Assembly: GCA_024276465.1 (NCBI GenBank)
Contig: JAJRXD010000179.1
Span: forward strand, 1-45,594
DNA from: Deltaproteobacteria bacterium
GTDB lineage: Bacteria; Desulfobacterota; WTBG01; CAIYCZ01; CAIRTM01
Reading direction: 5' to 3'
Length of the DNA stretch: 45,594 bases
Below, piece by piece: positions 1 to 45,594 of the stretch. Position 1 is the stretch's first letter. Each line of letters begins with the position of its first letter. The notes under the pieces were generated by a model. That model was not told the origin of the DNA, made no database searches, and saw only the letters and a list, made by a program, of their open reading frames with translations. The position numbers and the translations under genes were made by a program.

Positions 1-160
1 TCCTGTGCGGATGACCTATCCGCCCAGGAACTTCCATCCCGATAAAACGGGATAAAAACATATGGTTATGGTTGTTATGTCCGCAGGACATTGATGTAAA
101 CATACGGACAAGTCGTCCGTGTGTTTGTCCGCGCAAGTCAGCGTCCGTCCGCGGTTAATA
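1..160. repeat. cluster of short hairpins, non-coding
   Basis: Four separate inverted repeats lie in the first 120 bases: 1-5/25-29 plus 7-12/18-23 (one stem with a T/C mismatch), TCCCG/CGGGA at 38-53, GTCC/GGAC around 79-91, and ACGGAC/GTCCGT at 104-120. A TCCG/CGGA motif recurs through to about 155. No credible reading frame covers the stretch. The window edge cuts the region, so its full extent is unknown. It could be part of a repeat cluster or of a structured transcript. Confidence 0.4.
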
Positions 161-297
161 ATTTGTTTTGTTGTTAACCTTTCAACTTTTTTACGAATGA
201 GCCATTATTTTGGTTGTTCTGGGGGGGGGTGGTAGCCGTCGAGAATTTATTTCGGGGCGAACATAAACCACAGCGCCATTTTTATCTTTTTTATCAC

Positions 298-375
298 TGT
301 AGGAGCGCGTTTACGCGCGATTGTGTATGTTTCTATATTAGTGGTGAATAAATCGCGCGTAAACGCGCTCCTACA
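298..375. repeat. REP-like palindrome pair (inverted, BIME-type)
   Basis: The 25 bases at 298-322 are the exact reverse complement of 351-375. Each arm is itself a hairpin (GCGCG-TTTA-CGCGC) flanked by a TGTAGGAG head. This head plus GC-rich hairpin is the layout of bacterial REP sequences, here in a head-to-head pair separated by 28 bases. The rest of the 161-503 gap shows only a run of nine G at 221-229 and no supported gene. Confidence 0.7.
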
Positions 376-503
376 AATTACAGCAAGTGTCGCTGTACTA
401 ACAACGCAGACTGAAGTCCCGAGACAGAGCCAGGGATCTTCAATCTGCGGCTGCCTCGTATTTGATAATTCAGCAGTTGGTGGCAGTAGTGGCACAGGCA
501 GTT

Positions 504-2444
504 TTAAAATCTATTTTTAAACAGATCAGCAATGTGTTTCCAGTCTGAAAAAACAGCTTTGTAGCTGTTGAAGATAACAACTTTTTTTGGCGGGTTTATC
601 AGGGTAATAAACCCGCCCGGATCCCTTAACATGGTTGTTTTATTCAGGGGCATTTCAGGGTCTGTCCTCAGATACTTCATCCACCGGTATGATATTATTA
701 CTTTTCCATCTTCCGGTTCCAGGTCGGTTAATTCAATCCTGTTCAGCTCAGCATTAATTTTGCCATGTCCTTTAATAAAGAAGCTTCCCTTCCTGTTTGT
801 TTCATAGATATAAAACCTGTCAATTTTTTTTCTAAACAGATAGCTGTCTGGTGCTGATTCAAAATAACGCTTTGACGCAGGTGACCAGACTATAATCCAT
901 TTGATATTATAAAGGTCCATGTATGGCCATGCCTCGTCAGGGGCATACCTTGCTATGTTTTTCCCGAACAGGGAGCTCCAGAAAAAGGTGGCAAAGGAGT
1001 CAGAACTGTCTGCCCAAGGAGAATAGTTGCTGATGTATTCTCTTTGAGTGATTAAAGGAAACAGATATGGGAGGTGGGTTCCGTAGTATTGATGCCCGCT
1101 TTCAAAGTCTGAATTTTCAATGAGTATTCTGCCATCAGAGGATGTGTTCTGCCTGATCCATGATGCAAGCTGCTGCATTGGTGCAGGTATGCTGGTTGTC
1201 AGGCGAAAGCTCTTTTTCTGGAAAAGATGCTGATAAGGAGTTGCTAACAGTGTGCCTGCAAGATAAAAGATTACAATCAGTGATATGGTTTTAACTTTAG
1301 CAGGTTTATCCCTGAGAAACAATTCATAAAGCCTGCAAAAGCCTGTTGCAGCTGGAAATATTAAACACAAATTCATAAATATTACAAAACGAAGTGGCGT
1401 AAGGCTGGCAGAAAAATCCCAGTATGAACCGTAATATGAAAGTATGAAAAGGAAATATACTGTAAGAGTAAAAACAGCATATTTCAGACTTTGGTTTCTC
1501 TTTTTCCACTCAACAATTCCCAGTATGCCTGTGCCCATCAGAATAAAGTCAACAATGCCTGATTTTTGAAAGGGGATGTTCAGGTATTCATTAAACTTAA
1601 AGTTGAAAAAAAAATATGTATTTAACGGCTCTGTCAGCGAAGCAGTTGTATAAATAATGTTTTCACGGGTAAGGCTTGCATAGTCAGCCAGAAAAATCAG
1701 ACACGGAATTAACCAGATACTGTTGAGTAGAAAAACAAAAACCAATGATGCGAAAACAAGAAAGTGTTTTTTAAGGGAAAGTTTTTTGAAACATGAAATG
1801 TAACATACAATAAAAGGTATGAGGAGATGTATTGCTGTAAAGATATGAACCCAGAACCCTGCAGTGAAAAACAGTGCAAACCATATAATATCTGCAGTCT
1901 TTCCTTTTTCTGCAAACCTGTAAAAAAAAGAGATTATAAGAAGAGACAGATAGCATGACAGGATATAGGAAACAGTGCCCCAGTAAAGAAAATCCACGCA
2001 AACGCTGACCTGTAAAAAAAATGTTCCCAGGACAGAACAGATTGAAGCTTCCTTTCTGGTAAGACCAAAGTTTCCTGAGCTCCAGTATAATAAAAATGGA
2101 ATGCTCAGAATGGTAAGAATGAGATACAACTTGAATGAAATGCCTGGGGGCAGAAAAGAAAGGAGGTAAACAAACAGGGACCATCCGTAGTTGTCAACAG
2201 AAAAGAAAACATTGCATGTACTTCCAGCCCTGACATAGGGATTATACCCGAACATCATATTGTATTTGTCCAGGTAGATACCTTTGTACTGGGAGTCAGC
2301 ATAGTGAAAGCTGTAATCATCAGTGTAGATGGCATTTTCATCAAACCATTCAGATATGGGCATATAGCACCGGGCAAAGCCTACCTGAAGAAGAAATAAA
2401 AAAACCAGAATAATTCTGTGGAAGTTTCTGTTTATATAAACCAT
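504..2444 (-). CDS. polytopic membrane protein, GT-C/PTPS-related-like
   Basis: A 646-residue protein with an N-terminal signal anchor, many hydrophobic helices through roughly residues 80-410, and a soluble C-terminal part of about 200 residues that would face the periplasm. This layout (multispan body plus periplasmic tail with an early Asp/Glu-rich loop) is seen in GT-C type glycosyltransferases and in the membrane proteins called 6-pyruvoyl-tetrahydropterin-synthase-related. I cannot point to a catalytic motif. The start at the ATG (complement of 2442-2444) is not supported by a strong ribosome binding site. It stands alone, divergent from the phosphoesterase gene at 2644. A role in envelope glycan assembly is inferred from similar proteins in this window. 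Confidence 0.6.
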   Translation of the reverse strand: MVYINRNFHRIILVFLFLLQVGFARCYMPISEWFDENAIYTDDYSFHYADSQYKGIYLDKYNMMFGYNPYVRAGSTCNVFFSVDNYGWSLFVYLLSFLPPGISFKLYLILTILSIPFLLYWSSGNFGLTRKEASICSVLGTFFLQVSVCVDFLYWGTVSYILSCYLSLLIISFFYRFAEKGKTADIIWFALFFTAGFWVHIFTAIHLLIPFIVCYISCFKKLSLKKHFLVFASLVFVFLLNSIWLIPCLIFLADYASLTRENIIYTTASLTEPLNTYFFFNFKFNEYLNIPFQKSGIVDFILMGTGILGIVEWKKRNQSLKYAVFTLTVYFLFILSYYGSYWDFSASLTPLRFVIFMNLCLIFPAATGFCRLYELFLRDKPAKVKTISLIVIFYLAGTLLATPYQHLFQKKSFRLTTSIPAPMQQLASWIRQNTSSDGRILIENSDFESGHQYYGTHLPYLFPLITQREYISNYSPWADSSDSFATFFWSSLFGKNIARYAPDEAWPYMDLYNIKWIIVWSPASKRYFESAPDSYLFRKKIDRFYIYETNRKGSFFIKGHGKINAELNRIELTDLEPEDGKVIISYRWMKYLRTDPEMPLNKTTMLRDPGGFITLINPPKKVVIFNSYKAVFSDWKHIADLFKNRF

Positions 2445-2540
2445 GGCAGTGACAGAGATTTTTTGTGTTGGCTGCAGGATATAACTTGTATCCTTACAGA
2501 CTGTTAACAGCTTTTGTAATACCTGTCAAGAAAGGGGGGT

Positions 2541-2597
2541 GCTGTTACACTATGCTGCTGTTTGAGAAATCATGTTTTTAAAAAATCGTTCAGATTT
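2541..2597. repeat. family A repeat, partial copy (A1)
   Basis: This stretch matches the right half of the full element at 5104-5223: a GCTGTTACAC block, a TATGCTGCTGTTTG block, then a CATGTTTTT tract and ATCGTTCA. It lacks a clear CCTAA left end and TTAGG right end, so it looks like a degenerate copy. It lies 47 bases before the start codon of the phosphoesterase gene. Confidence 0.55.
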
Positions 2598-2643
2598 GAT
2601 ATTAAAATGCAGGATGTGAGCAGATTTGTGTTAATATTGGTCA

Positions 2644-3729
2644 ATGAACAGAATGACACCATACCTGATTTTTTACAGCATCACTGTTTTCATCTTTTTT
2701 GGCATGCATTTCTATGTCTTTAAATGCCTGAACCGGTTTTTTGCTCTTTCAGGACCAAAAACAATGATTCTTGTTTGTGCTGTCCTGTCTTTTGCTTTTC
2801 CCGTATGCAGTGTCCTTGAAAGGTTTTATCCCAGTGATTTCAGTATGGTTCTTTATACTGCTGCATCTTTGTGGCTGGGAATGCTGTTTCTGTTTTTGAC
2901 CACATTTCTCATCTATGAGCCTGTCAGGCTGATTCTCAGGCCTGATTCAAAAACTACCGGAATTGTACTTGTTGCAGTAGTGTTGCTGGTTTCGCTGTAT
3001 GCTGTGGTAAATGCATTTTTTATTTCAGTAAAAACAGTTGAGGTTGCCCTGCCAAATCTTGCTGTGCCTGTAAAAATGGTTCAGCTGTCTGACATTCATG
3101 TGGGAACAATTCACAACACAGGGTATTTGACTCGGATTGTGGATAAAACCAATGCCCTTTATCCTGACATGGTTCTTATAACAGGCGATTTTTTTGATGG
3201 TATAGGACCGGTTAGCAGGAAGACGGTTGCGCCACTTCAAAACATGAATGCCAGAACATTTTTTGTTATGGGTAACCATGAGCGCTACGGAGATTCTGAC
3301 CGGGTTGCAAAGCTTATGGCAGATACAGGTGTTACCATGCTCAGAAATGAGGTTGTTGAATACAAAGGGATACAGATTGTGGGGGCGGACTGTCCTGAAA
3401 GGGATAATCTGAAGGACACACCCTACCTCAGAAAAATGCAGATAAAAAAGGAGATTCCGTCTATCCTCATGTTTCACCAGCCAACGGGCATTGAGCATGC
3501 AGTTCGTGCTGGTATTAATCTCCAGGTTTCGGGGCACACCCATAATGGCCAGGTTTTTCCTTTTAACCTGCTTGCAAAAATATTTTATCCCTATTTAAAC
3601 GGCCTCTACCTGATAGATGGTATGTATCTGTATGTTTCTCCAGGCACAGGGACATGGGGCCCGCCCATGAGGCTGGGATCACAAAACGAGATAACACTTT
3701 TTAACCTGGTTCCTGTTAAAACAGGATGA
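2644..3729 (+). CDS. membrane-anchored calcineurin-like phosphoesterase (YaeI/YkuE type)
   Basis: 361 residues. About the first 130 hold several hydrophobic helices; the rest is a calcineurin-like metallophosphoesterase domain with all metal-binding motifs: LSDIH (Asp150, His152), TGDFFD (Asp182), GNHE (Asn211, His212), FHQP (His278) and GHTHN (His298, His300). The catalytic domain should bind two metal ions and hydrolyse phosphomonoesters or diesters at the membrane surface. Relatives with this layout (YaeI, YkuE) act on cell-envelope substrates; the substrate here cannot be read from the sequence. The upstream gap holds a partial family A repeat. Confidence 0.85.
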   Translation: MNRMTPYLIFYSITVFIFFGMHFYVFKCLNRFFALSGPKTMILVCAVLSFAFPVCSVLERFYPSDFSMVLYTAASLWLGMLFLFLTTFLIYEPVRLILRPDSKTTGIVLVAVVLLVSLYAVVNAFFISVKTVEVALPNLAVPVKMVQLSDIHVGTIHNTGYLTRIVDKTNALYPDMVLITGDFFDGIGPVSRKTVAPLQNMNARTFFVMGNHERYGDSDRVAKLMADTGVTMLRNEVVEYKGIQIVGADCPERDNLKDTPYLRKMQIKKEIPSILMFHQPTGIEHAVRAGINLQVSGHTHNGQVFPFNLLAKIFYPYLNGLYLIDGMYLYVSPGTGTWGPPMRLGSQNEITLFNLVPVKTG

Positions 3730-3758
3730 TTTCAGTAGAAACTGTAAATTTTTTTAAA

Positions 3759-3787
3759 TTGACTTATTTAAGAACCTGGCTTATAAA
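3759..3787 (+). promoter_or_regulatory. sigma-70-type promoter for metK
   Basis: A TTGACT box (3759-3764), a 17-base spacer and TATAAA (3782-3787) lie 55 bases before the metK start codon. The leader is short and I see no SAM-riboswitch-like fold in it. Confidence 0.6.
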
Positions 3788-3841
3788 TAACGCTTGCGTC
3801 AATCAAATTTATAATTACTGCTTTTGGAGGATAATAAAACC

Positions 3842-5005
3842 ATGTCAATGACAAATTATTTGTTTACATCTGAATCAATTACTGAGGGTCATCCTGATAA
3901 AGTAGCAGACAGGATATCAGACTCTGTGCTGGATGCCATAATGGCCCAGGATAAAAAGTGCCGTGTTGCCTGTGAAACACTTGTAACCACAGGGCTTGCC
4001 CTTATTGCCGGTGAGATAACTACTGACTGTTATGTGCATTTGCCGGACATTGTACGGGAGTCAATAAAAGACATTGGCTACAATGATTCTTCCATGGGGT
4101 TTGACTGGGAAACCTGCTCAGTTATGAGTTCTCTTGACCGTCAGTCACCTGATATTGCAATGGGTGTTGACGAGCGGACAGGGCACGAACAGGGGGCGGG
4201 TGATCAGGGCATTATGTTTGGATTTGCCTGCGATGAAACGCCGGAGCTTATGCCCATGCCCATTCAATATGCCCATGGCCTTACCCGGAGACTTGCATAT
4301 GTCAGAAAAAACGGGATTCTGAATTTTCTGAGGCCGGACGGTAAATCCCAGGTAACTGTAGAGTATCAGGACAAAAAACCTGTCAGGGTTGATACTGTTG
4401 TAATAGCATCCCAGCACACCCCTGATGTAAAGGATAAGGATCTGAAGGAGGGTATTATTGAAGAGGTGATTACCAGGGTTATTCCGGAAGGAATGCTTGA
4501 TGAAAAAACAAAATTTCATATTAACTCAACAGGCAGATTTGTAGTAGGCGGCCCCAGGGGTGATTGCGGTCTGACGGGAAGAAAAATAATATGTGATACC
4601 TATGGCGGGCAGGGCAGTCATGGAGGTGGTGCATTTTCAGGAAAGGATCCCTCAAAGGTTGACCGGTCAGCATCCTATATGGCGCGGCATGTTGCAAAAA
4701 ATATAGTTGCAGCCGGACTTGCAACTCACTGCGAGGTGCAGTTAGCTTATGCAATTGGTGTGGCAAGGCCTGTTTCTGTGATGATAAATACCTTCGGAAC
4801 AAGCAGAATTGCACCTGACAGGATAGCAGCAATTGTTGTTGATGTTTTTGATTTCAGACCTTCAGAGATTATAAAATATTTAAACCTTCTTCGTCCCATA
4901 TTTAAACAGACATCTGCTTATGGTCACTTCGGGCGGGAAGAAGAAGACTTTACATGGGAAAAGACTGACAGGGCTGATATGCTCAAAGAAAAGGCAGGGA
5001 TCTGA
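3842..5005 (+). CDS. metK: S-adenosylmethionine synthetase
   Basis: Makes S-adenosylmethionine from methionine and ATP. The protein (387 residues from this start) has the family signatures: [15 protein letters not shown] near the N-terminus, [10 protein letters not shown] in the middle and the Gly-rich [15 protein letters not shown] segment that binds phosphate, followed by [10 protein letters not shown]. Length is normal for bacterial MetK. The reading frame extends to a TTG at 3824, but GGAGG at 3826-3830 is well placed for the ATG at 3842 (11-base spacing) and would lie inside the longer version, so the ATG is preferred. A good promoter precedes it and a strong terminator follows, so it is probably a single-gene unit. 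Confidence 0.96.
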
Positions 5006-5043
5006 TTTATCCTGCCTGATTATCAGGATCTGATGTTTTTCAA

Positions 5044-5088
5044 CAAAGGGGCTTGAGCAGAATCTGCTTTAGCCCCTTTGTTTGTTTT
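5044..5088 (+). terminator. rho-independent terminator after metK
   Basis: CAAAGGGGCT (5044-5053) pairs perfectly with AGCCCCTTTG (5071-5080); the loop contains a second small AGCAG/CTGCT stem. A T-rich tract (5081-5088) follows directly. Confidence 0.85.
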
Positions 5089-5103
5089 ATAATTTAATTT
5101 AGA

Positions 5104-5223
5104 CCTAAGCCGGGCGATTTTTCAGATAAAGACAGCATGGTGTAACAGCATATCACTCATTCAATGCTGTTACACTATGCTGCTGTTTGTGGCATCATGT
5201 TTTTTTGAATCGCTCAATTTAGG
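5104..5223. mobile_element. family A MITE-like element, full copy (A2)
   Basis: A 120-base palindromic element with CCTAA at the left end and TTAGG at the right end. The left end (CCTAA..CGGGCGATT) and the complement of the right end (CCTAA..TGAGCGATT) match over most of 15 bases. A central perfect 12-base inverted repeat GTGTAACAGCAT (5140-5151)/ATGCTGTTACAC (5164-5175) forms a hairpin. Flanks are TTAGA (5099-5103) and TTATA (5224-5228), a 4/5 match consistent with an aged target duplication. There is no room for a transposase. The right flank continues as TATAAT 23 bases before asnB. Confidence 0.7.
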
Positions 5224-5255
5224 TTATAATTTGTTCAGACTCTCAATAATTTATC

Positions 5256-7166
5256 ATGTGCGGAATTTGCGGTAAAATTTATTTTGACAGGTCAAAAAAA
5301 GCCGATTTTTCTCTTGTTGGAAAGATGACCCGTGTTTTAAACCACAGGGGGCCTGATGACATGGGAGTCCATGTTGATGGAAATGTCGGTCTTGGCCACC
5401 AGCGCCTCAGCATCATTGACCTTTCCTCTGCCGGGCATCAGCCCATGTCCAATGAGGATGATTCAATATGGGTTGTCTTTAACGGTGAAATATACAATTG
5501 TGAGGAGCTTCGCAGAGAGCTTGAGGCAAAAGGGCATATCTTCAGATCTCATACAGACACAGAGGTGATTATTCACCTTTATGAGGAGGATGGGGTCAGG
5601 TGTGTCAGAAAATTCAGAGGGATGTTTGCCTTTGCCATATGGGATGCAAACAGTCAGATGCTTTTTTTAGCACGGGACAGGGCAGGGCAGAAGCCTCTTG
5701 TATATACTGTTGCTGACGGGGCGTTTTTGTTTGCATCTGAAATAAAATCTCTTCTTCAGGACCCTGCAGTTATGCCTGAGGTGAACTGTGAAGCTTTGAA
5801 TCACTATTTGACATATCAATACGTGCCCGGCCCCATGACCATTTACAAGGGCATACACAAGCTGCCACCCGCCCATACCCTTGTTTTGCGTAATGAAAAT
5901 ATTCGTTTGGACCAATACTGGAATATTTCATATGGAAACAAAATAAAGCTTCCAGGTCTTAATGACTACAAACAGAGATTTTTCGATGTTTTCAGCGAAG
6001 CAGTAAAAATTCGTTTGAGAAGCGATGTTCCTCTGGGTGCTTTCCTGAGCGGGGGAATTGATTCCAGCGCAGTAGTTGCTGAAATGAGCCGGCATCTGGA
6101 TCAGCCGGTTAAGACTTTTTCCATTGGTTTTGAGGATGCTGATTTTAACGAATTGCAATATGCAGGGAAAGTAGCCGGGATTTTTGCTGCAGACCACACG
6201 GAATTTGTTGTGAAGCCCGATGCAGTTAAAATCCTTCCTCAAATTGTCTGGCACTATGATGAGCCTTTTGCCGACCCATCAGCCATCCCTACCTATTATG
6301 TGTCCAAACTGACCCGTGAGCATGTGACTGTTGCCCTTAACGGTGACGGAGGGGATGAATCATTTGCAGGTTATGAAAGATACGTTGCTGAGCATCTGGC
6401 ATCATATTATGAAAAAATACCTTTATTTCTCAGAGAAAAAATAGTTAAGAGAGCTGTTAACCTGCTACCCTACAGGGAATACAGGTGGAGCATAAGCCGG
6501 AGGCTGAAAAGATTTATTAATGGTGTTTCAGACGAGCCGGCGCGCCGGTATGTACAGTGGCTCTCCTATTTCAACAACGATATGAAAAAAGGGCTCTATA
6601 CCCAGGCATTTGCCATGGAGGTTGCATCCTGTGATTCTGTTGATATAACATCGGATATGTATGGCAGATCGGATGCAGAAAATGCACTTGAAAAAATACT
6701 TTTTACAGATGTCATGCTGTATCTTCCCTATGACCTTCTGGCTAAGGTGGATATAGCCAGCATGGCAAACTCTCTTGAAGCCCGCTCACCTTTCCTTGAC
6801 CATAAGGTTATGGAATTTGCAGCTTCACTTCCTCCTGAACTCAAGCTGCGTGGCCTGCAGACAAAGTATATCCTGAAAGAGGCATTCAGGTCCCGTCTTC
6901 CAGAAGAGATAATCAACCGCAAAAAAATGGGGTTTGGAGTGCCCCTGAACAGATGGTTCCGGCAGGAGCTTAGAACTGCTGCTTATGAAATTCTTCTTTC
7001 AAAGCGTACCATGGAAAGAGGATACTTTAACAGGGGTGCTGTAAAACAGCTTCTTGATGAACATGTTTCTTTTCAGGCTGACAACAGCTACAGAATATGG
7101 GCGCTTTTATTCCTTGAGCTGTGGCATCGAATGTTTATAGATAAAACAGAGGTTCTGGGGATTTAA
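5256..7166 (+). CDS. asnB: asparagine synthase, glutamine-hydrolysing
   Basis: 636 residues with the two expected domains. The N-terminus MCGICG places the nucleophile Cys2 of a class II glutamine amidotransferase, followed by NHRGPDD, GHQRLSIIDL and FNGEIYN. The synthetase half begins near residue 240, with the ATP pyrophosphatase loop SGGIDSS at 265-271 and NGDGGDE about a hundred residues later. It transfers glutamine nitrogen to aspartate, or in surface-polysaccharide loci to a sugar acid; the neighbourhood of glycosyltransferases leaves the second role open. No clear Shine-Dalgarno sequence precedes the ATG, and the family A element ends 32 bases upstream. Confidence 0.93.
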   Translation: MCGICGKIYFDRSKKADFSLVGKMTRVLNHRGPDDMGVHVDGNVGLGHQRLSIIDLSSAGHQPMSNEDDSIWVVFNGEIYNCEELRRELEAKGHIFRSHTDTEVIIHLYEEDGVRCVRKFRGMFAFAIWDANSQMLFLARDRAGQKPLVYTVADGAFLFASEIKSLLQDPAVMPEVNCEALNHYLTYQYVPGPMTIYKGIHKLPPAHTLVLRNENIRLDQYWNISYGNKIKLPGLNDYKQRFFDVFSEAVKIRLRSDVPLGAFLSGGIDSSAVVAEMSRHLDQPVKTFSIGFEDADFNELQYAGKVAGIFAADHTEFVVKPDAVKILPQIVWHYDEPFADPSAIPTYYVSKLTREHVTVALNGDGGDESFAGYERYVAEHLASYYEKIPLFLREKIVKRAVNLLPYREYRWSISRRLKRFINGVSDEPARRYVQWLSYFNNDMKKGLYTQAFAMEVASCDSVDITSDMYGRSDAENALEKILFTDVMLYLPYDLLAKVDIASMANSLEARSPFLDHKVMEFAASLPPELKLRGLQTKYILKEAFRSRLPEEIINRKKMGFGVPLNRWFRQELRTAAYEILLSKRTMERGYFNRGAVKQLLDEHVSFQADNSYRIWALLFLELWHRMFIDKTEVLGI

Positions 7167-7201
7167 AATATAAAGTTGCATGCTGCGCGTTATAAAAAGA
7201 A

Positions 7202-7284
7202 CCTAAATCCGTTCAATGCTGTTTCACTAATCCCGACACAGCGGGATTAGTGAAATAATGTTTTTTTGAATCGTTCAATTCAGG
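7202..7284. mobile_element. family A MITE-like element with AAGAA target duplication (A3)
   Basis: An 83-base element running from CCTAA to TTCAGG, flanked by identical 5-base sequences AAGAA (7197-7201 and 7285-7289). It shares the TTTTTTTGAATCG(C/T)TCAAT right end with A2, but its centre is a different perfect palindrome: a 13-base arm at 7222-7234 pairs with 7243-7255. The right end plus duplication creates AGGAAG (7282-7287), the best ribosome binding site for the archease gene. Confidence 0.75.
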
Positions 7285-7296
7285 AAGAATTAAAAT

Positions 7297-7713
7297 ATGA
7301 ATCGCTATAAATTGATTGACCACACGGCAGATATAGAGCTGTGCATTTTTGGCAATTGCCTTTCCGATCTTTTTCAGAACGCTGGCTACGCACTGTTTGA
7401 TGTTATTACAGATATTGCTGATGTCAGCCACAGGAAGAAGCGCAGGTTTAAGCTTGAGAGGGACCCTGTGGAGGAACTTCTGGTGGAATGGATGAACAGT
7501 CTGCTGTATATTTTTGATACAGAACAGCTTCTTTTCAGCAGTTTCAATGTTATAAGTATTGGCAATAATGAACTCATTGCAGAGGCTCATGGTGAATTTT
7601 ACAATGAAAGCCTTCATATCATCAAAACAGGAATTAAAGCAGTTACCTATCATAACCTTAAAATTTCCGGACAAAACAGGGTCCTGGAGGCTTGTGTGGT
7701 TCTGGATATATAA
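7297..7713 (+). CDS. archease, RtcB activator
   Basis: 138 residues, the usual archease length. It begins with the family motif HTADI (residues 9-13), has the PVEELLVEWMNSLLY segment in the middle, and ends with the conserved VLDI whose Asp137 belongs to the metal site. Archease helps RtcB ligase form its guanylated intermediate and turn over repeatedly. The rtcB gene follows after 17 bases, so co-transcription is very likely. The apparent ribosome binding site AGGAAG is contributed by the end of the repeat element just upstream. Confidence 0.93.
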   Translation: MNRYKLIDHTADIELCIFGNCLSDLFQNAGYALFDVITDIADVSHRKKRRFKLERDPVEELLVEWMNSLLYIFDTEQLLFSSFNVISIGNNELIAEAHGEFYNESLHIIKTGIKAVTYHNLKISGQNRVLEACVVLDI

Positions 7714-7730
7714 TATTTTAGTACTTTGAA

Positions 7731-9185
7731 ATGAGCGAAAAAAAATTTTTAAAACTGGAAAAAATAGACAACAACAGGTGGCGTATACCAAGGCATGAAA
7801 AAATGAATACTGATGGTGTTGTCTATGCCTGTGCCTCCATGCTGCCCGGGATACAAAAGGACCAGAGCATTGAGCAGGTTGCAAATGTTGCATCTCTTCC
7901 TGGAATTGTGGGTAATTCCATGGCAATGCCTGATGTTCACGAAGGGTATGGATTTCCCATAGGAGGAGTGGCTGCGTTTGATATGCAGGAGGGGATTGTT
8001 TCTCCAGGTGGTGTGGGGTATGACATTAACTGCGGGGTGAGAATCTACAGAACCGGCCTGCAGGCCTCTGAAATTTCCGGGAAGGTTCAGGCTCTTGTGG
8101 ACGGGCTTTTTAAAAATATCCCATCCGGTATCGGGTCAAAAAGAAAAGACCTGAAGCTGAGCAGTAAAAATCTCAAAGATGTCCTCAAAAAGGGGGCAGC
8201 CTGGGCAGTTGCACACGGGTTTGGAAGCGAGAAAGATCTTGATTACATTGAAGACCATGGCTGTATTGCAGGAGCTGACCCTGTTATGGTTTCTGACAGG
8301 GCCTCTGAGCGTGGCCGGCCGCAGCTTGGCACACTTGGGTCCGGAAACCATTTTGTTGAGATTGCCACGGTGGATGAGGTATATGATGAAGACATTGCCG
8401 GAACCCTGGGGCTTTATAAAGGTTTTATAACAATTACTATTCATACAGGCTCACGAGGTCTTGGTTATCAGGTTTGTGATGACTTTATAAAGCGCATGCT
8501 CAAATCAGCACAGAAGTATGGTATTTATCTGCCTGACAGACAGCTCTGCTGTGCCCCGGCCAGCTCAAGGGAGGGAAGAGATTATTTATCAGCAATGGCA
8601 TGTGCAGCAAATTATGCCTTTGCCAACAGGCAGATCATCGGGCACTGGGTAAGGGAGACATTTGAGAAAGTACTTGCTTCAGGCCCCCGGGAGACTAAGA
8701 TCGAACTTGTCTATGATGTGTGTCACAATATTGCGAAGATTGAAACACACTCAGTAAAAGGTGAAAAAAAAGATCTTTGTGTTCACAGAAAAGGTGCCAC
8801 AAGAGCATTCCCTCCTGGCCACGCTCAGGTTCCTGATGATTATAAAAAAATCGGGCAGCCTGTTTTGATTCCTGGTGATATGGGAAGATATTCCTATGTG
8901 CTTGTAGGAACGCAAAAGGCAATGCAGGAAACCTTTGGAAGCACGTGCCATGGTGCGGGAAGGGCCATGAGCCGCAATCAGGCAAAAAAGGTTTCCTGCG
9001 GAAGGTCAATACTTGAGGAGCTGCAGAAAAAGGGCATCCATGTTCGTGCTGCCGGAAAGTCAACGCTGGTTGAGGAGATGCCTGATGCGTATAAAGATGT
9101 AAACATGGTGGTGGGTGTTGTTGCTGCGGCAGGAATTGGCAGGAAGGTTGCCAGGCTGAGGCCAATGGGGGTTATCAAAGGATAA
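7731..9185 (+). CDS. rtcB: RNA-splicing ligase RtcB
   Basis: 484 residues, the size of full-length RtcB. It joins 2',3'-cyclic phosphate (or 3'-phosphate) RNA ends to 5'-OH ends using GTP and Mn(II). Metal-site residues are visible in GGVGYDINCGVR (Asp98, Cys101), GTLGSGNHFVE, HTGSRGLG and VCHN. The guanylated histidine is His407 in CHGAGR, three residues offset from His404 of the Pyrococcus enzyme, as is Cys101 from its Cys98. The archease-rtcB pair is a known RNA-repair arrangement. No RtcR regulator is present in the window, unlike the classical rtcBA locus. Confidence 0.96.
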   Translation: MSEKKFLKLEKIDNNRWRIPRHEKMNTDGVVYACASMLPGIQKDQSIEQVANVASLPGIVGNSMAMPDVHEGYGFPIGGVAAFDMQEGIVSPGGVGYDINCGVRIYRTGLQASEISGKVQALVDGLFKNIPSGIGSKRKDLKLSSKNLKDVLKKGAAWAVAHGFGSEKDLDYIEDHGCIAGADPVMVSDRASERGRPQLGTLGSGNHFVEIATVDEVYDEDIAGTLGLYKGFITITIHTGSRGLGYQVCDDFIKRMLKSAQKYGIYLPDRQLCCAPASSREGRDYLSAMACAANYAFANRQIIGHWVRETFEKVLASGPRETKIELVYDVCHNIAKIETHSVKGEKKDLCVHRKGATRAFPPGHAQVPDDYKKIGQPVLIPGDMGRYSYVLVGTQKAMQETFGSTCHGAGRAMSRNQAKKVSCGRSILEELQKKGIHVRAAGKSTLVEEMPDAYKDVNMVVGVVAAAGIGRKVARLRPMGVIKG

Positions 9186-9232
9186 AACAATATTGATGAA
9201 GCTGGCAAAATTGAAAAAACAGGAATGAGGGC

Positions 9233-9982
9233 ATGAAAAAGAAAGTTATAGTTGTAATGCCAGCCTATAATGCGGCAGAAACAATAGAAAAAACATACAG
9301 GGACATTCCCCGGGGATCTGTTGACGACATAATTCTTGTTGATGATAACAGTACTGACGATACTGTAAGGATTTCTGAATCTTTAGGGATTCATACTATT
9401 GTTCACAAAGAAAACAGGGGATATGGATCAAATCAGAAGACATGCTATGCTGAGGCTATGAAAAGGGGGGCTGATTTTGTAATAATGATACATCCTGATT
9501 ATCAGTATGACAGCAGGCTTGTCCCGTATATAATAGGCTTTTTAGAGCAGGGGATTTGTGACATTGTTTTAGGCTCCCGCATCAGAACAAGAAACGAAAC
9601 AATTAAGTGCGGCATGCCGCTTTATAAATATATTTTTAACAGAATTCTTACCATCACGGAAAACATGGTGCTTGGCCAGAATGTCTCGGATTTTCATACA
9701 GGCTACAGGGCATACACACGGGAGGTTCTTGAAACAATCCCGTTTATGCAAAACTCAGACAACTTTGTTTTTGATACTGAAGTTCTGGTCCAGTCCGTAT
9801 ATTTTGGTTTCAGGATAGGTTGTGTTCCTGTGCCGGTTAGATACTTTTCTGAGGCGTCATCAATAGACTTTAAAAACAGTCTGGTTTATGGTATCAAAAC
9901 CCTTGGGGCTCTTCTGAAATATGTAAACCAGAAGGCGGGTATTAAGAGATACCCTTTGTTTGACAAGGCAGAGAATGAATAA
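9233..9982 (+). CDS. family 2 glycosyltransferase (dolichol-phosphate-mannose-synthase-like)
   Basis: 249 residues with a GT-A fold: the N-terminal VVMPAYNAAETIEKTYRDIP, the nucleotide-sugar motif ILVDDNSTDDT, and HPDYQYD where metal-binding acids usually lie. The body resembles bacterial DPM1/GtrB-type enzymes that transfer a sugar to a lipid phosphate, but there are no C-terminal membrane helices, so it would be soluble or peripheral. A GAGG precedes the ATG. It follows rtcB by 47 bases on the same strand, which may be chance. Acceptor and sugar cannot be read from sequence. Confidence 0.87.
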   Translation: MKKKVIVVMPAYNAAETIEKTYRDIPRGSVDDIILVDDNSTDDTVRISESLGIHTIVHKENRGYGSNQKTCYAEAMKRGADFVIMIHPDYQYDSRLVPYIIGFLEQGICDIVLGSRIRTRNETIKCGMPLYKYIFNRILTITENMVLGQNVSDFHTGYRAYTREVLETIPFMQNSDNFVFDTEVLVQSVYFGFRIGCVPVPVRYFSEASSIDFKNSLVYGIKTLGALLKYVNQKAGIKRYPLFDKAENE

Positions 9983-10039
9983 GTTTTGTAACTATACAGA
10001 TGTTCAGGCTGAAGTATATCATAACAATTCAGGCACCTT

Positions 10040-10069
10040 AGGTTGAAGTGATCTAACAGTCTTCAACCT
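10040..10069. terminator. hairpin between convergent genes
   Basis: AGGTTGAAG (10040-10048) is the perfect complement of CTTCAACCT (10061-10069), and weaker pairing (GTAACTA..CAGGC with GCCTGAGTAGTTAC) surrounds it. It lies between two convergent genes and may stop transcription from both sides. There is no long T tract. Confidence 0.45.
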
Positions 10070-10111
10070 TCAGTCTATCTGCCTGAGTAGTTACCAGTTT
10101 TTATCTTTTGT

Positions 10112-11686
10112 TTACCCCTCCTTTGGAACATAAACAAACTGTGGTCTGACCCTGAATCCTGTTAATGGCATAAAAGTATCAGGGTTTTCATAATGTATTT
10201 CAGAAGTTTTTTCATAATGGCTTATAATTGTTTTCTCAACGGGATTTTCCGTGTCCGGGCTGATTGCCCAGTCATGGATGATTGCAGAAAACTGCCTTTT
10301 TGATATCTTATCCAGAAGCCTGCCGGGGAGTTTGTCCTTAAACCCGATGAAAACATCATCAACAGGCATTCTATGTGCATACATTTTCTTTCCAGCCATA
10401 ACAGGATAGTATGAATGAAAAGGCATATACACATCTCCCCTGAAAGAGGAAACTGTTTCAATTAATTGCTTTCCTGCCTTATAGTCCCCGGGTCCTGGAA
10501 TGTGATTCAGAGGGTTATATTTCAGCATTATAAACTGGAACAGGATGGAAACATATAAAAAAAAGACAATGATGGAATTCCCTGTGAATTCCTTAATCAG
10601 GTATCCTGCGATTATGCAAAAGAATATTATTGCGACTGACACTGCAGGGATAATTCCGTTAATATGTCCCCCAAACTTGCATCTCATGGTTATGCTGGCA
10701 AGCAAAGCTGCCATGAAAGCAAGTGCTGGGAATAAAACAGAGCCATTTTTTTCTGGTGATTTTATCTGATGCAGAAACCATGCGATAATCAGAGATAAAA
10801 TAAAGGGAATATTGCCAAGCAGGTCATCTGCAAAAAAATAATAGAGCTTTTTTATGCTCCCATAGTTCTGCTGTGCGAAATGAGTATAATAGCTGTATAT
10901 TTGCCCGAGGACAGGATTGTTTGCTGTCTCAGTATACCCATAATGTTTCATTGGCACGGTAAAACTGTAAAACCAGTACCACCCATCTGTCAGCCAGTTT
11001 AATAACAAGTTTCCGCCAACAACGAAAAGGAAACTAATTGTAATAAAAATCATGAACCTGCTTTTTTTGATATGCCACAGATAGAAAGAGCAGAGGATGA
11101 TAAAAAACAGAGCCGGCTGTTTTGTAAAATACGCCAGAGAAAGAATCAGGGCGGCAACAGCCACACCGGAAGTTGAGCAGGAATAATATCTCAGGATATA
11201 TAATCCGGATAAAGTGAAAGCCAGAAAAAGCGAATCAACCCGTGCTACATCATACCAGAAGTCGCTCAGCCCGTAGCAGGCAAAGAACATTGAAACGCCA
11301 ACAAATGCCATGAGCCTGTTTCCTGTTTCCCTGCTGATGAATTTGAAGATTACAGAACCGGATATAAATGATGAGAGAACCGAAACAATCCGTGCAACCT
11401 GGAAACCTGGTCCGAATATTTTTGCCATATTGCCGGTAATCCAGTAATATACGGGGGGATACAGAAACGGAACAAACTCCTGATTCGGTGCAGTGTAAAG
11501 AGGCTTGCTGTTAACAATCCTGATCATGGCAGATACAAAATAGCCTTCAAGCCACTCAAGTTCAAAGGGATAGAACAGCCTCTTTGAAACCATAAAAAGG
11601 TAACAGAGGATATAGTACAGGCCCAGTAAAACAATTATTGCCTTTAGTACAATGCCTGCTGTTGATATTAACTTTCTTTCAGCCAT
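10112..11686 (-). CDS. GT-C family membrane glycosyltransferase (family 39-like)
   Basis: 524 residues, with about ten or more hydrophobic helices and a C-terminal soluble tail. After the first helix there is FELEWLEGYFV, an acidic loop in the position of the catalytic Asp/Glu of GT-C enzymes such as PMT and ArnT, followed by a loop with PFLYPPVYYW, typical of family 39-like proteins. Such enzymes move a sugar from a polyprenyl-phosphate donor to a periplasmic acceptor. It is convergent with the GT2 gene at 9233, an enzyme of the type that can make such a lipid-linked donor. This partnership is an inference. Confidence 0.75.
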   Translation of the reverse strand: MAERKLISTAGIVLKAIIVLLGLYYILCYLFMVSKRLFYPFELEWLEGYFVSAMIRIVNSKPLYTAPNQEFVPFLYPPVYYWITGNMAKIFGPGFQVARIVSVLSSFISGSVIFKFISRETGNRLMAFVGVSMFFACYGLSDFWYDVARVDSLFLAFTLSGLYILRYYSCSTSGVAVAALILSLAYFTKQPALFFIILCSFYLWHIKKSRFMIFITISFLFVVGGNLLLNWLTDGWYWFYSFTVPMKHYGYTETANNPVLGQIYSYYTHFAQQNYGSIKKLYYFFADDLLGNIPFILSLIIAWFLHQIKSPEKNGSVLFPALAFMAALLASITMRCKFGGHINGIIPAVSVAIIFFCIIAGYLIKEFTGNSIIVFFLYVSILFQFIMLKYNPLNHIPGPGDYKAGKQLIETVSSFRGDVYMPFHSYYPVMAGKKMYAHRMPVDDVFIGFKDKLPGRLLDKISKRQFSAIIHDWAISPDTENPVEKTIISHYEKTSEIHYENPDTFMPLTGFRVRPQFVYVPKEG

Positions 11687-11801
11687 TGGGGGTAATTTAA
11701 CGATTTTTTAATTCTCAACAATTTTTCAGATGTTAACAAAATCCACTGATATAACAAGATAAATCTAAACAATAAGACGATTATTCCGACTGAAAGTTTT
11801 A

Positions 11802-11884
11802 CCTGGAGTGAGAAGCGTAAAGAGAGTGATATGCTGTTACACTCACTGTCTTTATATGAAAAAGAGCCCGGCTCAATTTTCAGG
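11802..11884. repeat. family A repeat, divergent copy (A4), inside a non-coding gap
   Basis: The sequence GAGTGATATGCTGTTACAC followed by TCACTGTCTTTAT and a CCCGGCTCAATTTT(CAGG) end matches the reverse complement of the left half of A2. The ends are CCTGG and TCAGG rather than CCTAA/TTAGG, and no flanking duplication is visible. Apart from this copy, the 11687-12120 gap between the divergent genes holds nothing I can assign. Confidence 0.5.
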
Positions 11885-12120
11885 AAAGGATATTTATCTT
11901 ATATCCAGTGTACCAGCAAGAGATATTGCCATACTGGTTTATGTTTTTTATTTGGCATTGAAGCTTTTGGCTTTGAGGGCAGGTAGAGCACCTGAAATCT
12001 CCCAACGTGTGCCCCACCATATTCTGTTGTGACTTTCTTGTTGACACACAGGAGATTTTCCTCCCGTACTTGCCCTGTCAAAAGGCACGTTCTTATCAAA
12101 TATTAAACTCTGCAATTCAG

Positions 12121-13362
12121 ATGATTATTAGGAAGAGAAGAGAAATCATCCAAAAAGCAGGACTGCTTATTTTCAGTACTATTCTGTCACTTGTGGTGGT
12201 TGAGCTCTACCTGCGGGTGACGACTGTGCGTCCTGAGATGAAAGTGGGAACAACGCGAACGCCAAAGGCCCGGCTGTACGGGTGGGCCCCGGTTCCGGAC
12301 TCGATGAACACTTTTTTGAATCCGGATACCGGAGAGAAGAGGAAAGTTCGTATTAACTCTCAGGGCTGGAAAGACGTTGACCACACCTTTGATAAACCTG
12401 ATGGAATTGTTAGAATTCTTTTTCTTGGTGATTCATTTACTTTTGGGATGGTCCCCCTTGAGGACCTCTATACCAGGCGTGTTGAGCAGAAGCTTACCGA
12501 GAGAGGTGTAACTGGAGTTGAGGTTATCTCAATGGGAGTAGGATCGTGGGGAACTGATCAAGAGCTTGAGGCCCTGCGGATCGAGGGTGTTAAATATGAT
12601 CCGGATGTGGTTATTTACCAGTTCACGGAAAATGATCTGTGGAATAATATGCAGCCGCAGAAAGGCATACCCCTTAAAAGAAGGATCTTCCTCAACAAGC
12701 CCTTTCGTTATGAACTGCGGGAAGGAAAGTTGGCTCGAATTGATCGGCGATCGGACATAATCCCTGAGCCCCATGCCTGTGATCGGTGGTTCAGGGATTT
12801 CCTTCTGAAGAGCTATGTTGTTTATTATCTGAATCTGATCAGGACCAGCGTTCTGAGTGGTTCAGCCCAGATGAGAGAGATGCAACATGCAATCAATCCA
12901 AACGGTTCATACAAACCGGATGACGGAAGTCCCCATCATGAGAAGAGGTGGGCATTGCTTGAGGCACTGATTCTCGAAATGAGATCTGTGGCGTCTAAAG
13001 CTGGTGCGAAACTGGTCGTATTTTCTGATTCGGGTGACGAAGGCCTGAGAATCTGGAATCTTAACAAAGGCCGTATTCAGAACGACGGAACTACTGACTA
13101 TGTTATGTGGAAGGGAGAGAAGTACAGGGTGGACACTAAACGTCCCATGAAGGAACTCACCAGGTTGTGTCAACGGCATTTAATTCCTCTGATCAATCCT
13201 GTCAGAACCTACGAGAGATACAGGAATGACCCCCATACGAATGCCAGGGGAAACGACATGATGGCAGAAGACATTGTTGATTTTCTTCTGTCCTGGGATT
13301 ACTTTCAAAGACTGCTCACATCAAGGTATAAGCCGGTGCCAGACATGACAGATGCAGAATAG
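12121..13362 (+). CDS. membrane-anchored SGNH/GDSL hydrolase-like protein
   Basis: 413 residues from this ATG: a basic N-terminus, one hydrophobic anchor (about residues 12-32), then an SGNH hydrolase domain. Block I is FLGDSFTFG with the nucleophile Ser105; block II is GVGSWGTD; block III is FTENDLWNN with Asn171; block V is NDPHTNARG with Asp370 and His372. Such enzymes are esterases or O-acetyl-group enzymes; an exported, anchored one would act on an envelope glycan. The frame is open back to 12007, but that extension is Cys-rich and unlike a signal peptide, so I start at the ATG before the basic-anchor segment. Codon use seems more GC-rich than that of neighbouring genes, which may mark transfer. 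Confidence 0.78.
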   Translation: MIIRKRREIIQKAGLLIFSTILSLVVVELYLRVTTVRPEMKVGTTRTPKARLYGWAPVPDSMNTFLNPDTGEKRKVRINSQGWKDVDHTFDKPDGIVRILFLGDSFTFGMVPLEDLYTRRVEQKLTERGVTGVEVISMGVGSWGTDQELEALRIEGVKYDPDVVIYQFTENDLWNNMQPQKGIPLKRRIFLNKPFRYELREGKLARIDRRSDIIPEPHACDRWFRDFLLKSYVVYYLNLIRTSVLSGSAQMREMQHAINPNGSYKPDDGSPHHEKRWALLEALILEMRSVASKAGAKLVVFSDSGDEGLRIWNLNKGRIQNDGTTDYVMWKGEKYRVDTKRPMKELTRLCQRHLIPLINPVRTYERYRNDPHTNARGNDMMAEDIVDFLLSWDYFQRLLTSRYKPVPDMTDAE

Positions 13363-13487
13363 TATGCAGGGCAAGGTACCCGGACCCGGGGAAGGCCCTG
13401 CCGCGTTTCGCCAAGGGTTCCCCCCCCTTAGCTGCGAACCCTACTGCAAAATCCGGATTAATAAATACACTTTTTCCGGCACAGATG

Positions 13488-13516
13488 TTTACTTTAAATA
13501 AAATATCATATATATA
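13488..13516 (+). promoter_or_regulatory. possible promoter for the enolase-like gene
   Basis: TTTACT (13488-13493), a 17-base spacer and TATATA (13511-13516) lie in a very AT-rich stretch. AAGGAG at 13574-13579 is well placed for the ATG at 13587. The -10 call is weak because of the AT repeat. Confidence 0.35.
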
Positions 13517-13586
13517 TATTTTCTAAGGAATAATCAAGCGTACTCAGATTTTTTATGTCTAACCCAAGATATCAAAGGAGTGCATC

Positions 13587-15101
13587 ATGACAACAACTAC
13601 AGTATCGAACTTTAAACTGAAGGGCAGGGAAATACTTTCTTCTTATGCATCATTTACCCTTGAAGGTGAAATTACAGCCCGGGTGCGACGCGGATTGCAG
13701 ACTTATACCATTACTGAGCGTAACGGGATTGCCAAGGGGACTTCTGATGGCGAAGCAGAGGCTATTTACATAGCAAATGATAAGGCCATCAAATCCATTG
13801 AAAAAAATATTGTACCCCTTCTTCCAAAAAAAGTTGTTATAAACAAGCCGGGGGATATCCTGGACGCATGTGCTGAATTTGATCTAAAGCTTGTAAAAGG
13901 GGCTGGCCACAACAAGAAGGTTTGGGGAGGTAATGCCTGCCTGGCAGCTTCCACGGTTTTCTTTCAGACTCTGCTGAAGGCATCCGGATACAGGGCCTGG
14001 CAGCTTCATCGGCCCAGGGGAGGACTCAAGACCTTCTATATGCCCAATATTGCCTTCAATATGGTCTGCGGCGGAGAGCATGTGCCAGGCACCAGGCAGG
14101 ACATCCAGGAGATGTTTTTTATTGCGATGAACGAGAAATCGGTTAAGGGTGTGTTTGAGACAGGTGTAAAATTTTTTAAGCAGTTTGAGAAAAATCTTGT
14201 GCGGGACAAGCTGCCAACTGGTACTGCCAAGGAGCGTGGCTTTGTATTCCCTGTTAAGGACAACTTCGAGGGCATCAAACGCATCAGGGAGTGTGCCCGG
14301 CAGATCGGGCTTAAGCCTTCTGATTATGCAATCGGAACCGATAATGCTTTTTCTGAAATTCAGAAAGGGCCAAAGCTTCGCAAGTCCGGCAAATATGATA
14401 TGCGATTTTCAGGTATGGGCATCAAAACCCGTGAGCAACTGATTGAGTTTAACGCCAAAGTAGTAAAGAGCGCACCAAACTTTGTGACCATGGAAGACCC
14501 TGGCTCTGAGGCAGACGTGGAAGCCCACAAGCTTATGAATGCTCTGTACGGTGACCGGGTTCAGGTAGTAGTCGATGACGCTGCAGTTACGCAGATGCGA
14601 TTTATCATTCCCTTCCTGGCAGCGCCGGAGCCTGAGAACAGGGCCGGCAACTCCATCCTGATCAAACTGAACCAGGCCGGCACTTTTACTGAAACCTGCC
14701 TGGCAGCCGAAATAACCCTTGGGCTTGCTGATCTGTCCAGGGTTGAACAGTTTCTGTTCGCCCGTAATGACATTAAGAATGTTTTGAAACAGTTGAAGGA
14801 GCTTGGTGTGGGCAGCCTGAAGGAGGCCATCAACAATATCAGCAGGGGAGGCTTTTCAGCATTTTTCTCCCATCGCTCCACGGAAGGTACATCGGAATTT
14901 CTTCCTTACATGCCACTCATGTACGGTGCTGTATCGCGCAAGATCTGGTTCAAAGCAGGTGCTCCCAATGGTGAGCGCAACCTTCAGAACTACAACCCTC
15001 TCATAAGGGCCGAAGAAGAGATGCGGGGCAGTAAGATCAAAACCGTAGTTGCAGGGTTCGAGGGACTTCCCGATAACGTAAAGATTCCAGCGATACAATA
15101 G
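13587..15101 (+). CDS. divergent enolase family protein
   Basis: 504 residues against about 430 for ordinary enolase (2-phosphoglycerate to phosphoenolpyruvate). By eye every classical catalytic or Mg-binding position has a counterpart: His165 in GGEH, Glu216 in KERG, Asp252 in GTDNAFSE, Glu303 in MEDP, Asp331 in VDDAAVTQ, Lys360 in ILIKLNQAG, His429-Arg430-Ser431 in SHRS and Lys456 before NYNPLIR. Around them the usual blocks are changed: SRGNPT near the start reads SYASFT, the Ser-loop GASTG is not recognisable, GDEGG is AKERG, and about 40 extra residues sit between Lys360 and His429. It has its own promoter-like region and ribosome site. It may be the genome's only enolase or a specialised paralogue. 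Confidence 0.8.
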   Translation: MTTTTVSNFKLKGREILSSYASFTLEGEITARVRRGLQTYTITERNGIAKGTSDGEAEAIYIANDKAIKSIEKNIVPLLPKKVVINKPGDILDACAEFDLKLVKGAGHNKKVWGGNACLAASTVFFQTLLKASGYRAWQLHRPRGGLKTFYMPNIAFNMVCGGEHVPGTRQDIQEMFFIAMNEKSVKGVFETGVKFFKQFEKNLVRDKLPTGTAKERGFVFPVKDNFEGIKRIRECARQIGLKPSDYAIGTDNAFSEIQKGPKLRKSGKYDMRFSGMGIKTREQLIEFNAKVVKSAPNFVTMEDPGSEADVEAHKLMNALYGDRVQVVVDDAAVTQMRFIIPFLAAPEPENRAGNSILIKLNQAGTFTETCLAAEITLGLADLSRVEQFLFARNDIKNVLKQLKELGVGSLKEAINNISRGGFSAFFSHRSTEGTSEFLPYMPLMYGAVSRKIWFKAGAPNGERNLQNYNPLIRAEEEMRGSKIKTVVAGFEGLPDNVKIPAIQ

Positions 15102-15117
15102 TTTATTGTTTGCAAAA

Positions 15118-15138
15118 CCCCGTGTGCTCTGCACGGGG
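15118..15138 (+). other. small GC-rich hairpin after the enolase-like gene
   Basis: CCCCGTG (15118-15124) pairs with CACGGGG (15132-15138), with no T tract. It precedes the stronger hairpin at 15170-15204. Confidence 0.5.
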
Positions 15139-15169
15139 ATGCAAAAGGAACCTGACCACAGGTGTGACC

Positions 15170-15204
15170 CTGTGTTTCTGAGGCCTGCGGCCTGAGAAAC
15201 ACAG
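15170..15204 (+). terminator. strong hairpin, probable terminator of the enolase-like gene
   Basis: A 16-base stem with one mismatch: the arm ending in GAGGCC pairs across a TGC loop with GGCCTGAGAAACACAG. The following sequence is only moderately T-rich, so it may also protect the transcript end. Confidence 0.6.
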
Positions 15205-15308
15205 TAAGATTTCATTTGTGAAATGTAAAAACTGCCATAATAGAAGTTTTTGTCTGTTTCAAGACTGTCTGGTTGAATCCCATTAAACTGTTTTTAGACA
15301 AGGATAAT

Positions 15309-17786
15309 GTGAATACTAAAACTAACAACATTTGCTTTGGCACAGGGTTTTTCCTTCTTTCAGTTTCTGTTCTTCTTCTGGAACTGGCACAGGCCAGGGT
15401 ATTTTCCGTTATGCTCTGGCACCATCTTTCCTACATGGTGATAACAATAGCCCTTCTTGGCTTTGGGTGTGCAGGGACCCTTGTTTGTGTCTGCTGGCGC
15501 AGGGTTTCCAGAAATCCTCAAAAAACAATAATGCTCTGCTGCTGCCTTTTTTCTCTTCTAACCATAATCAGCCTGGCCATTGTGACGCGTCTTCCCATGG
15601 GTACCCTGCAGTTCAGTCTTTTCAACCTGTCAATTATTTTTCTTTACTATCTTCTCTTCTTCCTGCCTTATCTTGCTGCAGGATGTGCAGTGTCCCTGGT
15701 GCTGTCCACAGCTGTTAAGCGTGTAAACATCCTTTACTGTATTAACATGATCGGGTCAGGGGCAGGTTGTCTTCTCATGATTGTTCTTATTTCTCCTCTT
15801 GGAGGAGAGGCTACAATTATGGCAAGCGCCCTGCTTTCATCTTTTGCCGCTCTGCTCTTTGCAGTCAGGGAGACTTGGAAAACAAGGTCTTTTTTGATTA
15901 TCTGTTCAATTATCCTTACAGGGCTTACCTGTTTTGCCCCCCGGATTTTCCCTGTCAACCCAGCTCCGTTCAAGGCCCTTTCTGTTTATCTTAACAATAA
16001 GCAGCAGTTTCCGGGTTTTAAGGTGGAATTTTCAAAGTGGAACCCCATATCCCGAATTGATGTGGTTTCAGCGGACAGTACAACAGGGCAGACACATGTT
16101 CTGGAGTTACACAGCAGGAACAAGAACCTTCTGGTTGATGGGGATGCCTATACAGCCATAGAGAACCACCCTAATGTGAATTATTCTGTTGAGGGCAGGC
16201 CTGCATTTCATATGTACACAATACCATATCTGATAAAGAAAAACCCTGAAGTTCTGATTGTCGGGCTGGGAGGTGGAAATGATGTTTTTGCTGCTCAGCT
16301 CATGGGCGCAGCAAAGATAACAGGATGTGAAATAAACAGGATTACAACTGATCTTATTAAAAACAGGTATTCAGGTTTTGTAGGGGATATTTATAAAAAG
16401 GAAAACACCAGAATCTATACTGCTGAAGGAAGGAGTTTTATCAGGAGATCAGAGGATAAATATGACCTTATTCAGATGACTGCTGTTGACACGTGGGCAG
16501 GGCTTTCTTCAGGTGCTTATGTGCTGTCTGAAAACTATCTGTATACAGTGGATGCTTTTTCCGATTATCTTGATCATCTAAAGGATGATGGGATGCTGTG
16601 TATAATAAGGCTGCTGTTTTCCCCTCCCCGCGAGGTTCTTCGTCTTGTGAGCACTGCAGCCCAGGCTTTGCAGCAGAAAGGAATCTCTGATCCTGCAGAC
16701 CATATTGCTGTTGTTTCAGTTGTCGGCGGAGGACTGGCAGCAGTTCTTGTTAAAAAGTCTCCTTTTTCAGAACAGGAGATAGATACACTGGTGCATGACA
16801 GGTACTATGATTCCGGAGCAATGGTTGTTTTTGCGCATGGAAGAAGTGTTGAAGACCTGAACCCACAGCTTGAAAGAGAAGCGCTTTCCGGTCTTAAAGA
16901 GCAGGCCCGCCCTTTTTATGATCTTTTGCGTTTATGGTCAGAAGGCAGCAGACAGAGTTTTTACAAATCCTATCTTTTTGATGTCAAACCTGTTACTGAC
17001 AACAGCCCGTTTTTCTTTGAATTCTACAGGTGGAAGAATTTTTTTCGTGATATTGGAGGATCAGGCTTTGGTGGATGGGGTGGTGATACTACCCGTCCTG
17101 TTGCACTGCTTATTTTAGGGGCATCAACTCTGCAGGCTGTGCTGCTTTCTCTGCTTTTTATTCTTGGCCCGCTTGTACTGTTTAAAAGGCGAAAGGTTGT
17201 ATTCAGTGGAAAAATGAACTTTATTTCATATTTTTTATGCCTTGGCCTTGGCTATATGATTCTTGAAATAGTTCTCATGCAAAAGTTTGTACTTTTTATG
17301 GGACACCCCATCTATTCCATCTCAGTTGTGCTTTCCTCTTTTCTTATTTTCTCGGGCCTTGGAAGCCTTGCTGCCGGAAGTTTGAAGTGGGATGAAAAAA
17401 AGACAGTGTTTATATCCATTGCGGTTATCCTTGTTTACGGCACAGGGCTTGTTTTTGGATTGCAGAAAATTATTACTGTATTTCTTGGCTGCGAGCTTTT
17501 TGTCAGAGCTGCTATAGCCTGTTTTTTACTGTTTCCACTGGCTTTCTGCATGGGAATGCCCTTTCCGTCAGGATTAAAGGCCGGGGCCAGAGTTAGTGCT
17601 GAGCTTGTTCCATGGGCAATAGGCATAAATGCATGCGCATCTGTTACCGCATCAATTCTTATTATAGTAATGGCCATGGGCATGGGTTTTAATGCGGCAA
17701 TGGTGGCCGGGCTTGCTGTTTATGCTGTGGGGCTTCTTTGTTTTAAATTTATAAAATTTCCAGAAGCAAATTGTGGCAGAGTCTGA
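15309..17786 (+). CDS. polytopic membrane protein with spermidine-synthase-like domain
   Basis: 825 residues from the GTG at 15309, which has AAGGA just upstream; the frame is open back to a TTG at 15273, also possible. Order: an N-terminal block of membrane helices, a central Rossmann domain starting VLIVGLGGGNDVFAA with CEIN at the next strand, DLIQMTAVDTW and YVLSENYLYTVDAF as in polyamine aminopropyltransferases, then a C-terminal block of helices including GLGYMILEIVLMQKF. Such multi-domain proteins are annotated as spermidine synthase-like; the C-terminal membrane motif is shared by the family. Whether it transfers an aminopropyl group is unknown. An isolated gene bounded by hairpins on both sides. 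Confidence 0.82.
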   Translation: MNTKTNNICFGTGFFLLSVSVLLLELAQARVFSVMLWHHLSYMVITIALLGFGCAGTLVCVCWRRVSRNPQKTIMLCCCLFSLLTIISLAIVTRLPMGTLQFSLFNLSIIFLYYLLFFLPYLAAGCAVSLVLSTAVKRVNILYCINMIGSGAGCLLMIVLISPLGGEATIMASALLSSFAALLFAVRETWKTRSFLIICSIILTGLTCFAPRIFPVNPAPFKALSVYLNNKQQFPGFKVEFSKWNPISRIDVVSADSTTGQTHVLELHSRNKNLLVDGDAYTAIENHPNVNYSVEGRPAFHMYTIPYLIKKNPEVLIVGLGGGNDVFAAQLMGAAKITGCEINRITTDLIKNRYSGFVGDIYKKENTRIYTAEGRSFIRRSEDKYDLIQMTAVDTWAGLSSGAYVLSENYLYTVDAFSDYLDHLKDDGMLCIIRLLFSPPREVLRLVSTAAQALQQKGISDPADHIAVVSVVGGGLAAVLVKKSPFSEQEIDTLVHDRYYDSGAMVVFAHGRSVEDLNPQLEREALSGLKEQARPFYDLLRLWSEGSRQSFYKSYLFDVKPVTDNSPFFFEFYRWKNFFRDIGGSGFGGWGGDTTRPVALLILGASTLQAVLLSLLFILGPLVLFKRRKVVFSGKMNFISYFLCLGLGYMILEIVLMQKFVLFMGHPIYSISVVLSSFLIFSGLGSLAAGSLKWDEKKTVFISIAVILVYGTGLVFGLQKIITVFLGCELFVRAAIACFLLFPLAFCMGMPFPSGLKAGARVSAELVPWAIGINACASVTASILIIVMAMGMGFNAAMVAGLAVYAVGLLCFKFIKFPEANCGRV

Positions 17787-17788
17787 GC

Positions 17789-17836
17789 TTAACCACGGAA
17801 TTTGCAGTAAGCTTCTGCTATCGAAATCCGGGTTAA
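17789..17836. terminator. imperfect hairpin between convergent genes
   Basis: TTAACC (17789-17794) pairs with GGTTAA (17831-17836), with a partly paired CGGA(A)TTT/AAATCCG extension and an inner GCAG/CTGC stem. It overlaps the stop codon of the minus-strand gene and could act in both directions. Confidence 0.35.
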
Positions 17837-18165
17837 ATTATCCACCTAAGTACAGAATCAATTATTGTAATCAGGAAAGCTGCAATTAAAGTAGATCCAA
17901 AGCTGTCTATTTCAAAATCTTCTATCAGTTTATCTGTAATTAACAGCAAAATGGCATTTATAACAAATTTAAACAGGCCAAATGTAATAATGATGAAAGG
18001 CAGGGTCAGGAAAAAAAGAAGCCAGCCAGCCAGGAAATTTATTACACTGTAAACAAGGGCAACAACTATTGCGGTCCAGAAGTTTTTAATGTGAATGGAC
18101 GGCATTATTTTAGCAACAATAAAGATTGCCAGGCTTAATAATGATATGTTTAAAATAATTGACAT
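17833..18165 (-). CDS. YvlD/phage-holin-4-like small membrane protein
   Basis: 110 residues from the ATG at 18165, four hydrophobic helices, with the family pattern: ITFGLFKFVINAILLLITDKL after a helix pair, then an acidic stretch and a final helix ending SVLRWII. This is the four-helix superfamily labelled phage holin 4 / YvlD, which is mostly chromosomal and not linked to lysis; function unknown. The frame runs upstream to a GTG at 18225 but the extension adds nothing family-like. It lies 127 bases downstream of serA on the same strand, so read-through is possible. Confidence 0.8.
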   Translation of the reverse strand: MSIILNISLLSLAIFIVAKIMPSIHIKNFWTAIVVALVYSVINFLAGWLLFFLTLPFIIITFGLFKFVINAILLLITDKLIEDFEIDSFGSTLIAAFLITIIDSVLRWII

Positions 18166-18292
18166 GATTGAAAAATAAAATAAAAAAACATATTGATTAA
18201 ACAGAAGACGGAAGGAGATCCTCACCGCCTGTTTAATGTTTTAGCATAGAGCCTGCTCCCTGTTCTTTTCCTATGTCCAGCAGATCAGCATT

Positions 18293-19498
18293 TTATAAGT
18301 TTTTTGCGGCAACGTGAATAACATCCGGTAAAGATGCTATCGCCCCTACAATATCGCCTGAAATTTCATTTTCAGTGAATATGTTGGTATATGCACTGTT
18401 TTTTCCTGAAAACTCCCTGTTTTCCAGCTGGCCAACATTAATGTTCTGTTTTTTCAGGATATCCAGAATACTGGAAAGAACACCCACCTTGTCGAAATGC
18501 CTGATGGAAAGAGAGGGTATTAGCTGAACATTTTTCTCAAGGTTAACACAATTGCTTATTATTCCTTTTTCAAAATCAGAAATCAAATTAACAACTGTTT
18601 TTGCGATGGCCAGCTGAGCCTGTTCAGTAGAAGCCCCTATATGATGAGTTCCATACACATTGGGATGCTGCGATAACGGGGTTGAGATATTATCTTTTCC
18701 CTTAGTCGGCTCATTATTAAAAACATCCAGGCCAGCCCTGATATTTTTCTCATCCATTGCTGCTATCAGGGCTTCATCATCAACAATATCTCCCCGGGAA
18801 GTGTTGATAATTATTGAATCAGGCTGCAGTTGAGATAAAAACTTTTTATTGATAAGTCCCCTGGTTGCCTGTGTTGAAGGAACATGGAAAGAGATTACAT
18901 CACATTTTTGAGCAAGTTCGTTAAGGCCGCTGCAAAATGTAACCTTTAATTTTTCCAACTCTTTAAGGGTTTCTTCTGTTCGTCCTGATTTTTCAATGAC
19001 AAAGATATTCATCCCGAAGGCATGAGCTCTTTTTGCAAAAGCCATCCCGATTTTTCCAAGCCCTACAATTCCTGCGTTTCGGCCAAAGATGCCCCGGGTC
19101 TTTGAAAATCTCTTTTTGTCCCAGGTTCCGCTGCGCATTTCAATAACATTATCAGGAATATTTCTGTCAATGGAAAGTAAAAGTCCAAAGGCAAGCTCTG
19201 CAACTGCCAGCGCATTTTTCCCTGGTGTGTTGCAGACAAATATCCCTTTTGCTGCTGCTGCGTTTACGTTAATTGTATTTGTGCCTGCACCGGCTCTGAT
19301 GACTAAACCGAGGTTTTTTGCAGCATTAAAAGTATTCTCTGTTACTTTTGTGCTTCTTACGACTAAAACCTCATTATCCTCAACAGCAGCGGGTAAATCT
19401 TCAGCACTTAAACCGGGATTGCTGGTAACCCTGTGGCCAAGCTCTTCTAACTGTTTTAAAAAATGTTCCGGAAATTTGTCAGCAAATAACAATTTCAT
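18293..19498 (-). CDS. serA: D-3-phosphoglycerate dehydrogenase
   Basis: Catalyses the first step of serine synthesis: 3-phosphoglycerate plus NAD+ to 3-phosphohydroxypyruvate. The 401-residue protein has RAGAGTNTIN near the substrate site, the NAD loop VGLGKIG, NTSRGDIVDDEAL with the catalytic Arg, DVFNNEP with the Glu and GTHHIGAST with the His. A single C-terminal ACT-like domain (about the last 70 residues) suggests allosteric control by serine or a related amino acid. AGGAG with 9-base spacing supports the ATG at 19498 over an in-frame ATG seven codons upstream. serC lies 2.6 kb upstream on the same strand. Confidence 0.93.
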   Translation of the reverse strand: MKLLFADKFPEHFLKQLEELGHRVTSNPGLSAEDLPAAVEDNEVLVVRSTKVTENTFNAAKNLGLVIRAGAGTNTINVNAAAAKGIFVCNTPGKNALAVAELAFGLLLSIDRNIPDNVIEMRSGTWDKKRFSKTRGIFGRNAGIVGLGKIGMAFAKRAHAFGMNIFVIEKSGRTEETLKELEKLKVTFCSGLNELAQKCDVISFHVPSTQATRGLINKKFLSQLQPDSIIINTSRGDIVDDEALIAAMDEKNIRAGLDVFNNEPTKGKDNISTPLSQHPNVYGTHHIGASTEQAQLAIAKTVVNLISDFEKGIISNCVNLEKNVQLIPSLSIRHFDKVGVLSSILDILKKQNINVGQLENREFSGKNSAYTNIFTENEISGDIVGAIASLPDVIHVAAKNL

Positions 19499-19650
19499 TT
19501 CTGTTTTCTCCTTTTGCAAAAAATCCGGCAGGTTTTTTTGTGATGCAGTCCTGCTTTTAACGGGACCGCAAATTATGATATTTATAAATACATATATGGG
19601 GGGATGATTGTCAAGAAATTAGATTTGCAATTCATTGCAGCGTATATTTT

Positions 19651-19679
19651 TTGACAAACAGAGACATATATATTATAAT
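19651..19679 (+). promoter_or_regulatory. consensus sigma-70 promoter for the cysteine synthase gene
   Basis: TTGACA (19651-19656), an exact 17-base spacer and TATAAT (19674-19679): a perfect match to the housekeeping consensus. GGAGG at 19715-19719 sits 5 bases before the ATG at 19725. These are the strongest expression signals in the window. Confidence 0.85.
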
Positions 19680-19724
19680 ACTTTTTTCAACTACCATAAT
19701 TTAATATCTAAATTGGAGGGTTAA

Positions 19725-20690
19725 ATGTCTGTTGGAAATACACCGCTGGTTGAAGTTGATGGAATTTACGCAAAATTAGAGTGCACTAATCCCACAGGAA
19801 GCATAAAGGACAGGATTGCAAAGTACATTCTGGATGAAAGTGAAAAAAAAGAGCTTCTCAGATCAGGGATGACCATAGTGGAGGCAACAAGCGGTAACAC
19901 AGGCATTGCACTGAGTTATTATGCTGCCCAGAAAGGATATAAAGTTGTTATTGTCATGCCTGAAAACATGACAGAGGAACGAAAGCAGATAATCAGGGAT
20001 CTGGGAGCTGAACTTGTTTTGTGCTCCGCAGGTGATTTTTTGGAAGCAGCAACAATACGGGACAAAATGACAGAAGATCCGCAGAATTTCAATCCGGACC
20101 AGTTCTCAAACCCGTTGAATGTGGAATGCCATTACAAGACAACCGGCCAGGAGATTTTAAAGCAGATCAAACAGTTCACACCCCTGGCCATTGATGCTTT
20201 TGTTGTTGGCGTTGGGACCTGAGGCACATTAATAGGTGTGGCAAAAGCCCTGAAAGAAGTCAACCCCGATGTTTTTATTGCAGCTGTTGAGCCCTCTGAG
20301 TCAGCTGTTATGAGCGGAGGAGAACCAGGGACACATGGGATATTCGGTATTGGGGATGGTTTTATTCCAGCTATTGCCAGTGATGGCAAGGGTGGAATAC
20401 ATGAAGTGATTGATGAGGTTGTTTGTATTCCCAGTGCTGATGCCAAAGATGCTGCCCAGTATATAGAGGAAGAATACGGCTACTGTGTCGGCATATCATC
20501 AGGAGCCCACTTTCTTGCAGCAAAAAAACTGCAGAACAGATTTAAGACTGTTGTTACTGTTTTTTCAGACGGGTTTTCAAAGTATGCTTCTCACGGACTG
20601 AAACATTGCAAAACCGGTGAGTGCAAGCATGAGGATATTGAGAAAAACATCTTTGAGCTTCATAAAACCATAAAAGCCAACCAGGCTTGA
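19725..20690 (+). pseudogene. cysteine synthase family, interrupted by one in-frame TGA
   Basis: Read through codon 166, this is a 321-residue PLP-dependent cysteine synthase: GNTPLV at the start, NPTGSIKDR with the PLP lysine Lys28, EATSGNTGIAL, then GVGT-TGA-GTLIGVAKAL, VEPSES, GIGDGFIP, GISSGAHF and a C-terminal VFSDGFSKY. The TGA (20220-20222) falls in the phosphate-binding loop where the family has Gly, sometimes Ser, so one base change from GGA or TCA explains it. The frame on both sides is otherwise intact and the promoter and ribosome site are excellent. A nonsense mutation, a sequence error or recoding are all possible; I see no convincing SECIS hairpin. It would make cysteine from O-acetylserine; the serine genes on both sides fit. 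Confidence 0.8.
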
Positions 20691-20760
20691 GAATCGTTCA
20701 ATAAATTACTGCGTAAACGGAATTCTGGGCAAATTCTGGGGACACAATACTTAACTCAAA
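20691..20760. repeat. repeat remnants between convergent genes
   Basis: GAATCGTTCAAT near 20693 matches the right end of family A elements. It is followed by a tandem AATTCTGGG (20721-20729 and 20732-20740) and GGGGACACAATACTTAA, a string I recall from repeats in related bacteria, though I cannot verify that here. Confidence 0.3.
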
Positions 20761-20766
20761 TCTGTT

Positions 20767-22110
20767 TCAGGGGATAATTTTTCTGCATTCAATATAAAAG
20801 CGTTTTTCATCTGCCTCGCCCATTGAAAAAGTTTTTCTTGGCAGAGCTCCGTCAAGAACAACAGTTTTGAACAGATCCTGCTTGGACATTGCCGGAAGAC
20901 AAAATCCGATATTGCCCGGCTTTGAGCCCAGGCAGACCGTAACATCTTCTCCATGTATGTAGTCAATTTTTGATTCAGGTCTGTCTTTCAGGTATTCATC
21001 AAGAAACAGCTGCAGGGTGCCAGCCTCAATGTTAAGAGCAGGATTTCTAACAGTTATTATGCCGGTCCTGTTTTCTGTAACAAAAGAGATAAGATGATCG
21101 CTGTCCTGTTTTGGAAGGTTAAGCTTTTTCTGCAGGCCATCACCTGTTTCAAAGATGCTGTAAGAAAATTCAGAACCCTGAGCTTTGTAAAATATTGCCA
21201 TCTGTTGAAACATCTGCTCTGCATTTACGTTAAATATAACCCTGTGAATCGGTTCAAACTGCAAACCTTCATCATGCACATTTACAAGCTCTACCAGGGC
21301 AAAACGTGCAGGATGATTCATTACAGCCTGCCTGTCAGCAGCTTTCTCCTTAATGTTCTCCCAGAGTGCTTTTGCTGTGGCAAGAGAGTGGTTGCCGTCA
21401 CCCATTGCATATAAGAGGACACCCCTGTCAGATGTTCCGTGCTTTTTGTTGAAAGTTTCCTGGTCCGCAAGTTTTGATAGACGGGCTGCTATGCCGGCTA
21501 TTATCTCTTCCCTGTCAATCATGCAGGCTTTTATATGGCCGCTGTTCATCATCAGATCAAAATCATACAGTATTTCAAGATCCATTTTAAACAAAGGCTC
21601 TATGACAGTTTGTTCAGGATCATCAATTAAGACCATTATGTGCGGAAGCTCTATGGACGAATTTTCCCGTATTTTCATCCTTGGGGGCAGCCTGTCAAGA
21701 ATAGTTCCCTCAGTTGCCCGGATAAGTGTCTGTGAACCAGTGTTGTAATCATATTTTTCAAGATCAAGGGCAACTATCAGGCCCTTCCTTGACTCAGCAT
21801 GTGAGGTTTTGCGGTCAACAAGAATAAAACCGGGCTTCAGGGTTACAAGGACACCATCCTGAAGATATTTCCTCATGTTTTCGTGTATGGATTGAATGAT
21901 CTGCGCCCTGTTGTCTGCTTCAAGATAGACCTCAGGATAAATCAGGTTCAGTGTTGAAGGAGATTCCCCTGCAATCTCTTTAACCTTCTCCCAGTATTCA
22001 GGTTGGGATGTGTACTGGTCACAGGCAATCACAGCCCATTTTGCAAGATCAACACCTTTGCCAGGAAACAGAACAGTTGGAACTTCCAATCCTATATTAT
22101 TAAATCTCAT
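20767..22110 (-). CDS. DUF1015 family protein, serC-linked
   Basis: 447 residues from the ATG at 22110, five bases after the serC stop; an upstream ATG at 22134 would overlap serC by 20 bases. The family (COG4198/DUF1015) is recognised from IYPEVYL near the N-terminus, TLIRATEGTILDRLPPRMKIR, and the most conserved block MGDGNHSLATAKALWE, which resembles the DGHHR motif of the ParB/sulfiredoxin-like fold. DUF1015 genes are often found beside serA and serC. No serB phosphatase is in the window, so a role at the phosphoserine/serine step is a reasonable guess but not shown by sequence. Translationally linked to serC. Confidence 0.85.
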   Translation of the reverse strand: MRFNNIGLEVPTVLFPGKGVDLAKWAVIACDQYTSQPEYWEKVKEIAGESPSTLNLIYPEVYLEADNRAQIIQSIHENMRKYLQDGVLVTLKPGFILVDRKTSHAESRKGLIVALDLEKYDYNTGSQTLIRATEGTILDRLPPRMKIRENSSIELPHIMVLIDDPEQTVIEPLFKMDLEILYDFDLMMNSGHIKACMIDREEIIAGIAARLSKLADQETFNKKHGTSDRGVLLYAMGDGNHSLATAKALWENIKEKAADRQAVMNHPARFALVELVNVHDEGLQFEPIHRVIFNVNAEQMFQQMAIFYKAQGSEFSYSIFETGDGLQKKLNLPKQDSDHLISFVTENRTGIITVRNPALNIEAGTLQLFLDEYLKDRPESKIDYIHGEDVTVCLGSKPGNIGFCLPAMSKQDLFKTVVLDGALPRKTFSMGEADEKRFYIECRKIIP

Positions 22111-22114
22111 TTTT

Positions 22115-23200
22115 TTATCCGTTTTTATCAGCAAACTCTTTCATAAAATCTGCTAAAGCTTTTACTCCTTCAGGGGGCATTGCATTATATATTGATGCAC
22201 GACAGCCACCCACACTCCTGTGGCCCTTTAGTCCGATCATTCCTTCTGAGGCAGCCTGCTCAATAAAGTTTTTATCCAAATCCTCACTGGGTAAAGTAAA
22301 AACTACATTCATTGTAGATCTGCAGTTCTCAGAAACAGGGCATTTGTAAAAGCCACTGCTTTGTTCAATAGCTCCATAAATTACAGATGTTTTCTCTGCA
22401 GTTCTCTGTTCAATGCCCTGCATGCCACCACCCTGCTTTACCCATTTTAACACCAGGTTAATGCAGTAAATGGGAAATACCGGTGGGGTGTTGTAGAGGG
22501 AATTCCCGTCAGCATGGGTCTTGTAGCTTAAATAAGCTGTCAGGTTTTTTGAAGCGGTTTCCAGTAGATCCTCGCGTATTATTGCCAGGGCAACACCTGC
22601 AGGGCCAAGATTTTTCTGGGCGCCGGCGTAAATCATTCCAAATTTTTCCATGGGCAGGGCCCTGCTCAAAATATCGCTGGACATGTCTGCAATCAGGGGA
22701 ACATTGCCTGCATCAGGCCACTCTTTCCACTGGACACCCTGGATGGTCTCATTGGAAGTGAGGTGCAGGTAAGCTGCATCAGGGTCAATTTCCAGGCTGG
22801 ATGCAGGGGGCAGGGTGGTATATTTGCCTTCAGCTCCGTCAAATATAACATTAACATTTCCGATTTTTTCTGAATCAGCATATGCTTTTTTTGCCCATGA
22901 GCCGGTAAGGGTGAAGTCACAGCTTTTGCCTGAGTTTAAAAAGTTTAATGGAATCATGGAAAACTGCAGAGTAGCTCCACCGCCAAGGAGCAGAACTTTA
23001 TAGTTGGACGGTAAATCAAGAAGCTCTTTTATCAGGCTGATTGTCTCATTGTGTATCTGATCATATTCTTTGCTGCGGTGGCTTGCTTCAATAAGAGAAA
23101 GCCCCATACCGTGATAATCAACCATTTCTTCCTGTACCTGCTTAAGAACAGGCAGGGGAAGTGTTGAGGGTCCTGCGTTGAAATTATACTTTCTGCTCAT
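22115..23200 (-). CDS. serC: phosphoserine aminotransferase
   Basis: Converts 3-phosphohydroxypyruvate and glutamate to O-phosphoserine. 361 residues, normal length, class V aminotransferase fold. NFNAGPSTLPLPVL opens the protein, LGGGATLQF forms part of the cofactor site, IADMSSDILSR supplies the PLP-binding Asp, and the Schiff-base lysine is Lys196 in YAGAQKNLGPAG. The C-terminal GHRSVGGCRASIYNAMP is typical of SerC. GGGAG seven bases before the ATG supports the start. First gene of a serC-DUF1015 pair. Confidence 0.96.
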   Translation of the reverse strand: MSRKYNFNAGPSTLPLPVLKQVQEEMVDYHGMGLSLIEASHRSKEYDQIHNETISLIKELLDLPSNYKVLLLGGGATLQFSMIPLNFLNSGKSCDFTLTGSWAKKAYADSEKIGNVNVIFDGAEGKYTTLPPASSLEIDPDAAYLHLTSNETIQGVQWKEWPDAGNVPLIADMSSDILSRALPMEKFGMIYAGAQKNLGPAGVALAIIREDLLETASKNLTAYLSYKTHADGNSLYNTPPVFPIYCINLVLKWVKQGGGMQGIEQRTAEKTSVIYGAIEQSSGFYKCPVSENCRSTMNVVFTLPSEDLDKNFIEQAASEGMIGLKGHRSVGGCRASIYNAMPPEGVKALADFMKEFADKNG

Positions 23201-23369
23201 ATTTTTTCTCCCATGCTAATGCTTTAATTATGTCAATAAGTCCTTTGCAAATATAAAAATCAACAAACCAATAATACAGAAGAATGTCACAAAAGTCAAA
23301 AAGCAGGCAGCAAATTAAAAGACTAAAGGTGCAAGGCACAAAAAAACAAAGCAAAGACACCTGGTTGGT

Positions 23370-24971
23370 TTAAGCCGACTTAATTTTGAAAAGAATAAAG
23401 CCCCTGTTTTTAAAAACAATTTTTCCCAGCCCTGTCATGTCTTTCATCAATCTGTCGGATATCCTGAAATCATGGTAATAATTGCGTATCCTGTTTGCAG
23501 GGGCATCTTTCATTCTGCTGCGATTAAGCAGAACGTGTGTTGCAGAATATTTTGCAATGATATTTTTGCGGTCCTGTGTTGCTGTTTTTACGTCATAAAA
23601 CTCTAAAACATCCTGAGTTCGGATGTTATTGTCCCGGACCATGGGGCTGTTATGATACAGCGCAACTATTTTTGCTCCTGTAAAGGCGGGAATCAGCCAT
23701 GATGTGAGAGGGTCAGAAAGCACAATATCACCCGTGTTCAGGAAGTTTCGGACCTGGTTATAGTTGTCAAGAGGATTTTCATACCCGGACACAGCTGGCA
23801 GGGGTGTAAAATTGATCTGGCAGCCTGCCTGCTCAAAGCCAAGCTTTGCTGTCTGGTAAAATATACTGATGCACAGAACAGCTGTAAAAAAAAGAACAGG
23901 GACTGACTTTGCATCCAGTGTGAAAACAGATTTTTTTATTGCTGCAAAGCTCAGTACCCCAAGTGTGCGCAAATACCAGGCCAGAGCAAGATGAAGGAAA
24001 AACATGATGAAAAATATATATCTGTCCAGAAGAAAAATATCCATCTGTCTGCCGAAAAAGTAAATACCGGAACAGGCAATAAAACCTGACACAATAAAGA
24101 GGTGCTTTCTTTTTTTCAGAAGCAGAAGCAAAACAGGAATCCCTAAAAAAGCAGGGCCGATCCTGTATGCATTATTTATGTCGTAGAGATACATTTTAAA
24201 GTCATACCAGGCTGTTGTTGTGCTTTTAGCAACTGCTTCAAGAAAGGGATAATATGGCCACAGCAAAGCCAGCAGGCCTGTGACTGCAAAACCTGCAAAC
24301 AAAAGAGCAGATTGTTTCATTCTGCATTTGCCTTCTGTCAGCACCAGGAGAAACGAACACAAAAGAAAGAAGGAGCCTGTTAAAGGGTGAGTTAAAAATA
24401 TAACTGCTGAACAAAAGAGATAGTACAGATAATATTTTTTCTTTTCCAAACGAAGAAACAGGAGCAGAAAATAGAGGCCTGAAAAGCTTAGGCTGAAAGA
24501 CACGAGAGAGGGATAAAATGCAGTGTAGGCAAAGAAACGAAGGCAGTATTCATTGCTGTAGCCAAAAGGCTTTCCCCAGAGAAACAGCAGACAGACAAGC
24601 ACGTAAAGGGGCATTGTTCTGTCCCTGAAATATTCCATTGACCACAGGTACAGACCAGCTAAAAACAGAATAAATGAGCAGAAAGAAGCGATTTTTACTA
24701 CTGTAAAAAGACTCAAAGGGGTAAATTTTGTTATTGCTGCAAGCAGAAAAATATAAGGGGTATACCTGAGTGTTGGCCTGCTGTCTTCAATCAGAGGATT
24801 TCCCGGTGACAGGAGCTTTAAAGACATCTCTCTGATGCTGGCAACATGCTCGCGATAATCATAAAGCTCTACCAGAGGCCCCTGCCTGCCAGTGAAAGTG
24901 ACAGCTGTGAATATCAGAAAGAGCGCTAAACCTGTCAAAAAATAGTTTTTTTCAACCTGTAATTTGCTCAT
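23370..24971 (-). CDS. polytopic membrane protein, GT-C-like
   Basis: 533 residues with about ten to twelve hydrophobic helices and a soluble C-terminal domain of about 130 residues. A loop after the first helix holds ELYDYREH, the place where GT-C enzymes carry their acidic residues, and the tail has LSDPLTSWLIPAFTG followed by VLLNRSRM, a pattern I associate with uncharacterised GT-C-like proteins. It is the last gene of a minus-strand run of LPS genes, 45 bases after an LPS kinase, so a role in adding or polymerising surface sugars is likely. No specific substrate can be given. Confidence 0.6.
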   Translation of the reverse strand: MSKLQVEKNYFLTGLALFLIFTAVTFTGRQGPLVELYDYREHVASIREMSLKLLSPGNPLIEDSRPTLRYTPYIFLLAAITKFTPLSLFTVVKIASFCSFILFLAGLYLWSMEYFRDRTMPLYVLVCLLFLWGKPFGYSNEYCLRFFAYTAFYPSLVSFSLSFSGLYFLLLFLRLEKKKYYLYYLFCSAVIFLTHPLTGSFFLLCSFLLVLTEGKCRMKQSALLFAGFAVTGLLALLWPYYPFLEAVAKSTTTAWYDFKMYLYDINNAYRIGPAFLGIPVLLLLLKKRKHLFIVSGFIACSGIYFFGRQMDIFLLDRYIFFIMFFLHLALAWYLRTLGVLSFAAIKKSVFTLDAKSVPVLFFTAVLCISIFYQTAKLGFEQAGCQINFTPLPAVSGYENPLDNYNQVRNFLNTGDIVLSDPLTSWLIPAFTGAKIVALYHNSPMVRDNNIRTQDVLEFYDVKTATQDRKNIIAKYSATHVLLNRSRMKDAPANRIRNYYHDFRISDRLMKDMTGLGKIVFKNRGFILFKIKSA

Positions 24972-25016
24972 AAAAATATTTTGTGATATTTACGGGCTCG
25001 GGCTGTTTGCACAAAT

Positions 25017-25874
25017 TCATCTCTGCTTTGGCTGAAACCTTTCAGGAACAAAATTCCGTCCTGATTTTTTAAGCTTTTTTTCAGTAAAGTACAGTACCCT
25101 GTCCCATCCTCTTTTCAGTTCCTCTGGCCTGACAGTGCCAAAATAACATTTAAGAAAATAAAAACGGTGGGTTTTTGAAACAATGGCTCTGTTTAAAAAA
25201 GAGCAGTTCAGGCGTGCCATGTCTTTGCACCTGTCCCTGAACTGAAGACTGTCTTTGACACGCGTTGCATCGAGGTCAACAAAAAAGACTTTTTCCTCCC
25301 CGTTTTTCTGCTCCTGTATTAAAATATTTTTTGCTTTCAGGTCCCCATGAAACACTCCCTGGTCATGCATTTTCCTGACACAACAGGCAAGTATACGGAT
25401 AAGGGATGCCTTCCGGTTCTGTGAAAGATGTTTAAAACAGGAGGAAACATATGAGTCAAGGGTGGTTGTGTTTGCCATGCTTTTTGATACAAAATAGCTT
25501 TTAAAAAACACTCCGAATCTTCGCTGTTCAAGGAACATAAGTGGTTCAGGGGTTGGGATATCCCGCTCTGCCATGCTGTTTGCCGCGTCCCAGGCTTTTT
25601 TTGCCCTTGAACAGCGAAAACAGTTTTTCAGAACAGACAAAATTCCCTTGACGTTAAAGCGCTTGAGGAAAATTTCGATGGCTGAATCATCTGATTTAAA
25701 GCAAAGCGAAGCCGCAGTCCCGGAATTTTTTATAATGACAGCATGCTTGTTTGAAAACAGCCTGTCCGGTTCTGCCATGAGCTGGATAAGACTACCAGAG
25801 CCCTGTTTCTTTTTTGCAAAGCCCCGGAGGTCCTTTGCCCTGATCCTTGTGAGATTTTCGCTTTTTGAAGACAT
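25017..25874 (-). CDS. LPS core heptose/Kdo kinase family protein
   Basis: 285 residues with a protein-kinase-like fold: a lysine in EIFLKRF (Lys71) on the N-lobe, the catalytic loop FHGDLKAKNIL (His176, Asp178, Asn183) and the metal-binding Asp200 in FFVDLD. This is the Kdo/WaaP-type lipopolysaccharide kinase group, cytoplasmic enzymes that use ATP to phosphorylate inner-core sugars. The HGDLKxxN version of the loop is complete, so it should be active. It lies 54 bases after the DegT-family gene and before a GT-C-like gene. Sugar specificity is not readable. Confidence 0.85.
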   Translation of the reverse strand: MSSKSENLTRIRAKDLRGFAKKKQGSGSLIQLMAEPDRLFSNKHAVIIKNSGTAASLCFKSDDSAIEIFLKRFNVKGILSVLKNCFRCSRAKKAWDAANSMAERDIPTPEPLMFLEQRRFGVFFKSYFVSKSMANTTTLDSYVSSCFKHLSQNRKASLIRILACCVRKMHDQGVFHGDLKAKNILIQEQKNGEEKVFFVDLDATRVKDSLQFRDRCKDMARLNCSFLNRAIVSKTHRFYFLKCYFGTVRPEELKRGWDRVLYFTEKKLKKSGRNFVPERFQPKQR

Positions 25875-25928
25875 TTTCCGGTTAATGAACTATTCCATAA
25901 GTTCAACATCTGTTCAGGGAATCATTGG

Positions 25929-27089
25929 TCATCTGCTGAATCTGTCAAGGACCAGTGTCACAGCATTTATTACGTCCTGAACGTCTTCATCGGTCAGCCG
26001 GGCTGAAAGAGGCAAGGATATTGTGCGGTCTGATACGTAAAGGGCGTTTGGGAAAGCATCCTTTTTGTAAGCATAGGCTTCCCGGTAGTATGGATGAAGA
26101 TGCAGGGAGATGAAGTGTATGCCTGTTCCAATGTTTTCTTCATGCAAAGCCTGCTGGATACGGTCACGGCCAACCCTTATGTCCCGGAGTTTTAAAAGGA
26201 GTGTATAAAGATGGCGGGCGTGTTTTGTGTTTTGTTCTCCGGGAGGAGGAATCTGAACAGGCATGTTTTTAAAAGCTGCATCATATCTGTTCCATATTTC
26301 CTCCCTTCGCTTATGGTATTTTTTAATCTTCCGCAGCTGATGAATGCCCATTGCTGCCTGGATATCCATCATGTTGTATTTGAATCCAGGGAAAACAACC
26401 TGATAGTGTTTAAATCCATCATCTGAATACCTCTTCCAGGCACCTCTGCTCATGCCGTGAAGCCCGTAAGTCTCAACCTTTTCCGCATATTCATCATTAT
26501 CCGTGGTGATCATACCCCCTTCACCAGTAACAAGGTTTTTTGTTACATAAAAGCTGAAGACCGTAATATCCCCTATTGTACCTATTTTTCTTCCCTTGTA
26601 CTCAGCCTCAACAGCATGGGCAGCATCCTCTATTACAGTAAGGCCATACCTTGCCGCTGTTTCCATTATCAGGTCCATGCTGCACGGCCTGCCGCAAAGA
26701 TGAACCGGTATAACAGCTTTGGTTTTCGGAGTTATTTTCTCTTCTATGAGCTGGGGGTCAATATTCATTGAAGGAAGTTCAATATCCACAAACACAGGTT
26801 TTGCTCCAGCATGGATTATGGCATTGGCGGTTGCTGCAAAGGTCATGGGGGTCGTAAGCACTTCATCTCCGGGCCCAAGCCCTGCAGCCAGCATGGAAAG
26901 ATGCAGCCCTGCTGTGCACGAGTTCAGGGCAAGTGCATGTTTTGAACCGATAAACTGCCTGAACATATCCTGAAATTTGCCAACCCTGGGACCTGTTGAT
27001 ATCCATCCTGAGCGCAGGCAGTCTGCAACCTCCTGTATTTCATCTTCTTCAATTTTCGGACTTCCAAATATTAAAAAGCTGTCTCTCAT
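25929..27089 (-). CDS. DegT/DnrJ/EryC1/StrS family sugar aminotransferase
   Basis: 386 residues, normal length. It makes amino sugars by PLP-dependent transamination of nucleotide-linked keto sugars. IEDAAHAVEAEYKGRKIGTIGD holds the PLP-binding Asp, and SFYVTKNLVTGEGGM contains the Schiff-base lysine Lys184. RSGWISTGPRVGKF at the N-terminus and HARHLYTLLLK toward the end fit the ArnB-like branch. Its place among LPS genes suggests an amino sugar in the core or O-chain. No dehydratase or epimerase that would make its substrate lies in the window. Confidence 0.9.
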   Translation of the reverse strand: MRDSFLIFGSPKIEEDEIQEVADCLRSGWISTGPRVGKFQDMFRQFIGSKHALALNSCTAGLHLSMLAAGLGPGDEVLTTPMTFAATANAIIHAGAKPVFVDIELPSMNIDPQLIEEKITPKTKAVIPVHLCGRPCSMDLIMETAARYGLTVIEDAAHAVEAEYKGRKIGTIGDITVFSFYVTKNLVTGEGGMITTDNDEYAEKVETYGLHGMSRGAWKRYSDDGFKHYQVVFPGFKYNMMDIQAAMGIHQLRKIKKYHKRREEIWNRYDAAFKNMPVQIPPPGEQNTKHARHLYTLLLKLRDIRVGRDRIQQALHEENIGTGIHFISLHLHPYYREAYAYKKDAFPNALYVSDRTISLPLSARLTDEDVQDVINAVTLVLDRFSR

Positions 27090-27136
27090 TATTCATAAAG
27101 CCTTTACAGATTGTTTCTTGCCTCGTTTTCTCACGA

Positions 27137-27155
27137 GGGCGAAAGTTTTTCGCCC
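27137..27155 (-). other. two adjacent hairpins between LPS genes
   Basis: GGGCGAAA (27137-27144) pairs with TTTCGCCC (27148-27155), overlapping a CCTCG/CGAGG stem at 27121-27138. The two stems share bases and so exclude each other. They lie in the 84-base gap between a kinase gene and the aminotransferase gene. A partial terminator or processing site is possible. Confidence 0.35.
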
Positions 27156-27173
27156 ACTGTCTTGCCTTCGTGG

Positions 27174-28040
27174 TTAATACATTCTTTTTTGTGGCTGTGT
27201 GCCTTTGTCCCTCTGTGCCTGATCTCTTTTTCTGTTGTGTTTTAGCATTTTTTCAGTTTTTTTCAAAACTTTTAATGCAAAGCACTTTTCAGTTGCAGTA
27301 AGCCTGTCAGTCCCAAGATAGATTTTAAGAAAGCGCAGCCTGTCTGTACGGCTGACAATTCCCTGCGGGGCAGAATAGTTCAGGGCTGCTATGTCCTTAA
27401 CTTTCCAGCGTACAGGCACCTGTTTCCTTATGTCAACTCTGTGAAGGTCAACAATAAACACCTCTGCACTGGCGTCAATAAGCAGGTGACACAGGTAAAG
27501 ATCGCGATGGTTAAATCCGCAGGCATGCATTTTTTTCACCATAAGGGCAGCTGCTTTAATAATTTTAATTTTTACATCTGCAGAAAGCTGTGAATGTTCT
27601 GAAAGATAATTGTCAAGCCGTGTACATCCCTCAAGAGCCTTTGAAATCAGAAAAGACTCTGTCTTTAAAAACCCGCAGCCCGTGATTCCTGCTGCAACAG
27701 GCAGCATGGTGGGAATGCCTGCCCTGTGAAATTCAGTAATGTTTCTGAATTCGTCAAAAGCTGTTTTCGGTAATGTTAATTTGAGCAGCTGCAAAACAGT
27801 GCCGGATAAGGGCATAGGATAATGGCGCTTAAGGTATGCCTTAAAAACCCCGTTAGCACTGTTCAGGGAAAGCCTTACGGTTTTACGCTCAGGCACTGCA
27901 TGTTTTATGACCTCCCCATTGTTTAATGACATCACATGGTTGAAATCAAGAAGCCTGTTCAGCCTGACGATATTTTTAAACTCTTCATTGAAAACAATAT
28001 TTTTTGAAGCATACTTAATATGAAGCTGAGTGGCGCTCAT
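27174..28040 (-). CDS. WaaP-like LPS core kinase
   Basis: 288 residues. The catalytic loop reads FNHRDLYLCHLLI (His178-Arg-Asp180, with His185 at the place usually held by Asn) and the metal Asp is Asp198 in IVDLHRV. The HRDxYxxH form is the signature of WaaP/RfaP, the kinase that phosphorylates heptose I of the LPS inner core. N-lobe lysines lie in FKAYLKRH (67-71). The start codon overlaps the stop of the upstream glycosyltransferase by one base (TAATG), so the two are translationally coupled. The strongly charged last 25 residues are unusual. Confidence 0.87.
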   Translation of the reverse strand: MSATQLHIKYASKNIVFNEEFKNIVRLNRLLDFNHVMSLNNGEVIKHAVPERKTVRLSLNSANGVFKAYLKRHYPMPLSGTVLQLLKLTLPKTAFDEFRNITEFHRAGIPTMLPVAAGITGCGFLKTESFLISKALEGCTRLDNYLSEHSQLSADVKIKIIKAAALMVKKMHACGFNHRDLYLCHLLIDASAEVFIVDLHRVDIRKQVPVRWKVKDIAALNYSAPQGIVSRTDRLRFLKIYLGTDRLTATEKCFALKVLKKTEKMLKHNRKRDQAQRDKGTQPQKRMY

Positions 28041-29194
28041 TATGAAACACCTTTTCCCCTGAGAATTTCCTCGTAAACTTTGACGGTTTTTTCTATGTTT
28101 TTTTCAACAGAAAAGTTCCTGGCGCATTGGGCTGATTCCCTGCTCATGGCTTGTAAACCGGATTGATTGTTTTTCAGCAAAAAGGATATTCCGGACACCA
28201 TTTTTCCAACTTCCAGTGCAGACTCAACAACAATACCTGATTTTTCATTTTCAATTATCTCTGATGCTCCGTTAAACACTGTAGTAACAACAGGCAGACC
28301 GCATGCCATTGCTTCAAGACACACATTTGAAAACGGATCATAGAGTGCGGGATGGATTAACATATCTGATGCATGATACAGCTCTTCAACTGTTTTTATG
28401 TTTCCAGAAAAGATGATGCTGTCTGAAAATCTTTCTTTTTCTGCTATTTTCAAAAACGGGGCAGGATTTCCACGGCCAGCAGCAACAAGTTTAATCTTAT
28501 ATCCCTTCTCTTTAAGAGCCATTGCAGTTTTGATTGTAAACTGTAACCCTTTTCGTTTGAAATTATGGCCGACAAAAAGAAGTACAATATCTTCCTTTTT
28601 TATGCCCATTTTTTTTCTTACCCTTGTCCTGGACACATCTTTCATCTCATTATTAAATCGTTTCAGGTCAACCCCGTTATAAATGAGGCTGATTTTTTCT
28701 TCAGGAACATTGTAGTAAGAGAGGAGCTGATTTTTACACATGATGGAATTTGCAATGATATGGCGGTAATTATCTTGTTTGAAAATGTGCTTCTCTATTG
28801 CAAGTATTACCCGGTGTCTCGGGCTGAGTAGTTTGAAAACTCTTTTCCAGGGAACGGGCGTCTGAATTTGCAGCCAGTGCAGATGCAGCCCGTCTCCCAT
28901 GCGATACACATCCTGCGGGAACACCTGTGATAGACCCTGAACAATGTCAAAATCATGGTTTTGAAGGAGCCTTCTGACATTTCGCTGAAAGGAAAGGTTT
29001 TTCAGGGCAGATGGTGATTTTATGAAGGGGACTTTATGGATGGTTATGTCCGGGTGCTGCTGCCTGTCAAATTTTCCTGCAAAAACATGGACTTTGTGCC
29101 CAAGGCCTGCAAGCCCGCGGGCAAGGCTGACAGCATAACGCTCAGCGCCTCCCTGTGCATCAATGAAATCCTTTCTTATAAGGGCAATTTTCAT
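28040..29194 (-). CDS. family 4 glycosyltransferase (WaaG-like)
   Basis: 384 residues with the GT-B fold. The N-terminus MKIALIRKDFIDAQGGAERYAVSLARGL, the VLLFVGHNFKRKGL segment at the start of the second domain and the donor-site EAMACGLPVVTT are like the LPS core glucosyltransferase WaaG. It would add a hexose to heptose II of the core from a nucleotide sugar at the inner face of the membrane. The overlap with a WaaP-like kinase gene repeats the waaG-waaP order of many Gram-negative bacteria and supports the call. Confidence 0.87.
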   Translation of the reverse strand: MKIALIRKDFIDAQGGAERYAVSLARGLAGLGHKVHVFAGKFDRQQHPDITIHKVPFIKSPSALKNLSFQRNVRRLLQNHDFDIVQGLSQVFPQDVYRMGDGLHLHWLQIQTPVPWKRVFKLLSPRHRVILAIEKHIFKQDNYRHIIANSIMCKNQLLSYYNVPEEKISLIYNGVDLKRFNNEMKDVSRTRVRKKMGIKKEDIVLLFVGHNFKRKGLQFTIKTAMALKEKGYKIKLVAAGRGNPAPFLKIAEKERFSDSIIFSGNIKTVEELYHASDMLIHPALYDPFSNVCLEAMACGLPVVTTVFNGASEIIENEKSGIVVESALEVGKMVSGISFLLKNNQSGLQAMSRESAQCARNFSVEKNIEKTVKVYEEILRGKGVS

Positions 29195-29244
29195 TTGTAA
29201 AGACCAACTGTGTCAGGGTGCCCACTTATATTGTCCCCTTGAGT

Positions 29245-29707
29245 TCAGGCAGTGAAATTATTGTACTTTGATAGTTCTTGAATATGTCCAAGTGTTTTCA
29301 CCTTGCTGATATGTTTCTTATCATTGGTTATAAAAACCGCATTATTCAAAATTGCCAAAGCATGATATAAACAATCCGTCAAGTTCAGGGTGACCACTTT
29401 TCGGATTTCCTGTTCTTGCGATTTCAATAGCTTTCATGCGAGCTTTGCTGTTTGGGACAATAATATGCAGGATCTCTTGTTTGGCCAGTTTCTCAATATA
29501 GCGCAAATGCCATCGAACCTCTTCAAGGTTGTCTAAATTACCGCAAAGCACCTCTGTGATTTCATCCAGAAAAAGGCTTGGGACGAGAATTTGAATTTGT
29601 TTCAACATAGCGTCTTTAAGAAGTTGTTTAGAGTTGTTTTTCAGAGACCTATCGTAGATATATTCCAAAAAGACATTAGCATCTATGACGTAACGATTAT
29701 TTGCCAT
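29245..29707 (-). pseudogene. PIN-domain toxin (VapC-like), frameshifted
   Basis: The first frame (29707 to 29342) starts RYVIDANVFLEYIYD with the first PIN acid and SLFLDEITEVL with the second, then runs off after HPEL into unrelated residues. The second frame contains the missing C-terminal part, LTDCLYHALAILNNAVFITNDKKHI, with the conserved acids. Removing one base within CTTG at 29380-29383 joins them into a PIN protein of about 153 residues. The toxin, an RNase in this family, is therefore probably inactive unless a +1 shift occurs. It overlaps its antitoxin gene by 11 bases. Confidence 0.75.
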
Positions 29708-29999
29708 ATTTCACGCTTGCCCGGATTCTTTTTTGCTTACGCATGGATCTTAAAATAGTTACAGGGTCTTTATCTATTGCGATGGCAGGTAAACTGTTCA
29801 ATTCTTTCAGCAATGCTCTTTGGCGGGAAGAGACCTGAGGATGTTGAGTGCCTTGATAATTTGTATCCTCAAGCGGGATGATCTTAGCTAAAGGTTTACC
29901 CTTCCTCTCAATAGTTATAATGTCTCCTTTATGAAAGACTTCATCCAATAATGTGCCGAATTGTCTACGAGCTGAAGTTACGTCAATTGTTTTTTCCAT
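29697..29999 (-). CDS. Phd/YefM-family antitoxin
   Basis: 100 residues from the ATG at 29999, which is preceded by AGAGG; an upstream in-frame start at 30041 lacks family sequence. TIDVTSARRQFGTLLDEVFHKGD is the Phd/YefM dimerisation and DNA-binding part and IITIERKGKPLAKIIPL completes it. The Lys/Arg-rich C-terminal half would wrap the PIN toxin encoded next. The pair probably regulates its own promoter. With the toxin frame broken, the antitoxin may now stand alone. Confidence 0.82.
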   Translation of the reverse strand: MEKTIDVTSARRQFGTLLDEVFHKGDIITIERKGKPLAKIIPLEDTNYQGTQHPQVSSRQRALLKELNSLPAIAIDKDPVTILRSMRKQKRIRASVKYGK

Positions 30000-30063
30000 A
30001 ATGCGCCTCTTTTTAAAAACCATATTAACTATATGAGTCATTATAGTTATGAATTAAAACATG

Positions 30064-30312
30064 TCAATCCTTTTGTAAAGAGGATAAAAGTGAGCAAGCA
30101 AAAGGAAAAGAATTAAATTCATTTCGATTAATCTGAAATCTAAACTTTTCAGGAAATCGTTCAATATTTCTTTTTACTGCTCTATTTAATTGTTTTGTCT
30201 CAACTCCATAAAGTTCTGCCAAATCGCTATCCAGCATTACTTGCAGACCACGAATAGTATAAATCCTATTCTGAATTTTTTGATCATCTGAAACAATCAT
30301 TCCATTACTCAT
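30064..30312 (-). pseudogene. truncated ORF6N-domain protein
   Basis: 82 residues. IQNRIYTIRGLQVMLDSDLAELYGVETKQLNRAVKRNIERFPEKFRFQ is a clear ORF6N domain, found in phage-related or mobile-element proteins. Family members normally continue past FRFQL.. for another hundred or more residues; here the frame ends after about 20 unrelated residues. It looks like a remnant and, with the toxin-antitoxin pair beside it, marks a small accessory insertion in the LPS locus. Confidence 0.7.
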
Positions 30313-30328
30313 AGCCCAAACCCAATTT

Positions 30329-31312
30329 TCACTTATTTCTCAACCCCACATTATCAGGGCACCCGCAGAGATGCCACCATATAAGATGTGCATACACAAA
30401 GGTTTTCTCCCTGTACCTTTTTTTGGTTCCAAGGGTAAGGCACAGCCCGGCAATTGTCAGCAGAAGGTTGATAATAAGCTTAATAAAACGAAATAAGCGG
30501 AGTGTAACATAAGATGCTGCTGATCTGTTTTTTTTAAAAAACAGATAGAGGGATCTGTAATACTCTATCCAGGCAAGGGAAGGCCTGAGCTTTTTGCTCT
30601 GACCCTGCAGGTGTACTAACTCTGCCACTGGGTGATGGAATATCTTCCAGCCTGCTTTTCTCATCCTGAGGCACCAGTCTGTCTCCTCGAGAAAAAAAAA
30701 GTAGTCTTCGTCAAAAAGTCCCACATCCTTTATTGCCTCTGACCGAACAACAATACATGCTCCTATCAGTGAATCAACTTCAAAAGGTTGTGAAGCTTTT
30801 GAGGTTTTACCTGCAAACCTGTTCGGAAGAAACAGCCGCAGGATGCTTTTGTTGAAAAGCTCTGTTAGAAGTGATGGGAAATTGTCATAGCTGTTCTGGA
30901 TTTTTCCGTCGCCTGACTTCATGCAGGGGCCGGCCATTGCAGCAGACGGATTTTTTTCAAGAAAGGAGACAATGCTCCTTATTGTATTTTCCATGAGAAC
31001 AGTATCACTGTTAAGTAAAACAATATACTTTCCCCCTGCTCTGCGCAGGGCCTGGTTATTGGCCCGGGCAAAACCTGAATTTTCACTGTTTTCAATTAAA
31101 TTTATTTCCCCCCCGAAGCGTTTTTTTACCTTTTCTGCACTTCCATCCTCAGATCCGTTGTCAATCACGTAAATTTCATACTGGTATCCGGTCACTGTGC
31201 TGTGTATCGAGTCAAGGCACTCCAGCAGAAGCCCGCATGTGTTCCAGTTAACAATAATAAAGGAGAGGGTAACTTCAGTTTTTAATAATTTATCAGTCTT
31301 AGTTGATTCCAT
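30329..31312 (-). CDS. family 2 glycosyltransferase (rhamnosyltransferase-like)
   Basis: 327 residues. FIIVNWNTCGLLLECLDSI, VIDNGSEDGSAE and the metal motif LLNSDTVL form the GT-A nucleotide-sugar site; FFFLEETDWCLRMRKAGW is the acceptor/catalytic block typical of WbbL-like rhamnosyltransferases. C-terminal hydrophobic stretches could associate it with the membrane. The start codon lies only 12 bases from the CCTAA end of a family A element, with no ribosome binding site between them. First gene of the minus-strand LPS run. Confidence 0.88.
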   Translation of the reverse strand: MESTKTDKLLKTEVTLSFIIVNWNTCGLLLECLDSIHSTVTGYQYEIYVIDNGSEDGSAEKVKKRFGGEINLIENSENSGFARANNQALRRAGGKYIVLLNSDTVLMENTIRSIVSFLEKNPSAAMAGPCMKSGDGKIQNSYDNFPSLLTELFNKSILRLFLPNRFAGKTSKASQPFEVDSLIGACIVVRSEAIKDVGLFDEDYFFFLEETDWCLRMRKAGWKIFHHPVAELVHLQGQSKKLRPSLAWIEYYRSLYLFFKKNRSAASYVTLRLFRFIKLIINLLLTIAGLCLTLGTKKRYREKTFVYAHLIWWHLCGCPDNVGLRNK

Positions 31313-31324
31313 GATTAATTTATA

Positions 31325-31527
31325 CCTAAGCTGAGCGGTTTTTCAGATAAAGACAGTTAGTGTAACAGCATATCACTCATTCTCAGCAGACATCCATGTC
31401 TGCTTCCGAGGTAAGCATTACACTTCACCATCCAGGTGAAACTTATGTAATGCGTAAATCCGTTCAATGCTATTACACTATGCTGCTGTTTGTGGCATCA
31501 TGTTTTTTTAGAATCGCTCAATTTAGG
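31325..31527. mobile_element. family A MITE-like element with TTATA duplication and inner palindromes (A5)
   Basis: A 203-base copy, flanked by identical TTATA (31320-31324 and 31528-31532). Its outer parts match A2 almost base for base, including the GTGTAACAGCATATCACTC block and the CTGCTGTTTGTGGCATCATG block. Between them about 85 extra bases contain a GCAGACA/TGTCTGC hairpin and a longer GCATTACAC..TTCACC/GGTGAA..GTAATGC palindrome. The extra block may be a second palindromic unit nested in the first. Confidence 0.72.
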
Positions 31528-31615
31528 TTATATTATCTTTCTGACATCAAGTAAAATACTTATTAGCAATCATATTGATATTTAAGCATATTCCTGATAC
31601 AAATGTTGATGGCTT

Positions 31616-31751
31616 CGTAAAAAGTCCAACTTCAGCGTTGCGCTGTATCCTTCGTCATTGCGACGTACAGTAAGTACGACTCATTCCTCAGGATTTGCGC
31701 GCCTTAAATTTGAAGCTTTTTACTTTGCCATCGTTTTTTTGACTTTTTACG
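31616..31751. mobile_element. family B MITE-like element (B1)
   Basis: A 136-base element with perfect 11-base terminal inverted repeats CGTAAAAAGTC (31616-31626) and GACTTTTTACG (31741-31751). It contains a CGTC/GACG hairpin, TACAGTAAGTACG, GGATTTGCGCGCCTT and AAGCTTTTTACTTTGCCATCG, all shared with the copy at 45454-45593 in reverse orientation. No open frame of note. It sits between the two divergent LPS operons. Confidence 0.75.
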
Positions 31752-31848
31752 GGATTATCAAATGGGCAGAAAGCAATTTGCTTTTTCAAAGGGCAGGGTT
31801 GAAAATGATAATAACATGGCAATGCAGCGCATGTTCGGGATAATGTAA

Positions 31849-32955
31849 ATGTCTGAAACAACAAAAAGAATTTTAATAATCAGGCTCAGTGCAATTGGAG
31901 ATGTGCTGCGGGTACTTCCTGCATTGCAGGTGCTCAGGAAAAGTTACCCCGGATCATACATTGCCTGGGTGGTAGAGGAGGCAGCAAAGGATATTCTTGA
32001 GGCACATCCTGATATTGATGAAGTGTTTGTCTTTCCTAAGAAATCCCTTCTGAAAAAGCTGAAATCACGAAAAAACACTGCAGAGGGCATAAAAGAATTT
32101 TTTTCATTCGTTAAAGGTATAAGAAAAAAACATTTTGACATTGCAATTGATTTTCACGGGCTGTTTAAAAGCGGGATTATAAGTTATTTCAGTGGTGCCA
32201 GGGAGCGTGTGGGGTTTACAAGGGCTTTTACCAAAGAACTGAACTTCCTTTTCAACAACCGCAGGTTTCCGCTTGATGTAAACAAAATGAGCCGTGTTGA
32301 CCGTAATCTCATGATGTTGAAAAAACTGGGGCTTGATATTAACCACAGGGCCCCTGTAATACCCGTTTCCAAAGAAAACAGTGAAAATATCCAGAAGTTT
32401 TTCAGGCAAAATCAGATTGACCAAAGGCGTCCTGTAATTGCAATTCATCCTGGAACCAGTCAAACAACGCCGTACAAGCGCTGGGAGCCTTACCGTTATG
32501 CAGTGGTTGCAGACCAGATTATAGAAGATAATGCTGCTCAGATAATTTATACCTGGGCAGACCGGGAAATAGAAACTGTTAAAGAAATTACAAGCCTTAT
32601 GAAACACCGTGCTGTTGTAGCACCAGAAACAGACAGTCTCTGCCAGCTTGCAGAGATTTTTCGAAACTGCGACCTGTACCTTGGAGGAGATACCGGTCCA
32701 ATGCATCTGGCAGCTTTTACAGGAATTCCTGTGGTGGCAATTTTCGGGCCTACTGACCATGTGATAAATGAACCCTATGCTTTTACACCGCATATAATAA
32801 TAAGAAAGGAAACCAGATGCAGCCCGTGCAGAAAAAAAGATTGCTCCAAAAGAGACTGTATGAAGGGGGTAACGGAGGAGAATGTTATCCGGGCTGTAAA
32901 CATCATGCTTGATTCCTTTAAACATAAAAAAGAAGAGATCAGCAGATCGCAATAA
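31849..32955 (+). CDS. family 9 glycosyltransferase (heptosyltransferase I-like)
   Basis: 368 residues, GT-B fold of the LPS heptosyltransferases. IRLSAIGDVLRVLPAL at the N-terminus carries the conserved Asp near the catalytic site, IDFHGLFKSG follows, AIHPGTS opens the donor domain and YLGGDTGPMHLAAFTGIPVVAIFGPTD is the ADP-heptose binding signature. The Cys-rich tail CSPCRKKDCSKRDC is seen in many family members. It likely adds a heptose to Kdo in the inner core. First gene of the plus-strand LPS block; WaaC versus WaaF cannot be settled by eye. Confidence 0.9.
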   Translation: MSETTKRILIIRLSAIGDVLRVLPALQVLRKSYPGSYIAWVVEEAAKDILEAHPDIDEVFVFPKKSLLKKLKSRKNTAEGIKEFFSFVKGIRKKHFDIAIDFHGLFKSGIISYFSGARERVGFTRAFTKELNFLFNNRRFPLDVNKMSRVDRNLMMLKKLGLDINHRAPVIPVSKENSENIQKFFRQNQIDQRRPVIAIHPGTSQTTPYKRWEPYRYAVVADQIIEDNAAQIIYTWADREIETVKEITSLMKHRAVVAPETDSLCQLAEIFRNCDLYLGGDTGPMHLAAFTGIPVVAIFGPTDHVINEPYAFTPHIIIRKETRCSPCRKKDCSKRDCMKGVTEENVIRAVNIMLDSFKHKKEEISRSQ

Positions 32956-32996
32956 TTTTAATGCTTTTTTAGGAATGCTCAATCAAACTAATTGAC

Positions 32997-34079
32997 ATGC
33001 CCGTCCAACCCAGGTTTCAGTATACAGGAAAAATTTTAATTGTCAGCGCCAGCTGGCTGGGAGATGCAATAATTACTATTCCAACTATCTATGGAATACG
33101 AAGCATTTTCCCCAAAGCCCACATAGCTGTACTTGTAAAACAGGCAATTGCTGATATTTTCCGTGGCGTGCCTGTAATAGACGAGATTATTCCATACCAT
33201 AAAAAAAGCGGGGTTGAAAAAATTTCTGCACTGGTCAGCACATCCCAAACCATTAAAAAAAAGGCCTTTGATCTTGCAGTTTTATTTCCCCGTTCTGTCA
33301 GGACGGCCCTTATCTGTTTTTTAGCCCGTATCCCTTCAAGGATCGGGTTTGTTTCCAGCATAAGAGGAATGTTTCTTACAGAGGGGTTGCAAACGGACAG
33401 GGATATCTGTTCAGTTCATCAGGTGCATTACTATAAGAAACTTCTGACCATATTGGGGGAAGCTCAATTCCCCGAACTGCCGTTGCTTATTGTTCCGGAT
33501 GATGATAAAAAATGGGCCCGGGAGTTTCTTCGATCTGAAAGCAAAAGCAGATCTTCTTTTACTGTGGGTTTTAATCCCGGATCAACATATGGTGAGGCAA
33601 AGCAGTGGCTTCCTGAAAGGTTTGCTGAACTGGCCGGAAGGCTGCATTTGAAACATGACTGTGAAATTATTTTATTCGGAGATTCAGCAACAGGCAGCCT
33701 GGCAAAAAAGATCAATTCCGGGCTGGACAACAGGGCAGTTGACGCTACAGGCAAAACCAGTGTCCTTCAACTGTCTGCACTTCTTGAGTGCTGCGATGTT
33801 CTGGTGACCAATGATACCGGCCCCATGCATGCAGGATGTGCTGTTGGAACTCCTGTTGTTGCAGTGTTTGGTTCCACCAATCCGGTTACAACATCACCGC
33901 TTGGCCCTGATTCTCTAATTATAAGGAACAAAATGCCGTGCAGCCCCTGCCATAAAAGGAAGTGCCCTGAAGTTCAGCACAGATGCATGCTTGAAGTTTC
34001 AGTGGATGATGTGGAAAATGCTGTTCTGAAACAGCTTGAAATAAATTCAGGTAAGAGATGCAGGATAGAGAGAAATTGA
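32997..34079 (+). CDS. family 9 glycosyltransferase (heptosyltransferase II-like)
   Basis: 360 residues with SASWLGDAIITIPTI, FPRSVRTALICF, VGFNPGSTYGEAKQWLPERF and LVTNDTGPMHAGCAVGTPVVAVFGSTNP, the last being the donor-site block closest to WaaF. It would transfer the second heptose of the inner core. It follows the other family 9 gene by 41 bases and precedes a glycosyltransferase by 7 bases, so the block is probably an operon. Confidence 0.9.
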   Translation: MPVQPRFQYTGKILIVSASWLGDAIITIPTIYGIRSIFPKAHIAVLVKQAIADIFRGVPVIDEIIPYHKKSGVEKISALVSTSQTIKKKAFDLAVLFPRSVRTALICFLARIPSRIGFVSSIRGMFLTEGLQTDRDICSVHQVHYYKKLLTILGEAQFPELPLLIVPDDDKKWAREFLRSESKSRSSFTVGFNPGSTYGEAKQWLPERFAELAGRLHLKHDCEIILFGDSATGSLAKKINSGLDNRAVDATGKTSVLQLSALLECCDVLVTNDTGPMHAGCAVGTPVVAVFGSTNPVTTSPLGPDSLIIRNKMPCSPCHKRKCPEVQHRCMLEVSVDDVENAVLKQLEINSGKRCRIERN

Positions 34080-34086
34080 GTTTTTT

Positions 34087-34860
34087 ATGAGCGAAAATAT
34101 CAGGATTTCTGCCGTAATTGTTACCTTTAATGAAGAGAAAAACATCCGGGAATGCCTTGAAAGCATTAAGTGGGTGGATGAAATTATTGTTGTTGATTCT
34201 TTCAGCAGGGACAGAACAGCAGAAATATGCAGGCAGTATACTGAAAAAGTTATTCAGAAAAAATGGCCGGGCCATGTCAAACAAAAACAGTTTGCTCTTG
34301 AACTTGCAAGGGGTGACTGGATTTTGTCTCTTGATGCCGACGAACGGTTGTCAAAGGAAGCTGCAAAGGAGATAAAAACCAGGGTGTTAAACGGATCACC
34401 TTCTTGTGACGGCTTTATCTTTCCGCGGCAGTCACATTATCTTGGCCGGTGGATAAGTCACGGAGGGTGGTATCCTGACAGTAAGCTCAGGCTTGTCAGG
34501 AGGGGAAAGGCTGTATGGAGTGGAAATGATCCACACGATAAACTCATTTTGAACGGAACAGCAGGGCATATAGGGGGGAAAATACTTCATTATGTTTACA
34601 GCGACATATCGCAGCAGCTTAAAACTGTCGACTCATTTTCCGGGATCTCTGCAGAACAATGGAAAAAAGAGGGCAAAAAATGTAATCTTTTTTTGCTCCT
34701 TTTCAGGCCCCCTGTTCGTTTTCTTGAAATGTATCTGTGGAAGAGGGGTTTTATGGACGGTATGCCGGGATTTATCATAGCAGTTGTATCTGCTTATTAT
34801 GTTTTTCTGAAATATGCCAAGTTGTGGGAATTAGAGAAAATAAAGTCAAAAAGCAGCTGA
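34087..34860 (+). CDS. family 2 glycosyltransferase (WaaE/KdtX-like)
   Basis: 257 residues. ISAVIVTFNEEKNIRECLESI, IIVVDSFSRDRTAEI, SLDADERLS and DPHDKLIL fit the LPS core beta-glucosyltransferase group WaaE/KdtX, which modify heptose I. A C-terminal hydrophobic stretch (LFRPPVRFLEMYLWKRGF onward) suggests membrane attachment. It starts 7 bases after the upstream heptosyltransferase stop and ends one base before the next start, so coupling is tight. Confidence 0.88.
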   Translation: MSENIRISAVIVTFNEEKNIRECLESIKWVDEIIVVDSFSRDRTAEICRQYTEKVIQKKWPGHVKQKQFALELARGDWILSLDADERLSKEAAKEIKTRVLNGSPSCDGFIFPRQSHYLGRWISHGGWYPDSKLRLVRRGKAVWSGNDPHDKLILNGTAGHIGGKILHYVYSDISQQLKTVDSFSGISAEQWKKEGKKCNLFLLLFRPPVRFLEMYLWKRGFMDGMPGFIIAVVSAYYVFLKYAKLWELEKIKSKSS

Positions 34861-34861
34861 T

Positions 34862-35314
34862 ATGTTTAAAAAATTGTACAATAGCGGTATTACCTGGACA
34901 GTGAGGAAAAGTGTAGACACTTCTATCCTTGACAATCTTTTTTCCAGGCTGGAATCCCATGAAATGTATCCTGAGCTTGCACTGGTGAAAGATAATAATG
35001 TTCGTTCCGCCTTTTTTTTCACTACAGGCTGTGCAGCTCACCATGAAGTTTTCGTAAAGCGTTATAAATGCAGAGGAATTAAAGATATCCTGAAGCATAT
35101 GTTTGTTCCTTCAAAAGCAGTCTCTGAATGGCGCAATCTGAAAAAATTTTATGACAGACAACTCCCCTGTCCTGAACCTCTTGCCTTTTCAGAAAAAAAG
35201 ACCCTTGGGATTCTCAGGGACAGCTGTCTTATAACAGAGGTTGTCTTATCTGCGGTTCCTCTTAATGAATATGTAAAAAACATGCCTGTTGGCCTTCAAA
35301 AAAAAAAAGTCTGA
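34862..35314 (+). CDS. tandem LPS kinase, N-terminal part (frame ends after A11 tract)
   Basis: 150 residues, equal to the N-lobe and hinge of a WaaP/Kdo-kinase domain: HHEVFVKRYKCRGIKDILKHMF contains the ATP lysine, and PCPEPLAF and LITEVV match the paralogue at 25017. Translation reaches TGA at 35312 just after a run of eleven A (35298-35308). In the -1 frame the protein continues directly into its own C-lobe. Joined, the gene would encode about 538 residues with two kinase domains. Alone this fragment lacks the catalytic loop and cannot be active. It starts one base after the WaaE-like stop. Confidence 0.75.
   Translation: MFKKLYNSGITWTVRKSVDTSILDNLFSRLESHEMYPELALVKDNNVRSAFFFTTGCAAHHEVFVKRYKCRGIKDILKHMFVPSKAVSEWRNLKKFYDRQLPCPEPLAFSEKKTLGILRDSCLITEVVLSAVPLNEYVKNMPVGLQKKKV
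35298..35308 (+). other. A11 homopolymer at a frame junction
   Basis: Eleven consecutive A lie exactly where the two reading frames of the kinase gene must join. A twelve-A transcript, or a -1 slip on A-AAA-AAA, would restore the full protein. Phase variation, transcriptional slippage, ribosomal frameshifting and a sequence error all fit. Confidence 0.7.
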
Positions 35315-35340
35315 CAAAGTCACTTGCTGCTCTTATACGG

Positions 35341-36477
35341 GTGCTGCATGAAAACAGAGTTTTTTTCCGGGACCTGCATGCTGGAAACATACTGGTAAAG
35401 CCCACAGGCAGTTCCTCTCCGGATCTTTATTTTATTGACCTTCACAGAGCCCTTGTCCTTCCATGGCTGTTAACATGGATGAAGGTTAAGGATCTTGCCC
35501 AGTTGTGTAATTCTTTGACTGCTTCAAAAACTGACAAGATTAGATTTCTTAAGGAATACTGCAAAGAGGAGCGGTTAGTGAATAATTCTTTCCGCATATT
35601 GCAGGAAAAGATATATTCCAAAAGCCTGAAATTAGAGCTGAGGCGCATAAAAAGCAGAAGCAAACGATGCTTCAAGAACAGTTCTGTTTTTGAGAAACAG
35701 ATAACCAGGACAGAAGCATATTATGGAAGGAAGGATTTTGGGAGGCAGAAAGCTGACAGCCTTGTTTTAAAAAGTATCGAAGACAGCAATTCAACCATTA
35801 AAAGATCATCAAAATCTGTTATAACTGCTCACAAAACAGAGGACGGGTCGCTGGTATGTGTTAAGAGATACAAATTCCGTGGAACTGCTTATTCACTGAA
35901 AAACCTGTTCAGAAAATCACGGGCCATGAAAAGCTGGATTGCAGCCAATGGCCTTATTGTAAGGGGAGTAAACACACCGCTTCCCCAGGCAATGGTTGAA
36001 AAAAAAAGGGGTTTGCTTTGTATCGAAAGTTATTATATAAGCCAGTGGCTGCCGGAAGCTGCTGAACTGAATGACTGTATAAAAAACATGCTGAAATCCC
36101 CGCAGGAAAAAGAAATTTTCATAAGGGCTTTTGCCCGGGTTATCAGACAATTTCATTTGAAAAAAATTTTTCATGCTGATTTAAAGTCCAACAATATCCT
36201 GGTAACAGCTGACGGAAATAACAGGTGGAGCTTTTACTTTGTGGACCTTGACAGGGTATCTTTTAATAAAGAACTTACTTTTTATCAGAGGGCCAATAAT
36301 CTTGCTCAGATAAATGCATCGATTTCAAAGCTCATGACGGTTAAGGACCGTTTAAAATTTTTTCGTTTATATGCTGAAGGAACATACTTGTTTTGTGAAA
36401 GAAAAAAGTATTATGAAAAAATACTTGAAATCAGCAGAACAAAAATAACTGAACCATATGGAATAAGCTTTAGTTAA
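35341..36477 (+). CDS. tandem LPS kinase, C-terminal part (C-lobe 1 plus complete kinase 2)
   Basis: The frame is open from the A11 tract; 35341 is only the first GTG, so a real independent start is doubtful. Residues 8-35 (from 35341) hold the rest of kinase 1: FFRDLHAGNIL, with Phe in place of the usual His, and FIDLHRA. A second complete domain follows from about residue 150: CVKRYKFRG, RGVNTPLPQAM, FHADLKSNNIL (His278, Asp280, Asn285) and FVDLDRV (Asp302). The two halves are clearly related to each other and to the gene at 25017, so the protein arose by duplication and fusion. The second domain has all its catalytic residues. Confidence 0.78.
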   Translation: MLHENRVFFRDLHAGNILVKPTGSSSPDLYFIDLHRALVLPWLLTWMKVKDLAQLCNSLTASKTDKIRFLKEYCKEERLVNNSFRILQEKIYSKSLKLELRRIKSRSKRCFKNSSVFEKQITRTEAYYGRKDFGRQKADSLVLKSIEDSNSTIKRSSKSVITAHKTEDGSLVCVKRYKFRGTAYSLKNLFRKSRAMKSWIAANGLIVRGVNTPLPQAMVEKKRGLLCIESYYISQWLPEAAELNDCIKNMLKSPQEKEIFIRAFARVIRQFHLKKIFHADLKSNNILVTADGNNRWSFYFVDLDRVSFNKELTFYQRANNLAQINASISKLMTVKDRLKFFRLYAEGTYLFCERKKYYEKILEISRTKITEPYGISFS

Positions 36478-36532
36478 ATTGATCTGTTTTTAAACAATAT
36501 CAAACTCTCATTGTTTTCGGTTATAAAGATTC

Positions 36533-37654
36533 ATGAAAATACTTCATATATTCAGCAACTGGAAATGGACAGGACCAGCTGAGCATGCTCTCAACCTGAC
36601 ATTGTCACTTAAAAAATCAGGCCATTCTGTCAGCTTTGCCTGCGCTTTACCTCCTGATGGAGTAACACAGTCTATTGTATCATATGCCGAAAAAGCCGGC
36701 ATTACCCCGGTGACTCAGTTTAACCTTAATAAACATTTCAATATCTCAGACAACCTGAGGGACACTAAAGCTCTAAGGGGGTTTATTAATGACGGAAAAT
36801 TTGATCTTATACACACCCATCTTCCTAACGATCATTTTCTTGCCGGCATGTCTGTTCGAACAGGCTTTTGCAAAACACCAGTAATCAGAACATGCTATGA
36901 CGGAGAAGGACTGCAGGGAGGATTCAGAACGCGCCTTCTGCTTTCTCTCATGACAGATGGGCTTATTGTGATTTCAGAGCTTGCAAAAAACCGGGTAATT
37001 CAGCAGTTTTCCTTCCCACTGGGAAAAATATGGAAGGTTGACATTCCTGTTGATCTCAAACGGTTTGATCCTGGAAGTATTAAAAATAACAGGGATAAAT
37101 ACGGTTTATCGGAAAAGACTGTGGTTGGAGGTATTGTTGCAAGGGTTCAAAAGCACCGACGTTTTGAGGAATTGCTGAAAGCATTACAGATAGTTTTTAA
37201 TGAGTTTTCGGGTCTTAAGTTCATGATTATCGGCAGAGGCACCCATATTGAGGAGATAGCAATTAAGCCGTCTCAGAAAATGGGGATAAGGACCAACCTG
37301 ATCTTTACAGGATATAAAAAAGAGGACTTTCCGGAAACTCTTGCCTGTCTGAATTTCAAGATTTTTTTAGTTCCAGGCAGTGATGGTTCCTGCAGGGCAG
37401 TAAGGGAAGCAATGGCAATGGGAATCCCCACCATTGCAGCAGACAGGGGGATGCTGAGTGAGATTATAGAACATGAAAAAGAAGGCTTGATAATTGATGA
37501 TACACCTGAAAACATGGCTAAAGCAATTCTGTTCCTCATTGAACATCCGGACCTGCGGCAGAAAATGGGAATCAATGCCTATCAAAAATCCCGCAAACAA
37601 TTTGACCTGGATTTGCAGACAAAAAAATTGAGGATATTTATGAATCAGTGCTGA
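36533..37654 (+). CDS. family 4 glycosyltransferase
   Basis: 373 residues, GT-B fold: KILHIFSNWKWTGPAEHALNL with a Gly-rich acceptor loop, DLIHTHLPNDHFLAG, VVGGIVARVQKHRRFEELLKAL at the start of domain two, and the donor-site sequence REAMAMGIPTIAADRGMLSEII with the EX7E glutamates in variant form. Last gene of the plus-strand LPS block, 55 bases after the tandem kinase. It likely extends the core oligosaccharide; the sugar is unknown. Confidence 0.87.
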   Translation: MKILHIFSNWKWTGPAEHALNLTLSLKKSGHSVSFACALPPDGVTQSIVSYAEKAGITPVTQFNLNKHFNISDNLRDTKALRGFINDGKFDLIHTHLPNDHFLAGMSVRTGFCKTPVIRTCYDGEGLQGGFRTRLLLSLMTDGLIVISELAKNRVIQQFSFPLGKIWKVDIPVDLKRFDPGSIKNNRDKYGLSEKTVVGGIVARVQKHRRFEELLKALQIVFNEFSGLKFMIIGRGTHIEEIAIKPSQKMGIRTNLIFTGYKKEDFPETLACLNFKIFLVPGSDGSCRAVREAMAMGIPTIAADRGMLSEIIEHEKEGLIIDDTPENMAKAILFLIEHPDLRQKMGINAYQKSRKQFDLDLQTKKLRIFMNQC

Positions 37655-37701
37655 GCAGAAAACAGGCAAAAAGGAGATGATTTACAGGAGAAACATAACG
37701 A

Positions 37702-37826
37702 CAAAGTAAAAGGCCGTCTACTGCGTTGCGTTTCATCCTTCCTGATATTAATCAGGACAGCGTACGAACAAGCACGCCTCATTCCCCCTGGATTCCCGCG
37801 CCCTGTATCCGAAGCTTTTTACTTTG
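37702..37826. repeat. family B repeat, divergent copy (B2)
   Basis: CAAAGTAAAA (37702-37711) and TTTTACTTTG (37817-37826) form the ends, corresponding to the inner repeat of B1. Shared blocks are GCGTTGCG..ATCCTTC, a CCTGATATTAATCAGG hairpin, CGCCTCATTCC..GGATT and CGAAGCTTTTTACTTTGCC. The outer CGTAAAAAGTC ends are missing. It lies exactly between the LPS block and the signalling block. Confidence 0.6.
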
Positions 37827-37869
37827 CCGCCTGTTTTCTGGCTTCATTAAATTTGTGCATTCCTTATTC

Positions 37870-37898
37870 TTGACATAAAAATACCATTGTCATATACC
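37870..37898 (+). promoter_or_regulatory. promoter for the receiver-TPR gene
   Basis: TTGACA (37870-37875), 17 bases, TATACC (37893-37898), placed 48 bases before the ATG at 37946, which also has AGGAGG at good spacing. Confidence 0.55.
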
Positions 37899-37945
37899 TT
37901 TTTTAAAGGTTTTAGCAGAATTACCAAATATTAGGAGGTATCCTG

Positions 37946-39106
37946 ATGGAAGATCCCTGCAGGAACATGAGCTTTCTTATTATTGATGAGAATGACAGGA
38001 TTAGAAAAACCACCAGAAATGTTTTAGAGCGGATAGGGTATGAAAACATATTGGAGGCCAATAATGGTGAAATTGCCCTTGAAAAGCTTAACTCCAGCAA
38101 AGTGGATATGATTTTATGTGAAGCAGTTATGTCTGACATGTCTGGAGTGGAGGTCCTGCGTGCAGTCAGGGACAATGATGAACATCAGAATATTGCATTT
38201 CTCATGGTCTCTGCAGATAAAGACCATGCTACAGTAGCCGAGGCAGGAGAAGGTGACGTTGATGGCTTTGTGATTAAGCCCTTCACTGCCCAGTTAATTC
38301 AGGAAAAAATCAAGGAGATCATGGAGTCAAGACATACCCCTTCGCCTGTCAAGATTCATCTTGACCTGGGCCTGGTTTATTTGAAAAGTCGCCAGTACGA
38401 GCAGGCTTTATCCGAATTCCGTAAAGCCCTTGATATAAATCAAAACAGTCCAAGGGTGCTGCTGGCTATTGGCAGGGTAAAAGAGCAAAAGGGAGATCTG
38501 GAAGAAGCAGAGAAGCTGTATCTTCAGGCGGTTAAGCTTTCACCCCAGTTTCTTAAAGCCCACGATGCATTAGCTGGTTTATATGAAGTGCGGAATGACT
38601 TGAAGTCTGTTGCCGAGCACCTGAAGCTGGCTGCTGCCATAAGCCCCAGAAATGCAGATCGTCAAATCAAACTTGGACAGGCTCTTATAAAAACCGACCA
38701 GAAACATGAGGCCCGGGAAGTATTAAATATGGTCATGAAAATAGCCAAGGACAGCTACGCAAAGGTTGCCCGGCAGGTGGGAGATGCTTTCCTGGAGGCA
38801 GGCATGATGGCAGAGGCCCAGGATGTACTCATGGAAGGGCTTTCCTTTTATCCTAAAGACCTTCATCTGTACAACCGTTTAGGGATAGCCTATCGCAAGC
38901 AGAAGAAATTCAGGGAAGCGATGAAAAATTATGAACAGGCCATTGAAATTGATCCGGAAAACGAAAACCTTTTTTACAATCTGGGCAGGGCCAGTTACGA
39001 AGCCGGAGACTGGGACAAGTCAGCAGAGGCCATGAACAGGGCCCTTCAGCTCTATCCTGATTTTGAAGAGGCCAGGACTTTTTTAAAGCAGGTTCTTAAA
39101 CTGTAA
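37946..39106 (+). CDS. receiver-like domain with TPR repeats; Asp replaced by Glu
   Basis: 386 residues. Residues 8-125 form a receiver domain: acidic pair Asp14-Glu15 in IIDEND, Ser89 in MVSA and Lys111 in VIKPF. The phosphoacceptor position is Glu59 (MILCEAVMSDMSG) instead of Asp, so it cannot form the usual aspartyl phosphate and may mimic the phosphorylated state. From about residue 130 there are roughly seven TPR units (for example ALSEFRKALDINQNSPRVLLAIGRV and AMKNYEQAIEIDPENENLFYNLGRA), a protein-binding scaffold. First gene of the signalling cluster, 363 bases ahead of the histidine kinase. Confidence 0.9.
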   Translation: MEDPCRNMSFLIIDENDRIRKTTRNVLERIGYENILEANNGEIALEKLNSSKVDMILCEAVMSDMSGVEVLRAVRDNDEHQNIAFLMVSADKDHATVAEAGEGDVDGFVIKPFTAQLIQEKIKEIMESRHTPSPVKIHLDLGLVYLKSRQYEQALSEFRKALDINQNSPRVLLAIGRVKEQKGDLEEAEKLYLQAVKLSPQFLKAHDALAGLYEVRNDLKSVAEHLKLAAAISPRNADRQIKLGQALIKTDQKHEAREVLNMVMKIAKDSYAKVARQVGDAFLEAGMMAEAQDVLMEGLSFYPKDLHLYNRLGIAYRKQKKFREAMKNYEQAIEIDPENENLFYNLGRASYEAGDWDKSAEAMNRALQLYPDFEEARTFLKQVLKL

Positions 39107-39469
39107 GCTGTCAAGCTGTTTCTTCCCTTAAACATAAAATCCTTCTTAAGAATTTTACTCATTTTTTTTCTCATTAGTCCGAAAAACAATCCATTGTTAC
39201 TGACCTGCAGAAACAGGGTTCAGCACAGACTGAGCGTTTTACATAAAAATATACAATAACGTATTGCAGCACAATTGAAAGCTGTTGTCTTGTTGTGAAA
39301 TTCAACTTAAACAGTCTGTATTATGCCATATAGTCTTTATGTGCAAAGAGAATACAACTTTTTTGAATTCAGGCTTTTTCCATACTAACTTAACTCCTGC
39401 AGGTAAGAAATTTTCAGCAGATTACAATATTTTTAACAAAGCGGCAGGTCACACTGGGATGGAGAATTT
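39107..39469 (+). other. non-coding gap before the histidine kinase
   Basis: No family-like frame, terminator or strong promoter was found. The stretch is AT-rich. A TTGAAT box near 39363 has no well-placed -10. The string CCTTCTTAAGAA near 39150 recurs inside the kinase gene, probably by chance. Confidence 0.4.
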
Positions 39470-41263
39470 ATGTACATACTTATTCTTGAGAACAACTTAA
39501 CAATAAAATCCCTTCTTAAGAAGTATCTGGAGAAAAAAGGGCACAAAGTTATTTTTGTTTCCAGCGCGCAGGAAGCTCTTAGTGTACTCCGGACAAATGA
39601 TAAGATACAGGTTGTTATTACGAACTGGCTCCTGTCCGGGATGGGTGGCCCAAAATTTTGTACTGAAATCAGGGAAAAATTTGTTGAACGTTATATCTAT
39701 ATTATTATCCTTACCTCAATGGATAAAAAGGACGACCACATCTCAGGATTTAAGGCAGGGGCTGATGATTACATTGTTAAACCTTTCAATAATGAGGAAT
39801 TAGTTGCCAAAATTCATGTTGCGGAGCGCATAATAAACCTTGAGAGCAAGCTGATGAAAAATAATGATAATATGAGAAAAAAGCTTACGGAGCTGACAAT
39901 TATTAATCATATTGCCAGCGAGCTTGCCAGCTCAAAAAAATTAAATTTAATTTTAAGAAATGTTTTGCAAAGCACACTGGATTTGCTGCCCCTGGAGATA
40001 GACTGTGGTTCCATTCTGCTGATTAATGAAGAAGGTGATAAACTGGTGTTGAAAGGCACAATCGGCCTGACTGAAAGTCTGAAGGAGGATATGGAAATAG
40101 AATTTAATTCAGATATTGCAGGCAGGGCAATTGCGACAAAAGAATCGATTGTGGTTGAGGACACAGAAAAATATAATATGCCGCTGAGTAATGTGTTGAG
40201 GAATGAGGGCATCAAGAATTTTGTCAGCATCCCGATAGTTGCCAAGGGCAAAATACACGGCGCTATCAATGTGGGTAGTCACGTTCAGCATTGCTACAAC
40301 ACTGAAGAGATAGACCTGCTTACTTTAACAGCAAACCAGCTTGGGCTGGCTATTGATAATGTTAAATTATTTGAGGAAACAAGAAAAGCCCTTGAAGATC
40401 TCAGAAAAACTCAATCCCAGCTATTACAGAGTGAGAAAATGGCCTCCATCGGTCAGCTTGCAGCAGGTGTGGCCCATGAGATTAACAATCCAACCGGGTT
40501 TGTCCACTCGAACCTTGGCAGCCTGAAGAAATATGTGAACAGAATTCTGGATCTGATACACAGCTATGAAGAGGGGCTTAACTCTCTTAAAGGTGACAGC
40601 AGCAAAGACATAGCTGCATTCTGTGAGGGGATGGAACAACTGAAAAAGAAGCTGAAAATTGATTTCATACTGGATGATCTTAAAAATCTTATAGATGAGT
40701 CCCTGAACGGTACAGAGAGGATAAAAAAGATAGTGGCTGACCTCAAGAACTTTTCCCGGGTGGACCAGGAAGAAATGAAGCCTGCTGATATCAATGAGGG
40801 GCTTGAAAGCACGTTAAATGTTGTATGGAACGAGCTTAAGTACAAGTGTACGGTTGAAAAAAAGTTTGGGGATTTACCGCAGACCTGCTGCAACATGGGA
40901 CAGCTTAACCAGGTGTTTATGAACCTTCTCGTTAATGCAGCACAGTCAATTGAAAAAAGGGGAACCATTACAATTTCCACTTCTTTTGAAAATGGGTCCG
41001 GTGGTACACAGGCTTCTAAAACCAATCATGGGCATATTAGAATTATGATACATGATACAGGCAGTGGTATTCCAGGGGAAAAGCTTGACAGAATATTTGA
41101 ACCGTTTTACACGACAAAGGAAGTCGGGAAAGGTACGGGTCTTGGCCTCAGCATTGCCTATGATATCATCAGTAAGCACCATGGGGAAATTAAAGTGGAA
41201 AGCAAAGTCGGCCAGGGGACAACATTTAACATCATATTGCCTTTAATGACAAAAGATAATTAA
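39470..41263 (+). CDS. hybrid histidine kinase: receiver-GAF-HisKA-HATPase
   Basis: 597 residues. An N-terminal receiver-like domain (1-125) has Asn52 (VVITNWLLSGM) where the phosphorylated Asp should be, and Glu-Asn instead of the acidic pair, though Thr82 and Lys104 remain. A GAF domain (about 150-300, SILLINEEGDKLVLKG and FVSIPIVAKGKIHGAINV) follows as the sensor. The kinase core has His336 in GVAHEINNP, an N box NLLVNAAQSIEKRG, DTGSGIP, FEPFYTTKEVGKGTGLGLSIAYD. The core is complete, so it should autophosphorylate and pass phosphate to the receivers encoded downstream. It probably heads the operon running to 44058 or beyond. Confidence 0.92.
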   Translation: MYILILENNLTIKSLLKKYLEKKGHKVIFVSSAQEALSVLRTNDKIQVVITNWLLSGMGGPKFCTEIREKFVERYIYIIILTSMDKKDDHISGFKAGADDYIVKPFNNEELVAKIHVAERIINLESKLMKNNDNMRKKLTELTIINHIASELASSKKLNLILRNVLQSTLDLLPLEIDCGSILLINEEGDKLVLKGTIGLTESLKEDMEIEFNSDIAGRAIATKESIVVEDTEKYNMPLSNVLRNEGIKNFVSIPIVAKGKIHGAINVGSHVQHCYNTEEIDLLTLTANQLGLAIDNVKLFEETRKALEDLRKTQSQLLQSEKMASIGQLAAGVAHEINNPTGFVHSNLGSLKKYVNRILDLIHSYEEGLNSLKGDSSKDIAAFCEGMEQLKKKLKIDFILDDLKNLIDESLNGTERIKKIVADLKNFSRVDQEEMKPADINEGLESTLNVVWNELKYKCTVEKKFGDLPQTCCNMGQLNQVFMNLLVNAAQSIEKRGTITISTSFENGSGGTQASKTNHGHIRIMIHDTGSGIPGEKLDRIFEPFYTTKEVGKGTGLGLSIAYDIISKHHGEIKVESKVGQGTTFNIILPLMTKDN

Positions 41264-41299
41264 AAGTCATCTGTTTTCCATTTCCTGATGGAGAAAAAA

Positions 41300-42115
41300 A
41301 TGGAAGAGATAAAAATTTTATGCGTTGATGACGAAAGTAATGTTCTGCGCACACTGGAGAGGCTCTTTTTTGAGGAGGAATACAGCATTATAACCGCTGG
41401 TTCAGGGGCTGAGGGGCTTAAAAGGCTGGAACAGGAACAGTTCCAGATTATAATTTCAGATTACCGAATGCCGGAGATGAACGGTGTTGATTTTTTCCGG
41501 GAAGTGCGCAGGAAATGGCCGGAAACCGTCAGGATTGTTCTATCGGGCTATGCGGACGTGGCTTCAATAGTTTCTGCAATCAATGAAGGAGAAATTTATA
41601 AATTTATCCCCAAGCCCTGGAATGATGATGAGCTGATAGTAACGGTTGCAAATGCTGTTGAAAAGTACAATCTTGAACAGGAGAATAAAAAGCTTACAGT
41701 ACTGCTCATTGACAAAAACAGGGAGTTAGAGGAGTTTAATGAAAAACTTGAAAGCCTTGTGATAGAAAAGACAACTGACTTGAGATTGCAGAATACGGTA
41801 TTGGAATTATCACAAAAAATCCTGGATGTCCTTCCAATAGGAATTGCAGGGGTGGATAATGAGGGAACAATTGTGCAGATAAATGATTTTGCACAAAAGG
41901 TATTAAAGAGCGCAAACAGTACATTGTTAGGAGAACAGGCAGAGTCAGTTTTTACCTGTGAAACAATGAGCCTTATTAACAAAGTAAAAATGAAAGATAA
42001 ATTGATCGGCAGCGCCGAAGGGTATGATTTTTCAGGAAGTGTTGTATGTGTGCCGCTTTATGATGGCAGGGATCAGAAAGGTTGTATCATTATATTTGAC
42101 CCGGAGCAGGATTAG
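41300..42115 (+). CDS. response regulator: receiver, coiled coil, PAS-like
   Basis: 271 residues from the ATG at 41300, preceded by GGAG; the ATG at 41288 would overlap that site. The receiver is canonical (Asp9-Asp10... Asp54 in ISDYRMP, Lys in IPKPW) and of the RpfG-related type (FxxKPWND). A coiled coil (about 125-170) leads to a PAS-like domain beginning ILDVLPIGIAGVDNEGTIVQIN. There is no enzymatic output, so it may work by dimerising with partners or the kinase. 36 bases after the kinase stop. Confidence 0.87.
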   Translation: MEEIKILCVDDESNVLRTLERLFFEEEYSIITAGSGAEGLKRLEQEQFQIIISDYRMPEMNGVDFFREVRRKWPETVRIVLSGYADVASIVSAINEGEIYKFIPKPWNDDELIVTVANAVEKYNLEQENKKLTVLLIDKNRELEEFNEKLESLVIEKTTDLRLQNTVLELSQKILDVLPIGIAGVDNEGTIVQINDFAQKVLKSANSTLLGEQAESVFTCETMSLINKVKMKDKLIGSAEGYDFSGSVVCVPLYDGRDQKGCIIIFDPEQD

Positions 42116-42161
42116 TGATCTCCCCGGCGCTGTGCGCAGAGGTATTATCCCAGGAGTTTAT

Positions 42162-43466
42162 ATGGAAATTGACAACACTCAGCAGACAGTACTACTGGTC
42201 GATGATGAGGAAAACATTCTCCGTTCCCTCAAACGACTGCTTATTGAGGATGACTATAACATACTGACTGCATCTTCCGGACAGCAGGGGCTTGAACTGC
42301 TTGATTCCAACAGAGTATCCCTTATTATATCTGATCAGAGGATGCCGGAGATGACAGGCTCGGAGTTTCTTGCCAGAGCGCGTGAGAATGTCCCTGAAGC
42401 TGTGCGCATCATGCTGACCGGGTATTCAGACATAAACGCAACAATGGAGGCTATAAATAAGGGAGAGGTATACAAGTACATAACAAAGCCGTGGAATGAT
42501 GAGGAAATGAGGCTTACAGTCCGGGAGGCCATAGAGCGCTACTTCCTGACTGAGGAAAACAAAAGACTCGCCAGGGAGCTTAAGGAATGGAACGTAAAGC
42601 TTGAGCAGCGGGTAAAAGAGCAGACAATTGATATTGAGAAGCGCAATAAGGCACTGCTTGTTTTCAATTACAGATTAAAGAGAAACTTCAACAGCTGTCT
42701 GGAGGCATTTGCAAGCCTGATAGAGCTTCGGAATACGAGTTTCAGCAATCATTCGAAAAATGTGGCTGAAGTGTCGATACGGATTGCAAAGGCACTCTCA
42801 CTTGGGAAAAAAGAGGTTGAAACAATCGGTGCAGCAGCACATTTGCATGATATTGGCAAAATCGGGATATCTGACAGTATTCTTCAAAAGGAAAGCAAGG
42901 GACTGACATCTGAGGAAAAAAAAGAGGTCGAACAGCATCCTGTCAGGGGGCAGGCAGCTGTGGGACAAATTGAGGAGCTGCAGGAGGCGGGCGAACTTAT
43001 CAGGCATCACCACGAGTGGTATAACGGAAACGGCTATCCTGACCATCTAAGTTCTGATATGATACCTCTTGGAGCGCGAATTATTGGTGTTGCAGATGCT
43101 GTAGACAGGCTGGCAAACCCGGGACAGGGTGGGGGAAGATATGATTTTAAGGGAGCCATCTCAATTGTAAAAGCCAGCCGCAACACAAAATATGATCCGA
43201 AAATTGTAGATATTGCGGAAAAAATAGTTGAGGAACTTGAAAATTCGGTCTATCGGGACATTGGTTCTGAAGACGATGGGTTTATGCCGGGCGATCTTGT
43301 CCCGGGTATGATTTTGTCACGTGACGTAAGGAGTGGTACAGGGGTCCTTATTCTTCCGAGCGGCTCAGAGCTTACTTTTGAAAAAATAGAACACCTTAAA
43401 CGTCTGTATAAAATGGATCCGTCGAACAACCGTATATATGTCTCTAAAAAAGATAAGAATATTTAA
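42162..43466 (+). CDS. response regulator with HD-GYP phosphodiesterase domain (RpfG-like)
   Basis: 434 residues. AGGAG five bases before the ATG at 42162 decides the start; the longer frame to 42024 runs inside the previous gene. The receiver has Asp58 in ISDQRMP and YITKPWND. After a coiled coil the HD-GYP domain shows HLHDIGKIG (His229-Asp230), EQHPVRG, RHHHEWYNGNGYPDHL with the GYP motif and GVADAVDRL. Such enzymes hydrolyse cyclic di-GMP. A C-terminal extension of about 70 residues after the HD-GYP core (PGDLVPGMILSRDV) resembles the small domain encoded alone at 44174. Confidence 0.93.
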   Translation: MEIDNTQQTVLLVDDEENILRSLKRLLIEDDYNILTASSGQQGLELLDSNRVSLIISDQRMPEMTGSEFLARARENVPEAVRIMLTGYSDINATMEAINKGEVYKYITKPWNDEEMRLTVREAIERYFLTEENKRLARELKEWNVKLEQRVKEQTIDIEKRNKALLVFNYRLKRNFNSCLEAFASLIELRNTSFSNHSKNVAEVSIRIAKALSLGKKEVETIGAAAHLHDIGKIGISDSILQKESKGLTSEEKKEVEQHPVRGQAAVGQIEELQEAGELIRHHHEWYNGNGYPDHLSSDMIPLGARIIGVADAVDRLANPGQGGGRYDFKGAISIVKASRNTKYDPKIVDIAEKIVEELENSVYRDIGSEDDGFMPGDLVPGMILSRDVRSGTGVLILPSGSELTFEKIEHLKRLYKMDPSNNRIYVSKKDKNI

Positions 43467-43482
43467 ACAGGGAATTCATATT

Positions 43483-44058
43483 ATGGAAAGAGAATGTGTG
43501 CTTTTAGTGGATGATGAGCCTAATGTACTTCAATCTCTTAAACGAGACATGATAGATGAAGATTATGCTGTTGTTACTGCAGAAAGCGCTGAAGACGGCC
43601 TTAACCTGCTTTTGCAACAGCCTGTACAGCTTATTATAGCCGATGAAAGCATGCCCGGCATGAGTGGAACAGAGTTCCTGTCAATAGTAAGGCAGCAATA
43701 TCCTTACATTATACGTATTATCCTGACAGGAAAGGCAAGCCTTGAATCTGCCATGAAGGCTGTTAATGAAGGAGAAATATACAGGTTTTTCACAAAACCA
43801 TGGGACAATATTGAGTTTAAGCTTGCCATCAGGCTGGGACTTGAAAAATATTGCCTTGAAGAGGAAAAGCGCATATTGTTAGGCACTGTTAAAGTACAGA
43901 CCGAAGAGCTGTCTCATCTTGAGAAGCAGTTTCCGGGAATTACAGACATAAAAACGGATGAAAGCGGAGCTGTAGTCCTGCCTGAACTCAGTGAGGAGGA
44001 AGTTGCATCAATAATGAATTTCTGCAGGAAAGAGTATCACAAAGATTGTAAAGATTGA
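43483..44058 (+). CDS. single-domain response regulator with C-terminal tail
   Basis: 191 residues from the ATG at 43483, 16 bases after the HD-GYP gene; an in-frame start at 43438 would overlap that gene. The receiver is canonical: Asp10-Asp11 in LLVDDE, Asp54 in IIADESMPGMSG, Thr in LTGK and Lys in FFTKPWD. It is closely related to the receiver of the upstream HD-GYP protein. The tail of about 65 residues is acidic with no recognised domain. It may shuttle phosphate or compete for the kinase. Confidence 0.87.
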   Translation: MERECVLLVDDEPNVLQSLKRDMIDEDYAVVTAESAEDGLNLLLQQPVQLIIADESMPGMSGTEFLSIVRQQYPYIIRIILTGKASLESAMKAVNEGEIYRFFTKPWDNIEFKLAIRLGLEKYCLEEEKRILLGTVKVQTEELSHLEKQFPGITDIKTDESGAVVLPELSEEEVASIMNFCRKEYHKDCKD

Positions 44059-44173
44059 TTTGTAACTTTAACCATAACTTTTTTATTGATTATCCATCAG
44101 ACTGGTACATTTCAGGACTATTAATACAATCCATTACCTCTAATGACGCTAAATTGACTAACGGAGGTTATCC

Positions 44174-44503
44174 ATGAAGGAAATCAATCTTGACAGTTCA
44201 GCGGAAGGCAGGGTGCTGGAAAAAGATATCCCCGGCAGATCAGGGCAGGTTCTCGCTGTTGCCGGAATACAACTCACTGGCGATATTATAAAATCATTGC
44301 TCAGCAAAGGTATTTCGAGGGTATTTGTAAGATCTTGCGAAGATGTCAGCGCTCGGGAAACACTCAGTGAGTCAGAAATAGACGAAATCAGAGAAGAGTG
44401 CCGGAAGAAGCTGGAACAAAAGTTTTTCAAACCACCTTCAGGAACAATGATGAAAGCGCTGTTTGAAGCGGTCCTTAAGGATATGGTCGAAAGGCAGATG
44501 TGA
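44174..44503 (+). CDS. small protein with HD-GYP-associated domain
   Basis: 109 residues, with GGAGG before the ATG. SAEGRVLEKDIPGRSGQVLAVAGIQLTGDIIKSLLSKGISRVFV resembles the short beta-rich domain (pattern PGMVLARDI..G.LLLPAGT.LT...I..L...GI..V.V) found fused to HD-GYP enzymes, including the tail of the gene at 42162. Here it stands alone with a helical C-terminus. Its stop overlaps the next start (TGATG), so it is coupled to the HDOD protein. Function unknown; an adaptor for HD-family proteins is a guess. Confidence 0.72.
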   Translation: MKEINLDSSAEGRVLEKDIPGRSGQVLAVAGIQLTGDIIKSLLSKGISRVFVRSCEDVSARETLSESEIDEIREECRKKLEQKFFKPPSGTMMKALFEAVLKDMVERQM

Positions 44504-45354
44504 TGGATGAGAAAAACATCAAAAATCTGATAAAAAAAACAGGAGGGATCCCTTCTCTTCCCGAGATTATTCAAAAAGTAAACAGGACAGTTTCAGATGA
44601 TAATGCCACTGCTGATCAGCTTGGAAAAATAATTGAGAAAGACCAGGCTTTAACATCGAAAGTTCTTCGTCTTGCAAACTCAAGCTATTACGGGCTTTCC
44701 CGGCATGTTGACAGTATTTCACGGGCCATAACAATTCTGGGTTTTAACAGCGTAAGCAGTATGGCCCTTGCTGTTTCAGTGGGCGGCATGTTTGCAGGGA
44801 AGGGACGGGAAGGATCCATAGCCTTAACAGACCTGTGGGAGCATTCGCTGGCATGCGGCATAGGGGCAAAGGCTGTTATGGATAATGTGCAGAACAGCAG
44901 CACTGACAAGGCTTTTTTAGGAGGTATCCTTCATGATGTTGGGAAGGTCTTAATAAACATGAAATTTCAACAGGAACAGAAGGCTGTAATCTCCAGTGTG
45001 TGCGGTGGGGGGATAAAGCTTCTTGACGCTGAGAGGCAGATCCTTGGTTTTACCCATGCAGAAATAGGGGCAATTATGGGAGAACTCTGGAACTTTCCGA
45101 AAGATATTGTAGAGACTGTTCGATATCACCATCGTCCTCTGAGTGCCAGGATATCCCGGGATACGGTCTGTGCAGTGCATATGGGAAATGAAATCGTCAA
45201 GGCCATGGGGCTTGGTAAAAGCACAGAGCCGCATGTTCTGCCGGTCATGGAAGAAGAATGGAAATGCCTGGAAATAAAGCAGGCCGAACTTCCGAAAATT
45301 ATTTCAGCTATTCATGATGAGTTTAACAGGGCAGAAGAATTTATGTCTTTATGA
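44503..45354 (+). CDS. HDOD-domain signalling protein
   Basis: 283 residues. SLPEIIQKVNRTVSDDNATADQLGKIIEKDQALTSKVLRLANSSYYGLS is the start of an HDOD domain, a degenerate relative of HD phosphohydrolases, and it covers almost the whole protein. It retains HDVGKV and RYHHRP, so some metal-binding residues survive; most HDOD proteins are thought to be non-catalytic regulators. The start at 44503 shares a base with the upstream stop. Last gene of the signalling cluster. Confidence 0.92.
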   Translation: MDEKNIKNLIKKTGGIPSLPEIIQKVNRTVSDDNATADQLGKIIEKDQALTSKVLRLANSSYYGLSRHVDSISRAITILGFNSVSSMALAVSVGGMFAGKGREGSIALTDLWEHSLACGIGAKAVMDNVQNSSTDKAFLGGILHDVGKVLINMKFQQEQKAVISSVCGGGIKLLDAERQILGFTHAEIGAIMGELWNFPKDIVETVRYHHRPLSARISRDTVCAVHMGNEIVKAMGLGKSTEPHVLPVMEEEWKCLEIKQAELPKIISAIHDEFNRAEEFMSL

Positions 45355-45453
45355 AACAATATTACCGGGTTTACACCTTGTTATCTCTGCATTTCGGGTG
45401 GTGAGAACTTCATCTTTTTATTCTTAATGAAAAACCGATCAGTATGATGAAGC

Positions 45454-45593
45454 CGTAAAAAGTGAAAATTCGATGGCAAAGTAAAAAGCTTCAAATTCAA
45501 GGCGCGCAAATCCTCCAGGATGAGGCGTACTTACTGTATCCCGATTAATATCGGGAAAGGATGCCGCGCAACGCCGAAGTTGGACTTTTTACG
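45454..45593. mobile_element. family B MITE-like element (B3), reverse orientation
   Basis: CGTAAAAAGTG (45454-45464) and GACTTTTTACG (45583-45593) are terminal inverted repeats with one mismatch. Read in reverse, it matches B1 nearly throughout, but the central hairpin is CCGATATTAATCGG instead of CGTCATTGCGACG. It ends one base before the window edge. The 45355-45453 stretch before it holds no gene. Confidence 0.72.
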
Positions 45594-45594
45594 A

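Follow-up and report, generated by a model that had tools for sequence, protein, structure and literature searches.

Bacterial miniature inverted-repeat elements (MITEs) with an assigned parental insertion sequence are a known kind of element. In Paracoccus yeei, MITEPye1 is a short, non-coding and hairpin-forming sequence with terminal inverted repeats (TIRs) and direct repeats, which lies between genes and is presumed to be mobilised in trans by an IS that shares its ends (PMC11578231). For Geobacter uraniireducens, the Chunjie MITE is described as having about 38 full and 57 partial copies of 178–235 bp, dispersed, mostly intergenic, and carrying TIRs and direct repeats (PMC10969869). Autonomous elements of the IS1380 family (NF033539, PF13701) include IS1247, with a length of 1672 bp, IR 16/13 and DR 5 (PMC3281130), and ISEcp1, which makes 5-bp duplications (TATGA; PMC2887853).

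The window studied here, a stretch of 45,594 nucleotides of contig JAJRXD010000179.1 from a Deltaproteobacteria bacterium, contains copies of a MITE that shares with the IS1380 family its CCT... termini, inverted repeats of about 16 bp and 5-bp duplications. Unlike IS1380 elements, the window copies carry no transposase, and their interior is unrelated to the autonomous relatives that we found. Chunjie resembles the family in its length and in the number of its copies. MITEPye1 differs in that its ends match IS1182 and not IS1380, and in its 1–3 copies per chromosome (PMC11578231). The Tn3-derived miniature elements known as TIMEs are likewise non-autonomous and make 5-bp duplications, but their inverted repeats are of the Tn3 type and about 38 bp long.

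We conclude, with a probability of about 0.93, that the copies are an IS1380-type MITE, a non-autonomous transposon of about 205 bp with imperfect 16-bp TIRs, mobilised by the DDE transposase of one IS1380 clade. A parental transposon clade is thereby given to a bacterial MITE that had not been recognised before, and one IS1380 clade is linked, in several bacterial families, with a single 16-bp end sequence. While the family is ordinary in kind, comparable to MITEPye1 and IS1182, a limited literature search, with ISfinder and most subscription papers outside its reach, returned no report of an IS1380-derived MITE or of these end sequences. The interpretation in the preliminary description, whose author did not recognise a family with CCTAA/TTAGG ends, is for the most part correct. 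These ends can be assigned to one clade of IS1380-family transposons, and the family itself is apparently new and undescribed as far as we searched.

Copies of the element in the window

The features of the family in the window are as follows.

~2534..2598, plus strand: degraded right-half remnant of the MITE family, joined to a GGGGGG stretch
5104..5223, plus strand: MITE copy A2, 120 bp, central part missing, both TIRs present
7197..7201, no strand: left target-site duplication AAGAA of A1, read from the sequence
7202..7284, plus strand: MITE copy A1 of 83 bp, with an internal deletion that joins CCTAA to the right-hand half, right TIR TGAATCGTTCAATTCAGG kept
7220..7257, plus strand: hairpin inside A1, 16 bp with a loop of 6, then ATGTTTTTTT; intrinsic-terminator-like, downstream of asnB
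7285..7289, no strand: right target-site duplication AAGAA of A1, read from the sequence
~11824..11884, minus strand: degraded left-half remnant of the MITE family
31320..31324, no strand: left target-site duplication TTATA of A3, read from the sequence
31325..31527, plus strand: MITE copy A3, 203 bp, full-length form with TIRs and subterminal and central hairpins
31528..31532, no strand: right target-site duplication TTATA of A3, read from the sequence

The two remnants were absent from the preliminary description. The flanks that it reported for the other copies are all present in the sequence. Copy A3 runs from CCTAAGCTG to TTTAGG between exact TTATA repeats, and its predicted RNA fold is strong (MFE -69.3, z -7.3). 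Copy A2 lies between TTAGA (5099–5103) and TTATA (5224–5228), which are identical at 4 of 5 positions, and has TTC at both joints of its internal deletion. Copy A1 runs from CCTAAATCC to TTCAGG, with an exact AAGAA on either side.

A1 had been described as a palindromic MITE-like element; it does belong to a MITE but is not a complete palindromic element. Its left side consists of CCTAA fused to the interior sequence ATCCGTTCAATGC, which leaves a left TIR of only about 7 bp. Some 120 bp that would separate CCTAA from ATCCGTTC are gone, TAA being found at either joint, and since this includes most of the left TIR, A1 is an atypical form of the family. The 5-bp duplication is perfect despite that loss, and A1 most likely shrank after it had inserted. 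Both A1 and A2 are internal deletion derivatives of the MITE.

The family in the source genome and its target duplications

In the source assembly (4.1 Mb, 181 contigs, 95% complete), searches returned 81 matching pieces with A2 as the query, 47 with A1, and at least 40 places at E<=1e-6 with A3. From the 51 copies or fragments that we extracted, full copies are mostly 200–215 bp long. The consensus of about 205 bp has no coding capacity and starts with the left TIR CCTAAGCTGAGCGATT, which is followed by a subterminal arm, several small hairpins in the centre, a T-run and the right TIR AATCGCTCAATTTAGG. The 16-bp TIRs are imperfect, with 14 of 16 positions identical between CCTAAGCTGAGCGATT and CCTAAATTGAGCGATT. 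The right arm occurs as either a GTTACACTATGCTG arm or a AATCCCGACACAGCGGGATT hairpin, and the two forms are mixed among the copies. The end motif CCTRANNTGAGCGATT is found 133 times with at most 2 mismatches, as against 12 times for the reversed control, and these matches include related elements with diverged interiors. The interior of A1–A3 itself was found in the source genome only: none of the others among the 17 genomes of the class carries it, and a single weak partial match lies in G024.

Contigs C82, C93, C145, C148, C150, C153, C118 and C69 end inside MITE copies, so the repeat breaks the assembly. When the eight copies at contig ends are compared, several pairs show no difference over 121–141 bp, which points to a recent spread of the family.

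In some copies, namely those at C76:3756 (L044), C95:4087 (L041), C161:44062 (L061) and C11:14396 (L047), the loop of the central CACC/GGTG hairpin contains a further, C/G-rich hairpin (CCCCCCTTTCATCCCCCCTTGGTAAGGGGGG...). This C/G-rich hairpin occurs elsewhere too, which looks like the insertion of a second small repeat into the MITE.

For the analysis of target sites, pairs of ends were located in the source genome by the TIR motif alone and their flanks were read afterwards. Exact 5-bp direct repeats flank 19 of the 46 end pairs, compared with a mean of 0.9 and a maximum of 6 in 20,000 shuffles of the pairing. A match of at least 4 out of 5 was seen for 25 pairs (shuffled mean 4.4, maximum 13; 20,000 shuffles). 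No pair had exact repeats of 3, 6, 7, 8 or 9 bp and one had repeats of 4 bp. The target duplication of the family is 5 bp long. Some spurious short pairs are contained in the set of 46, and their effect is to lower, not to raise, the count of duplications. Exact duplications are 87% A+T (e.g., TTATA, TAAAA, TTAAA and TATCA). We detected no correlation between the decay of the duplications and the divergence of the copies (rho -0.17, p 0.38). The flanks are thus not random, and the mobile family with 5-bp duplications that had been proposed from the window holds up in the genome at large.

IS1380 transposons with the same ends

In other genomes, the TIR CCTRAnnTGAGCGATT together with 5-bp duplications bounds full-length transposons of the IS1380 family. 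The terminal 15–18 bp of the MITE are identical to the ends of three of them (L176, L172 and L119). L119 (G022:C67) is a 2775-bp element that starts with CCTAAAGTGAGCGATT, ends with ATCGCTCAATTTAGG and has TGGTT on both sides. It encodes an IS1380 transposase (NF033539, E 9.7e-54; PF13701, E 1.5e-23), which is interrupted by one stop codon, and it disrupts an IS1595 gene. When its flanks are joined minus one TGGTT, they align without gaps over 203 bp with a neighbouring IS1595 paralogue and the reading frame is restored, so that a 5-bp duplication is demonstrated in the case of L119. Such an empty-site match was obtained for this autonomous relative; none was found for the MITE copies among the source-genome loci examined. 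The right TIR of L119 also contains a later IS1595 insertion (about 3121–4133) with ATCGCTCAAT repeated on both sides, a case of nested insertions.

Searching with the L119 transposase revealed further IS1380 elements. L176 is 1740 bp long and flanked by TTTCA on both sides; L172, in Desulforhabdus sp. TSK, is 2448 bp long and flanked by TTATA on both sides, and likewise in G302. In a record labelled Myxococcota (L171), the same end lies beside a related transposase. A tree was built from 20 IS1380 transposases. The 11 that have the TGAGCGATT end all fall into one group with a support of 100/100, and the 9 that lack this end, including L148 of the source genome, fall outside it. As similarity to a single transposase was the main route by which the 11 members were gathered, the tree shows a coincidence of end type and clade within this sample, and does not imply that the end is absent from all other clades. 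L146, an IS1380 element outside the clade, also has 5-bp flanks (TAATA/TAATA) and different ends (CCTGAATTTTGCATCA). Many copies of the clade transposase in G338, G375, G197, G283 and G389 carry one in-frame TAG.

G019, G005, G135 and G341 contain MITEs that share these ends and have exact 5-bp duplications but differ in their interiors. Those of G135 (210 bp, TACAA/TACAA) and G341 (228 bp, TTTTA/TTTTA) share their genomes with the transposase clade. G019, from another family of the same phylum, has 61 hits to the TIR motif and MITEs of about 154–171 bp, several of them with exact 5-bp duplications; no IS1380 transposase was detected in this genome. The occurrence of the same ends on MITEs with different interiors thus suggests that CCTRAnnTGAGCGATT is a shared mobilisation signal. 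Similarity between the MITE and the autonomous elements is limited to the terminal 16–20 bp and the interiors are unrelated, so direct descent of the MITE from one IS does not follow from these comparisons.

Taken together, these comparisons suggest how the family would have spread. The DDE transposase of one IS1380 clade would recognise the MITE TIRs (CCTAAGCTGAGCGATT and CCTAAATTGAGCGATT), move the element and insert it into AT-rich intergenic 5-mers, duplicating 5 bp. In the source lineage, we infer only that the MITE was most likely moved in trans in this way, because the source assembly contains no transposase of the clade: the best match (L139, E 0.15) is a weak one to another transposase-like ORF. 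The cognate transposase would now be either missing from the genome or unassembled. With a completeness of 95% and several contigs broken within MITE copies, the assembly could have missed a multicopy IS; loss of the IS is equally possible. A full-length transposon with the same ends and a transposase, which the preliminary description proposed to look for, thus exists in other genomes but not in the source assembly, and none was found in 37 source-genome regions around partial or unpaired ends. One 1667-bp candidate for an autonomous element (L076, C103:9307) was rejected, as its second end lies within a gene and it has no transposase. L172 and L176 provide intact candidate transposases with which mobilisation in trans can be tested.

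The lack of a cognate clade member in the assembly is also what speaks for a transposase from outside the clade. L148 is the only clear IS1380 element of the source genome (473-aa ORF, E 2.1e-54), and a divergent copy such as this might have moved the MITE. However, no CCTRAnnTGAGCGATT ends can be recognised on L148, which does not belong to the clade that bears them, and we regard it as very improbable both as the cognate element and as the mover of the family.

Still less probable is a Tn3-derived miniature element moved by a Tn3-family transposase. The length of the duplication would fit, and TIMEs are known as mosaic non-autonomous elements (PMC4133298). Against this, the inverted repeats of Tn3 are about 38 bp long (PMC2887853), as compared with the MITE TIR of about 16 bp beginning with CCTRA. 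That TIR occurs on elements that carry IS1380 transposases, which largely refutes a Tn3 origin. Tn3 ends begin with GGGG.

The strong predicted hairpins (z -5.4 to -7.3), the exclusively intergenic location (0 of 32 copies inside ORFs) and the terminator-like hairpin in A1 would also suit a repeat of the REP/BIME or structured-RNA type whose flanks match by chance, and which either owes its spread to a RAYT (Y1 HUH) transposase or persists because of an RNA function. REP/IS200-type elements are not known to make target duplications, and the exact 5-bp repeats at 19 of 46 pairs refute this reading as the origin. In addition, the TIRs equal those of DDE transposons, and an Rfam search matched no family in the window. 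An RNA function acquired in addition is possible.

Placement near genes and other repeats

Copies of the MITE tend to lie close to gene starts. All of the 32 copies fall outside ORFs of 150 aa or more, and 18 of them are placed no more than 50 bp ahead of a start codon, a zone in which 22% of intergenic points overall (p 3e-5) and 26% of AT-rich ones (p 3e-4) would be expected. As the ORFs were called mechanically and several cut-offs were tried, this enrichment is only a lead.

Within the window, 12 bp separate the right edge of A1 from the ATG of an archease gene (PF01951) at 7297, and the left edge of A3 is equally 12 bp away from the start codon (ATG) of a minus-strand glycosyltransferase gene (30329–31312). 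Read outward, every such end finishes in ...AGG. At A1, the CAGG end and the AAGAA duplication together form AGGAAG, 9 nt before the archease ATG, which may act as a Shine-Dalgarno-like string. The A1 hairpin and T-run downstream of asnB score as terminator-like by prediction. From such features, it is conceivable, though rather unlikely, that insertions bring a Shine-Dalgarno core, that the hairpins serve as terminators or leaders, and that copies were recruited as 5′-leader modules altering the expression of downstream genes (archease-RtcB for A1, the glycosyltransferase for A3). If this were so, the enrichment near start codons would reflect recruited modules. Since the copies sit directly ahead of genes, any influence on expression is open to testing.

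Two further repeats of the window deserve mention. A second dispersed palindromic repeat, TCGTAAAAAGTCC...GACTTTTTACG, is unrelated to the MITE and occurs at 31615–31745, 37785–37844 and 45465–45594 as well as at about 1613–1770 of L076. Positions 298–375 hold an inverted repeat, TGTAGGAGCGCGTTTACGCGCGATT, whose 25-bp arms match perfectly across a spacer of 28 bp.
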